A DNA stretch of 64,000 bases, taken from Coptis chinensis (lineage: Eukaryota > Streptophyta > Magnoliopsida > Ranunculales > Ranunculaceae). Both the position numbers and the translations under genes were made by a program. The notes beneath the pieces are model-generated. The model was given only the letters and a program-made list of their open reading frames with translations, searched no databases and was not told the origin of the DNA. Each line of letters starts with the position of its first letter. Positions within the stretch are counted from its first letter, which is position 1. This document shows, piece by piece, positions 1 to 64,000 of this stretch. The stretch covers positions 72,135,501 to 72,199,500 of the forward strand of contig CM027378.1 of assembly GCA_015680905.1 (NCBI GenBank), written 5' to 3'.

Positions 1-1200
1 AATGTTGATGTCCATTAAGAACATAGTATGCACAATTATACCGTTTTGGTAACTGCCAAAGTGGCCTAAAACCTTAAGAAATTGTGAATACCATATTATG
101 GATGATGACAAACTTAAAATTTGTTTTAGATATTTTAAGCTATTTGAAAGGTTGATGAATATATCTATATCATCTAAAAGGCCGGTTTGTTAGTTTTTGG
201 TTTATTGATTTAATGAGCTTGCATTCATTATTACTCGTTCTTTATGTTCAATAGCCTGCATTATGATAGTATGAATATTTCCATTATGTTACCACTAATG
301 ATGTCAATTAATTTCCACTTTAATGATGATGACAATTGCATAGTGAACTTGCTTTTAATTCGTGCATTATGATAGTATACATTTCTTTATTCCGCTGAAT
401 GTTTTATTTCACAATAATTATGATTTTTTCGATCAATGTCATTCAATGATTGATACTCACAAATTGAATTTGGAGCTGCCAAAGTGGCCCAATATTATGA
501 TATTGTAAATACCTCATTGTATTATTGCTATTGGCATTGTATTACAACTATTCACAATAACGAATAATGGTCCATTAGGATCATAATGGTTATTATAGTC
601 ATTTCACAAGTTGATCGATAGTTGTGAAACTTACTTGTCATTCGGTAGTTGTCAAAGTGACCCAAATAGCAAGAAGTTGTAAGTATCATTCGTATTATCG
701 TTAATGATATTATTATTGCAATTTTCTAATCATAAGAACTATATTGGGCCAAAGGTTGATAATCATTTCATTGGTTAGGAAGTTGATATAGGGTAATCCG
801 TTCGTATTCTTAATTGGAAAGAAACTGGATAGCCAAAGGTAACAGGCTCATCCAATTTTGATATACAACATTATTTAGCCCTATTACAATGATTTTAGTA
901 TATGAGTGAACACTTTGTATGTTGCATCATTCACCCAAAGGCAATGTTGTAATGATACTACTTTGTTCATCATTGAATTTTTATGATTTACGTGTTGTAT
1001 ATCAAAGCATTAATGTAGTGAACATTATTTTCTGAGTCTCTATTCATATTACATAAAGTTTGTAAAATCTAAAAAGGTTTAAGAGTTTCTGATATGATAG
1101 ATTTATGAAACTTTTATGACTTAGCTGAGAATGTGTATAATGGGTTAAATCAAAATTTAGTTGTGAAGTGATGAGTCTTTACATATATTTTGAATTTCTT
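1..1200 (+). repeat. Leader/gag-side remnant of a Ty1/copia element, with three short repeats
   Basis: No open frame is visible. A 14-base motif (CTGCCAAAGTGGCC) occurs at 53-66 and 476-489, with a diverged copy at 649-662. Each copy is followed by a similar TTGTRAATACC-like stretch. The stretch lies directly upstream of recognisable copia gag/integrase fossils on the same strand, so I read it as the untranslated leader or start of gag of that element. The left LTR must lie before the window. What the three repeats do is unknown. Confidence 0.4.
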
Positions 1201-1265
1201 GCCTTCTTAGGTTAGACTATTCCAAAATTTGTCTTAGTATGATGAAGATTAATTAATGGAATGAT

Positions 1266-2600
1266 ATGTCATCAGGTTGACCAAATAGGTCATTTAAGAG
1301 GCAAGGCTTAATTAATATGTAAGGATAATTCACCTTATGCCAGCCTTAAGGACTAGGACATCAGGAGAAAAAGATTTTCCAAGCTAAAAAAGACCTACTT
1401 GCATTATATAAGTTTTTTTTTTTTTTTTTTTAGAAGAATAAGACATGAAGTGCTTCTTCATGAAGAGTTTGAAGTATCTTCTGAAAGATTGTCATAACAT
1501 AGTGGTATGATTTGAAAGAGAAAGAAAGCATTTCACTTTTGTTTTTTTCTAATCAAGCCATTTTGAGATTTTTTTCTAATACTTGGAGTATCTGCTTAAG
1601 TGCTACTGTACATGTTCATATTATGATGCTAATGGATAATCATTTTGATATGGTAATGAAATATATAAGTCTATTCACCTTATTCATTATTGAATCTTAT
1701 GCACGTGATGACTTATACTAGTGAAAATTTCATAACCATTTGAATGAAATCTCAATGATCATGCATCTTAAAGTTGGAACTAAATGTCGCTAAGTAAGTG
1801 ATGTGTCTTCTTTATTGTGGCACAAAGGACTTGGAATTATCTCCAAGATAACTATTGGTAGATTAGTATAGTACGTACATAATTCTTTTGAATCTAAGTT
1901 CACTAATCATTTAAGTGAATGTGTATGAATTGTATTAGTGAAAATGATTCAAACACATCTCTATGAAGCCACAAAATATATCGACATTTGTATCCATTTT
2001 ACCACTTCATATCTCGTGATGAGATATATCTTAACACTATTATAGATGACAATTCACGTTATGATTGTGTCGATTTATTGCATAACGAATCTCTTTTATG
2101 TACATTAAGAAGGCCTACATTTTTAAGTTTGAGAAGCAACTAGCTAGATATAAAGTGGAGATCATCATAGCTAATTAAAGTGGTGAATATGAATATTACT
2201 AAAGCTTTAACTCCATGTCCTGGCGTATTTGTAAAGTTTCTAGAAAAGCGTAAAGTTGTAATTAATACATAATCACGAAAGGTGCGACTGTACTTTATGA
2301 ACATAGTTATGAGAATGTTAAATACATCATTTATACCCGAATCGTTGTGGATTAAAGCTCCAAAAGCCGCTATGTATGTACAAAGTTTCTACTGAGGTAG
2401 TTCCAAAGAACTTCATTTGAGGAAACCTAGTTTAAGCACCTGCAAGTTTGAGGATGCTTAGCGGAGCTAGAGTTTTATAATTCATATGAAAGAAAACCAG
2501 TTTTAATCAAGTTATTGGTTGCTTAATAAATTACTTTAGAAAATCCAAAATGTACTTACTTTTCTAACTATAGTACAAGAATAGTTGAAACCAATTAGTA
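1266..2600 (+). pseudogene. Ty1/copia gag end and integrase, decayed
   Basis: Translation in shifting frames gives copia signatures. At 1267-1308 a peptide CHQVDQIGHLRGKA keeps the spacing of a CCHC zinc knuckle, but the second and last Cys are lost. Near 1806 LLWHKGLGIISK matches the GAG-pre-integrase motif (LWHKRLGHIS). At 2030-2100 a peptide like IDDNSRY marks the first integrase Asp region. At 2110-2190 KAYIFKFEKQL...SGEYEYY matches the second Asp segment (normally RSDRGGEY), with the Asp codon gone. At 2340-2390 LPESLWIKA matches the LPxxLWGEA motif. Stops and frameshifts are frequent, so it cannot be functional. Confidence 0.75.
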
Positions 2601-4105
2601 ATGTTAGGTTCTCTAAGATTGGTGAAATTAGTGGGAGTGACATACCACACAATATGTCTATTAAAGACATTATGATGCGATCAAGAAATGTGGTAAATGT
2701 AGAAGCTTGGGTGCTTGTTCATATATCTTTAACTTCTAAGAAAGTTGTTGTTCCTCATGTTGTCGCTTAGTTTGACAATAATGACAACAATTATACGATC
2801 ACGTACACACTTCGTAATGAAATTTCACCAATGAACTTATAGTAGAATAACCACAAGGAATAGCATTAAGCAATCTCAAATAGAAAAGAGATTTGTAATT
2901 CCGGTGAAGTTTGTGGTATATCTACAAGAATATTCTAAATAAAGGGACAATGAAGACTTGGTTCTATTTAACCGGCCATAGTATGTATTGATTCTACTAA
3001 ATGAGTTAATACTATAAAGTAAATTTGAAATCGATCGAACAGAATGATGTCTAGTCTTATCAAATTGCCTAAATGATACAAGAAAGTTAGCTATAAATGA
3101 GTTTTTAAGACTAAACTCGATAATAAGGGCAAATTGAAAGGCATAAAGATGAACTTGTTCTAAAGATTTCACATAAACGGAAAGTGTTGACTATGATGTG
3201 AGTCACTATTTGTATCCTAAAAGGACTCCTACTATATAGAATCATCATGGCTAGGTGGCTCATTTTAAGTCAGAGTTACACCGAATCTATGTAAAACCGT
3301 TTTTCTTAAGGAAATTTTATGTAAATGTTTCAAACATAAAAGTCATAGCATGGACTTAAACAAACTTCCGACAATGATAACTTAAGTTTAACGATATCAT
3401 TATTTCCTTCGGTAACATGGAAAACATTGTTAAGTGGTGTATGCACTTGAAGGTCCATGAGAGTTAGTTTATAATTTCAATCTTGTGTATGATATGGCTA
3501 TGACTTTTACGCTAAGTGATTTTAGTTTATTGCACAAAGTTAAGAATTTCTCTCTAAGAACTCGGAATTGAAAGATATGGAATAATAGGCAAATTATGAA
3601 GTTGTCTTTGAAAGCATATCCTAGTAAAGTTATTGAGAAATTATATACTTTAATTTGTTCAGCTAATAACATACTTTAAATGAATATATATTTGACTATA
3701 TTGCTTACATTTATGACGATTGATCACATAATTGTGATTGAATGTTCAAACTCAGATCAAGCATATTATCTTGCTACTTTTACTACTAAAGCTGAGTTTG
3801 TGGTTTGCTTTGAGGCCACAAATAATGACTTATAGTGTGCAAATTTATCTTAGAGCTTGGATTAGTTGTTAACATTATTGCCAAGTTGCTAAGAACTTAT
3901 GTTGCACCTGATCTTCTCCAAGAATGATAGCTAGTATTCAGGTGAAAGACTGGAATTGGAGAAAACTTATAGATTGCAGAAACATTAAGTGCAGTGTCTA
4001 TTGATGATATTAATTAGCACCAACTTATGATGATTGATCCATTAACCATTGGGTTTCTATCAAACACAATTATAAAACATTGACAATATGAGTATTTGAT
4101 ATAAT
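2601..4105 (+). pseudogene. Ty1/copia reverse transcriptase / RNase H, decayed
   Basis: This continues the integrase fossil in the same orientation. Around 3060-3150 a frame resembles the WDLVELP...KWIFKTKxDxxGNIERxKA start of copia RT. At 3775-3830 LATFTTKAEFVVCFEAT matches the RNase H motif STxEAEFVAxxEA. At 4020-4100 HQLMMIDPLTIGFLSN matches the C-terminal TxxMxADPLTKGLPP motif that ends copia pol. Every block contains stops or indels. This fixes element orientation (plus) and the end of pol near 4105. I cannot place it in a copia lineage with confidence. Confidence 0.75.
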
Positions 4106-4583
4106 AACCTATGACGTTGTGATGATTAGCTGGATTGGATTGATGTTTTCTATTTATTTCATCAGACACCTACAGAGCTCAATTATCATGTTTCTGTAAT
4201 TTCTATTTCATTAGTGGGAGTACGTACTTATTATGAATGAAACAAAATATTACTGTACTGTTGGACACTAATAGGCAATGAAATATTTGCCTTACTTCTA
4301 ACTTATGGATAATATTAAGCAATTTACTACTGATGTGGTACACGGAAGGGAGGTGCCGCACAAGTGCATAATTGACCTCATACCACCATGACTCCCATTA
4401 GTAAATTGTTTGATAATGATATTATGATGGCCAAATTAATGATAATAGCTGGTTGGATGCAATTTCAAAAATTTGCGATCGCATGTCTCTTTTATGTTAA
4501 GCCTAAGAAGAGTCGTTTTCAAAGAATATTATGTATTGATTAAATAATTTTCAGAAACCTATCATGTGGGACAAGTTGGAGAA

Positions 4584-4997
4584 TGTAAGAATTTTATGTC
4601 CCACATTATGACATGTGACATGTGCCAAGTAATTAATAATACTTGGGGTTTACGTTTTACTAAAACATGAGCTTATTAATGTATATCCGATACCTTCTTT
4701 AATATATTGGCGATTAGAAGTGTTCTTATTTTCTAACATAAGTCTTATAGGGAATTACATTCATTGTTGAAATAGGAAATTGTCCTCTCTCTCTTCTTTA
4801 CTTTATTAACACACTGCTCCATAGGTGTGTATTATGTCAATGAGATTTACAACACATTAAGAACATAGATAAAGGTTTAGAGAGAGAAACATGTTTTCTC
4901 CATTGATGAGCATAAAACTATTGATCAAGGTACGTATTTTAATTGCTATTCCGTTATGAAAATACTTGTGATTCTAGATCCTAAATAATAACTTAAA
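4584..4997 (+). repeat. Ty1/copia LTR (414 bp)
   Basis: It begins TGTAAG right after a purine-rich tract (about 4573-4583) that looks like a polypurine tract, and ends CTTAAA, one base off the inverse of the start (CTTACA). It is followed at once by a primer-binding site. Having pol and a polypurine tract upstream and a primer site downstream, it looks like a single LTR shared by two element bodies. Boundaries are inferred, since no second copy lies in the window. Confidence 0.6.
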
Positions 4998-4999
4998 TG

Positions 5000-5012
5000 T
5001 GGTATCAGAGCC
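5000..5012 (+). other. Primer-binding site (initiator tRNA-Met type)
   Basis: TGGTATCAGAGCC at 5000-5012 is the standard plant copia primer site complementary to the 3' end of initiator tRNA-Met. It lies 2 bases after the LTR end. No gag frame follows; the internal region is lost within about 130 bp. Confidence 0.8.
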
Positions 5013-5299
5013 AGGTTTTGATCCTAAGACTGGTGGGTTATGGGAAAAATATGACTACCTATGGATACATTATTACTCCACATGAGATTTTATGACTCCA
5101 ACATAATAAGGTTGTACCTAGGAGGTGGAATTCTAGCTAATCGAGTTGAGCTTTACTAAGCTTGGCTTGGCTCATTTATTTAAGAAATCATATCCCCTCA
5201 AAATTAGCCTGCCTCCAAAATTTCCATAGGGTGTGAAAAAAGGATAATGCAAACAAATCACTTCCTACGAAACAATGGTGCTCCTCTAACTATTTTTTT
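5013..5299. other. Unassigned sequence after the copia primer site
   Basis: The first 100 or so bases look like copia leader. After about 5130 I see no motif, open frame or repeat that I can name. Confidence 0.4.
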
Positions 5300-5390
5300 T
5301 CCAAAACGTTTATAAATATTTAGTACCATAAACTTTTTTTTCCCCTAAATGGTACCCAAACTTTTTTTCTCGCATATTAGCTAGCACTGC
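5300..5390. mobile_element. Left arm (outer part) of a long-TIR MITE split by Athila
   Basis: This stretch (including TTTAGTACC, then T-rich, then CTAAATGGTACC) is the approximate reverse complement of 21750-21840. Joined to 21464-21574 it forms a left arm of about 200 bp, matched by a right arm at 21629-21840 with a loop of about 54 bp. The Athila element is inserted inside this arm. The outer end is approximate. The superfamily is not assigned. Confidence 0.65.
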
Positions 5391-6344
5391 TGATAATTGG
5401 TAATTTCAGGTTTTGTCATTTAAGTCCAAAGTCCAAAGTCCATAAACATCTGATTAGTCAAGTTATCTTACTCACGTGGGTTGGTAGGATAGGTTGACTA
5501 AGAGATCGTCCATACCTTAGGGCTCGGCAAAGTTCACAACTGGATTTACAACTTTTAGTGAGTAGGATTTTAGGTTATTTCTTTGGTTTAAGTAAATTAA
5601 CGGTAATGCAAGTAACATAAACTAACAACGATTGATTTCAACGTAAAATAAACAGGGATAGAGATACAAGAAAAAGGGTTAACCGTACTCATGCAAGAAT
5701 CAATTTCAACAGTTAGAGTACCATATCACTACAGCTCTAATCTGTCTCGAGTTCATAGACAAACTCGGGACGACGTCGAGTATCGATCCCTAGTGAGATG
5801 CACGCATCTCTGAGCTCATCTCACTAGCATAAGGAGTTGAACTAATATTCCATCTCTGGAATATCATTTCAGCTCCTAGTTCGATTCTACATCAGTTGGA
5901 CAAACTAGAGAGCTAACGACAACCATAGGGTCTCGCGCGAGACTTTTTAAGTCTCTCGCGAGACTGTTCTGGAGTATCATCACTCCAAACTTGGACAATC
6001 TTAATCATTTTGGGACTGGATGCATAATCTACACCTAATTCCTAAGTAGTGATTCTGGAACATTAAAGTGTCAATCTTGGTCCTCACATAAGCATCATTA
6101 ACCCCCTTAGGAGGATTTTAGCTCATGGTCATTGGATGATTAATTGATTTTGTTGTATACAATAAATAAGTAAATGAAGAACAAGAATTTAACTTGAAAA
6201 GAAATGAATTTTATTAAAGTAAAAAACTTACAGTACTTGATGCTGGAATGAAAAGTTACTGGAAGGAGAATGAAAAGCTACAGAAGGAAACTACTGCAAG
6301 AATGTAAAGCTAAAACTAAAATCTAAAAACTAACTCCCATATCC

Positions 6345-6388
<44 letters not shown>

Positions 6389-7065
6389 CCCCTTCACGTG
6401 TAGCCTCCCCCCCCCCCCCCTCCCCCCACCCTTATAATTCATTTTGTCTTTTCTTACCTTGTTTCATTTTTTCGTCCTTTTCTTGTCTAATAAACCAAAC
6501 TTTGTTTTTAACAAAGTTTGTCCTTTCTCTGCTTGCAATATCAAATCATGCATTTAAGGTTTTGTTTCATTTCTCTTGCAAGGTGTGCCCCTCACTAGCC
6601 ACCTGTCTCTGGTGACTCATCATTTCTTGTAGGCCCGCAAAGTGGGTCCACGTGCTGTGTCTAGTGACGGCTCGGATTTTAGTATTTTTACAACTTTATG
6701 TCTTTGCATAAAGCTCGTCGCTCTGGTTGCTCTGGCAGTTCAATTGTCGAAATCAGTGTCTACGTTTGAAAGATGTGAGTTTCGGAAGTTTGCTGCTTCT
6801 TTACACGTGGACCTGTTCTGCACTGGTTTTGTGCATTTGGAATCATCAGCTCTAGTCAGGCTTTGTTGGGCTTCACTGGGGCTGAGTGGGAAAACTTCAA
6901 GTATGCACAATATTCTCGTACTTTGATGCATGTTTTATCATCATATTCACGTTAACTGCGAAAACCTGTAAAAGTACGAAAATATAATTATTTCATGATT
7001 ATTAAACACATAATTAACCAAAATGCTATGTCTCTCGGGGTTAGTATTACAGTTTTGGGTGCTTA
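5391..7065 (-). repeat. Athila LTR, 3' LTR of the minus-strand element
   Basis: It starts TGATAATTGG and aligns along its length with 19786-21463. The inner end reads GGGTGCTTA where the other copy has GGGTACTTATCA, so the terminal TCA is missing. It holds a (TA)n run at about 6349-6387, absent at that length from the other LTR, and a poly-C tract near 6408-6430. Short ORFs in this LTR are not genes. Confidence 0.9.
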
Positions 7066-8780
7066 CTTTGCTTGTCTTCAAGCAAAGAAAAGACATTAAA
7101 ATGATAAGTGGCAAAAAATGTGTTGTCCTAAACTAAGTCTCATTTCGCAGAGTGCAGTTGCATTGACCGTATACAACAAGGCCTTGAATCACTAGGAATT
7201 CCCTAGTGGACGAGTTATAGCCTCGTGAGAGTTTTTCAGAGAAGATACTCACAAACTTCATTTATACTACAGCGACTCAGTAACAAAGGATTGTTCCCTT
7301 AATTAATCTCAGATATCTATACATCTCACTAGCGGAGGAAACAAGGATTAATTCTTTTGAAATTCAAGTTAATATACATACAATAATCAAAACATCTACA
7401 TATGAACATACATGCAGTGATCTTTACAATGAAATGTACGAGCAGGGCTATTTCTAGATCCTTTGGATAGCGTCCTTATGTAGGTTCTCATAGGTATGTG
7501 TCGAAACACAATTTCTCTCTTATTTTTCCACTCAAGTTTTGCTAACTCCAGTGTGCAGTGGGCACACGTTTCCTCACATACTCAATGACAGTCAGAGGAG
7601 CCGAGGTCGAGAATTCATATCTACTACTTATTATCACACCACTCTACTCCTAATTGAGCTAGAAGTCTTTATTAGGTGTTATGGGGCTTAGGTGGTAGTG
7701 TAGAAGAAAATGGAATGGAAAATTAAAAAATGATAAGTATGAGAGAATAAGGTCTTCGAGATATTTATACTAGATAAATCCTTATTTTCTTTCCTGCTTC
7801 TAACATGAGTTTCCATACTTGGCTTTTTTAAGCTTTTGTATTCCCTTTTGATTTGATTTTGGGGGAAATTCTAACTTTGAATTTTCTTTTGAATTTTTTG
7901 GAAACATATTTCTATTTTTCTTTTTCTTTTCTTCTGAAGCAGGTAACTGCTTTTGATTTGTGACAAGTTTTTCTCTTTATTTTTCCACACTTCATCCTAT
8001 TTCTCATACTCATCATCTAAGCGGGCTTATTTATTTGTGGTTAATAGATAAGTAATGAATTTTTAGTGAAATAGAAAGGGTTAATAAAAGGTTCAGTGGA
8101 GGGGCTAGCGGTAATTTTTTTTACAGGTATGATTTTTTGGCTATATCGATCCAAAGAAGGCCTAAATTCTCACCTAGGATTTGGGTAGTGATCAAGTAAG
8201 TAGATGCGTGAACTTCTCTATTCGGAAAAACTACTCCTTTGTGTCATTACTCATATATCACACATTTTGAAGCTCTTTGGTTAGATTCTCACAAGATATA
8301 GAAATTAAGTTATCTAACTGTGGGTCCCAGAAACTTACTACTATGTACATTTAATGATAGCCAATGCATGAAAGCTCATGAAAAGATATAAAAACTATTG
8401 AATATGTATTAACTTAATTTTCTAAGAACAAATCCTAATTCTGATGCTAGGGTGAGATTTTTAAATATTTTTCATCGCAAAAAAGGAAACGAGACTTTGT
8501 CACTAAATACACTTATTTAGACAGAAAATAAAATTATATACAACCTATAAATGCTTAATTTTTGCGAAAGGTTCTAACTACCCCCAAATAGACGGACGCT
8601 GTGTCCTCAAAGTGTCAAAAGTAAGAAAGAATATACCTGAGAGGCTTGAGCAAAAATAAAGCTGATATCTTCAACAGAAAATTATGTTAACACCACATAT
8701 AGTATACAACACAAAAGTGAAAGCACACTGTTAGGTTTTTTTTTTTTTCACATCAAAACGTAAATCAACAAATATGTACA
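7066..8780. other. Athila 3' untranslated region, no gene
   Basis: At 7066-7087 lies a palindrome, CTTTGCTT-GTCTTC-AAGCAAAG, directly against the LTR. From memory, Athila/Tat elements carry a similar GACAAGCAAAG block just before the polypurine tract. No convincing polypurine tract remains between it and the LTR. The rest is AT-rich and shows no ORF of note. Confidence 0.5.
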
Positions 8781-9312
8781 TCAACTCACACTGCCCCAAT
8801 TACGAATTGGGGGTATGTCCATTCTAGCTTCATCTTTATCAAAATGCCATTCCTTTGCGTCACACCAGTTTATCATGGTTTGCCAGACTTCGCTCCACTT
8901 TCTCTTTCTAGAAGTGTCCAAATGAGATATCATGTCTTTGTCATTAGGGAAGCAACGAACGTTCCTCAGGTACCTTGGAAAGCGCCGACGCCAGACCTGA
9001 AATATCAAAGAATGAATTATCATGTCCATCGGACATATAGAATATACTCGTACCCAGTCATGAAAAGTGGCCGCAAACTGTGGGAAGAATGTCCTCATTA
9101 TCCGGCATGTGGTAACTGCCAAAGTGATATAGTGTTGTCGAAAAAAGACGAGCCTTTTTTAGGTTCTCAATTACTAGGTTCATGATGTCGAAGGCGGTGT
9201 GTTGCTGGGCCAGAGCATGGAAAGTCTTGCAAGTTGCTTCGGAGGTAGTGGAAAAATGCCAATCCCCCATAATGTTCAGAAGGATAAACAACATGGCAGT
9301 CCCGACATTCAT
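8781..9312 (-). pseudogene. Athila env-position ORF, C-terminal remnant
   Basis: Two overlapping minus-strand frames (9312-9058 and 9122-8781) read as one decayed protein. The first includes a hydrophobic AMLFILLNIMGDWHFSTT start. The second runs through FFPQFAATFHDWVRVYSICP and a tryptophan-rich segment (KWSEVWQTMINWCD). They follow the domain at 9324-9749 in the same direction and probably form its C-terminal part. I do not recognise a function. No signal peptide or envelope fusion motif is visible. Confidence 0.4.
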
Positions 9313-9323
9313 GGTTATACTGG

Positions 9324-9749
9324 CTAGTGGGATTGTGTTGTCTGGCCATCGGCCCCATGTTCTTCACGTTCAACGACTTGGGCGAGGCCATCGCCATAGA
9401 GGCCGGCGAAATCTTCCCAAGAATAGTCATTAAAGGTGTTTTGTATGATGTATTGAATGAGGGTGTTTGGCTGAATATATGGAAGGTCCAAAGCCATAAC
9501 AACTGCTTGCTCGTAAAAGAGATGTATACGGATTGCAAATCTGTTCAAAACGAAACCACGTGCAGCAGGTGTATCCTCCATATGATCATAAAAATAAGTT
9601 GCCAAACTTGGAGAGTATGTCTGCTCAGGGTGCAGAATGAAGGAGGTCCAACCAACTTGGGTGATGAAGTCTCTGAAAAGATGTCCATATGCAGGAGAAT
9701 TCAGCAAAGCATGGAAAGATTGTTCAGGAATAATCTTTGGAGATGCCAT
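9324..9749 (-). pseudogene. Athila env-position ORF, domain copy B
   Basis: The likely start is the Met at 9749 (MASPKIIPEQ); a longer frame to 9902 only adds hydrophobic upstream sequence. Motifs TQVGWTSFILHPEQTYSP, LATYFYDHMED and FAIRIHLFYEQAVVMALDLP line up with RQGWFPLLHHKEAIYS, LILLFYKHGYF and ELTLEIISEVLQIP at 10607-11093. It is therefore a second copy of the same domain. The family resembles the uncharacterised 'putative plant transposon protein' domain found in plant gypsy elements. Its role is unknown. Confidence 0.5.
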
Positions 9750-9902
9750 TGTAGAAGACGTGTGATGAAAGATACCACCTGTAGACAGAGATAAACCAAA
9801 AATTAGAATACGATGGGAATGACTAAGTAAAAACAAATGACATTTATTACCATAGAAAAATTGCACTATATTAAAAACTAAAAAGAAAATGACAAAGAAC
9901 AT

Positions 9903-10111
9903 AAATTTGCAAAATCTAATTTATGTCATGGGCCCAAGTAATGGCGAGGATCCTTAGGTGAGAGAAATCCATTTATAAGATTCTTGATGTAGTCAATCCG
10001 TGCAACAGCCCGTTACAACAGGGCGCTTTGTGTTTGGTAAATCTCAGCTTGGTTCTCCATTATGAGAGTGTGACTTGCCAAGAACTGGTTGTAGCTGTGC
10101 AAGAATTGTGC
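9903..10111. other. Spacer between the env-position domains
   Basis: Short AT-rich minus-strand spacer without a sustained frame. It may hold an intron or decayed coding sequence. Confidence 0.35.
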
Positions 10112-10426
10112 TTATTCCTCGTCTTGTATTGTCCGCAAGTCGTGAAATTCAAAGAGACTAGTGATGATGATGTTCTGACATGTGTATAATGTCATTAGTC
10201 TTTGGTTAATCAGACTTAGGCCTTCCATAGGATTAAGTACGTTATGTATTGCATTTTCAGTGAAGATGTTGACAGCGGAATAAGCTTCGCCGGTTTCTGC
10301 ACCGGCTTGGTTCTTTGCAACGTCGGGAGTCCAAAAACCGTTCATGCAGACAGAGTGAATGGTGAGAATATTAGCTGTTCTGAGGTACGTAGTACGAGAA
10401 GTAATAGGAAAACCCCAACGCACCAA
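10112..10426 (-). pseudogene. Athila env-position ORF, middle remnant
   Basis: A 104-codon minus-strand frame containing WGFPITSRTTYLRT and NIIITSLFEFHDLRTIQDEE. It follows domain copy A in the same direction and probably forms its C-terminal half. No catalytic motif is seen and the function is unknown. Confidence 0.4.
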
Positions 10427-10606
10427 TGATAAGTGTCACAATGGTTGGCAAAGGAGCTGACTTTTTCCTGGCACGTGCGATTGCGTTCCAGAGAAATTGA
10501 ATTATGCAAAAATCATTTCATTTAACTACAGTACCTAGAGTAGATGGAGGAGGGGTTTTGTTATTTCAAAAGTCTTAGATGCACTGATCACATTATGAGC
10601 TAGCCA

Positions 10607-11093
10607 TTAGATCACAGATAATTGGTTTCTTTGCAAGGATCGCTGATAAACAATGCGGTTTTTCCGGTTGTATTTGCCATAAAGGATAGTTGCAAACATT
10701 AGATGCCTTATATTGTTGAATGGCGAATCCTGAAAGTGTACCCCCGAGTTCGTTATGGGAATTTGAAGGACCTCAGAGATAATTTCTAGAGTCAATTCGC
10801 GCTCGCATCCGTTTGCACGGACAAAGAATTGCCCGTTTTGGAAATAACCGTGTTTATAGAATAGCAAGATCAATTCTCTAGAATAAATTGCCTCCTTATG
10901 ATGTAATAAAGGGAACCATCCTTGACGTAAAATTTCAGTATCAAAATATGGGTGAAATAGACCGCCTGGAAATTTTCCATAAAATTTTGCTCGAGCACGA
11001 AAATTTGAGTGAGGGTCATTAAAGATGGAGGAATGGAGTGGTGAAGATAATTTAGTGGAAAAGGGAAGATTGGATTTTAGATGTGTCTAGCCT
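10607..11093 (-). pseudogene. Athila env-position ORF, domain copy A
   Basis: Reading minus from a stop near 11094 to 10607 gives about 160 open codons, twice the length seen when counting only from the internal Met. Motifs include IFNDPHSNFRARAKFYGKFP, FHPYFDTEILRQGWFPLLHH, LILLFYKHGYFQNGQFFVRA and ELTLEIISEVLQIP. The pattern (FY..., then FVR-G, then LT-E-ISEVL-IP) is that of the uncharacterised plant transposon protein domain common in gypsy elements between integrase and the 3' LTR. The missing start and lack of a signal peptide argue against an envelope. Confidence 0.6.
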
Positions 11094-11094
11094 A

Positions 11095-11916
11095 GCTATA
11101 AATAGGCACCAATCCGAAGATGCAGAAAATATGGATCGAGGTGTCACAGGGTAGTTAGACCACGTGTATTTTCTAAAACAAGGCACAAAAGTGGTGTAGT
11201 GTGGATGGGAAAAAATAGGGTATGTGACTATAAAGAGTGGTGCACTCTTCCTATTTATTTTTTTATTTTTTTATTTTTTTAGTGTAAGTAGAAGGACAAG
11301 AAATACGTAAATATAATCTCACAATAAGTTGTAACAACATACAGGGATGTGAAAATACACCATAATGACAACGGGAAAACAAAATACAAATCTATATATT
11401 AGATAGGACTATATGCCACATTAACAACATTACGATAATAAAACTAACGAGCATGAAGATTTGAGTAGCATATTCAATTTGTTGCTGCTCGAACTTTTCT
11501 AGCGCATCTATAAAGCTTGAAATTTGGTAAGAACTTAAAAACAACGTAATTAGAATTAAAGAAAAAATGTAGAGGGAAGAAGATGAAAGGAGTGAATGTG
11601 AAGGATGTGGTGAACTTTCTATTTATAGAAAGGAAATGGAGCCGTTTTCTGGCCGTTTTGGTGACTTTTTTTTTAATACCGTTTTCTGCCCGTTTTGGTG
11701 ACGCGTGGGAGAGGTGTCTCGGTTTATACATGGGCCTAGAATCATGAGATTTGGTCGGGCCCAAAATTTTTCCTAAGCCCAAATTAAGCCTACAAAAATG
11801 TAAACGCGCACACGACTTGTTCGAACTCCGAATTGGATAAATGAGCTACCATGAAGCATTCTCAAAGGCCACAAGAATTTTTGAAAAAAAGGAGGGATGT
11901 TTTATTTATGAACAAT

Positions 11917-11974
<58 letters not shown>

Positions 11975-12911
11975 TTTTATTTCTATACAAGGGAGATTAA
12001 TGTGAACAACACTAGATGTCCAGAAGAGTCACCATCTAAATTCTTAGGCAACTGTCATGTCGGCTCTGGAGCGAACCCAATCCAGCCGGACTGTGGCTTC
12101 ACCTTTATGTACTATAGGTCTAGGGGCAGGACGGTACCATCCTCAAACCGCCCCGAAGGGAACTCAAAGTAATCAATTCTAGAGGTTGGCCTGGTGGAAT
12201 ACATTGCCCGTACATGTTCCAAGTAGGCAACATCTGAGATTGAACACGAATCTCTACGTGCACAGCTTAATGCAAGGGGAATGTTAAAAGACAACAATAT
12301 ATACATATCTACAAGGTGAGTATTTTATCATCAGATCTTCAAGACGAATCGAGTCTTTTAACGACAGATCCTTAAGACGAATCGAGTCTTTTAATGTCAG
12401 ATCCTCAAGACGAATCCCAACCCGTGGGAGAAACGGAGTGGCGACGAAGTTTATCCTGCTCAGCTGTCAGACAAAAGTATACCTTATACTGGCTAGTATT
12501 GGATAGGAAGTTAAGACCTAGACAGAAAGGTGTTTGACAATGCATACACCACCCCATCCTTCGCACACGTCATTTACGAGCAAAAGTACTATGACCATTA
12601 CCTATTCGTGATGAATGAGACTTACACCAAATGATTAGCTGAAGTTTGTGAGGCAAAGAGTAGAAAAAGGAAGAGAAGGAAGGAGGGGACATTTTTGGTA
12701 CCTATCATTGACTAGTAGGAACGTTTGCTCGCATTTCATAAGACATTTATACTTAGCTATGAAATAGAGTTTTTGTAGACTATGGCTCCAGCGCTTGCAA
12801 CCACATACTTCAAAGAACTTTTGAGATCATAAAATAGAAGATGGCCCAGCTCCCATAATGGCGTACCTTTTATAGAAAAAAAAATAAGATTGAGTACGCC
12901 AAATGAAACAT
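11095..12911. other. Athila region between integrase and the env-position ORF
   Basis: No credible gene. It holds a T/A-rich block near 11250-11280, a (TA)n tract at about 11922-11972 and a 33-bp tandem repeat listed separately. The apparent protein over the TA tract is a microsatellite artefact. Confidence 0.6.
12332..12417. repeat. 33-bp tandem repeat, 2.6 copies
   Basis: Units start at 12332, 12365 and 12398. The core is CAGATCCTCAAGACGAATC followed by GAGTCTTTTAA, and the third unit is partial. It lies inside the Athila body. Confidence 0.9.
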
Positions 12912-14099
12912 CTAGTCTATGTAGACCGGATCCTGAAGAAGAGTCTGCTCAACAGTTGAGGAGCGTAACTCGTGGTAATGTTTGAGGCATTGTCCATTTA
13001 CTTGAAATTCACTATTATCTTGTGGATTAAGCAAAGAGATTGCCCTATAATGGGTCACAGTTGACACAATGAAAGGACCAGACCATCGTGTTTTCAATTT
13101 ACCAGGAAAAATGTATAATCTAGGGTTGTAAAGTAAAACTTTTTGGCCAATTTTGAAATCTTTATGCAAAATATGCTTGTCGTGCACTCTTTTTATATTA
13201 ACTTTGTAGGATTTCGAGAGATTATAAACATCACTCCGAATCTCCTCAAGCTCATTTAATTGCAATTTTCGTTTCTCGCCTACCATGTTGATATTGTAAT
13301 TGAGGCTTTTGATGGCCCATAGGGCATGATGCTCAAGTTCAACTAGCAAATGACAAGGTTTTCCAAAAACGATGTGGTAAGGAGACATCCCTATAGGTGT
13401 CTTAAAGGCCGTTCAGTATGCCCACAAGGCATCCGATAAATGGAGAGATCAATCTTTTCTTGATGGATTGACAATTTTCTCCAAAATAGACTTTATCTCT
13501 TTGTTAGAGACTTCTACTTGGCCACTCGTTTGTGGGTGATATGGAGTAGCAACTTTGTGAGTAACTCCATATTTCTTCATTAAAAACCCAAAAATTTTAT
13601 TACAAAAATGTGTACCCCCATCACTGATGATAGCTTTGGGGACACCAAAACGAGAGGAAATGTTTTCTTTTACAAATTTCATGATAGTCTTATGGTCATT
13701 TGAGCGACATGCGAGTGACTCAATCCATTTGGACACATAGTCTACAGTGAATAGAATGTAGAGAAAACCTTGAGAAAGAGGGAAGGGTCATATAAAATCA
13801 ATGCCCTAAACGTCAAAAATTTCCACAATTAAAATGGGATTTAGGGGCATCATATTGCGTTTGGTAATGTGACCTAGTTGCTGACAACGAATGCAAGCTT
13901 TGCAATGTTCGTGTGCATCGCAAAAAAGGGTAGGCCAGTAAAAACCATATTGTAAAACCTTGGCCGTAGTTTTCTTCCCACTAAAATGAACCACTGCAAG
14001 ATTGTTTATGGCAAAAAGATAACATGTCGGTGTGTTCCCAGTCGAGAATACAGCGATGAATGAGTTGGTCGGAACAATACTTAAAGAGGTAGGGGTCAT
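12912..14099 (-). pseudogene. Athila integrase
   Basis: Three minus-strand pieces read in order. 14099-13806 has the HHCC zinc-binding domain (HEHCKACIRCQ). 13736-13449 holds the core with the second Asp (IISDGGTHF) and the Glu in GQVEVSNKE. 13388-12912 is the C-terminal domain, with [29 protein letters not shown] and [11 protein letters not shown], all hallmarks of Athila integrases. The first core Asp lies near 13795 in a GIDF motif just after a stop. Frameshifts and stops separate the pieces, so it is inactive. Confidence 0.9.
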
Positions 14100-14289
14100 C
14101 CCAGAAATAATATTTTACAGTGGATAAGAACTTTTTACGATCAGGACGTGACCAAGAGGAAGGAACTTCCTCAGTAACTATGTAGTTAACGATATGCGCG
14201 TACCATGGAGAGGAGAAAATAGAGTACAAATGTTCGTCTGGGAAGGAATCACAGATTGCTTCAGAATCACTATCAATGTCACTAACCAG

Positions 14290-15546
14290 CCTTGATAAAT
14301 GGTCGGCCACGACATTTTTGGTTCCTTTCTTGTCTTTGATTTCCAGGGTGAATTCTTGCAAGAGAAGGATCTAGCGGAACAATCGCTGTTTCATGTCCTT
14401 TTTCTCGAGTAGGTACCGAACTACAGCATGGTCAGTATATACGATGGTGGATGATCCGACCAGGTAAAGGAGAAACTTTTCCAAAGCATATACAACAGCT
14501 AGGAACTCTTTCTCAGTTGTTGTGTAATTATGTTGAGCGTCATTAAGAGTTTTACTAGCGTAGTAGATAACAATGGGTTTTTCATCACATCATTGGCCTA
14601 GTGTGGTGCCAATAGCAAAGTCGCTAGTGTCACACATCACTTTAAATGGTTGTGACCAATCAGGGGGTTGAATGATAGGAGCAGTAGTAAGAGCGGTTTT
14701 TAAAGTTTCAAAAACTTCTTTGTAATTGAAATTGAAGTCGAAGACCGCATCATTAAGCAGGAGATTGGTTAAAGGTCGAGTAACTTTAGAAAAATCATGA
14801 ATGAATCGCCTGTAAAACCCAGCATGGTCTAAAAAGGCACGGATATCGAGAACTGTTCGGGGGATAGGTAGCGAAGTAATTTTAACAATTTTAGCTTTAT
14901 CAACCTCTATCCCGTCTTTCGAAACAACATGACCTAGAACAATTCCTTTGGTAACCATGAAATTACACTTCTCCCAATTAAGTACCAGATTTTTTTCTTC
15001 ACAACGTGTTAACACTTTAGAAAGGTTGGATAGGTAGTCGTCAAAGGAATTTCCATAAATGGAAAAGTCGTCCATGAAGACTTCTATATAACGTTCCACC
15101 ATATCACTGAAAATGTGAAGCATGCAGCGTTGGAAAGTGCATGGGGCATTACAAACACCAAAAGGCATTCGTTTATATGAAAAGGTTCCAAAGGGACATA
15201 TGAAAGTTGTCTTTTCTTGATCGGCGGGATCGATGACAATTTGGAAGTAGTCGGAATAGCCACCAAGAAAACATTAGTAAGCATGACCGGCTAAACATTC
15301 TAGCATCTAGTCAATGAATGAAAGAGGGAAGTGATCTTTACGTGTTCTGGCATTAAGTTTGCCATAATCAATGCAAATTCTCCATTTCGCTGGAATGCGA
15401 GTGGAGATGCACTCATCATTTTCATTTTGTACAACTGTAATGCCAGACTTTTTGAGAACAACGTGGACAGGACTAACCCAGTCACTATCAGAGATAGGGT
15501 ATATGATACCCGTATCAAGTAAGGGTAAAACTTCCTCCCTCACCAC
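14290..15546 (-). pseudogene. Athila reverse transcriptase and RNase H
   Basis: 15546-15307 contains the RT N-terminal motif (SDSDWVSPVHVV) and the palm RICIDYGKLN. 15168-14590 begins MPFGVCNAPCTFQ and has the catalytic FMDD in VFMDDFSIYG, then IVLGHVVSKDGIEVDK and HAGFYRRFIHDFSK, an Athila-type connection region. RNase H follows (VMCDTSDFA; further downstream ADHLSRL near 14295). Frames break at about 15285, 15170 and 14590. Cytosine-to-thymine type changes account for several stops. Confidence 0.9.
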
Positions 15547-15773
15547 CTCTTTTATGGCGGGGTTAAGGCGACGTTGTGGTTCCTGGGATGTCTTTGTGCC
15601 GTCATCTAGATATATGCGATGCGCGCATACACTAGGGTCTATTCCTTTGATATCATCTAAGGACCAACTAATAGCGGAGCGATAGGAATGACATGAATCA
15701 AACGTGCTTCTTCATCGGTAGTCAAGCGGGAAGAAATTATTATAGGGTGACTACCATCAGGATCAAGATACAA

Positions 15774-16886
15774 TTATTTCAATTCAGAAGGTAGAGGTTT
15801 TAAATCCGGAGTTGGAGGATTGGGGATCAAGGATTCGTGAGGGGCCATCTCTTCAATGGAAAAGAGCAAGTCCGGTTCTTCTGAATCAGTTGGCAACGCA
15901 ACAGTAGGGTCAAATAGTGATACTAACTCTAATAATGTGTGGACATCCTTAATGTATGAGTCATGGTCAAACTCAGGATTATCAAAAGAAAGAAATTGGT
16001 GTACCTTGTCTGGGGGAAAAGAGTTTGCAAAATATTCCTGTTCTAGACTATCAACCAGGCTAATCTCACATTCAATATTAAGATTGGAAAGTTGTTTCAT
16101 TAAGTTGAATACATTGACTTCTACAGAAAGGTTCCCGAAAGACATTGTCATTGAACTATCCCGACAAATGATGAGAGTGTTAACAGTTGCAAGAAATGGA
16201 CGTCCTAAAATGATAGGAATAGAGTCACAGGCAACTTCAGTATCTAGAATGACAAAATCAATAAGGTAGTAAAAATCTTGGACCTTTACTAGGACATTTT
16301 CTACTATGCCCTTTGGGTTCTTGATGGAGCGATCTGCGAGTTGTAGGGTCATGTTGGTAGGTTTTAATTCATGAAGACCTAACTGCTTAAATAAGTAGTA
16401 GGGAAGTAGGTTAACACTAGCGCCTAGGTTTAAAAGTGTGGTAGTGGTGTACTTGTCGCCCAACGTGCATGGTGCAGTTGGTCGACCTGGGTTTTTGTAT
16501 TTAACCACACCATTTGTAGCAGTAATGGAGGGAAACTGCTCAGTGAGGAACGCTTGTTGAGGAACATTCATTCGTCGTTTGTTGGTGCACATGTCCTTCA
16601 AAAATTTGGCATGCTTGGGCAAATACTTAAGTGCATCGAGAAAAGGTAGGTTTATGGTCAAATTTTTGAAGGTTTCTCGGATCTCATCGAAATGTTCGTC
16701 AGGTTTGTTCTTTGCCAAACAGACAGGGAACGGAGCTTTTGGGCGGAATCTCGCATATGGATCAGTGGTGGCTTTCCCTCGGGACTTGGATGTATATTTG
16801 GAAGGAACAAATTCATCCACTATAGGTTGCAAGGTAGGAGTTGGAAGGACCTCAGCCGTGGCTTTCATCGATTCAATGTCTGGCAT
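15774..16886 (-). pseudogene. Athila gag-pol junction and aspartic protease
   Basis: A 370-codon open frame, the longest in the element. The N-terminal part is a linker rich in Pro/Lys (FRPKAPFPVC). A retropepsin-like domain follows with LLNLGASVNLLP, LGLHELKPTNMTLQLADRS and IPIILGRPFLATV. In family members I know, the first motif reads DLGAS, with Asp as the catalytic residue. Here it is Asn, which would abolish activity although the frame stays open. The remainder is an acidic linker to RT. Confidence 0.85.
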
Positions 16887-17194
16887 ACATATGTGATTGT
16901 CGAAGGTTCAGCCAGAACGAAGAGTGGTGATGGCATTCACCTCACCCTGGCTAGGATTACTAGATCCTGGTGCATTGGTAAGTTCAAAGGCAGTGTTTAT
17001 GGGCTTAGGGTTTGGAACTGCTTGGCAAGGAAACACACCCTTTTGACTTTTATCCTATGCTAACAGCTGAAGAGACTGTTAGATAGATGCTAGGATTTGA
17101 GATTGTTGATTCATGTAAGTCAGAAAAGTTTCAACTGTTTTATCAGCAGTGGATTGTCCTAGTGGAGCAATATAAACAAGTTCACGGTTATTGT

Positions 17195-18353
17195 TTACGG
17201 GTTGATTTTGGTAGTCATAACCTTGATTAGCGGGAACAAGGTTGCGGTTGTTTTGGTACCCTTGCTGGAATTATGGAGGATTTCCTTGACTGTAGGAATT
17301 GTAGTTCGTGGGTGGTCGTATTGGAGGGTTGTTGAAACCCGGAGGAGCTGGCTATTGGGTAGGGGGACGCCAAGCCAAATTCGAATGTTGCCGCCAAGGT
17401 GCATTAGGGATATTGAAAGCACAAGCCTCTTTAGATGGTTGGGGAAGGCACTCATATGCCAAAGTACAATAAAAATCGGAGTGCTCAAGACTTAAGCAAA
17501 GAAGACATGGGGAAGCGTTGGCAGCCATGACTTGGTTGGGTTTTTGATCATTTACTTGAACCGAAAGAGCATCGACCTTTTCGGTTAGGGACTCGATCAA
17601 AGTTTTTAATTCTAGATCGGATTTGACCTCGAGCATAGATGTAACTTTGGTAGGAGTGTCTTTTGAAGATCTGGAAGAATCATTGTTACCCCAATGGGTG
17701 TTTCGTGAAGCCTGTTTCTCAAGAAAAATGTATGCTTCACTAGCACCTTTGTCCATGAAACAACTACCGTTCATGATATCTAATGTTTCCTTTTGATGGT
17801 CAGATAGACCATTAAAGAATCAACGGAATAAGACAGCGGTGTCGAGTTGATGATGGGGACATTCGAGAAGTAGATCAGTAAATTTGCTCCATGCTTCCGT
17901 AAAGGATTCCTGGGGATGCTAGTGAAAGAATTGAATCTTCTGAAGCATCTCTGTATTTTTCTTCTGAGTATAGAACTTTATCATGAAAGCTTGTACGAGT
18001 TTGGCCCATGTGTCAAGGGATTGCGGTGCTTTGCCCACGAGCCAAACTGAAGCTTTATCAGCTAAGGTGAAGGGAAACAACCTAAGCAAGACTTGTTCGT
18101 TAGTAACGGTCAGATGGTGGAAAGTGGTGGCTACTTGCTGCATCCGACGAAGGTGATTGTACGGTTTTTCATGGTCCAGACCATGGTAAATAGGTAACAA
18201 ACCGAAAACGTTTAGCGGAATGTGAAAATCACCTGCAATCTCATTGAGTTTAATACAGAAAGCGAGTCCTTTCTGTAAGGCAGTATAAAAGTCCGAAAGG
18301 GGCTTTCCTATTTTGGGATTTTCCTGGGCCATAACTATGGGATGTAGTGGCAA
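17195..18353 (-). pseudogene. Athila gag
   Basis: 18353-17919 contains the capsid-like gag domain (PYNHLRRMQQVATTFHH, LLRLFPFTLADKASVWLVG, TWAKLVQAFMIKFY). After a break, 17774-17352 contains a linker and a zinc knuckle at 17466-17507 (CLLCLSLEHSDFYC, exact CX2CX4HX4C). A proline/asparagine-rich tail continues to 17195. In-frame stops near 17918 and 17780 separate the pieces. The start is uncertain; the Met at 18353 is the first in frame. Confidence 0.85.
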
Positions 18354-18855
18354 CTAAGATACTTGACGAGGTTGATTTATGGAGGAAGAACTCTGTCTAG
18401 GGGATAACTTATGCAGTTGTTTATTGTATTTCCGACGATGATATGTAAGTTATAATTCCTTATTAGTACTAGACTGTAGTCTCATGCAAATACAAATTTT
18501 AATTCTAGGCTCACAAGGAACGAATTATGTCATGAGGATTAGTAATTACGGAACGAGAGAGGTAAACCACGTCTTCCTAAGCTGTTGCAAACGTGAGCAG
18601 GTAAGCTAGGATAACTTGTGAATATTCCAGCAGCTAGGTCACATGAGAGAATTGAGGGAGGTTGTCCGTACTAGCACGTTCCTTAATTAGGTAACCTCAA
18701 TCTTTCAAGTTTCCTAGACATTGATGGAATAGGATGATGATTTATTATGGTATATTATACAATTATTATTAGTAGGATTGTGATGAAATTTAATTATTAG
18801 AATGTTTATTTATTTATTTATTTATTATTATTACTATTATTATTATTTATTTATT

Positions 18856-18897
<42 letters not shown>

Positions 18898-19766
18898 TTA
18901 TTTATTTATTTTTTTTTAGTTTACGTAATTAATGTATTATGGAGACGTGATTACGAAACACGCAATTAAAGACGAGAGATGCCAAAATAGATGATTAAGC
19001 ATACAATTAACACATGTTAGTTTTACACAAGAAGTCTACACATGCAACTCTATATTGCTTATACGTGAATAGAGACATGTATGCAATAATATATAGCTAT
19101 AGATACGTGCAACTATACGCGAGCTAGAGGAATATCGAGAACGAACTCATGCAAATAGACATCCAAATATATTCGAATCATATTAACCGTATTAATATGC
19201 AATAACAAACCATACATACCCAGAAAAAAATTATATATATGTAACGAGATCTCATGCCAACATATAAATATGCGATATAAAACAGGTTATAGCAATCAAC
19301 CAAATAATATCCTCGACAAAGTTTGAGGAGTTTAAGAATTCGAAACCTGGCATCCCGCTTTTCACGTATAACGATCGAATTAACTCTTGAGCTCGTGAAC
19401 TTACTGGAAGTTAGATAAACAGGTCTAGAGAGTCCAAAATAGTACTAAGAAGGAAAGTGGCTTGGACCTAAAAACTGGAGTGTTGATACTCCAGATTAGT
19501 CTTGTGCGCTACTAATATAGTCTCGTCTGAGACTGTAAGATCAATGCAGTACTTCAAATTCCTATGGAATTCTTAGACTGTGCTAATGATGATAATAAAC
19601 AGCTGGTTCACAGGTATCTATTAGTAGAAAAAGAAAAGTTGGTACAAACAGGTATATAACACGTTAGTATCGCAAAATAAATGAAAATCGAAAAGATGAG
19701 GGGGGTAGGAAGGGGGATTTTTCCTTGATGTATTCCAGTTGTTACGTTTAATGTCCGGAGTCCTTA
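18354..19766. other. Athila 5' leader, no gene
   Basis: Untranslated leader between primer site and gag on the minus strand. It includes a TTTA/TTA-type and (TA)n microsatellite block at about 18800-18915. No other feature is visible. Confidence 0.6.
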
Positions 19767-19783
19767 GGCATGCAGCGACACCA
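19767..19783 (-). other. Athila primer-binding site (decayed tRNA-Asp type)
   Basis: Read on minus, TGGTGTCGCTGCATGCC follows the LTR by two bases. Athila elements usually have TGGCGCCGTTGCCGGGG. Several of the differences are transitions of the CpG-decay kind. Confidence 0.65.
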
Positions 19784-19785
19784 TT

Positions 19786-21463
19786 TGATAATCTGTAATT
19801 TCAGGTTTTGTCCTTTAAGTCTGAAGTCCAAAGTCCAAAGTCCGTAAACGTCCGATTAGTCAAGTTACCTTACTCACGTGGATTGGTAGGATAGGTCGAG
19901 TAAGGAATCGTCCATACCTTAGAGCTCAGCAAGATTCACAACTGGATTTATAACTTTTAATGAGTAGGATTTTAGGTTATTTCTTTGGTTTAAGTAAATT
20001 AATGGTAATGCAAGTAACGTAAACTAACAACGATTGATTTCTACGTAAAATAAACAGGGATAGAGATATAGGAAAAAAGGTTAACCATACTCATGCAAGA
20101 ATCAATTTCAATAGTTAGAGTACCATATCACTATAGCTCTAATCCGTCTCGAGTTCATAGACAAACCCGAGATGGCGTCGAGTATCGATCCCTAGTGAGA
20201 TGCACACATCTCTAAGCTCATCTCACTAGCATAAGGAGTTGAACTAATATTCCATCTCTGGAATATTATTTCAGCTCCTGGTTCGATTCTACATCAGCTG
20301 GAGAAACCAGAGAGCTAATGGCCACCATAGGGTCTTGCGCGAGACTTTTTAAGTCTCTTGCGAGACTGTTCTAGAGTATCAGCACTCCAAACTTGGACAG
20401 TTTCAATTATTTTGGGACCGGATGCATAATCTACATCTAATTCCTAAGTAGTGATTCTGGAACATTAAAGTGTCAATCTTGGTCCTCACATGAGCATCAT
20501 TAACCCTCCCCATTGGGAGGATTTAGGCTCATGGTCATTGGATGATTAATTGATCTTGTTGTATGCAATAAATAAGTAAATGAAGAACAAGAATTTAACT
20601 TGAAAAGAAATGAATTTTATAAAAGTAAAAGACTTACAGTACTTGATGTTGGAATGGAAAGCTACTAGAAGGAGAATGAAAAGCTACAGAAGGAAACTAC
20701 TACAAGAATGTAAAGCTAAAACTAAATTCTAAAAACTAACTCCCATATCCATATATATATATAGCCCCTTCACGTGAAGCCTCCCCCCCCCCCCCCCCCT
20801 CCCTTTATTGTTCATTTTGTCTTTTCTTACAAACAAAACCTTGTTTCATTTTTTTCGTCCTTTTCTTGTCTAATAAACCAAACTTTGTTTTTAACAAAGT
20901 TTGTCCTTTCTCTGTTTGCAATATCAAATCATACATTTAAGGTTTTGTTTCGTTTCTCTTGCAAGGTTTCACCAAGGTGTGCCCCTCACTTGCCACCTGT
21001 CTCTGGTGACTTATCATTTCTTGTGGACCTGCAATGTGGGTCCACGTGCTGTGTCCAGTGGTGGCTTGGATTTTGGCATTTTTACAACTTTCTGTCTTTG
21101 GGTAGAGCTCGTCTCCCTGGTTGCTCTGGCAGTTCAATTGCCGAAATCGACGTCCAGGTTTGAAAGATGTGAGCTTCAAAAGTTTGTTGCTTCTTTATAT
21201 GTGGACCCGTTCTGCACTGATTTTGTCCCTTTGGAATCTTCAACTCTAGTCAGGCTTTCTTGGGCTGCACTGGGGCTGAGTGGGAAGAGTTCAAGTATGC
21301 ATAGTATTCCCGTACTTTGATGCATGTTTTATCATCATATTCACGTTAACTGTCGAAACCTGCAAAAGTACAAAAATATAATTATTTCATAATTATTAAA
21401 CACATAATTAACCAAAATGCTATGTCTCTCAGGATTTAGTATTACAGTTTTGGGTACTTATCA
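19786..21463 (-). repeat. Athila LTR, 5' LTR of the minus-strand element
   Basis: It runs from TGATAATCTG to ACTTATCA, perfect inverted hexamers TGATAA/TTATCA. It aligns with 5391-7065, with many substitutions and short indels (for example an extra 7-base TCCAAAG unit near 19825 and a much shorter TA run near 20752-20763). Confidence 0.9.
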
Positions 21464-21840
21464 ATTGCGTACTCTCAATTTGCTTCAATTTAGTATCTCT
21501 GTTCACTTACTGTCTCAATCTGTATAATTTCCATAACGGTGAGCTCACGTGAGCTTGGTTGTTCTAATTTCTATCCAACCAAAAAACTTTTACTTGTTTG
21601 TAGTAAGCCTGCCACGTATTATTTAGTGATAGAAATTAGAGCAACCAAGCTCACGCGTGAGCTCACTGTTATGGAAATCAAACATATTGAGACGACAAGT
21701 GAACTGAGGTACTGAATTGAAGCAAATTGAAAGTATGTGGTACTAATTGGAGAGAAAAAAAAAATTGGGTATGTACCATTTAGGAAAAAAAAATGGAAAG
21801 TTCGTGGTACTAAATAGTAATTATAAATTCTTTTTCCAAA
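21464..21840. mobile_element. Remainder of the long-TIR MITE (inner left arm, loop, right arm)
   Basis: The inner left arm (21464-21574) includes CTCAATTTGCTTCAATT and GAGCTCACGTGAGCTTGGTT. The right arm (21629-21840) contains their reverse complements. The loop is about 21575-21628. With 5300-5390 the element would be about 470 bp. No coding capacity; the 92-codon minus-strand ORF here is an accident of the repeat. Confidence 0.75.
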
Positions 21841-22149
21841 CAATACTTCATTTAGGCCATGCACTTGTCCATGTAGCCAAACTGCGATTCTTCTCATTAG
21901 GAACGATTGATGGAAGTTCTTTCATTTTTTGGCATTGATTAAGCCATCCATTTACGAACGCATTGGCAATTTACCAAATAATAGAATAGGGAAGTTGGTT
22001 GTGATCGATTAAACTAAGTTGAACTAGCTAAATGATCAACATTTTGGTTTTTGGCTGGAGTGATATGAGTCACATGATAATATGCACAATACATTACTTA
22101 CATTTGATCAATCAATTAGTGCTTTGAAGTGATCAAGCATAACCATTTT
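21841..22149. other. Unassigned sequence
   Basis: Old intergenic DNA between the MITE and the solo LTR. I see no ORF, repeat or motif. Confidence 0.4.
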
Positions 22150-23757
22150 TGTAACATCCCTATTTTAATTAATGTTCAAAATCATTTTTATTTACTACAT
22201 ATATTATTGGTTAATAAAATTGGAACAAAATATGTATGTTTGACTTTTTGAAAATGAGAGAAAATAGTTTGTTAGTTTGAAAAAAGGCTTAATAAGAAAG
22301 TTTTTTTTTTTAAAGTTTTAAAATTAATGTGTAGAGATTTGATTAATTAGAAAACATGAAGAGACTTTGTAAAAATAAAAGGAAAATAACTTATATTAGA
22401 GAAAGAAAGAAATAGTAGAGAACTTGTTAAAATGAAAGTTGCACCATTCAAGGAAAAGTGATTGGGAGGTTTGTTTGTTTAAAAAGGTTTAGAAAATTTA
22501 TTTATATACTTAGTTATTTGAATTTCATTTCTAGATCTTAGGATGTAATAGGGAAAATGAAGAAAAACAAAAGAAGATGAAAACGAAGAAGACAAAATAA
22601 AGAAGAAATAAGAATATATATGAGTTTCTACACTTTGTGTTTTCATGGAGATTTTGGTTATTTGGGGTTTTTCTTGGATTCTACATGGAGTAATTTTTTT
22701 TTATTACTTGGTGATATTTCATTGGATTTTTACGTGGAGCAACTTTTTTTTTTCTTTGGTTGTTCTTTCGCAATAACAAAATGTGAGTAGACCTCACTTC
22801 ATTAATTATTTTAAGTATTTTGATTGTTGATTTTAGATTGTGTTCAATTATTAAGTTGAAGATATGTATATTTAGAGGTTTGATTTCAAGAAATCAATTT
22901 GTATTAAACTTTGATGTACGTATGTAGAGTAAATGTGAGGAGATGGTAGTATATACCAATATTTTAATTTAATTATATTTGCATGAAATTTATTATCATA
23001 ACTTATTCTTATTAATGACGTATAATATATATGAGAAGAAAAATGGGTGTGTCTTGTCGATGTGGTTAGAACAATTACATGTTGGAATTATAGAGAATTA
23101 ATTTAGTATTTCGGTTAGTTTGAAATAAGTACATGAATAAATGATATATTGTAGATTAATTGTATTTATATGTTGTATGGAAAAGTTTATTGATTATATT
23201 TGCAAAAGTTTATTCATTATATTCGCATGTGATAATTGTTGATATGTAGAATTTTGGTAACGGAGAATTTATTTGTTGTTAAGATGTGTTTGGTCTTTAA
23301 AGGGTGTTTGGAATGGATTAGACAATAATTTAGACATGAATCAAAGTGTACATATATCTTTGGTGTAACATGACTAGTTTGAAATGTTATGAAGTTGTGT
23401 GCAACATTTTATGGAGTAATTATGATATTCTCTTGTACGTTGGAATTTGTGTTAAATGATACAATCTGTTCTACAATACTTACTGACCACACACTCATGT
23501 TGTTTTTGAGAATGATGTAATTAAATGGTATGATATGATATGTGATGTAGCATTCTTTGGTCAGCTACGCATTCATCAAATGTTGCGTTTTGAGAGATAA
23601 TGACATAAGTAAATGTTCCATTATTATATTTGTGATGCTACAAAGAGGTATTATATATAGCCATTGTGGATATTTCCAAATGAATTGTGGTTTAGTGCAA
23701 TAATTTTATTTAGCACATGAAAAATGAAAATTGTCAGGAGATATTTCTAAATATTGT

Positions 23758-24122
23758 TGTAGTGGTAGGATTAGGGACCATGGACATCAGTGGGTAGATG
23801 CGCCCGGGTCGGTTTAGGAAACTTAGCCGCGGTGTACAGGATCAGAGCCAAGGCATATGGTTGTGGTACGGAAACCCTACACGTGGAGATAAGAAAACCG
23901 CGAGATGGAGGGACAGATGGAGGGCCATGATTGATGCAGAGAAAGATATAAAGAGAAAGAGTGGGAGAGAGAGAGAAGGAGGAGGATTCATTAATCCAAA
24001 AAAGAAGACCTAAGAGAAAAGGGGAGCGACCTAGAGAGAGAAAGGGGAGTGAGTAGGGCTAAGAGGAGAATAGTGCCTAAGAGCTAGTGAATAGTGCTTG
24101 TAATAGAAACAGGGTTGTAACA
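23758..24122 (+). repeat. Tat 5' LTR
   Basis: 365 bp, TGTAGTGGTAGG to TTGTAACA. It matches the 3' LTR closely; most differences are G/A or C/T, many at CpG or CNG positions. Confidence 0.92.
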
Positions 24123-24124
24123 TT

Positions 24125-24142
24125 TGGCGCCGTCTGTGGGGA
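24125..24142 (+). other. Tat primer-binding site
   Basis: TGGCGCCGTCTGTGGGGA lies two bases after the LTR. This is the conserved primer site of plant Tat/Retand-like elements. Confidence 0.85.
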
Positions 24143-24161
24143 AGATACGGGCAACATAGAA

Positions 24162-25484
24162 ATGGCACCAAAGAGAGCAGTGGGCAAACCAAAAAAAGTG
24201 AGAGTCCAAGACGCGATGCCGGAGGCAGTGAAAGAGGTCGGGGAAGAGCCAAGTGAGGAGTCGGAAAGTGAGAGAGTTGAGGAAGGGGAGGAGCACGGGC
24301 CGAATCTGGTGGAGAACCCAATCGCAGGGTTAACAATGGAGCAAGTCCGAGAAATGATAAACAATGACCGAGAGGTGGCGAATCTTCAATAGACGAAGAA
24401 CCAAACAGGCGCGACCAGTTAGGTAGTAGCTGGATTGAACCGCAACCCACTAGCGGATGCGATATGGACGTCGGAGGTGCCAAAGAGGTTCAATCAACCA
24501 AGGTTTGAAAGGTATGATGGAACGGGAGACCCAGCAGATCACATTCATCATTTTAGGTAACAGATGCCCCTCTGGCAAAAGGCGCGGTACGATGGGCTGC
24601 GGTGCATGATGTTCCCGGCCATCTTGAAAGGGGGAGCCTCGGAATGGTATTATCGGTTGCCTTCCAAGAGTATAACTAATTTCCAAGGATTGGAGCAGGC
24701 ATTCATAGATCATTTTATACATCAGAAAAAGAAGGTTGTGGATAACGCGACCTTATTTAACGTGAGACAAAGATCGGCGGAATCGGTCAGAGAGTATCTG
24801 TTCCGCTTCAAGGCCGAGACCTTGAAAGTGGAGAATTTGGATGAGAGGACAGCAGTGGTAGCGTTTGAAAGAGGTCTGCGGCCTGGAACAGGGGTCCATC
24901 AGTCCATTGCCAAGAATGATATCACGACTTTGCACGAGTTATATCCGCATGTAGAGAAGTATATTCGATACGAGGTCGCAATGCAGAAGGAATCTAAGAG
25001 GGGGGCGAAGGCAGTGTCATCAGTAAAGAAAGAAGGGGCTCACAGGAGGACATATTTGGCGGACAGAGGTATTGAACGATATCGCGGCCACACATCACGG
25101 CCGGAAAGGAATAGGGATACAGCGCGAAGGGAATAGAGGGAAAGGAAGCCATACCATGAGTTAGAATATACGCCTTTAAACAGGCCTTTGAGTGAGATAT
25201 TACCATTGATTAAGAGAGTGCAAGGGTACGAGGGACCGCGAACCGTACCTGCCGAAATGCCAAGCAAGCCGTACTATGTGTACCACCAGGTTCGCAATCA
25301 TGAGACTAATGATTGTTATGCGCTAAAATGGTTGATCCAGAGGTTGATAGAGAAGGGAATGATGAGGGAATTTATAGCAGAGGCCCCGAATGGGGAGCCG
25401 GTGCCAGCTCCAGGGAGAATATTGGGAATCATTAATGTTATTTTCAGTGGAGAAAATCTGAGCCACAACGCCCACAGAGACTAG
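24162..25484 (+). pseudogene. Tat gag
   Basis: The start is the ATG at 24162, 20 bases after the primer site (MAPKRAVGKP, followed by an acidic segment). A stop at 24390 (TAG) interrupts. The capsid domain resumes at 24490-25136 with GGASEWYYRLP, FQGLEQAFIDHF, SVREYLFRFKAE and a basic tail. 25188-25484 has YHQVRNHETNDCYALKWLIQ, the Tat zinc-finger-like motif, with the first Cys replaced by Tyr. Two more TAG codons and a short frame change make it non-functional. Confidence 0.85.
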
Positions 25485-25553
25485 GTAAGAAGGACATCAA
25501 GTATTCAGCAGGTCAATGAGTCGAACATAGGACCGCGGTATAGCTCAGGGGCA

Positions 25554-25946
25554 TTGAATGGGGAAGAAAAGATTATATTTTCCAGTGCGGATCTCCGAGC
25601 TGTTCACACTCCACATGAAGATGCGTTGGTCATTACGGTGGCAATGGGCAATTACATGGTCAAAATGGTACTTATTGATTGTGGCAGTGCGGTGGACTTG
25701 CTGTTTAGGGGAGCATTAGAGGAAATGATGATCAATCCGGGGCAACTGAGGCCGCCGCGGTCCAGTTTGTATGGGTTTAATGGGAGTGTCACGGAGCCTA
25801 TGGGAGAGCTTTTGTTGCCAGTGACGACGGGGCCTGTGACGGTGTTCTTAAGATTTATGGTGGTCGACTCCAACTCCCAGTACAATGCGATCCTAGGAAG
25901 GAGGTGGATCCACGAGATGAAAGCGGTGCCTTCAACCTATTACTAA
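25554..25946 (+). pseudogene. Tat aspartic protease
   Basis: A 130-codon frame with the retropepsin active site LIDCGSAVDLLF (Asp present) and the flap/C-terminal motif YNAILGRRWIHEMKAVPS. It ends in a TAA after STYY where the family continues into HQ-like sequence, so pol is broken here. Confidence 0.85.
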
Positions 25947-26108
25947 GTTATTCGATTCCCCACCTCAATGGGAATGTATGAAGTCCGCGGTGATCAGGTG
26001 GCATCGAAGAACAGTCATCAGGATACTGTCAAGAGGATGGTTCGCAGACCGGGAGGAGAATCATTGAACCCCAGGAAAAGACAAGCATAACAATTATAGT
26101 GCAGGGCC

Positions 26109-27680
26109 GTGGAGGGGGAGGAGGAGGTTGTAATGGGTCCGAAGACGTTGGATGAAGTGGAGGTAGTGAATTTGGGGGCAGGGGAAGAGGAGAGATTTAC
26201 ATCAATAGGGGCAAATCTATCGGAAGAATGGAAAGGTAAACTGGTACAGTGTTTGTCGGAGAACAAGGATGTGTTTGCGTGGGGGATAGAGGACATCACA
26301 GGTTTAGACCCAGATTTCGCATGTCATCGGCTGCATATGAGGGAGGATGCAAAACCAGTAAGACAGAAGATGAGGAGCGTGAGACCTAAGTACGCAGAAG
26401 GAATCCAGGAGGAGGTTGCCAGGTTGAAGGGAGCGGGAATCATAAGGGAGGTGGAGTTCACGGACTGGTTATCTAATATAGTCGCAATCCCAAAGAAAAA
26501 TGGCAAGGTGAGGATGTGTGTTGACTTTACGGATGTAAACTTGGAGTGCCCCAAGGACAACTACCCTATGCCGCGAGTAGATGAGTTGGTGGACAGAACT
26601 GCGAGGTTCAAAATGTTCTCATTTATGGATGCCCATGGGATACAACCAGGTTGCGATGTATGGACTGGATCAGGAAAAGACGTCCTTCGTGGTGGATGGA
26701 GGAACATACTGCTATACTAGAATGCCATTTGGGTTGAAAAATGCAGGAGCCATTTTTCAGCAGTTGGGAGAGAAAATGTTCGAGAGCAAAATTCGAAAAA
26801 GGTTTGAGATATACATAGATGATATGGTGGAAAAAAGCTTGTCAGAGGAAGACACTTGGAGGGTTTGAGGGAGACCTTCGGTATACTGTGAAGGCACAAT
26901 TTGAAACTCAACCCAGAGAAATGCACGTTCGGAGTCACCACGGGAAAATTTCTGGGGTATATCGTGATGCAGCGGGGAATAGAAGCTAACCCCGAACAGA
27001 TAAGGTCATTGGTGGAAATGCCATCACCGCAAACAGTGAAAGAGGTGCAGCGATTGGCGGGTCGAGTCGCGGCCCTAAATAGATTCATTTCAAAATCATC
27101 CGACGAATGTAGGCCGCTGTATAGATTGTTGAGAAACTCTACAGACTTTACATGGACAGCAGAGTGCGAGCAAGCGTTTCAAGAGTTAAAGAGATATCTA
27201 GGGGAGGCACCCCTGTTGTCGCGACCCGAAATGGGAGAGAAGTTGTATTTGTACCTGGGGGTCACGGAATATGCAATCCGCTCGGTGCTCATGCGCGTGG
27301 TGAATAAGATGGAAAAACTAGTGTATTTCCAGAGTAAGACTTTGTTAGATGTAGAGACTAGGTACAGCCGAGTGGAGAAGTACGCTCTTGCCTTGATATT
27401 CTCAGCCCTAAAGTTGAAACCGTATTTCGATGCTCATGCAGTGGTAGTGATGATGAACTTGCCCCTCAAGCAAGCTCTGAGGGTTGAGAAATCAGGAAGA
27501 ATGCAGAAATGGGTCGTGATGTTGAGTTCATATGAGATTCAATATCAGATCAGGACGGCGGAGAAAGCTCAAGCAGTGGCAGAGTTTTTGGCAAAGTTTC
27601 CTATGGAAGACCCCACATGGGGGGAAGAAATGGTCTTAGAGCCTGAACGAGAAGAGGGACAGGATCACTTGAACCCATAG
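26109..27680 (+). pseudogene. Tat reverse transcriptase and RNase H
   Basis: 26109-26720 covers the RT N-terminus (VRPKYAEGIQEEVARL, WLSNIVAIPKKNGKVRMCVD). A one-base frame change near 26630 moves the reading to 26581-26868, with MPFGLKNAGAIFQ and the catalytic YIDD in EIYIDDMVEKS. After another break, 26901-27680 holds the thumb (LGYIVMQRGIEANPEQI) and RNase H (YLGVTEYAIRSVL, SRVEKYALALIFS). Catalytic RT residues survive but the frame does not. Confidence 0.88.
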
Positions 27681-28066
27681 GATGCGAGGAATAGTTGGAG
27701 GGTATTTGCAGATGGGTCGGCCACAGATGCAGGCAGCGGAATAGGTGTGGTACTGGTTATGCCGGAAAACAATAGGCTAGAGCAAACAATGAAGTTGGGA
27801 TTCGCGGCTTCAAACAATGAATCAGAATATGATGCTGTGATTGCAGGCTTAAGGATGGCGGAAGGTTTGGGGGTGAAGGAACTTACCATGTACTCAGACT
27901 CGAATCTGGTGGTAAGTCAGGTGAATGGCGGGTTCGCGGCTAGGTGCCCCCGAATGGCGAGATATTTGCAAGTTGTGCAGAGGTGGGCGGCGAAGTTCAC
28001 ACAAATTCGGTTCGTCCACTTAAACCGCGGGGAGAACCGCCATGCAGATACCTGGCCTATGTAGCT
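27681..28066 (+). pseudogene. Second (archaeal-type) RNase H domain
   Basis: After a TAG at 27678 the reading continues with WRVFADGSATDAGSGIGVVL, NNESEYDAVIAGLRMA, MYSDSNLVVSQVNG and LNRGENRHAD. The acidic D-E-D set and the spacing are those of the archaeal-type RNase H carried in addition to the gypsy RNase H by Tat-lineage elements. This domain supports the Tat assignment strongly. Confidence 0.85.
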
Positions 28067-28329
28067 GTAGCCATGCCAGGGTCAGAGGAGAGGATTATCA
28101 AAGTAAGAAAATTGGACAGACTGAGTACCGAGGAGCCTCTGGAGATATTAAGTGTCGCAGAAGAAGAGGAAGGATGGATGGAGCCTATCAAACAATTCTT
28201 ATCGGGGCATGGGGTATTTGATAAGGGAGAGAATAGGAGACTGGAACAGGCATCCCAGAGGTATACACTAATGGGAGGGGAGTTATACCGCAAGAACTTC
28301 AACGGGCCATTACTAAAATGCTTGGGACC

Positions 28330-29410
28330 AAGGCTGGCGTAAGAAATGCTCGCAGAGTTCGACGGGGGAGATTGTGGGAGCCGTTCAGCGGGTAGGACAA
28401 TGACTCACCGGTTGTTGACACAAGGATATTTTTGGCCTCACATAAAAAGGGATGCTGTAGAATTTGCCAAAAGATGTGAGAAATGTCAGAGGTTTTCTTA
28501 GTCTATATTTGCCCCAGCTGAGCCGCTACACAATATGGCTAGTCCCTGGCCATTTGTGATGTGGGCCCTCGATATAGTGGGACCGTTGCCCATGGCCAGT
28601 GGCAAGAGGAGATTTCTGTTGGCCGCTACCGACTACTTTACCAAATGGATTGAGGTTGTGCCGCTGCAACAGGTAAAAGAGGTGCAAGTGGTCAAATTCC
28701 TGTGGGAGAACATAATATGTCGGTTCGGGCTGCCCTATGCTATTATCGTGGACAACGAAACCCAGTTCACAGGTGCTAAGGTGAAGAGTTTTTGCAAGCT
28801 TATCAGGTGAAACATGGATTCTCTACCCCCTACAATCCCGAGGGCAATGGACAGGCGGAGTCTTCCAACAAAACCATACTCAACAATCTCAAGAAGAAAT
28901 TAATTGGAGGATAAAAAAGGGGCTTAGGCCGACGAGTTAAACCATGTGTTGTGGGCCTATCGAACTACACCGCGGACAACCACTCGGGAGACTCCTTTCT
29001 CACTAGCATATGGCATAGAGGCCGTGATACCGTCGGAAATGGTGGCGGCTACCACCCGAACACAGGCTGTTGAGAATGGGTCAAACTGGGGCATCCTGTC
29101 CAGGGACATGAACTTGGCCGAAGAAAGAAGGGACACCGCGTGCATAAGACTGGAAGAGTATCATTGCTGCCTCCAGAGGCAGTACAACAAGAGGGTGAGA
29201 TTGAGGAGATTCAAAGTAGGAGACCTGGTGCTTTGCAGAGTGACCCCCAGCACAAAGAAAGTGAATGAGGCGAAGTTGGGGCCAAATTGGGAAGGGTCAT
29301 ATACCGTGGTTGACATTGGAAGGACGGGTGCTTGCAAATTGCAAACCATGGAGGGAAGAATGATGGAGAAACCTTGGAATGTGAGGTTATTAAAAAAGTT
29401 TCATGAGTAA
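28330..29410 (+). pseudogene. Tat integrase
   Basis: The zinc-binding part (28390-28500) reads HRLLTQGYFWPHI and CEKCQRF. The core at 28535-28810 has the first Asp in MWALDIVGPLP and the second in IIVDNETQFTG. The Glu lies in a shifted frame ([12 protein letters not shown], about 28840-28870). 28946-29410 is the C-terminal part (LWAYRTTPRTTTRETPFSLA, RRFKVGDLVL, LGPNWEGSYTVV). No chromodomain is seen, as expected for Tat. At least two frame changes. Confidence 0.88.
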
Positions 29411-30039
29411 ATGTAATAGGAGAGGTCCTCATCTGCATGAGCTATTTGTAAATATATAATACCATAGCACTTTTGGGATGGACAATGTTGCATTAACTTT
29501 CACTTGCCCTTCAGAGTGAAGGCGGCGGAGGGGATGAGCCCTTCACGGACGAGAGGTCCGAACTAAAAGGGGGCAAAAATGAGCTGCCCCACTAAGGATA
29601 TGAGGTCCCAACCGAACCGGGGCAAAGTGAGCTGACCCGGTTGGCGGACATGAGATCCAAGGCAAGAGAGTTGCCACATGCCACGAACCTGAGCGGGGAG
29701 AGGGGAGGTGCCCCGGCACCTCAGAGGCAATCTAGCGGCTGAGTCAAAAGAGAGAAGGCAAATCAAGTAGCCTTCGATAGTAATGTAGGAACACAAGCTG
29801 CATTACACAAAGTGTCTTACATTGTATTGGGCCCGCAAAGAGATAAAGAGTAGACAAAATAGATTGTGCAAGGCAAGTAATGCAACCATCAAAATTAAAA
29901 GGAGGCAATCAATCCTCAGCAACAACCATTAGAGGGAAGGAAAAAGAATAAAAGTATAGAGTAACAAGTGTAGCAAAAGACAACAATAATTACAACAAGA
30001 CAAGGAACTCATAAACTAGGATCATAACATAAAAAGCAT
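29411..30039. other. Tat spacer after integrase
   Basis: G/C-rich in its first half (29520-29730), with short repeated phrases such as GGGGCAAA and GAGCTG. No coding frame matches a known domain. Confidence 0.5.
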
Positions 30040-32029
30040 CTACACATCTTCACAGACCACAACATCAGCAGCTTCCTCATGTTGTTCATCCATGTCAGAT
30101 TCATGTTGTTTGAGAAGGGTCGTCGTGTCCTCTTGGTGCTTCTTGGAGATAGCCGCGGTGGCTATGTTATGCTGCGAGAGTAAGGTTTCACACTGGTGAC
30201 TTAGGCAGTCATTAACCTTATCCATGTAGGCCAAGTGGGAGGCCTCAGCTGACTTGAGCTCGTCCTGGGCTCTGAGCTTGTCCAGTTTTGCGTCCCCATT
30301 CAACTGTTCCAGTCGGGTGACTTCCTTCTCCATCAATTCAACTTTGGACCTAGCACCAAAGAGGCCGCGGATCATGTAGGAGATATCCAAGCTCATCTGA
30401 AAGAGATAGTAAAGGTCAGGTTATCCAGAAATGAGGAAGAAAACTACTTAGAGAGAGAAAGAGGATACCTTCTCCCAGCCGGTGTAGAACGAGGTTTTGT
30501 GTTGGTCAAATGAGCCCCCTTTTGCATAAGCAAGATCTTTGGAAAGGTGAGACCCATAAAAAAGGGAAGAGGCCACTGCAGGGTTCTCCAAGGCTGAATC
30601 ATTGGCATTGATGATGCGATTGCAGACCTTGAAGGTGGGGCAGAAAGCGGGGACAGGGTCAGCGGCCCGGCCCCTTTGCCAGATCGGGAAGCCGTCTCCT
30701 TAACAGACCGCGGGTCTAGACAGATGGTGGTAGTGGAATTTGAAGTATGCAAATTGGCGGGGGGCTCTTCAGATGCAGAATGCCGTGGACGCTTTGAAGC
30801 CGGTCCAGGAGATGAGCAGGCGACAGTGGTCGGAACAACCTCAGTAACGACATCCTCATCCGAATCGCTGTCAAATAACTTCCTCTTGTTGGTGTCCATA
30901 TCGGAGTAGGGAGAAGTAGCCGATGGAGAATGGGGGGATAGATATTGATCTTCCCAAGTGGTCAGGGACTGGTAAGAGGGACGAGCTGCAGACTAGGAAG
31001 GGGAGTTGGAGAAAGGAGGTGGGGGTTGGCGGGTAGTTACTGTATGATGTTGGGATTTCTTGTGGTGTCATCTTTTTTTGGGAGGCAGTGAGCTCCGAGG
31101 TTTTCGTTCCTTGGGTGAAGGGGGGCGGAAAAAGGGGGCACTATACCCTCCAATGACCTTCAGTTGGGGGTCTGACAGTAGTAGAGTGGCGGTGGTGGGA
31201 TCAATTCCAAGAACGGCGGATTGAAAGGGACCAAGGTTGCGGAGCTTCTAGAAAATGGTGGAGGAGATATGGTCGTAGGGTCGCGACTTAGAGTCTGGTC
31301 GCTAGCCTGTAGAAAAGAGTTGCAAGATTAGATGAGGAACCAAGGTACATACACATTGAATGGTAAATAAAAGGGGGACTCACCACTGGGAAGGAAAGCC
31401 AGATGATTAAGGTTTAGTTCAGGAGGGAGATCCGCAGATAGGAAGTTTCTTGAGATATACAACGGATAATGGTGCCACACCTTATCAGAAGAGGTGACAC
31501 GGAGGACAAAATGTTGTTTTCTAGGGCGAACGCAGAAGGAATGATATCCCACATTAACATCCTTTGTGCTCTTTTTTATGTAAAAGTGAGCGGTCATGTC
31601 ACGAACCGTGATCTTGGGTATTCCAGACTCCTCGTAGTGGTTCGCGGCATACATGACCCTCCAGAAATTGCCAATACCTTGGCAAGGGGGGATGTTAAAA
31701 TGGTTGCATACCTCGATATCAAGGCGGGTGAGGGGTAAGCGAAGGCCGGCAACAATTTGCCCTACCGTGGCCACGAGACACCCAAGTTTGTAAGGGACGA
31801 AATGGGGAAAGTAAGTTAGGTTAGGTACGTGTTCTAGGGTGACGTCAGCCGAAATGCCATAGGCAGTCTTGACCGCCTCTAGATTAGGTCTACGGCTGCG
31901 TGGTGGAGGCGGCGGAAGGGCAAAGGGTTGCCCGGAAGTGGATGGAGCCTCAGTAGGATCAAAAGGAAGGGGAGAGGCAACACCGCGAGAAGGGGAGGAG
32001 GAAGAGGCGCCCGATTTGGAGTCCGACAT
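30040..32029 (-). pseudogene. Tat antisense gene, putative gypsy-type transposon protein (Transposase_28-like)
   Basis: The first coding block is 32029-31328: a Ser/Pro-rich N-terminus, then YFPHFVPYKLGCLVATVGQI, LPLTRLDIEVCNHFNIPPCQ and NFWRVMYAAN, matching the PF04195-like domain. The second block, about 30710-30469, has GFPIWQRGRAADP and NDSALENPAVASSLFYGSHL. A 72-base intron (30468-30397, GT...AG on minus) joins in phase to 30396-30040, a coiled-coil-like segment (MEKEVTRLEQLN...). It runs opposite to pol. A frame break near 30715 shows decay or an unrecognised intron. Function is unknown. Confidence 0.7.
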
Positions 32030-32574
32030 TTGCGGAAGATTTCACAGAGGAAGATGCTCGCATGCAACTGAACAGAGGGGGAAGAAAGAGAGAATCGTAC
32101 TTTAAAAGAGTAATGCACAGTACAAAAGAAAATATAGGTAGAGAGGGAAGAAGACCAACCTGTGGAAAGGAGAGAGTGGCTGTTACAGAAGCTTTAGCGG
32201 AAGCAAAACGCAGGTGATGGACGCGCGTTGGATCAGAGTAACCAGAAAGGGAAGATGAGGGAGTGGTGGAGAAAATAAATCTAGAAGAAAGTAGAAGGAA
32301 AAATGAGAGAGAAGGAAGAATCGAGCTGGCTTTTATAAGAGGGAAGGGCAAAACCATAATTTGAAGGGAACTGAAATCGAGGAGACACCAAAAGGGACTA
32401 GACAGGGGATGATGCGTGGAGACACAGAAATCGAAGAGACGCATGCAGTAAATGTGTGGGGTGCACGTGAATCCAGCGATGCAAGGGAGGTGGAAGGTCA
32501 CGACAGAGAGATAGAATGAGCTGAACTCTCGACCCCCCGATCGTGGGAAGATTGCAGACTCGAGAGGGGGCATC
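32030..32574. other. Tat 3' region before the LTR
   Basis: Leader of the antisense gene on minus; no plus-strand gene. A polypurine tract (GAGAGGGGGCATC, ending 32574) sits directly before the 3' LTR. Confidence 0.6.
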
Positions 32575-32938
32575 TGTGGTGGTAGGATTAGGGACCATGG
32601 ACATCAGTGGGTAGATATGCCCAAGTCGATTTAGGAAACTTAGCCACGGTGTACAGGATCAGAGCCAAGGCACATGGTCGCGGTACGGAAACCCTACACG
32701 TGGAGATAAGAAGACCACGAGATGGAGGGACAAATGGAAGGCCATGATGGATGCAGAGAAAGATATAAAGAGAAAGAGTGGGAGAGAGAAAAGGAGGAGG
32801 ATTCATTAATCCAAAAAAGAAGACCTAAGAGAAAAGGGGAGCAACCTAGAGAGAGAAAATGGAGTGAGCAGGGCTGAAAGGGAGAATAGTGCCTAAGAGC
32901 TAGTGAATAGTGCTTGTAATAGAAACAAGGTTGTAACA
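32575..32938 (+). repeat. Tat 3' LTR
   Basis: 364 bp, TGTGGTGGTAGG to TTGTAACA, followed by TSD copy ATTGT at 32939-32943. Confidence 0.92.
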
Positions 32939-33909
32939 ATTGTGGCTTAATGCAATAATTTATTTGGCATGTACGTGATAAAGTGAAATGGTTATAAGAT
33001 ACAAATGCATGATACTTGAATAAGTTATGTAACGAAAATCCTAGTCCCTAGCTACCACAATTGTGAAGGGAATGTGATTTTGTTTCAAGGGAACTTGGAG
33101 CCCTTGTAGCCAAATGATGGCTTTATTTATCTTGTCGCTAATTCAGCACGAGACACACGATATTTTATGCATAAGAAAGACTTACTCACATAGCTTTGGT
33201 GTCAGTGTGGGGGTTACCTTGTATGTGACATCCCGCTTAAGGTAACTACACTGGTGTGGTTCCATTATGTAAGTGAGGCATGAGGATGTGCATGTTCGGC
33301 TTGATAGAGGGGAGTGATTGTGGTAGACAATAAATTACGTAAAACATAGAGACGACGTGATTCTAGGGACACTTGATCGAAGAAACTCCAAACAATAATT
33401 ATGATGATATGTCAAAGTATACTTTGAATCTATAATAAATGATTGATTATGGTTGTGAAATTTTTCATGGAGATTGTTCTCTTTGGTTTGATGGAATGAT
33501 TGAAAATTATGTTTAAGATATATTTTGTTTGGTTGTATTTTATTTCTACTAACAATTGTTTTGCAGAAGAGTGGGTTAAGGTAACTATTTTGCAGGAAAT
33601 TACCCACTCTGTGATTAGACCTATGTAAGTGTAAGTGTATAGTAAGTTCAATTTTTGGTCTTTTTGTTATATAATATGGATTTAATTAGAAGCTAAACTA
33701 CACCATAACACTGAATTTGCAACATCTAATAAAATTTATTGCTAACACTTATTCTTTCGTTACAATTTTTGTCACACATGTTTTCCGTTAGAAATCTTAC
33801 TAACCGTTACATATTATGTAGGTAAATATTTGTTTTATTTAGTAACATTTACCCAATATTAGGTGACAGATATGGATATTAAAGTGTGACCTATTGCCAA
33901 AAATTATAA

Positions 33910-35300
33910 TCAAGTGAGCGGTAGCGAATGTTTTTTAGTTGGGTTTGGAAAGTTAGGCCAAAATGTTGTTTGTTTGATGTCTATCTGCCTTCCCACCCCC
34001 TTTTATTCTTCATAACTTCTCTCTCTCCCTCTCTCCCAAGCCGACCTCTCCCCCGCCCACTACTCCCCCGTTCATGCCCACTGCTTAGCCTGGTATTACC
34101 GAGCGTGTGAAAAATAAGACAAAACCATAATGTATTATAGCGCTTGGTTAACGATTAGCTGCTCAATTCGTTGCACAACTTTCTTTCATAAACAAAACAA
34201 TTTTTGTGGAGAGACTAAAATAGTTTGATAGAGAGAAGAAAGACGAGAGATGCAATCAGTAGCGGCGTTGAATCCATCATCTTGTTCATGTAACAGCACA
34301 GCTCAACAAACCCTTGAACCATCTTGTTCCAACACTCTATAACCTTTCCTCCTTCTTTCATGGTCAATCTCTAACTCTTTATATATCTAATTTATTATTA
34401 TGATTTCTTTTTAAATTTTCACTTAATTTAATTAATGCTTTGTATTTTTTTATATTGCAGAACTTGGGATTTAATCGCACAAGATTTTCGTTTAGAGGAA
34501 TTAGTACTTGTCAATTGCCAAAATCTTCCCTCCCTCAAAGGAGTAGGCAAGATGTGTTTCTTTTAATTTGTTTAATTTTGCCCAAGTATCTTTATATTTT
34601 TATTATAGTTTTTTAGCTCGAAAAGTTATTGGTATTGGTTTGATGTGTTATTGAATTTGAGAAGATATTGATTTGATTTGACGAGGTGTTGGTGTCAGCT
34701 TTCATTGTTTGGTTTTGTTGAAAGTATACTTAAAATGATTGGACTAAACAAAACAATGCAAAATTAATTAATTTTCTAAGGCGATAAAAACATTCATTCT
34801 AGTGTGGCAATGAAAGACTAATTTTTAAGATTTGTTCATTTTGAGTCTTGAGAATTACCTGGGGGTTGAGGAAAACAGAATCATACATGTAATGGAATCT
34901 TCTCTTACGGGTGCTGAGTGAAGTTCCTTCGGCATGGACAATTTTGTAGAAGGTCTAATAGAGTTTTGTTGTTTATCCTTTGGATTACCTTCTTCTCTCA
35001 TACTGTCGACAAAACCTGCATCTCTCCCTCTCTCTTCTTTCTGACCAATACTCATGTCTCTCTCTTCTCCGCTCCTTCTCCGCTCATGCCCCCACTATAA
35101 TGCAGTATACTAGTAATCAAGTGAGCGGAGCTAACGTTCTGGGCCGAAGGGGGTATGGGGCAAAATTTTCATTTGGTTGGTTTCTGTCTGTCCTCATCTC
35201 TTCTCTTCATCTCCCTCTCCCTCTCCACTAGCTCCTCCCTATCCATCTCCACTCTCCACGCCCTTCCAATTCTACGCTTACACCCCCACTGCTATGCAGT
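33910..35300. repeat. Duplicated segment within the TIR transposon
   Basis: A block starting AATCAAGTGAGCGG occurs at about 33910 and again at about 35116. Each is followed by a similar pyrimidine-rich CTCTCCCTCTC stretch over about 150 bases. Short GCAGTATACTA and AATGAAAACCTAAAAA repeats follow the second (35290-35370). Confidence 0.5.
34250..34555 (+). pseudogene. Unidentified captured gene start, two exon-like pieces
   Basis: An ATG at 34250 opens 30 codons (MQSVAALNPSSCSCNSTAQQ...) ending in TAA at 34342. After an AT-rich intron-like stretch, a TTGCAG acceptor at 34455-34460 precedes NLGFNRTRFSFRGISTCQLP, rich in Ser/Arg like an organelle transit peptide. The pairing and the identity are guesses. 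It lies upstream of the CesA fragment in the same orientation. Confidence 0.35.
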
Positions 35301-35879
35301 ATACTACTAATAAATGAAAACCTAAAAATAGCAGCATACTAGTAATAAATGAAAACCTAAAAACAAATTAAACTTGGTGAAAACTTTTGGGGGGATGTTT
35401 TTCATTCTCGCGCTCATTTATCACACCTTTTCAATAACTAAATAGAAAAGTGAAGAGGTAAGCCGCATAGAAAACAGCTACCACTGCTGCTGTTGTTGCT
35501 GCCACTAGTGTTGCCCACTGAGGCAAGCCGTATATTCTCCTTCATTTTCTTAATCTTCTCTTCTTCCTCCTTTCTAACAATTAAGGTTTTGGCTAAAGCG
35601 TTCGATATACACCATCAATTGCTCACAAAAGCTTCTTCTTTGTCCAAGGTAACATTTTGTTTAGTGAATCTTCTTTCAATTATGGTTTCTAGTGTTTCTA
35701 TTTTCCAAAAAAAAAGGAATTAGATTTTGGGTTTGTCTAGACGTATGATTATAAGTGTGTATGTTCATGATTACTAGTAAAATATGTCAACCATGGCCAA
35801 ACTTTGTGTCTTTATATGATAGAATTTAGTTTATATTAATAATCTCATGTTATACTGTGTGTATCAATGACAAGGGTGG

Positions 35880-36922
35880 GTAATTTGCTCTTGTTGGCTT
35901 CGTTCCTTCAAGAAAGATAGAGCCATGAATGCCCTGGTAAGGATGTCACATCATCGTGTAGTATCTTCTAATTTCCAAAAAACTGTAAATACATATTCTG
36001 CGTCACAGCGTTTATTACACTGTATTCATAGTATCTTGCAACCAAAACTGGAAGCATTAATCTAGAAATGTAGTTTTATAGATTGTGTTAATACTGGAAT
36101 TAACACTCATATCGTATTCATTTCTATTTGGTAAAATCTAGGTGCGTGTTTATGTCGTACTTACAAATGCTCCTTTCATGTTGAACTTGGATTGTGATGA
36201 CTACATATATAACAGCAAGGCAGCTCGAGAGGCAGTGTGCTTCTTGATGGATCCATAGATTGGAAGAAAGGTCTGTTACATCCAGTTCCCTCAAAGTTTT
36301 GACGACATTGACAGGAGCGATCGATATGCCAATAGAAACACCGTCTTCTTAAATGTAAGTTGTTCATCATGATTTCACCAGGTACCTAACAAGGTTATCA
36401 AAAAAAAAAGAAAAAGAAAAAGAAAAAAAGATGGTTTCAGAAGACATGAAAGGTCTAAATGGAATACAGGGGCTAGTATATGTGGGTATTGGATATGTTT
36501 TCAGAAGACAGGCTCTATATGGTTATAACCTTCCGAAGGGGCCTAAACATCCAAAGATGGTTTAGTTGTGATTGTTGGCCATGCTTTGGACATCGTAGAA
36601 AGCTCAACAAATATTCCAACCAGAATGGAGAAGGATCCAATCTTGAAGGTTCACCAAGTACTTACCTAAATACTCATAAATTATTTGCTTTAAAATGTTT
36701 GTTAGTTTTCTTTTTTACCCTTCTAGTAGTAAAGGAGGATAAGGAGCTATTGATGTCCTAGATGACTTTTGAAAAAGATTCGGACAATTTGCTACATTCA
36801 TTACTTCTACGCTTACGAAGCAAGGTGGAGTCCCTACCTCCTCAAGTCTGGCAGCTCTGCTCAAAGAAGCCATTCACATTATTAGTTGTGGTTATGAAGA
36901 TAAAACTGAATGGGGTTTAGAG
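35880..36922 (+). pseudogene. Captured cellulose synthase (CesA) gene fragment with introns
   Basis: Three exon pieces in order. One ends RAMNAL at 35936, followed by GTAAGG. Exon 36142-36354 follows an AG and reads [20 protein letters not shown], then [29 protein letters not shown] and RYANRNTVF. Exon 36441-36922 reads [42 protein letters not shown] and [20 protein letters not shown]. This is the CesA catalytic region around the DCD motif, and the joints match intron positions I recall for plant CesA genes. A CAG-to-TAG stop and frameshifts kill it. CesA makes plasma-membrane cellulose; this copy cannot. Confidence 0.85.
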
Positions 36923-37674
36923 GTAACAACCATAACTATAAAATGAAATAATGAAACTGATTACTACGAATTAAGTGGCATTAATCTTTTGATACTATAT
37001 CAAATCTGTAAATTTTTCACTTTGATTTCAAGTTAATAGCTAAGTTAACAAAATTGTAAGTTTTGAATCTTATCACTTTGAGTTTTGAATTATGTACTAA
37101 AGTTTTGTTCATCAAGTAGAGTTTCATATTTTGAAGATGGGTGTTTCTTTGAAATGATAGGTTACTTGTGTTGATGCTTAGATAGTATGTTGTTATAGTT
37201 GGCCTTCTCGATAAAGCTTGATGAAGTCCTCATTTAGATTCATGACTCAATAATTGGTATGTATCTCTCGAAAGTTAGTTGATAGGTAGTAAAACATGAT
37301 TGCACAGATATATAGGTTTTAAAACAGTTCCAAAGTGTTATTCTAGGTAGTAAAACTTGATGAAGTCCGGGGACTTGGTACTGTTATTTGATAATTTATG
37401 GGTATCTGTTCAGTATATAGGTTTTTAATTTCTATATCTGGGATTTATTTGATGAATTAGAGTGTAGACCTTGAAGATTTTGTATGTGTTGCTGTCTTTT
37501 AGTATAAAAATTTGAATGAGATGACCCGAAAGGATAAGTTATGCTTCTTTGGTTATTGCTAAGCTAGGTAGTTCTCTCTTTAGGACATGGTTCTATATGA
37601 ACCAACGGATTGTGACAAGTTGTTATTACATTGCATGCTAGTATTATTGTTTGATGTATTTTATTTTCTTGCAG
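36923..37674. other. Intron-like sequence within the TIR transposon
   Basis: AT-rich stretch between the CesA and PEX10 fragments without a coding frame. It probably contains intron sequence from one or both donors. Confidence 0.4.
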
Positions 37675-37949
37675 ACAAAATTATCAGGTCAAATGCTTTA
37701 TTACATAATAACGACTGTTTCAGAACAAACGCTTGGAGAAGAATATTGTGATACAACTCGGGTACATAATATGCTTTATTTCATAAAAATTACCATTTTT
37801 TAAATTTCTCTATCTAAGTGTGTGTGTGTGTGTGTTAAACTTAAAACCTACTTCCAGCAAGGGTGTTTTTCATAGCAATTGAACTTTATTTTATGTTTGT
37901 AATTGATTTGGCAGGTGGGCTTCCTCCTACGCCAGCAAGACGTATGACT
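37675..37949 (+). pseudogene. Captured PEX10 (peroxin 10) gene fragment
   Basis: Exon 37675-37761 follows TTGCAG and reads SGQMLYYIITTVSEQTLGEE then YCDTTRV. Exon 37915-37949 follows TTGGCAG and reads VGLPPTPARRMT. The pair matches the conserved QTLGEEY-D-xQV and GLPPTPARR segments of plant PEX10, a peroxisomal membrane ubiquitin ligase needed for matrix protein import. The RING domain is not present. Splice sites flank both pieces, so genomic DNA, not a retrocopy, was captured. Confidence 0.75.
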
Positions 37950-39440
37950 TGCAAATTTGGTGTTATGTTGTGTGATATGAAGGAGCTTGGTGTTGCAGAA
38001 ACAAATTGGTATTCATTAATAAGGGGTTGGTGGGGATATATATATATATATCTAGTTTTTAGAGGTTAGTTCAAGGTTTACTTGCTTGGCCAAGTTGGTT
38101 GTCCATGATTGATGTCGACAACTTATTTCGTTAATGTATTATAGTAGTTACGATACTTGTCTATTTTGGTGTTTCTGCTTTTGTATATGTTTGGACATGG
38201 TGAAAAAACCATTGTATATAACTGAAATTCTTATTCTTTGAATGGTAAAGGTTGGTGGTAGTACTTATCAAAGAACTAGGATATTTGCATATGTGATTGG
38301 GTTATGTTAATTGGAATTAGTATATATGTAGAGATTGTTAGTTTTACAGATGAATAGAAGAATTTGGTTAATATATTGTGGAGTGAAAAGGGTTCAACAG
38401 GTGCTTATAAAAGGTGTTGTAGCATTGCAAGTGGTCTCTCAAAAAGCAGGGCCAGGAAATTCTATTATTTAAAAAAAAAAATACAAATCTTTACTAACAA
38501 ATATGAAACCGTTCCAAATGTTTTACTATAATAACGGAATATCAATCGTTAGAAAGGTATAAGTACTAACACTTTTATCTGTTGGGAATGAATCATGAAC
38601 AAAATGAATATCCGTTACTAATAAATTATAACGGTTAATATGTGTTGCTGAAATTAATTTAAGTAACACTTGCTAGCAGTTAGTAAATTTTCCAACGGAT
38701 AATAAGCGTTACTAACATCCGTTACTATCATTTGTCACGCAATTATGTCAACGCAAGATAATCGTTACTAATATTTTTTTGCAACGGATGTGTATCCGTT
38801 ACTAATATGTTATTATGGTGTAGTTAAAGTGCCTCAGTATAGGAACTAAATGTCTTAAAATTATTGAATTGGAAGTTAAGGCGCCTTAGTGAAGGAACTA
38901 CCTGCCTAATTGTATTGTATGTATGGATGTTGTATTATTAGTTGGAAGTTAAGGTGCCTCGGTGGAGGAACTATATACCTTATTGATTTTATATATGTAT
39001 GTATAAGTTTGGGTTGTATTTTAGGACTACTCACACCAACTTGGTTTATAATGCTGACTCGATTTGTATGTTTGTTTATCGGGTGTGTTCATAAAATGAA
39101 CATAGTCGATAAGTCTTGACAGGATGTTGAAGAACGTTGATTGTTGCATTTGGTTTGCGTTACCATTTCATTAAAGAATATGTTGTTTTCCTTTTGAGGT
39201 GTCATACATGTTTTAGCTTAGGCAAATGTTGTATTTTAAATGTAATTATATTTTGAAGAGTTGTACGTTTAAAGAAGTTTGTAACTTAATCCTGTTTGTG
39301 AATTTCGACATGAGATGTTTGGTTTAATGTGAAATAAATATATTAGATTTAAAATGTATCAAATAATAAAAAAAAAATAATGGGTTTTTGGAAGTCAGTT
39401 GTGTTATCCGATTTTGTCGAAATCCGGGTGTGACAGTTTT

Positions 39441-39789
39441 AAATAACTACCTCATTTTGGATGAATTACTCCAATTACATATAATTAAGCTAATCTTCAC
39501 GGGCCAATAAAAAGATCATATAAAATGATTTTAATCGTATAGTAGACAACTAGATATGAATTATAGCCACTAGTTGACATGTACTTGAAAACACACAATT
39601 ATCTAACAATGGCCTTATTTAAATGTTGCATGCCATTTTTTAAACAATAATTATAATTAATAGTAGTTTAACTAGGAAAACATGATCAAGGTTGTATATA
39701 TAACGAAGTAGTAGCACTACAGAATGCATAGGAGTCGAAAAGAAACAATGAGAAATATATATCATTGTTTCAAAGAAATTGAAGAAGTT
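39441..39789 (+). promoter_or_regulatory. Displaced promoter and 5' leader start of the peroxidase gene
   Basis: This 0.35 kb is what lay directly upstream of the peroxidase before the LINE inserted. It has a TATA box TATATATAA at 39695-39703, a CCAAT box at 39504-39508, a W-box core TTGAC at 39574-39578 and an RY-like TGCATGC at 39627-39633. Bases 39775-39789 are the left TSD copy; joining 39789 to 46645 restores a continuous leader with the ATG about 110 bases after the TATA box. These short motifs are only suggestive; the junction is the firm part. Confidence 0.65.
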
Positions 39790-39949
39790 TTTTTTTTTTT
39801 GAATAAGTTTTTTTAGGGTTAGGCATATCCCGGGACCTATATTAGAATATATCCCGGGACCTGTATTAGAATATGAGATAGATGTTTCCATTCTTGTCCT
39901 CCTCAACATAGGTAGTAAGCAGAGATCTTAGAGGAGGTACGAAGTATAT

Positions 39950-42900
39950 TCAAGTGTGTTCAGTTTCAAGGGAAGCCAAATGGTCTGCAATCCGATTTGT
40001 TTTCATGAAAACATGATCAAAGATAATACTAGTACATCTCCTAATAAGAACACTAATGGCATTGACAACATTCTGGCAGTACCATGGAGATGGTTTCCTA
40101 CCCAGTAATATGTTTATTGCCCCCAAAAAATCTGTGGCAAATGCAAATAGAACGTCTCCCCAAAAGTTCCTAGCAACTCCTCCCATACCACAGCTGGTGT
40201 CATAGACGGATCCATCTGTGTTTAATTTGGTAACACCTTCATCGGGCTTCAGCCAAATACATTGTGTTGGTAACTTAGTTTTGTAGTCCACAATAATACC
40301 AAGTCGATCAATGAGTATTCTGTCTTGGATACTGGCATAAACTGAGGTGAGCTGACCTTGAAGATATGTGATTGTCTCACTAATAAGCTTGTTCTTGACT
40401 GCCCTCCATGGCCGAGTGGAGTTGTTAAATCTCCTGTTAATTCTTTCTTGCCACATATGACTGATAGTGGCACATGTAAATACTTTGATGATTTCAGCAG
40501 TCAAGGTTTTCTTACTACAAATCATAAGAAGTTCAATCCATTCACCATTTGGGCTATGAGAATGAGTCCTAATTCTTAAGAGTTGTTTCACAGTCCTCCA
40601 AATGTGTTTGGTATAGCTGCACTCAAAGAAAAGATGGAAGGAGTTTTCTCTATCATTGTTGCAAAAGCAACATGTTGAAATATGAAGTACCTTCTTTTGT
40701 ATAAGTCTATCTTGAGTGGGTAAGCTGCTAGCAAACATTTGCCAAGTTGTAAAAGAATGTCGAGGCAGTACATACTTTCCCCATACATGACTATACCATC
40801 GTACCCTCTCCCTTGGAGCCCGAAGTGAATTATAAGCAGATTTGGAAGAAAACTTACCGGTAGAGTCTGGGGTCCATATACCACCATATCATGAGAAAGG
40901 TAGTTATTGATCTCAGTACCAAGTATCAAGCTTTTGAGAGTTGATGGAGGCAGGTTGAGCACAATGTCATTCCAAACACCATTAGAAATCAATGTACTAA
41001 CTCTTAAATCATCAGGGAGATAGATAGATTAAGCTTTTTGCCTCTAGATTTTCAAAGAGACGGATCTCAGAGCACCATATGTCATGCCATAGGAAGGTAT
41101 CATCTCCATTGGCAATTGAGTGCCTAATGAATTTTCTAGTAGTAACTCGAGTTTCCAAAATATTCCTCCAAACCCAAGAACAATCTTTTGGGACCTGCAT
41201 CATCCAGAAGAATTTATTCTTAATGTGTTGAGCCCATGTCCATTGCATCCATAAACTTTCTCCCTTAGCTACAACTTTGAAGATAAGGCCACAGGAGGCA
41301 GCCTGATTCCAAAATTTTAAGTTCAAGATTCCAAGGCCACCTTTTTATTTTGTGAGAGTAGTTATAGAACTACTTGCATGGTGCATTTTGCTACCCATAC
41401 AAGGGCCATTCCAAAGGAATTTATTGCATAACTTAGTAACATGTTCAAGGACAGTCACAGGGAGTACAAAGGTTCGAGCCCAGTATATATGAAAAGAGGA
41501 GAGTATAAAGTGAATGAGCATGCTACTCTTCCAGCATGCGAGAGGCACCGAGCTTTCCAATCTTGAATTCTAGCAATGATTCTCTCAATAAGAGGTTAGC
41601 AATCTCGGATTCCAAGCCTAGTGGGGGGGAGAGGGAGCCCAAGATAAGTAATGGGCAGTGGAGCTTGATTAATTCAGAAAGAGTTTGCGAGAAGAAAGCT
41701 ATCATTGACAGATAGGCCTCTGGTGAGCAGAGTAGTCTTTTGCTTATTCATAAGGAGACCAAAACATCCAATGAATATACTCAGAGTCTCCATAACTAAT
41801 TCAGATGAGTGATAGTCACGTTTAAAGAACAATAGCAAGTCATCCGCAAAGCATAAGCTTATAACACCAATTTTCTTGCATTTTGGGTGAGGTTTAATGG
41901 TGTTATTTCTCATATTCGTCCTTAACAAGTAGCTCAGAGCCTCCATGATAAGAACAAATAAGTATGACGATATGGGATTGCCCTGACGAAGATCCCGTTT
42001 ACCATGAAAGTAACCCTCAGGTTTTCCATTGATAATAACAGAGAAGAGTGGTGTTGAGAAGCAAAGTTTGATCCAGTAAGTGATCTTTGGAGGGAAGTGA
42101 AGTTTCTGCATCATAGCTTCAAGGGCCATCCAATTGACAGTGTCAAAAGCTTCGCTTATATCGATCTTGAGTGTGCAACGAGGAGAAGTATGTTTCCTTG
42201 TGTAATTTCTTAACAATTCATGAGAAATGAGTAAATTGTCTTGGATGGACCTACCCGCAATGAATGCAGACTGATCTGTATCTGCCAAAGAGCTCATAAG
42301 AGGCTTAAGTCTGTTAGCAATGATCTTCGAAACACATTTGTAAGTGGTGTTGCATAGAGCAATTGGTCTGAAATCAGTGATTTTAGAAGCATTAGGAACT
42401 TTGGGAACCAAGCTGATAAAAGTGGAGTTGATGTTGGGTGTGAGTCCCTCACCATGTGACATAAACAGTGCTTGCTTTCGTGTGAAGAAGTCGAGCTACT
42501 CAGCCAGTTTGCCTTGCCCAAGCCGCGTGCGTTGCGCTTTGAAAAGAAGATAGTTTTTTTCAGCCTCTCACGAAACATGTCTACTGGAAGTGGGAAAAAC
42601 AGGAAATAGAAGAGGGCACGCACGCGCTTGAGTTGGCCTTGCCCAGAGCGCGCCCGCGCTCATGCCTATTCATACCGGGTTTCGATATTTTGCCAGAATA
42701 TTGAGATTGTGTTTTTACACTGATATTTCACCCCAATATAAATAGAAGAGTTTCAAGTTTTGGAAAACCAAGTCTTGAATAGAAACCCAATTTTGAGAGC
42801 AACCAAAATTGAGAGGAAACCCTTGCAAAGATAAAAAGCTTGTAAGGAGAGAAGAGAGATCTAGTAAGTTTGGAGAGACTTGAGAGAAGTAATTGTAATC

Positions 42901-44640
42901 TTCCTTCCCATATAAAAAAGATTAGCTCTTGTTGAAGTAGGCATTATGTGCCGAACCACGGTACATCTTGTGTTGTGGTATGCTTTACTTTCTTTGCTTT
43001 ATTATTACGTGTTTGTGATAGTTATTGATTTCTTAGGAAGTAGGGTTTGGTTGTTGGTTGTAGTGAAAGTTTAGATTTTTATTGGAGTAGTAGATTGTCC
43101 AAGTACAAGCTATCTTAGTGGGAATCGATCGGTATCATTTTTCCTTAATAGTTGAGTCCAGAGGGTAATGTGTTGGATGCGAACACAAAAGAGATGGCCT
43201 TCACAAAATCTTCTCCTACAGTGGACCAGCAAGCCTTGAAGAAATATGGGTTATAACCATCTGGTCCCTGATGCTTTGGCATTATTCATAGAGAAAAGTG
43301 AATCTTTGATTTCTTTAGCCGCTACATCTCCATCTAGTAAAACAACATAGTTGTTATCCACAGTGTTTCTGACATGAAGTTTTTCAATAACTTCCATATT
43401 GACATTATAAGTCTCCCCTAACAAATTCTCATAGTGTGATAGAATATGATTCACAACTTCTTAGTGTTCATAAATCTTAGTACCATTATTATCAGTAACA
43501 TACCAAATTTTATTCCTCATTCTCCTTTCTTTCACTATGTTGTGTAAGAATGATGTGCATCTATCACCTTCATGGAGCCATTGACAGTTAGCTCTGTGTT
43601 TAATATCCTCATATTCCATCTCTAAAAGAGTGGAGTACTCATTTTCTTGTTGTTCTTGCGCAATAAGGAGAGTTGCCTTGGTTGAGATTGAGTAATCTTT
43701 GAGTATCAAAGAGTTTCAGACGTGCAATCTCAGTTCTTTTTGAGATGTCAGAGAAGTGTTTTTTGGACCAAGTTTTGAGAACACCTTTTAAATGTTTGAG
43801 CATAAAGACAAGTATAAAGATAGAATTGCCAACAAAAGATTGCTTCCACTCTGCTTCAACTGTAGACATGAAAGTTGCATGGAGAGGCCATGCGTTGCAA
43901 AATCTGAAAGGATATGAGTGTTTAGTGGCAGTGTACCATGTTAGGATCAACGGGATATGATCAGAGACTCCTTGAGGGGTAAATTCAACCTCTGAAGCAG
44001 GGAATAAACTATTCCAGTGGACATTCACAAGACATTTGTCTATCTTTGGGCATCTCCTTGTTGTACAACTGCATTGTTAGTCCAAGTGGAATAACTACCA
44101 GAAAATTGTAAGTCAACGAAGCCGATGGTGTTGACACAATTTGAAAATCTGTGAGTTCCCTAGGGTGAACTAGATCACTACCAAGCTTTTCAGAAGAAGT
44201 AAGGATGTTGTTAAAATCTCCACTCACACTCCACGGATGGGTTATTGTATTGCTTAGTGAGATGAGATCATGCCATAAGAGTTTTCTTTCATTACTGGAG
44301 TTACTTGCATAAATAACTGAAAGAAGGAAATTCTGATTTGTAGGTAAAATAGTTACCTCACAGTGGATCATTTGGGCTGTGCTTTTGATGTGTTTGATTT
44401 GGATGAAGCTTGAGTCCCAGCATATCCATATTCTACCGGATGGATCTTCATTGTAGTTGTTCAAATAAGACCAAAAGGGACAGCAGTTACCTCTAATGAG
44501 ATCAAATTTATCTATTCTGACTTTTGTCTCTAGCAAGCCCATAATGCATAATTTGTTCTCTAATCTCACTTTATTGACTTCTGGCTCTTGCTACGTCATT
44601 TATTCCTCCCCTAACGTACATTCCATATTCCTAGCTTAGA
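39950..44640 (-). pseudogene. LINE1 ORF2: endonuclease, reverse transcriptase, RNase H
   Basis: 44569-44009 is the AP endonuclease (GLLETKV with the catalytic Glu, GRIWICWD, SGDFNNIL). 43709-43251 is the linker. RT runs from a GPDGYN motif at about 43255 through 42462-41674 (FRPIALCNTTYK, AFIAGRSIQDN, LRQGNPISSYLF) with the catalytic FADD in SLCFADDLLLF. 40992-40588 and 41326-41012 are the C-terminal zinc-binding region, and 40738-39950 ends in RNase H (LNTDGSVYDTSCGMGGVARN, NRIADHLASLE). Several frame breaks, and a solo LTR splits RT, so inactive. Confidence 0.88.
42432..43150 (+). repeat. Solo LTR (copia type) inside LINE1
   Basis: It starts TGTTGGGTGTGAGTCCC, a common plant copia LTR start, and ends TTCCTTAATA (AATA for an expected AACA). 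The TSD is GTTGA at 42427-42431 and 43151-43155. Removing it and one TSD rejoins the RT reading (LPSGLN then STFISLVPKV). A TATAAATAG at about 42737 could be its TATA box. No second LTR or internal region, so solo. Confidence 0.75.
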
Positions 44641-44671
44641 TATTGGAGATTATGTAATGTTACTTTCTGCC

Positions 44672-46129
44672 CTAACAACTCCCACTGGCTCTACCTCTCC
44701 CTCTTGAACTTGAAGGATTTTGTTGTTGTTGAGATTGAAGTAAGGGCCCATTTGCCACTGACTTGGAAGCTTTTTGATTGAGCAGTTTTTGAATCCTGGT
44801 GAGTGGTACAGAATTGACAGTGGAGGTTGTCTTTTCCTTTACCAAATGATCAGAGAAAATCGGGGAGGTGTCAATTGATTCCTCAGTTTGTATGTCCTCA
44901 ATCTCGTTGTAAATCAAGTGCTCATCTACATATTGATTCTCTAATACAATTGGGTCTTCAATAATCTCAAGAGGTGGGACATCAGTACCAGTATAAGGAA
45001 CAATGTCTGTTAGGTTGCCCTCAGATGGCATGTCATTTTCTGTATCTTCCAGGACAGAGAAAGGATTATTTAAGTCCACCACTATTGAATTCCCTCAGTT
45101 ATGCTCTTCTGTGATCACTAGCGGTAAATCAACTATTGCTGGATTAATAGAGCCTTGATGTAGAGGTTGTGGTTCGGACAAAGGGATTGCTTGAGTTTCC
45201 TCAAGGCCAGCTTGGACTGGTGTAGATGCTTCAGTTGCATGGGTGGTTAAGGTAGCAGCCCCAGTTACTTGGGTGTGATTTACAACAGTAGTAGAAGCAC
45301 TACGAGGTCCAACTTGCTGCCAAACAGAAGAATTCACTCTAGGAGCAATAACAGGAGATGTGTTTGTGTCAGAATTGGTCCTGGGAGGATTGGTGGTTCT
45401 TGGAGAAGAAGGAACTGCTCTAGGGATTTGTTTAGGACATTTGGCTATGGAGTGGCCAAAAATTTTACAGTGAGTGCATGAGGTTGGTTTCCATGAGTAT
45501 TCGACTCCATCTGTTGCAATCTTTCCCTCACCTAATCTAAATTTTAGGTATGTAGGATATAGAGAGTCAACTGGTACCTCGACACATGCTCTTGCAAAGT
45601 CAAGTCGAGTTCTTTTCTGAGATGCAGCATCCCAGCAATGAGGTTTCCCAAGTCTGCTAGCTATGAAGTCCATTCCATGTTTGGTCCAGAAGATTTTAGG
45701 AACATCGTAGAACTTTACCCAAATGGGGACTGTTTTAAGGTTCTCCCTATCAGTCTCAAGGTCTACTAATGAAAATTCTACCAGCAACAAATACGGGACT
45801 ACTTTCTAGAGCTCTCTGTCTATCTTCAAAATCGGAAAATTTAAAATATAGAAGAGATTCTTGTCAGTTGTCATGTCATAATTTGCTTTGGTCTTCCAGA
45901 CTTTCTCCAAGGCTCCTTTTACCCAACAAGGTATTCACTCCATAAGTCCATCCCTTCATCTCTAGTGGATTCAGGGACATCCACAGCATCGTCTAAAGAA
46001 ACAGAGTATAAAATCTAGTTGTTCATTGATATAGGTGTTATTTTTGTCAATAAACAAGGAGCTCCATGAGAAGGGGGGGTTGTTGCTCGAAGAGGGTTGC
46101 CCCACTTGAGCAAGGGAAGGATCCAGCAT
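44672..46129 (-). pseudogene. LINE1 ORF1: RNA-binding gag-like protein
   Basis: The likely start is the Met at 46129 (MLDPSLAQVGQPSSS). A DUF4283-like region follows across stops at 45970-45791 (FKFSDFEDRQRALESSP). 45790-45095 gives VPIWVKFYDVPKIFW and a zinc knuckle CTHCKIFGHSIAKC (CX2CX4HX4C). 45082-44672 is an acidic linker and a Ser/Arg-rich end. Frame breaks near 45970 and 45090. The protein would coat LINE RNA; this copy is broken. Confidence 0.8.
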
Positions 46130-46414
46130 AGTAAATCGAGATAAAAGTATAAAAGCTAAAGCAAGACAGAAAAGAAGAGAAGAAGAACACACTTGTGATC
46201 TCATTCCTTACCTAACGAGGACAATTTATCTATGCAAAAAACCTCAAGTTTGTTAAAAGAAGAGAGAAGATTACAAGGATAAACTATCTCTGCCGAGGAG
46301 TATGAGTGAACAAGCGGCAGGCGAAGATCAAGATTTCTACCGTTTACTCGAAAGTCGAGTTGAAATCTGTTCTCCAACGAGTTGCTTGCACAGAAAGATA
46401 CTATAAGTGGGCAA

Positions 46415-46516
46415 GAAGAAAGGATAAGGAACTAAGTGGGGTTATTAGCCTTATAACACGGACCTGAAGAAAGGATAAGGAACTAAGTGGGGTTATTAGC
46501 CTTATAACACGGACCT
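46415..46516. repeat. 51-bp perfect tandem duplication
   Basis: 46415-46465 and 46466-46516 are identical (GAAGAAAGGATAAGG...ACACGGACCT). It lies in the LINE1 5' untranslated region, about 160 bp before the peroxidase ATG. L1-type elements often carry repeats in their internal promoter, so it may be regulatory. Confidence 0.9.
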
Positions 46517-46672
46517 TAAGAGGAAATAAAAGTGGACTCTTGAAGATAAGAGATCGCCTTTCAAATCGCCCTTTTAGACTCAAGTGACGTTACAAGAGCC
46601 CATTCTTTGCCTCAGTCAATAAAGTTGTTGAAATTGAAGAAGTTAGTTTGCAATATTTGTTCTTGAAATAAA

Positions 46673-48103
<1,431 letters not shown>

Positions 48104-48515
48104 TAAGGATGGTAACCACCGCCCCGCGCCCCCACTCAGGTGATCAACAGAAGCAACTTCTACCTATGGCTTTATAATTTTAGTTGTACACATTGTTTTC
48201 CATTCCTATCGTCCTCTAGGATTTTCTCCAGTTCCTGCGTTTGCAGGTTAGTAAAGCTGTTACTACCATGTGGCCCTCTTAAATAATCTGCGGCTCTGTC
48301 GGCTTCCTTGTAGAGATGCACTATCTCATATCTCAAGCATCTCATCTTCGACAGTCCATGGGATGTTTTTTGTGTTGTGTTTTTTCTAATTGTGAAGAGA
48401 GAGGGGGCGTCATAACTCGTAACTTTTCTTTTTTTGATAGTGTAAGTATTTGTTTTAATTGCAAGGTGAATAAGACTCGTGATTTTGCTTCAAGAATTTT
48501 TCTTTTTTGTTCATA
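48104..48515. other. Peroxidase 3' flank
   Basis: Presumed 3' untranslated region and downstream sequence. No clear AATAAA; AATAATC-like variants occur near 48280. No other gene. Confidence 0.5.
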
Positions 48516-48884
48516 TCTCTACACTATATGATAGCCGGGTATGTAGGAGCCACACACTTCTCAACAGTGTATTTCTAATCTCTCTATTTTAAGATTTTAG
48601 AACCACCTCGCCCTATTTTTATTTAAATTACCTCCCTCCTATTTATTAATTATAATTGGCTCCTTGAGCTCTATTAAAATTGAACCACCATTTTATGATA
48701 GTCTTTTTCATTAAAAAGCTAAAATTTATGTATAGGAATTGTATATCTTCACCATTTTTAGAAAATTGTTTCTTTTTTCTTAGCGAGAGAAAAAAGAAAT
48801 TGTTTCTCTTTAGTTCTTTTAACAATTTTCATTTTAGTTCTTTACAACTTGGCGAACCGATGCGTAGCACGGGACATATGCTAG
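48516..48884 (+). mobile_element. Small non-autonomous Helitron-like element
   Basis: It begins TCTCTACACTATATGATAG and ends CGTAGCACGGGACATATGCTAG, typical Helitron 5' TC and 3' CTAG ends, with a weak GC hairpin near the 3' end. It sits between A (48515) and T (48885), as Helitrons do, without a TSD. 369 bp, no coding capacity. Confidence 0.65.
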
Positions 48885-49035
48885 TATACTAATAATACGA
48901 CCCTACTATTTATCTAATCAACCCAAGGTTAAAAGGAGGAAAGCCTCTATTATTTTATTGAAGAAAAGTAAAAAGGGAAATTGCAACAAAGGCTTAAGAA
49001 GCCAAAGCTCAAATCTATCGATCTTAACTCCTAAT
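48885..49035. other. Unassigned sequence
   Basis: Together with 49498-49552 and 49694-49725 this forms one older stretch now split by the MITE and SINE. The origin is unclear; it might be an old LINE end on minus. Confidence 0.3.
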
Positions 49036-49492
49036 AGCAAGTCCAATGGAGAGCTGCTATAATGGGCTGCTATAGTACCGCTACGTAGGATTTTTAGCAT
49101 TTTTAGCTGCCTCACTAAATTTGAGAGGTAAAAAACTCAAAAATCAGTTCCAATGGAGGCATTGATGATGGAGGTGCGGCTAAAGGGATACGAACAACAC
49201 AGTTTCTGTCGTCCGTCTATTAGTTGTAAACTTAAGTTGAATTTTTTTTAGACAGACGACACAATTTTTGCAGTCTGTCAAAATTTAACACACGGATAAC
49301 AGAAATTGTGTTGTCCGTCTCCCGAAACTTAATTATGGCAACTGCTAAACAAGGAGACAAATTTAGTTGGATATATGACACCAGCCAAATTTAAGACCCT
49401 TTTAGCAACCCCGGCCCATTGGAATGATTATTTGGTTTTTGGGGTGCTATATAACCTTTAGAACCCCATATAGCACCCCCATTGGACTTGCT
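49036..49492. mobile_element. MITE with AGCAAGTCCAATGG inverted ends
   Basis: The left end AGCAAGTCCAATGGAGAGC and right end CCCCCATTGGACTTGCT are inverted. The flanking 5-mers CTAAT (49031-49035 and 49493-49497) match as a TSD. Further inverted blocks (GCTGCTATA / TATAGCACC) lie inside. 457 bp, no coding. Superfamily not assigned. Confidence 0.7.
49193..49320. repeat. Palindromic insertion inside the MITE
   Basis: ACAACACAGTTTCTGTCGTC (about 49194) is mirrored by ACAGAAATTGTGTTGT (about 49299), with a second inner pair. It forms a strong hairpin and may be a separate foldback element nested in the MITE. Confidence 0.55.
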
Positions 49493-49563
49493 CTAATGAT
49501 GTCTACTCCTTTTGGATTGCTTCCATCTTTTCCAAAAGCTTGCTCTTCTGTTCTCTTGTTATT

Positions 49564-49682
49564 ATTATTTTTTTTTGCTAACCGGGTGTCCGGGCCAGCT
49601 TACGCACACCTCGACTAATCCCGAGGCCCTGGTTGGAAATTCGACCGGGTACGGCCTCGCCAGTAGCCTTGAGAGGAATGGC
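49564..49682 (-). mobile_element. SINE, Au-like
   Basis: Read on minus it ends GTAAGCTGGCCCGGACACC, GGTTAGC and poly-A, the conserved 3' part of the plant Au SINE. The TSD is an exact 11-mer, CTCTTGTTATT, at 49553-49563 and 49683-49693. At 119 bp it is short, so probably 5' truncated; no box A/B promoter was recognised. Confidence 0.75.
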
Positions 49683-49725
49683 CTCTTGTTATTTATTCTA
49701 TCAAAGACTTGGGTAGATATTGCCA

Positions 49726-50550
49726 TCTACTATCTACTATATATATATATATATATATTAAAACAGAGCCCTCTAAGAGAGATTTTTCTCTCTCTTAGGT
49801 AGCACTATAATATGAAAGATATATATCTTTTTTCTAATAGCCTACAATGCCACGCACGTGGAACCTTTTTGGAGAGTTTGAGTGTGTTTCCACTTCCTGT
49901 ATATTTTACCAAATAATATGTGTTTTGTAGAAGTCGAATTCAGAAACTACGTAACCTCTCTCTATATTAAGGTAGAGAAAAATTAAAAAAACAATTTTAT
50001 AGTAAATTAATAACTAAAAGTTTCTCACGCATGTTGATAGAAATTATCACCATGCATGATTCACTTCGAGTGAAAAATTATTTCGATCTAATTCGCAAGA
50101 ATATCTACTATCTATATACTAAAGCAGAGACTCTAAAAGAGATTTTTCTCTCTCCTATGTGACACTCTAATATGAGAGATAATATTTTCTCTTTCTTATG
50201 TGGCACTATAATATGAAAGATAATCTTTTCTAATAGCCTACAATCTCACGTATATGGAACATCTTTGAAGAGTTTGAGTGTATTTCTAATTCTTATATTT
50301 GGAGAGTTTGAGTGTATTTCCAATTATTATATATTTGATCAAATAAAAAAAATTGCTAAAAAATAGGTAATTTGTAAAAGGTAATTTCCTATTACGAATC
50401 AAATACTTTTAGTGTTCCAATTCTTATATATTTGATCAAATAAAAAAAATTGCTAAAAAATATGTGATTTGTAGAAGCTAACTCCCTATTACAAATCATA
50501 CACTTTTAGTGTTTATGATAAAGCACCGACTTATTTAGAATATATCCTTA
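49726..50550 (+). mobile_element. Helitron-like 5' ends, two diverged copies
   Basis: A stretch beginning TCTACTATATA...AAAACAGAGCCCTC (about 49726) and another beginning TCTATATACTAAAGCAGAG (about 50107) share sequence for about 250 bp with each other and with 63763-64000. The TC start and A/T-rich lead fit Helitron 5' ends. The matching 3' end may be 63733-63762, which would make the surrounding nest lie inside one element. This is not proven. Confidence 0.5.
50320..50513. repeat. 97-bp tandem duplication
   Basis: Copies start CCAATTATTATATATTTGATC at 50320 and CCAATTCTTATATATTTGATC at 50417 and share most bases to TACACTTTTAGTGTT near 50513. Confidence 0.8.
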
Positions 50551-51742
50551 ACGCGACCTAAAAAACACTATATATATTCTTCAGTTAATAACTTATTATA
50601 GGATGTAAAATCAGCTTCCGAGAGTTTCCCACATTATCTAAGGATTATGTGAGATATACCGAATTAGAACACTCAAAATGTTATTCGCATAACCCTTTCA
50701 TATACCTAGAATTTGCATTTGTTGTTAGTTATTAACTTCTTAAGAAGTATACCAATATACTTCCCGAGTAAGTACCCAAATACCCATCACGCACTCTCAC
50801 ATTTTTAACATATGCACTTTTCTTCATTTTTGTTTTTCTTTCTTGGATCTCATTCTGATTTTCAAACACATGCAGGCTACAATATGATAATACATATTGA
50901 AAGTCTAGACCTGTAAAAAGAACACCGGCTTATTATGAAGGGGTGCTTTTATTTGCACATTTGATTTATGCTTCTTTGTATGACATTATTTATTTAGACA
51001 ATCTAATGATATATCTAATAATCATCCAAACATAACATCTCACATACATACACTCGAACACTCGATTCAGAAAATGCCAAAGTTAACATGAGATCAAATG
51101 CCAATGTGCAAACTCTCCTAAGTTTTTTCTCATTAATGTAGAGAACTGTTCTTCTATCGGTGTAGGAACACTATGAAAGGATCGGACAATCATCGATAGT
51201 TATATTTGGAAGACAGGTAGATGTAATACATGGTTATGCATGTGATGTTGTTTTTCTATTCAATGTATATAGAGCAATAGAGTGCGTTTACATGTGAATC
51301 CATAGAGTTTTTTCCATCACAATAAGAGTTGACTATAACAATCTAGATTTTGTATTCGGATATCATCGGGAAACACAAATGAACTCAAATGCAAAATTTC
51401 ATTTGACACTTAGGACGGTTTCCTTTAGGGCCCAAATGGTAAGCAAAACCTTAAGTATATGTACTTAACTAATTTCATTTATAAAAAATACATTGGCTTT
51501 CTTTGAACTGAATATATATAACATTCTTACATTTCATTTCAGCTCTTGGAACTAACTCTTATAACAAATACAAGATACGGTTAATGAAATCACTTCAATT
51601 AGGAACGAGGATTAAATTAACTGATCAAGGCGACTGTCTTTGGTTTCCTAAGTTTTGTTCTTTTTTTTCTCGAGTACAAGAAGATGGGATAGTGCTAAAA
51701 ATAAATTTTCAAAATTTGTGCTCATTATGAGTGTAGGAAGAT
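50551..51742. other. AT-rich interior of the Helitron-like region
   Basis: No sustained frame or nameable motif. It may contain intron or upstream sequence of the GH1 donor. Confidence 0.35.
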
Positions 51743-51900
51743 GTGATAGTGCTAAAAGATATTGGTCATGATGCTTATAGAATGTCCATATCATGGAGTA
51801 GGATCATGCCAAATATGTTTCACCTCTCTAACTTCATAAATGGGTGTGGATGCTTATAGAAAGTTCATATCATCATGGAGTAGGATCTTGCCAAGTTGTA
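51743..51900 (+). pseudogene. Beta-glucosidase (GH1) fragment, duplicated motif
   Basis: A frame at 51743-51813 reads [20 protein letters not shown] then IMPN, matching the conserved DAYRFSISWSRI block of plant GH1 beta-glucosidases. A second copy at 51842-51896 reads [18 protein letters not shown]. The downstream YNNMMFY resembles the YYNNLID segment. Only these pieces remain and no catalytic Glu region is seen. It was probably picked up by the surrounding Helitron-like element. Confidence 0.6.
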
Positions 51901-53175
51901 TAATAATATGATGTTCTATATGAGTTACTCTTGGTATTGCATAAGGAAGCTATTATTGAATTTGCATTGTGATGAGCATTTCAAAGCGATGGAACTACAA
52001 TTGAACTTGCAATAGCTCAACAACCTTTATTCAATTCACAACAAACTTTGGTTGCAAAGAGAGCCACCTAAATATTTTTTAGTTGTAGGAATTTTAATAA
52101 TTTTGGAGTCAAATATATCGAAGCTTAAAAATTCTTACGAGTATTCTATTGAAAATTGATGGATGATAATTTTTTGGTCTAAAAGAGTGAAGAGTGTTTG
52201 TGTGAATTATTGTTATACTTATTTTTGTGGCACTTTATTGATACCATCAAACTTAACCCTTTCAACATTAGTGCAATATTGGAAGAATTTTGTGGTACTA
52301 TTTCTTCATCTGAACTTTGTTTTGCAATGTGCTTGCAGAAACATTGAGAATAGATAAATCTACTATAAGAAATAAGAAAAAAGATAGGTGGAATAAGATG
52401 GAATATTTGAGCATTTTATTGTAAGTTTAAGGTGTGTGTTAGAAGCTTCAAGTTTGGAAAGGGAATATTATTTGAAAGGCACACTCTTCTTCAATCTATT
52501 TGATTATTAGATTGTTCAAATCTGAAAATTAATGGTCATTACTCATTTTACCCACCCAATCTTACGTTAACACTTTGACATGTTCACATTGACAAAAGAC
52601 ATAGAACGACATGATCTTCTATGTTGTTCATGTTGGAATTGAATAAGTATATTTTGCATGTATACAAACAATCACCTAGAAAAAGAGAAAATACTTGGGG
52701 GAGTATTCTTAGTAGGTGAACGTATTTTCTTGAAAGAGAATTTTTTTTTGTATTCATCAATTCATTGTAGAACATGATCATGTGATAAATCTTTTCAAGT
52801 AGGAGTAGTGTATTCTTTGAGGATATGGAAACAATCAATCTATTTTAGTGATTTGGTAGATATTTTAGTGATTTGTACATATTAGTACGTAAGCCGAGCG
52901 GTGATGATTTACAGCTAAATCACTATAAATCTAAGAAAACTATTGTACAAGCTAGATCGAGTTTAAGAAAATATCATTTGAAAATTACGGATTAATATCC
53001 TAAAGCACAAAGTGAAGAGGTTATCTCAATTTGATCCCCTTAGTTTCCAAGTACTTATACACCATAATCGCTGCTCATTAACATATTTATATTTATTTTC
53101 AATAAAAATATATTCTTATTCGAAAATTTGTGTTAGACATTTTGTAAAGCCTTTTTAGCAAACAAAATATTTAAT
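51901..53175. other. Unassigned AT-rich sequence
   Basis: Short ORFs at 52163 and 52838-52584 show no recognisable domain. Nothing else seen. Confidence 0.35.
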
Positions 53176-53809
53176 CAAGTTATATATTTTTGCTACTATT
53201 GGGTACTTATGGACTGAACGTAATAATAGAAGATTTAATGGAGTGTCCTTGAGTCCAATAGTCATCAGTTCAATGTTGGTTAGAGATATGAAGCAATACT
53301 TAGAAGTACAAGTGGAGGAGATACAAGATTCTGTCAAATTGAGAGTTCTGGCTGACAGGATAGGTTTGAATTTGAAGTATAAGAAGACTACAATCCAGCA
53401 GGTTAGATGGCTTTTTCCACCTTCTAGTTATGTCAAACTTAACTGTGATTGTTCAATGAATATAGAGCATGTTGGCTATGGTGGAATGGCTCGAGATGAG
53501 CGGACATGTCGTGTTTGCTTTCACTGGAGGAGGAAATGTCCAGTCCATTTTGTTTTAAGAATTGAAAGCTATCGAGATTGGGATTAGCTTGTGTATTGCT
53601 CAGGATTACACACAGGTGGTAGTAGCTTCAGATTCTTTGAGAGCAATACAGATTCTAAAGGAAATAGAGCAACATCCATGGACATGCTGGAACCTTGTAA
53701 CTACAATTAAAAGTCTCTTACTAAGGCTTCATGAAATGAATTTAATTCATGTTTACAGAGAGGAAAACCAAGCAGCAGATCATCTGGCAAAACTTTCATT
53801 AGAAGAACC
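53176..53809 (+). pseudogene. LINE3 (plus strand) ORF2 C-terminal RNase H, 5' part
   Basis: It reads YIFATIGYLWTERNNRRFNG, LFPPSSYVKLNCDCSMN, then after a frameshift near 53540 ELKAIEIGISLCIAQDYTQ, VVASDSLRAIQILK and REENQAADHLAKLSLEEP. RNase H acidic residues are visible in NCDCS, the ELKA-type Glu and the ASDS Asp. The frame is cut by LINE2 at 53809 and resumes at 63515. No RT is present upstream, so LINE3 is 5' truncated. Confidence 0.85.
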
Positions 53810-56800
53810 CTTTTTTTTTTTAAATAAGCTGGGGTTAGGTTGACCCCCACATGTATTCTATTAATCATTAACCATTTTGTACATAAATTTGTCCGCACGC
53901 ATCATCATTTATAATACATTGTAATCTCTGATTTAATGGGGGAACAAATTGCAATACAAAATCAGTTGAATCATGAAGGGATGCTAGGTAGTCTGCAGCT
54001 CGGTTCACTTCTCTAAACGCGTGAGAGAAGGAGATGAAATTAAATTTGCTCCTCTTCATATCAATAGCTTTGAGTATATCCAGGCAGTACCATAGAGGTT
54101 TTTCTACTTTGTTGATTGCATTCACCGCTCTTAATGAGTCAGATTCCAGCTCCACATCCTTGTAATCCTCCGTTATACATCGGTGTAAGCATATGTCTAT
54201 AGCTTTAAGCTTCTGGAATAGAACCGACGCCATACCTCCACTACCATTGAAGCTAGCAAGCACCTGTCCATCCTTGTCTCGTATTACCCCACCATGGCCA
54301 ACACCATTACTGCTCACCGCACCATCAGCATTGGCTTTTACTCTTTCACCTATTGGTGGATTCCATACAATGCCAGTTTGCTTTGGAATTTTATACCTTG
54401 TGTCAATGTGATGTCTGTGAAACAGATTTCTGGCCTTGATCGTATTCTTTATCTCAGGTCTGAGAACTTACAAGTAGTTTTTAGTATCCCTTGCCATCTT
54501 CTCAAAAATGCTTTTTGCGGTCTTGCTAGTATTCTGGAATCTCTGAGCATTTCTCTCCTTCCAAATATAATCGACTGATGCACAGAAGAAGACTCTGTAT
54601 ATATCTCCGACGTCTCACTCTTTGCAAATCCAAAGAATCGATGACCATTCTCTATTCGCTGATCAATTATCTGTGACTATGTCGAGCATGTGCTTGAGTC
54701 TTGTGATGATTTCCTTAGAGAATTGGCACTCGAAAAACAAGTGTCCAAACAATTCTTGATTGTTATTGCATAAGCAGCACGCAGAAGAGTGGAGGATTTT
54801 TCTTTACACTAACCTGTCTTGCGTCGGTATGCTCTATGAGAATAGTTTCCATGTCGTGAAGGAATGTCTTGGTAAGACCCATTTTCCCCAAACCAGGTGA
54901 TGCCATTTCTTCCTTTCCTTTGCCTGTGTTAGCGCCTCATACACACTGTGGGATGTAAACTGTCCACTTTGGTGCGGAGTCCAAACAATTTGGTCTCTAG
55001 AGAGGTGTCGGTTTATTTCCACTACTCGAATACCCTCTTTCAATGTTTGTGGTAGCATCAGGAGTACTTCGTCATTCCATTCACCATTTAAAATGATAAC
55101 GTTAACTTTTGCATTCAGTGGAAAGTCCCATGTTGCTCTTGCTTTTGCGTCCTCAATCATTGGAGATCTTGAGCACCAGATGTCATGCCACAGGAGTGTC
55201 TCTTCTCCATTAGCAATGGAGTATTTGATAAACTTTTTTGGTCGTGCTTCTAGTATTCAAGATACTTCTCCACGTCCAGGAATAATCGTTCAGCACCTTC
55301 ATACTCCAGAAATAATTAGATTTGATATGGTGCTTCCACGTCCAGTCAACCCAGATGGTATCTTCTCTAGTCACCAGCTTATATATCAGCCCACAATATG
55401 CGCCAAGGTTCCATCTGTGAACATTCATGATTCCCAATCATCCTGCCTCCTTTAGTTGGCATACAGTACTCTAACTTGCTTGGTGCAGCCCCTTCCTCGT
55501 AGTTGTGCCAGTCCATAGGAATTGAACACAAATGCTTTCTACTTGTTCGAGCACCATTTTGGGCAGAATGAAAGTTCTTGCCCAATATGTGTGGAAGGAA
55601 AGAAGCATTGAGTTGATTACTTGAAGTCTACCTGCATGAGAGAGCACTCGTGTTTTCCAGTTCGTGATCTTGTGAGTTACCTTTTCTACCAAAGGTTGAC
55701 ATTCCTTAATTCCCAACTGAACAGAGATGAGAGGAAGTCCAAGATATCTCATTTAACCAACTCTACATTTAAAGTGGTGGCCAGAGCATAAGCATCTTGG
55801 TCATTGAGTCCCCCAACTAGAAGAGATGTCTTGTGGTTGTTAATCTGCAATCCAGTTGCACTCCTAAATGAACTGAGACCTTCCTTAATCGCTTGTATAG
55901 ATGCCAATTCCCCTTTGCAGAATATAAGAACATCGTCAGCAAAAACGAGATGAGATAATTGCACCTTCTTGCATTTGGAGTGGTAATGGATAGATCTATC
56001 ATAGAGTTTTTGGTTGAGCACACAACTGAGTATCTCCTTTATAAGAACAAAGAGATATGGAGACAAGGGGTCTCCTTGTCTGACACCATGTCCTCCATAG
56101 AAATATCCTTTCGGGGCACCATTGATTATAACAGAATAAGGAGAGGAGATGCACATATCAATCCACTGGTACATTTTATCCAGAAAACCATAGGTCCTGA
56201 TCATTGTCTTGATAGACACCCAACTGACCATGTCATATGCCTTCTTTATGTCCAGCTTGATGGTGCATCTAGGGGTGTCATGCTTCCTGTCGTATCCACG
56301 AAAAAGCTCATGATATAGCAGGATGTTATCTTGAATAAATCTGTTAGGAATGAAAGCTGATTGATTAGTCTGTACTAACTCATCAATCACTAACTTAATC
56401 CTATTTGCAATAATCTTAGATATACATTTGTAGATGGTGTTACATAAAGCTATAGGTCTAAATTCCTCCACCTTTGTGGGATTGTTGATTTTCGGAATAA
56501 GACATAAAAATGTAGCATTAACACCTTTAGGGAATTTGCAAAATTTAAAAGCATTAAGTATAGCAGAAGTGAAATCATGACCAACTAGATCCCAGCATTT
56601 CTTGAAGAATATGAGAGTGAAACCATCTGGCCCTGGAGCTGCGTTCTCTTTCATCTCAAATAGGGTAGTTTGGACTTCCTCGGCAGAAACGTCAGCTTCA
56701 AGCAAAGGCTTCATGTGTTCCGAGATAGTGTTTCTTACTTGGAGGTTAGCAAAAAATTCCTCTCCGCATAATTCACCTGCCTCAGATCCCAGAATATCCA

Positions 56801-58347
56801 AGTAGTAGTCAATGATAGCTCTGTTTACTTTCGCTTATCCTGTGATAATATTCCCTTGGCTATTATGGAGAGTCCATATCCCTGTTCTAGCCTTCTTTTC
56901 TTCCAGGGTTTTGAAAAAGAATGTCGTACACTTGTCACCTTCTAGCATCCACTCACTATCTTGCTTTCTTTTGATTTCAGACACTTCAATTCTTGCTAGT
57001 TCACTATATCTCTGTAATGCTTCATGCTCCCTTTGTCTCAGGAAAGGGTCTGTAGGATTAGCTTGCACCTGCCTTTGTATATCATATGGCTCCTCTCTGG
57101 CTTGTTGCACTCTCCCATGTATGTTTGAAAAGTTGTTCCTAGCCCACGGCTTTATTCTCTCCTTCAGAAGCTTTAACTTTTGCATAAGAACATACATCAG
57201 ATTAGAGAAAATCTCCAGTTTCCAAACATCTTGAAGAATGATATGAAATTGAGGCTGGTCTAGCCAGAAGTTCTTGAATCTAATAGATGATGACTTACTC
57301 TCGAAATCCTTCTAGAAAAGTAAGATAGGCGAATGATCGGAGACACCATGAGGAAGAACTTTCGCCTTCGAGTTGGCATACTGTGCATTCCATAGGCTAT
57401 TTACAAGGCATCTATTTATCTTGGTCATGATCCTGCCTTGCCCCTTCACTTTATTATTCCAGGTATAGAAGAAGTCGTTCTATCTCAAATCTGTTAATCC
57501 AGTTTTCTGCAGACAATCTACAAATTCCTCTGCTTCTCTTGGGTGCATGGGACTCCCTCCCAATCTCTCTTCAACTTTGGTTATATTGTTAAAATCCCTA
57601 GTTGTACACCATGGCAGGTTCACTGTGCTGTGAATGTAAAGTAAATCTCTCCATAAGTTCAGTCGAAGATTCTTATTGTTTCGAGCATACACTACTACAG
57701 AATGACACATATACCACGGTCAATAAGAACGTTTATACTACGGTTCTTCCAAAAACCGTGGGAAATACTTATATACCACGGCGGAAATTTCTTTGGTCAT
57801 TGGTTTACTAGTATATGCCACAGTTACATGAAAACCGTGGGATAAGTTGGGCCATATACCAAGGTTAGTTTTTTTTTCAGCGTGAGAGTACTCCATATCC
57901 CCACTACCTTAGACATAAACAGTGGTATATAAATTTTTCACTTTCTACCGTGGTTTATGACTTCTTTATCTTTATATATATATAATAGCAGTCCCTTTTC
58001 ATCTTCTCTAAGGGTGTCCACGTAGGCAAATTTTAAGTACCCACTTTACTCACGCTAAATCAGGAGAGGAAAAAATTAATCACTGGGAAATAAGAAGAGA
58101 AAAAAGGAATTATACCCCGCGATTATAGAAAGGGGGAGAAAAAAACTGCCCAAGAAACTGGCCCTAAACCGAAAAACAGCCCCGCGATTTAAAAAACCAA
58201 AACCTTTCTTCTTTTTTCTTCCGCCGACCCTAAAAAAAAATTCCCAACACTCAAAAACCCAAAACCTTTTTCGGAAGTTCTCCATGTTCAGGAGTGGCAG
58301 TCCTTTTAGGAGCCAAGCCCCATATATCGAGGAAGAGGAGCTTGAGT

Positions 58348-58506
58348 ATGGATGACGAGGTTGTTATTCATAAAATGAAAGTACCAGTGATACTGTTGAA
58401 TGTGACAAGATTAACAAACTTCCGTAAGGATGGGCACCCATCAATCTACGGCAAAAATGTGACTGATGGACGGAAGGTTTCTACAAGGCGGTATGACTGC
58501 AGTCAA
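58348..58506 (+). pseudogene. Captured trichome-birefringence-like (TBL) fragment
   Basis: Reads MDDEVVIHKMKVPVILLNVT then RLTNFRKDGHPSIYGK and STRRYDCSQ. This matches the C-terminal part of plant TBL/DUF231 wall-polysaccharide O-acetyltransferases (NVTRL-x-x-RKDGHPSIY), just ahead of the catalytic DxxH, where the fragment stops. The upstream part is not recognisable. Confidence 0.75.
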
Positions 58507-58539
58507 TTGTCACCAAGTACGGTGTTTTTTTGAATAAAA

Positions 58540-58690
58540 CGCGTTTAAAACCCGTTAAATTGCCAAGGCGTCTTGTATGCGTTCTGAACTCGTGTTTTTC
58601 AAAATATCGCGTTTAAAACGTTTGAAACGCGATTTAAACGTAAAAACCGTATATATCGCGATATTTTGAAAAAATCGCGTTTTAAACTTT
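58540..58690. repeat. Block of CGCGTTTAAAACG-like inverted repeats
   Basis: At least six copies of CGTTTAAA or TTTAAACG cores in both directions, CpG-rich within AT-rich flanks, directly after the TBL fragment. It may be a separate small palindromic insertion. Confidence 0.5.
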
Positions 58691-59533
58691 CTTCTCTTTG
58701 GTTTTGTCACTTTTGTTCGGAAAAAAATAAAAAAAAAACCCCCAAGAAGGCGAGAAGTCGAGAACTTTACCAAAAAAAAAACCCTGAGAAGAGCTCCTTC
58801 ACCAGCTCACCACCAAGTCGCCAACTACCAAAGTATAAGGTTAGCTCTCTCTCTCTTGCTCCTTACTCACTGAAATACCTTGAGGGTTGAAAGGGTGCGT
58901 ACAACTTGTGAAGTTAGATCAACCTGTGAAGTTAGATCACTAATAATCTTGAATAAAATAATGAGATTGTCATCGTTCAAACACCATGGCCCATTGTCCA
59001 TAAAACTATTTTCTGGGATCCAACGACTGTTTTAAGGGGGAGTGGGGGTTACCTGATTTTTTTTATATTTGTTTACTTTTATCAGTTCTCTAACCATTGA
59101 CGTCGTAGGTCTCTGACTTTTCTCTGATCGATATTTTTTGCCCTTATCAAGTGGTTTAGATCTTCTTGATTTCAGAATGGTCTAATTGCTTGCTATTATG
59201 GCTAAGTTATTGGTCCTTACAAGAATTGCGAACGTCCAAGAAGAATTTAACTGTCCAGTTTTAAGCCAATTTTAGGTCTGCAAGATTTGTAAGCATTTTG
59301 TAAACTAATGCTTTTTCAACTCAAAATCATGTTTTAATATTAGCAGATCAACTCAAAATCATGGGGTGAGGTGAACACGGGACTAGTGGAATTGAATTTG
59401 GGTTCATAAACTAGTGGAGCATTGGTTGGTAGATCATCCAGTATTCGTTTGATTAGATTATTAAATTGTTACTTGTTTCCATTGTAAATCAAGTGATGTG
59501 TCTGCTAATATTTTACTTTTTCCATTAATGCGG

Positions 59534-59711
59534 GGAACTACAATCGGGGTTGAATTGGGTGATGCAACCACTCATGCTGGCCGACCCATCAGTGCGCACA
59601 AAGATCAGCCGGGCGTTTCCACACACATATGGTCAGCCTTTGGCTCACTTTCTTAGGGCAACATCTCAGGTCCCTGATGCTCAAATTATAACAGAACATC
59701 CACCAATAAGG
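59534..59711 (+). pseudogene. Captured PFP alpha-subunit fragment
   Basis: Begins [13 protein letters not shown], changes frame, then [40 protein letters not shown] and PPIR. This is the N-terminal region of the plant pyrophosphate-dependent phosphofructokinase alpha (regulatory) subunit. It ends at a possible splice donor (AG/GTCTAC). The enzyme interconverts fructose 6-phosphate and fructose 1,6-bisphosphate in the cytosol; this fragment is not functional. Confidence 0.75.
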
Positions 59712-59884
59712 TCTACTTACTTGATAATCGGTTTTGTAGCTTTTGTTGAGGAGAAAGATAGTATAAACTATGTGGGAGTGAATCATGTTTCGCTTAATAG
59801 AACGTAGCTTAGTTTCTATTGGTTGTCTCTAAACCTTGTGAATTAAATGTTTTGCATTTATCTTATTGTGAAGTGCGGTCCTCA

Positions 59885-60290
59885 TATTGCAAAGGGTTGA
59901 TGGAAAACGAGTTCCGCTGAAGTGGGACAAGATCAAGGTAAACAAATCCAACACATTATTGTCTTTTTCTTTGAAAAGTATATGTTTACATATGTTGTGA
60001 GTCTATATGTTAGGGCCCATATCAACCCGGTGTACGCAGTGTGGGTATTATACAATGAAGTTTATGAGGGAAATAGTAGAAACTTGTTCAACTGGATCAT
60101 TTGAAAATAAGGTATTCGAAAGTTTTGACAAACACTTTATTTGGCTCAACAACTTCGCCTTATTCTTATATAGTAACTCCACATGTTGTGCTTTGACTCA
60201 TCCAGATAACAAATTTAGAACTGAAGGAGACATACACACAAGATGAACTTGATGGTGTTCGACTCGATATTATTCAGTTCATCTAGGAAA
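59885..60290 (+). pseudogene. Ulp1-type (C48) protease remnant
   Basis: A first piece reads VPLKWDKIK up to a GTAAAC donor. After about 75 bases come PYQPG and, in another frame, TQCGYYTMKFMREIVE, then YTQDELDGVRLDIIQFI. This matches the catalytic QPG-x-x-x-CGYYVM block (active Cys) and tail of Ulp1-like proteases that travel in plant CACTA and MULE elements. It may be native to the element family rather than captured. Confidence 0.65.
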
Positions 60291-60582
60291 ATGGGGTGTT
60301 TCAGTCGGAAGCGAATGAGGATGAGTTTTAGCTATGTTCGGACCCCTCCAATTTAATTTATGAGTCTTACCTTTTTAATTTATGAAAAGGAATTTGAAGT
60401 TTGTTTTCTTAGTGCACTAAAAAAATTAATGGAATTTTTTTTTTATATTATTATTATCTTTTTTTGCAATGTTTGATAGTTTATTGTACATTTTGGAATT
60501 TGTTGGGAATATGGAAATGTTGTATGTAGGCAGGCTGTGTAAATTTTGTTATGGAGGTTCAGTTTTTAAGTGGATTATTAAA

Positions 60583-60587
<5 letters not shown>

Positions 60588-60632
<45 letters not shown>
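60588..60632. repeat. A-run and (TA)n microsatellite
   Basis: Simple repeat in the right subterminal part of the CACTA element; the ORF across it is an artefact. Confidence 0.9.
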
Positions 60633-60633
<1 letters not shown>

Positions 60634-61261
60634 ACGGTTTGGCATAAACCGTAGTGTTTAGTATAACTATATACCACGGTATTATAACATGTACACTAAT
60701 ATAAACCACGGTTTCAATAGCTTATATGCCACGGTTATGTTGACAACCGTGGTATATAATGGGCATTACAAACCACGGTTCTTTGAAAAAATCGTGGTAT
60801 CCGTTAAACATATATACCACAGTTTTGCTATTATTATATACCACACCACCTATTGTCACGGTTGTATAACAGTGGTAAATATATTTATACCACACTTAAA
60901 AACAGTGGTATAAGTGTCATTCTGTAGTAGTGATACACTACTGTTAACAGAAACTCTTCGTCAGAAGGTTTGAATCTCCCTTTGCAATGGATATATTGAT
61001 CCGATTCTGCCAATTTACTGATTTCCAGAATGAAAGGATTCCAGCAAACCCAGATGCGCCCAAAAAGATCTTTGCTGTAGTTGTTGGTATGCTCCCATTG
61101 TAGACAACAAGTATTTCAGAAGAAATCATACTTATGTTGTCTGACTTTGGTTTCAAGAAGACAAAATAAATTGAGCTTCTTCTCTATTCTAACCTTGTTT
61201 ATTTCTCTCGTTTTCTCAACTTCATTCGCCCCTCTCACATTCCAAAAGCACATGGATGTAT

Positions 61262-63193
61262 TCATCTATGATTCTTACTTTTGGAGCCTTTAGATCTGCC
61301 CCTGCTCTTCTTTCCACTGTTATTTTTTGATGCAGAATCTTTCTTTTTGTTAGCATTAGACCTCCCTCCACACTGTTTACCTGACCGCGTCGTGACACCG
61401 GTTTGGCTCCTCACTACTGGTGTAGAAAGTTCATTTATCCCAACATTAGGTATTTGGACACGATCATGGAAGTGTATTGTCTCCTCTCCAGAAGTATCAG
61501 ACTCCCCTATCTCATTATCCTCATCCAACAAGAAATATATTCCTGCTTCTATATTAAACAGTTCTCGCTCTTCTGCTTCCATAATCGAGTCAAGGGAGGC
61601 TGATCTGCCTCATGTATGACAACAGCTTGCGCATTCTTTACCCTTCTGGTTTCCTATTGCACATGATTCATTATTGTAGAGATATTTAGCTAGGCCTGAT
61701 TTGGAGTATGGACATTCTCATTTACATTCGCGTAAAGGTCGGGTGCTTCATATACAGCAACACAAGGGTCCGATGTCTCCTGGACATCAGTGCAAGGGTC
61801 AGCTGAGCTTACTTGTGCATTCTGATTCCCAACTTCCTGAGTATGTCCCCTGCATGCATCAGTTATTACTGTCGCTTGCGTAGTCTTTGGTCGCCATTCC
61901 TATTCTCTATTCCTTCTCTTCATCCTTCTTTTTTGACTCTTAGATAGTCTATCTCCTTCCATCTGAGTCTCTTGTACTACTTGTTCTTTTCGTTTATCAT
62001 TTGCCTGAGGAACACTATCTTCATTTGATTGTGACATTGGTTCCGTTTCTTTTGTAGCATACCTACACTCAGCCACTAAGTGTCCAACATACTTGCAATG
62101 ATTGCAGAACTTCGGAATAGGGCCAAACTTGATGTTTTACCAAAATTCAATTCCTCTTTCGGGCACTTCAACATGTATTTGGTTCGGGAGATCTTAAGCC
62201 AAATCTATATCTACCAGAACACTTGCGTAATATCCATTCGTTCTTTCCAACAAATTCATGTCATCTCGGATTGGACATCCAAGTCCTCTTCCCAGACTCA
62301 CCAGAATTTCAACTTCCCAATATTCTAACGGCAATCCTGAAAACTTAACCCATACAAAAGCAGAGGTTTGTCTATGAGTTTCAATATTAAAGTTAGGAAT
62401 CCACTTAGTGAATCTTACAAGGTGGCCTTGCAAGTACTACGGTCCACCAAAGTCTATCCTGTTATAATCTTCCTCATTGGAGAATCAAAACAGCACATAA
62501 CCTTTCCCCAATGGATAAAGCTTGACCGGAGCAGAAAGACCCCACTCAGTGCTGACTACAAATCTAATGGTGTCCAAGTTCAAGGTTTTAGCATCCAATC
62601 TGGAGATTAAAGCATACTTGCACGCTCCAATTCCTTTATCTATTGCAGCGCCTGGAATTTTGATGGCTGGTTTGTCTCCTTTATAAAACTAAAAAAAATG
62701 CATATTATGACGCATACTTTTCATCTATCTTGACAGCTTTATTGAAAACTGTCAAGATAGGTATTTTGGTAAAAATTTTATGACGGTTGTTGCAATATTA
62801 TGTCGAGTATAACACAAGCGTCAAGAAAATATGATGATTTTATGACGGATGTTGCAACATTATGTCACGTATAACACAAGCGTCAAGAAAATATGATGGT
62901 TTTAGGACGGCTGTTGCAACATCTACTGTTTGCTTCATTCTTCCTCTCGCCATATTCGCATACAATTTCGTTTGATTGGAACCTCTATTTCTGAACTCTC
63001 CTTGTCTCAAAGACTCCCCTACACTACGAGTTGGAAATGAGACCTGATGTCTATCCACTCCAAGACCAAGAGGGAGGTTCGTCTCAGAACGCGTTGGTGC
63101 AGCAACAGTGCTCACTGAGATATTCACTTGAGTGGAAATAGTCTGTGCTTCATTATAAGTGTTGCTGGGATTTTCGAACTCATAAAGGTCCAT
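61262..63193 (-). pseudogene. LINE2 ORF1: RNA-binding gag-like protein
   Basis: The start is the Met at 63193 (MDLYEFENPSNTYNEAQ). It reads to MARGRMKQTVD near 62930, where an insertion of about 240 bp follows. It resumes FYKGDKPAIKIPGAAI and continues through a DUF4283-like region (62433-62194: GHLVRFTKWIPNFNIE, FVWVKFSGLPLEYW). A zinc knuckle CNHCKYVGHLVAEC lies near 62065-62106 and a basic tail (GKKSRGRSKGSKSK) at 61582-61262. Frameshifts are present. Confidence 0.8.
62690..62930. repeat. Hairpin plus 62-bp minisatellite inserted in LINE2 ORF1
   Basis: A 12-base perfect inverted pair CTATCTTGACAG (62725-62736) / CTGTCAAGATAG (62749-62760) is followed by a 62-bp unit (TATGACGG...) starting at 62779, 62841 and, partially, 62903. 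It interrupts the ORF1 reading. Boundaries are approximate and no clear TIR or TSD was found. Confidence 0.65.
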
Positions 63194-63514
63194 ATTTTTC
63201 CTTTCAGAGCTCTCTCTGTTATTCGAAGAAGGATTTTACCCGAAAGGAAAAAAAACATGAAGGATGTACCAACCTTTTTAGAACTCCCACTGTCAATCAA
63301 TGGAGGATTTTACCCGGAAAGGAAGGTTGTTTGAGGATTGAGAAGATAAGAATTTTGTACCAAACTTTTTTAACTAAAAGCGGTAAACAAATAGTGCACA
63401 GGATCATATATGCAACTTAAGTTATTTCGCTCACATTTGCCTAAAACCTGGTCCCCATTTTCAAATATATTTTCTTTCAAGAAAATACATATGCTTTTTT
63501 GCATTAGGAGAACC

Positions 63515-63707
63515 TTTGCAACCTCATGTATTTACACCCCGTTTATGTAATTGAAATTTTTATATATATAGTCTATATATATATAAATAGATATATATTA
63601 AGTTCTATAGTAGAGGAAGATGCAACTGAAATTTATGAGAGGTTATAATACAGATGGGGATCTGCAAAATCCCAACATCATTTCAAAAAAAAAAAGAAAA
63701 AGAAAAA
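63515..63707 (+). pseudogene. LINE3 3' end: last codons, 3' UTR and poly-A
   Basis: Reading in phase from the right TSD copy gives EPLQPHVFTPRLCN and a stop at 63552-63554, completing the ORF2 cut at 53809. A 3' UTR of about 130 bp ends in an A-rich tail at 63685-63707. Confidence 0.75.
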
Positions 63708-63732
63708 TCTAGTCTATATATATATAATAGAT

Positions 63733-63762
63733 CCCAGGCGTATGCCCGGGTCCAAAATCTAG
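63733..63762 (+). other. Helitron-like 3' terminus
   Basis: A hairpin CCCAGGC-GTAT-GCCCGGG (63733-63750, one mismatch) is followed by TCCAAAATCTAG. A GC hairpin about 10 bases before CTAG is the hallmark of Helitron 3' ends. The next base starts another copy. Confidence 0.6.
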
Positions 63763-64000
63763 TCTATATACTAAAACAGAGCCCTCTAAGAGAAATTTTT
63801 CTCTCTCCTAGGTGGCACTCTAATATGAAAGATATATATCATTTTCTAATAGCCTACAATTAATACCACGTTAAACCTTTTTGGAGAGTTTGAGTGTGTT
63901 TCCACTTCCTGCATATTTTACCAAATAATAGGTGTTTTGTAGAAGCCGAATTTGGAAACTACGTAACCTCTCTCTATATTAAAGTAGAGAATTTTTTTTT
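63763..64000 (+). mobile_element. Helitron-like 5' part, running off the window
   Basis: Starts TCTATATACTAAAACAGAG and matches 49740-49985 closely (CTCTAAGAGA, AGCCTACAAT, TTTGGAGAGTTTGAGTGTG). It abuts the preceding Helitron 3' end head to tail. Confidence 0.6.

Follow-up and report, generated by a model that had tools for sequence, protein, structure and literature searches.

This locus raises two questions: whether an antisense LINE placed between the TATA box and the start codon silences a plant gene, and how fast constraint declines after the two have been separated. In the stretch analyzed here, a 64-kb window of the Coptis chinensis genome, an antisense L1-type LINE has inserted into the 5' leader of one peroxidase copy, with a 15-bp target-site duplication. 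The exact 15-mer GAAATTGAAGAAGTT is found on the forward strand at 39775-39789, at the 3' (poly-A) end of the LINE, and at 46630-46644, at its 5' end; no further copy is present in the window, even with up to two mismatches allowed. The first copy abuts the poly(A) end of the element, marked by a poly-T tract at 39788-39800. When the site is closed, the TATA box TATATATAA (39695-39703, forward strand) and the ATG at 46673 are 114 bases apart; at present the TATA box is 6.8 kb from the start codon. A preliminary description had proposed a LINE between these two elements, with the 15-mer at both flanks and a joined distance of about 110 bp, and all of this was borne out, with paralogues colinear across the closed site.

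A chance origin of the 15-base repeat, with the true first exon lying elsewhere, is virtually ruled out, and no point in its support was found. Compared with 46201-46672, the sequence that ends at the poly-T edge gave a 15-base match, but in 5,000 dinucleotide shuffles of that segment the best match never exceeded 12 bases. Three paralogous peroxidase copies (L005, L006, and L007), which share a chromosome with the window copy in a span of about 0.5 Mb, also speak against chance in having colinear empty sites: the alignment runs unbroken across the closed site from TATA box to ATG, and the box is kept in all three. According to the preliminary description, related loci with more than a single 15-mer would speak against the insertion; in these paralogues, which belong to the same genome and not to other species, it was single in 10 kb of each. 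The remainder of the original leader (46645-46672, forward strand) aligns with the paralogues beside the target site, and the promoters share 84 to 85% identity with that of the window copy. Since the three paralogues keep the empty site, the LINE entered the leader after the window copy had split from them.

The interrupted gene belongs to a local array of class III peroxidases. Its four forward-strand exons (46673-46888, 47076-47267, 47411-47576, and 47697-48103, the last including the stop codon) have intact GT-AG splice sites and an intact frame of 326 amino acids, confirming that the coding region is unbroken, as had been claimed. A PF00141 match (1.4e-37) covers 47381-48103, and the best solved relatives of the protein are plant peroxidases. 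The protein retains the heme and disulfide residues; across 11 aligned sequences, R63, H67, and H194 were invariant, as were C36, C69, C74, C115, C121, C201, C233, and C321; we take these to be the distal Arg and His, the proximal His, and the eight Cys of class III peroxidases. The window copy shares its length and its heme and disulfide residues with that class but differs from it in having lost one nearly invariant Asp and one Phe conserved in all homologues. Among 107 homologues, residue 254, presumably the proximal calcium ligand (Asp230 of horseradish peroxidase), is occupied by Asp (104 cases) or Asn (3 cases); the window copy has Gly there and thus departs from the class at this ligand. 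Residue 70 is Ile, compared with Phe in 107/107 homologues.

The retained promoter and 5' leader (39435-39789, forward strand), recognized by paralogue homology, now lie 6.8 kb from the coding region. Homology begins at 39445 with L005 and L006 or at 39453 with L007, and L005 and L006 have about 1.5 kb of further upstream sequence in common. The promoter of about 350 bp proposed earlier therefore stands as the present remnant but not as the original length. A second box-like word, TATATATC (39756), and an upstream ATG (39748) were found in the window copy only; the word and the short upstream reading frame, being private to this copy, were rejected as ancestral leader features. If unspliced, the leader would measure 6948 nt and contain 118 ATGs. 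Splicing of the LINE out of the leader as an intron of about 6.7 kb, with the old promoter still active, appears quite improbable. One acceptor, with its end at 46615 (CTTTGCCTCAG), and one donor, cut after position 39936 (GAG/GTACGA, cut at the slash), do score in the range spanned by the gene's three native sites of each kind, under a scoring matrix that was not trained on C. chinensis. However, equally good sites occur in the window at about 1.9 (acceptor) and 0.4 (donor) per kb, and the retained leader lacks a good donor: the 8 best-scoring donors in 39725-40324 are all inside the LINE.

The LINE (39790-46629, reverse strand, poly(A) end at 39790) was identified by RVT_1, zf-RVT, and DUF4283 matches and has the features of plant L1-type elements, namely zf-RVT after the reverse transcriptase, DUF4283 in ORF1, and a poly(A) end beside the target-site duplication. 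About 500 bp, including two exact 51-bp tandem copies in the 5' untranslated region (46415-46516), precede a broken ORF1 (44675-46129, reverse strand; DUF4283, 1.1e-11), whose start codon (46127-46129) was chosen by eye; the first half of DUF4283 lies in another ORF1 frame (E value, 0.099). The first piece of a candidate ORF2 endonuclease part (44012-44590, reverse strand) is an open frame that we assign from L1 motifs; a Pfam scan of the candidate endonuclease pieces gave no match, and the pieces just after it match LINE protein P0166 in changing frames. The reverse transcriptase (41677-42495, reverse strand; RVT_1, 3e-35) is open in this piece and is followed by a zinc-binding and RNase H-like part (39953-40888, reverse strand; zf-RVT, 1.1e-22; RVT_3, 7e-4, below the curated cutoff). 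An insert of about 0.7 kb (42459-43172, edges approximate) is nested in the reverse transcriptase region, where homology to most relatives ends near 43148-43151 and restarts near 42430-42490. A possible ATGTG duplication at this insert, read by eye, guided the placement of its edges. With four frameshifts and three in-frame stops supported by homologues, together with the nested insert, the LINE is dead. The earlier term "full-length" thus fits its domain order and its two ends, of which the 5' end is a candidate one, but not its broken frames. No close copy was present in 20 local stretches and the window, where the nearest were a 64 to 66% relative in L026 and a 71% stretch at 55171-55344. 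Neither an Rfam scan at the gathering threshold nor a tRNA scan gave a match in the 64-kb window.

Constraint on the window copy looks relaxed, not gone. A sister copy that is intact and has its promoter unbroken lies 0.11 Mb away; it encodes exactly C. chinensis IFM89_010798 and is separated from the window copy by about 58 coding differences. The window copy carries 17 derived residues and the sister 5 (P = 0.017), and the branch omega is about 0.27 versus 0.08. Imbalance as proof of decay was dropped, since 3 of 41 comparison pairs were at least as lopsided. Derived residues absent from 107 homologues were in excess in the window copy (7/17 versus 121/860; P = 0.006), as were changes at sites at least 90% conserved (5/17 versus 98/860; P = 0.04), the baseline of 860 residues being drawn from the 41 overlapping pairs. 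Relaxing the cut to derived residues found in no more than 2% of homologues left a weak excess (8/17 versus 250/860; P = 0.09), and the window value was clearly under neutrality (P = 0.005); at the zero cut, 7/17 was under the neutral 62% (P = 0.07). The overall window-sister dN/dS of 0.176 indicates that constraint acted on the copy during the greater part of its history. The intact frame was rejected as proof of selection: from the 7 LINE lesions per about 5.4 kb of coding sequence, about 1.3 lesions are expected in the 981-bp coding part, and zero has a chance of about 0.28, so that an unbroken frame is not rare. The preliminary description had named silence, a new promoter, and a spliced leader as the fates between which the gene must choose; the sequence evidence leans toward decay of the window copy without proving it.

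The best explanation, to which we give a probability of roughly 0.6, is that a redundant copy was severed from its promoter by the LINE and is drifting toward a pseudogene. The antisense LINE landed in the leader, leaving 6.8 kb between TATA box and start codon, and the native promoter would then make no more translatable mRNA. The copy may be considered redundant in view of the intact sister 0.11 Mb away; through this redundancy it would lose part of its constraint and drift, its frame still unbroken. Counted for this explanation as a whole were the 15-mer at the poly(A) end, the empty-site paralogues, the 6948-nt leader, the location of the 8 best donors inside the LINE, the excess of rare and conserved-site changes, the 17-to-5 imbalance, the two omega values, and residues 254 and 70. 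Counted against it were the intact frame and splice sites, the dN/dS of 0.176, the 3/41 lopsided pairs, the weak excess at the 2% cut, and the sister copies broken without a LINE.

It is possible, if rather less than probable, that the relaxation began at duplication or with the distal upstream loss and that the LINE was a late bystander. The start of window homology only at 39445, upstream of which L005 and L006 share their 1.5 kb, would fit this, as would the lopsided pairs, which are not rare in this peroxidase family. Sisters L005 and L007 have uninterrupted promoters and broken coding parts, indicating that local copies decay without a LINE too. Against it, the low omega along most of the branch points to a late onset more than to an early one, without deciding the matter. 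The insertion is common to this reading and to promoter severance, and only severance makes it causal.

Expression from a new promoter in the antisense 5' region of the LINE, about 0.5 kb upstream of the ATG, is unlikely. The words TATAAAAT at 46007 and TATAAAAG at 46148 lie on the forward strand (two TATA-like words observed in 46000-46672 versus 0.2 expected in shuffles), and the intact peroxidase frame and an omega below 1 are consistent with continued use. However, TATA-like words carry little weight as evidence, any leader starting at 46148 would hold two upstream ATGs (46232 and 46302), and the changes in the window copy strike conserved sites more than those in comparison pairs do. That the dead LINE now serves the gene in either way, as a promoter or as a 6.7-kb leader intron, placing the copy under new control, is on the whole doubtful; the copy would then be evolving toward a new role while the sister retains the old one.

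Neither a new kind of element nor a new mechanism is necessary as an explanation. Plant L1-clade non-LTR retrotransposons insert by target priming, and the window LINE shares with them the DUF4283 of ORF1, the reverse transcriptase, zf-RVT, and RNase H-like parts of ORF2, the 3' poly(A), and a short exact target-site duplication; it does not differ in kind, being an inactive copy with a nested insert. The Karma LINE of oil palm is another plant LINE that alters the output of a host gene, as the present one may; it reportedly does so from within an intron, by way of splicing and methylation, whereas the present LINE is in a leader. In white torenia, the retroelement TORE1 lies upstream of F3H and suppresses promoter activity (PMC4234012). 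In both cases a retroelement sits in the region 5' of a plant gene, but for TORE1, an LTR element, loss of expression has been demonstrated, and ours is a LINE in the leader, with silencing as a prediction. Besides TORE1, the accessible, mostly non-subscription literature on LINE insertions, plant promoters and leaders, Coptis, and peroxidase arrays yielded no close precedent. Such insertions are ordinary, and the present case is unusually well documented. It provides a clean natural experiment: a span of about 0.5 Mb contains the same promoter and leader four times, interrupted by a LINE in one copy and continuous in the other three, two of which are broken otherwise.

The 15-bp sequence GAAATTGAAGAAGTT was found at 39775-39789 and 46630-46644, as claimed in the preliminary description, and no third site was detected elsewhere in the window with up to two mismatches allowed. 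The left copy adjoins a poly-T run, indicating the poly(A) tail of a minus-strand element. When the bases ending at the poly-T edge were matched against 46201-46672, 15 matching bases were observed, compared with at most 12 in the 5,000 dinucleotide shuffles that served as the control. The TATA box (TATATATAA, 39695-39703) and the peroxidase ATG (46673) also lie where they had been placed, and they are 114 bases apart once the gap is closed (the claim was about 110 bp). Insertion of the LINE (39790-46629), duplication of its target and separation of the box from the ATG are established; the event is of a known kind.

The promoter stretch (39435-39789) was searched against the window's own assembly (935.6 Mb), in which the window occupies C2:72135501-72199500 and repeat counts are lower bounds. 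At least three further matches, 84-85% identical, were obtained, all on the same chromosome (C2) within about 0.5 Mb. These belong to the paralogous peroxidase loci L005, L006 and L007, at 72.368, 72.296 and 71.904 Mb, respectively. Each locus aligns in one piece, from the promoter into the gene, to the closed window sequence, and no trace of the LINE was detected at the junction in these alignments. The target, whose presence in more than one copy at related loci had been named as evidence against an insertion, occurs a single time in the 10 kb of each locus; it departs from the window version by one base at L005 and L006 and by two at L007. TATATATAA is kept in all three paralogues. The window copy alone has another TATA-like word (39756) and an ATG further upstream (39748). 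LINEs are not known to excise precisely, and the empty state is therefore ancestral, indicating that the LINE inserted after the window copy had diverged from L005, L006 and L007. The observation and central interpretation of the preliminary description, that a LINE lies between the promoter and its peroxidase gene, hold against these three empty sites. The 350 bp described as the original promoter length, in contrast, are a remnant, since the homology of the window to L005 and L006 begins at 39445 and those two loci share about 1.5 kb further upstream. Close to the start of this homology, L007 carries about 110 extra bases (L007:1680-1805), in which a short piece of the flanking sequence is repeated.

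The promoters of L005, L006 and L007 are uninterrupted. The coding part of L006 (the sister gene, 326 aa) is intact and encodes exactly the C. chinensis protein IFM89_010798. L005 has a 4-bp frame-breaking insert in exon 4, and the homology of L007 ends after exon 2. The coding part of the window copy is intact although its promoter is split; because the frame was lost in copies without the LINE, this alone is no sign of use. Between L005 and L006, no difference was seen across the 353 aligned bases of promoter and leader, whereas divergence is 1.7-3.9% in the introns and 2.8% in exon 1; this contrast may reflect gene conversion. An isolated exon-4 fragment, 83% identical to the sister protein, lies at about 72.33 Mb (L025:2092-2364).

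The minus-strand pieces of the LINE match DUF4283 (ORF1), RVT_1 and zf-RVT, and an RNase H-like match was below its cut-off; this succession is the L1 order. Lesions were located by tblastn alignment of 51 reverse-transcriptase relatives (top match, 48% identical). Frame changes were found at about 44070-43990, 43740-43600, 43270 and 41500, and the matches read through stops at 43461-43463, 41674-41676 and 41596-41598. In most relatives, homology stops near 43150 and restarts near 42430-42490, with about 0.7 kb of foreign sequence in between. DUF4283 is divided between two frames, the first half reaching only E 0.099. Judged from these lesions, the LINE is not a working element, and its description as full-length applies to the domain order and to the ends, of which the 5' end is putative, but not to the frames. 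Another LINE reverse transcriptase frame (350 aa), distinct from this one, lies downstream of the peroxidase gene (55749-56801). The LINE share of the published C. chinensis genome is put at 2.7% (PMC8172641).

The window and sister proteins differ at 23 residues. With an Aquilegia peroxidase as outgroup, the window lineage accounts for 17 of these changes and the sister lineage for 5, with 1 unassigned (two-sided P = 0.017). This imbalance was matched or exceeded in 3 of 41 comparison pairs of the family, which overlap and are not independent, and by itself is not exceptional. The location of the window changes stands out more. Among 107 homologues of 300-345 aa (from 120 listed of 4,438 matches), 7 of the 17 derived residues were absent from all, compared with 121 of 860 in the 41 pairs (P = 0.006), and none of the 82 comparison lineages had more than 5. 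Random missense changes predict 62% (P = 0.07 against neutrality). Sites at least 90% conserved account for 5 of 17 changes, compared with 98 of 860 (P = 0.04) and 47% under neutrality (P = 0.10); among them are Phe70, replaced by Ile, and Asp254, replaced by Gly, residue 254 corresponding to the calcium ligand Asp230 of horseradish peroxidase. Raising the cut from zero to 2% weakened the contrast (8/17 versus 250/860, P = 0.09), and the fraction was clearly lower than the 78% expected under neutrality (P = 0.005). The site statistics thus fall between the comparison pairs and neutrality, indicating a copy intermediate between a constrained and a free gene.

Between the window and sister genes, dS was 0.181, dN 0.032 and omega 0.176; noncoding divergence was 8.9% in the promoter and leader and 13.0%, 25.2% and 8.5% in introns 1 to 3. 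With dN split by the polarized residues and an even split of dS assumed, omega was 0.27 on the window branch and 0.08 on the sister branch. If sister-like constraint was followed by neutrality, the neutral part would be about a fifth of the window branch, or 0.019 substitutions per site. A loose cross-check gave about 0.014, based on the three stops across about 5.4 kb of the LINE and on 4% of substitutions creating a stop; the two values agree in order of magnitude only, with large errors on both.

A read-through RNA of the window copy would have a 6,948-nt leader with 118 ATGs and would hardly be translated, so that the copy would be silent unless it gained a new promoter or splicing. A promoter in the antisense 5' region of the LINE is possible, as two TATA-like words are present there versus 0.2 expected. 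Splicing of the LINE out of the leader is likewise possible, as the donor that follows 39936 and the acceptor that ends at 46615 are both ordinary in strength. Because constraint is partly relaxed, the balance tips towards decay of the window copy over both escapes.

Other repeats are present in the window. Direct repeats at 23758-24126 and 32575-32942 (92.7% identical, 8.8 kb apart) are likely the LTRs of one retrotransposon, and those of about 1.7 kb at 5391-7065 and 19786-21460 (88.6% identical) are likely the LTRs of a 16 kb element. A short repeat, present at 49752-49979 and 63765-63991 with 91% identity, recurs in part near 50112-50298.
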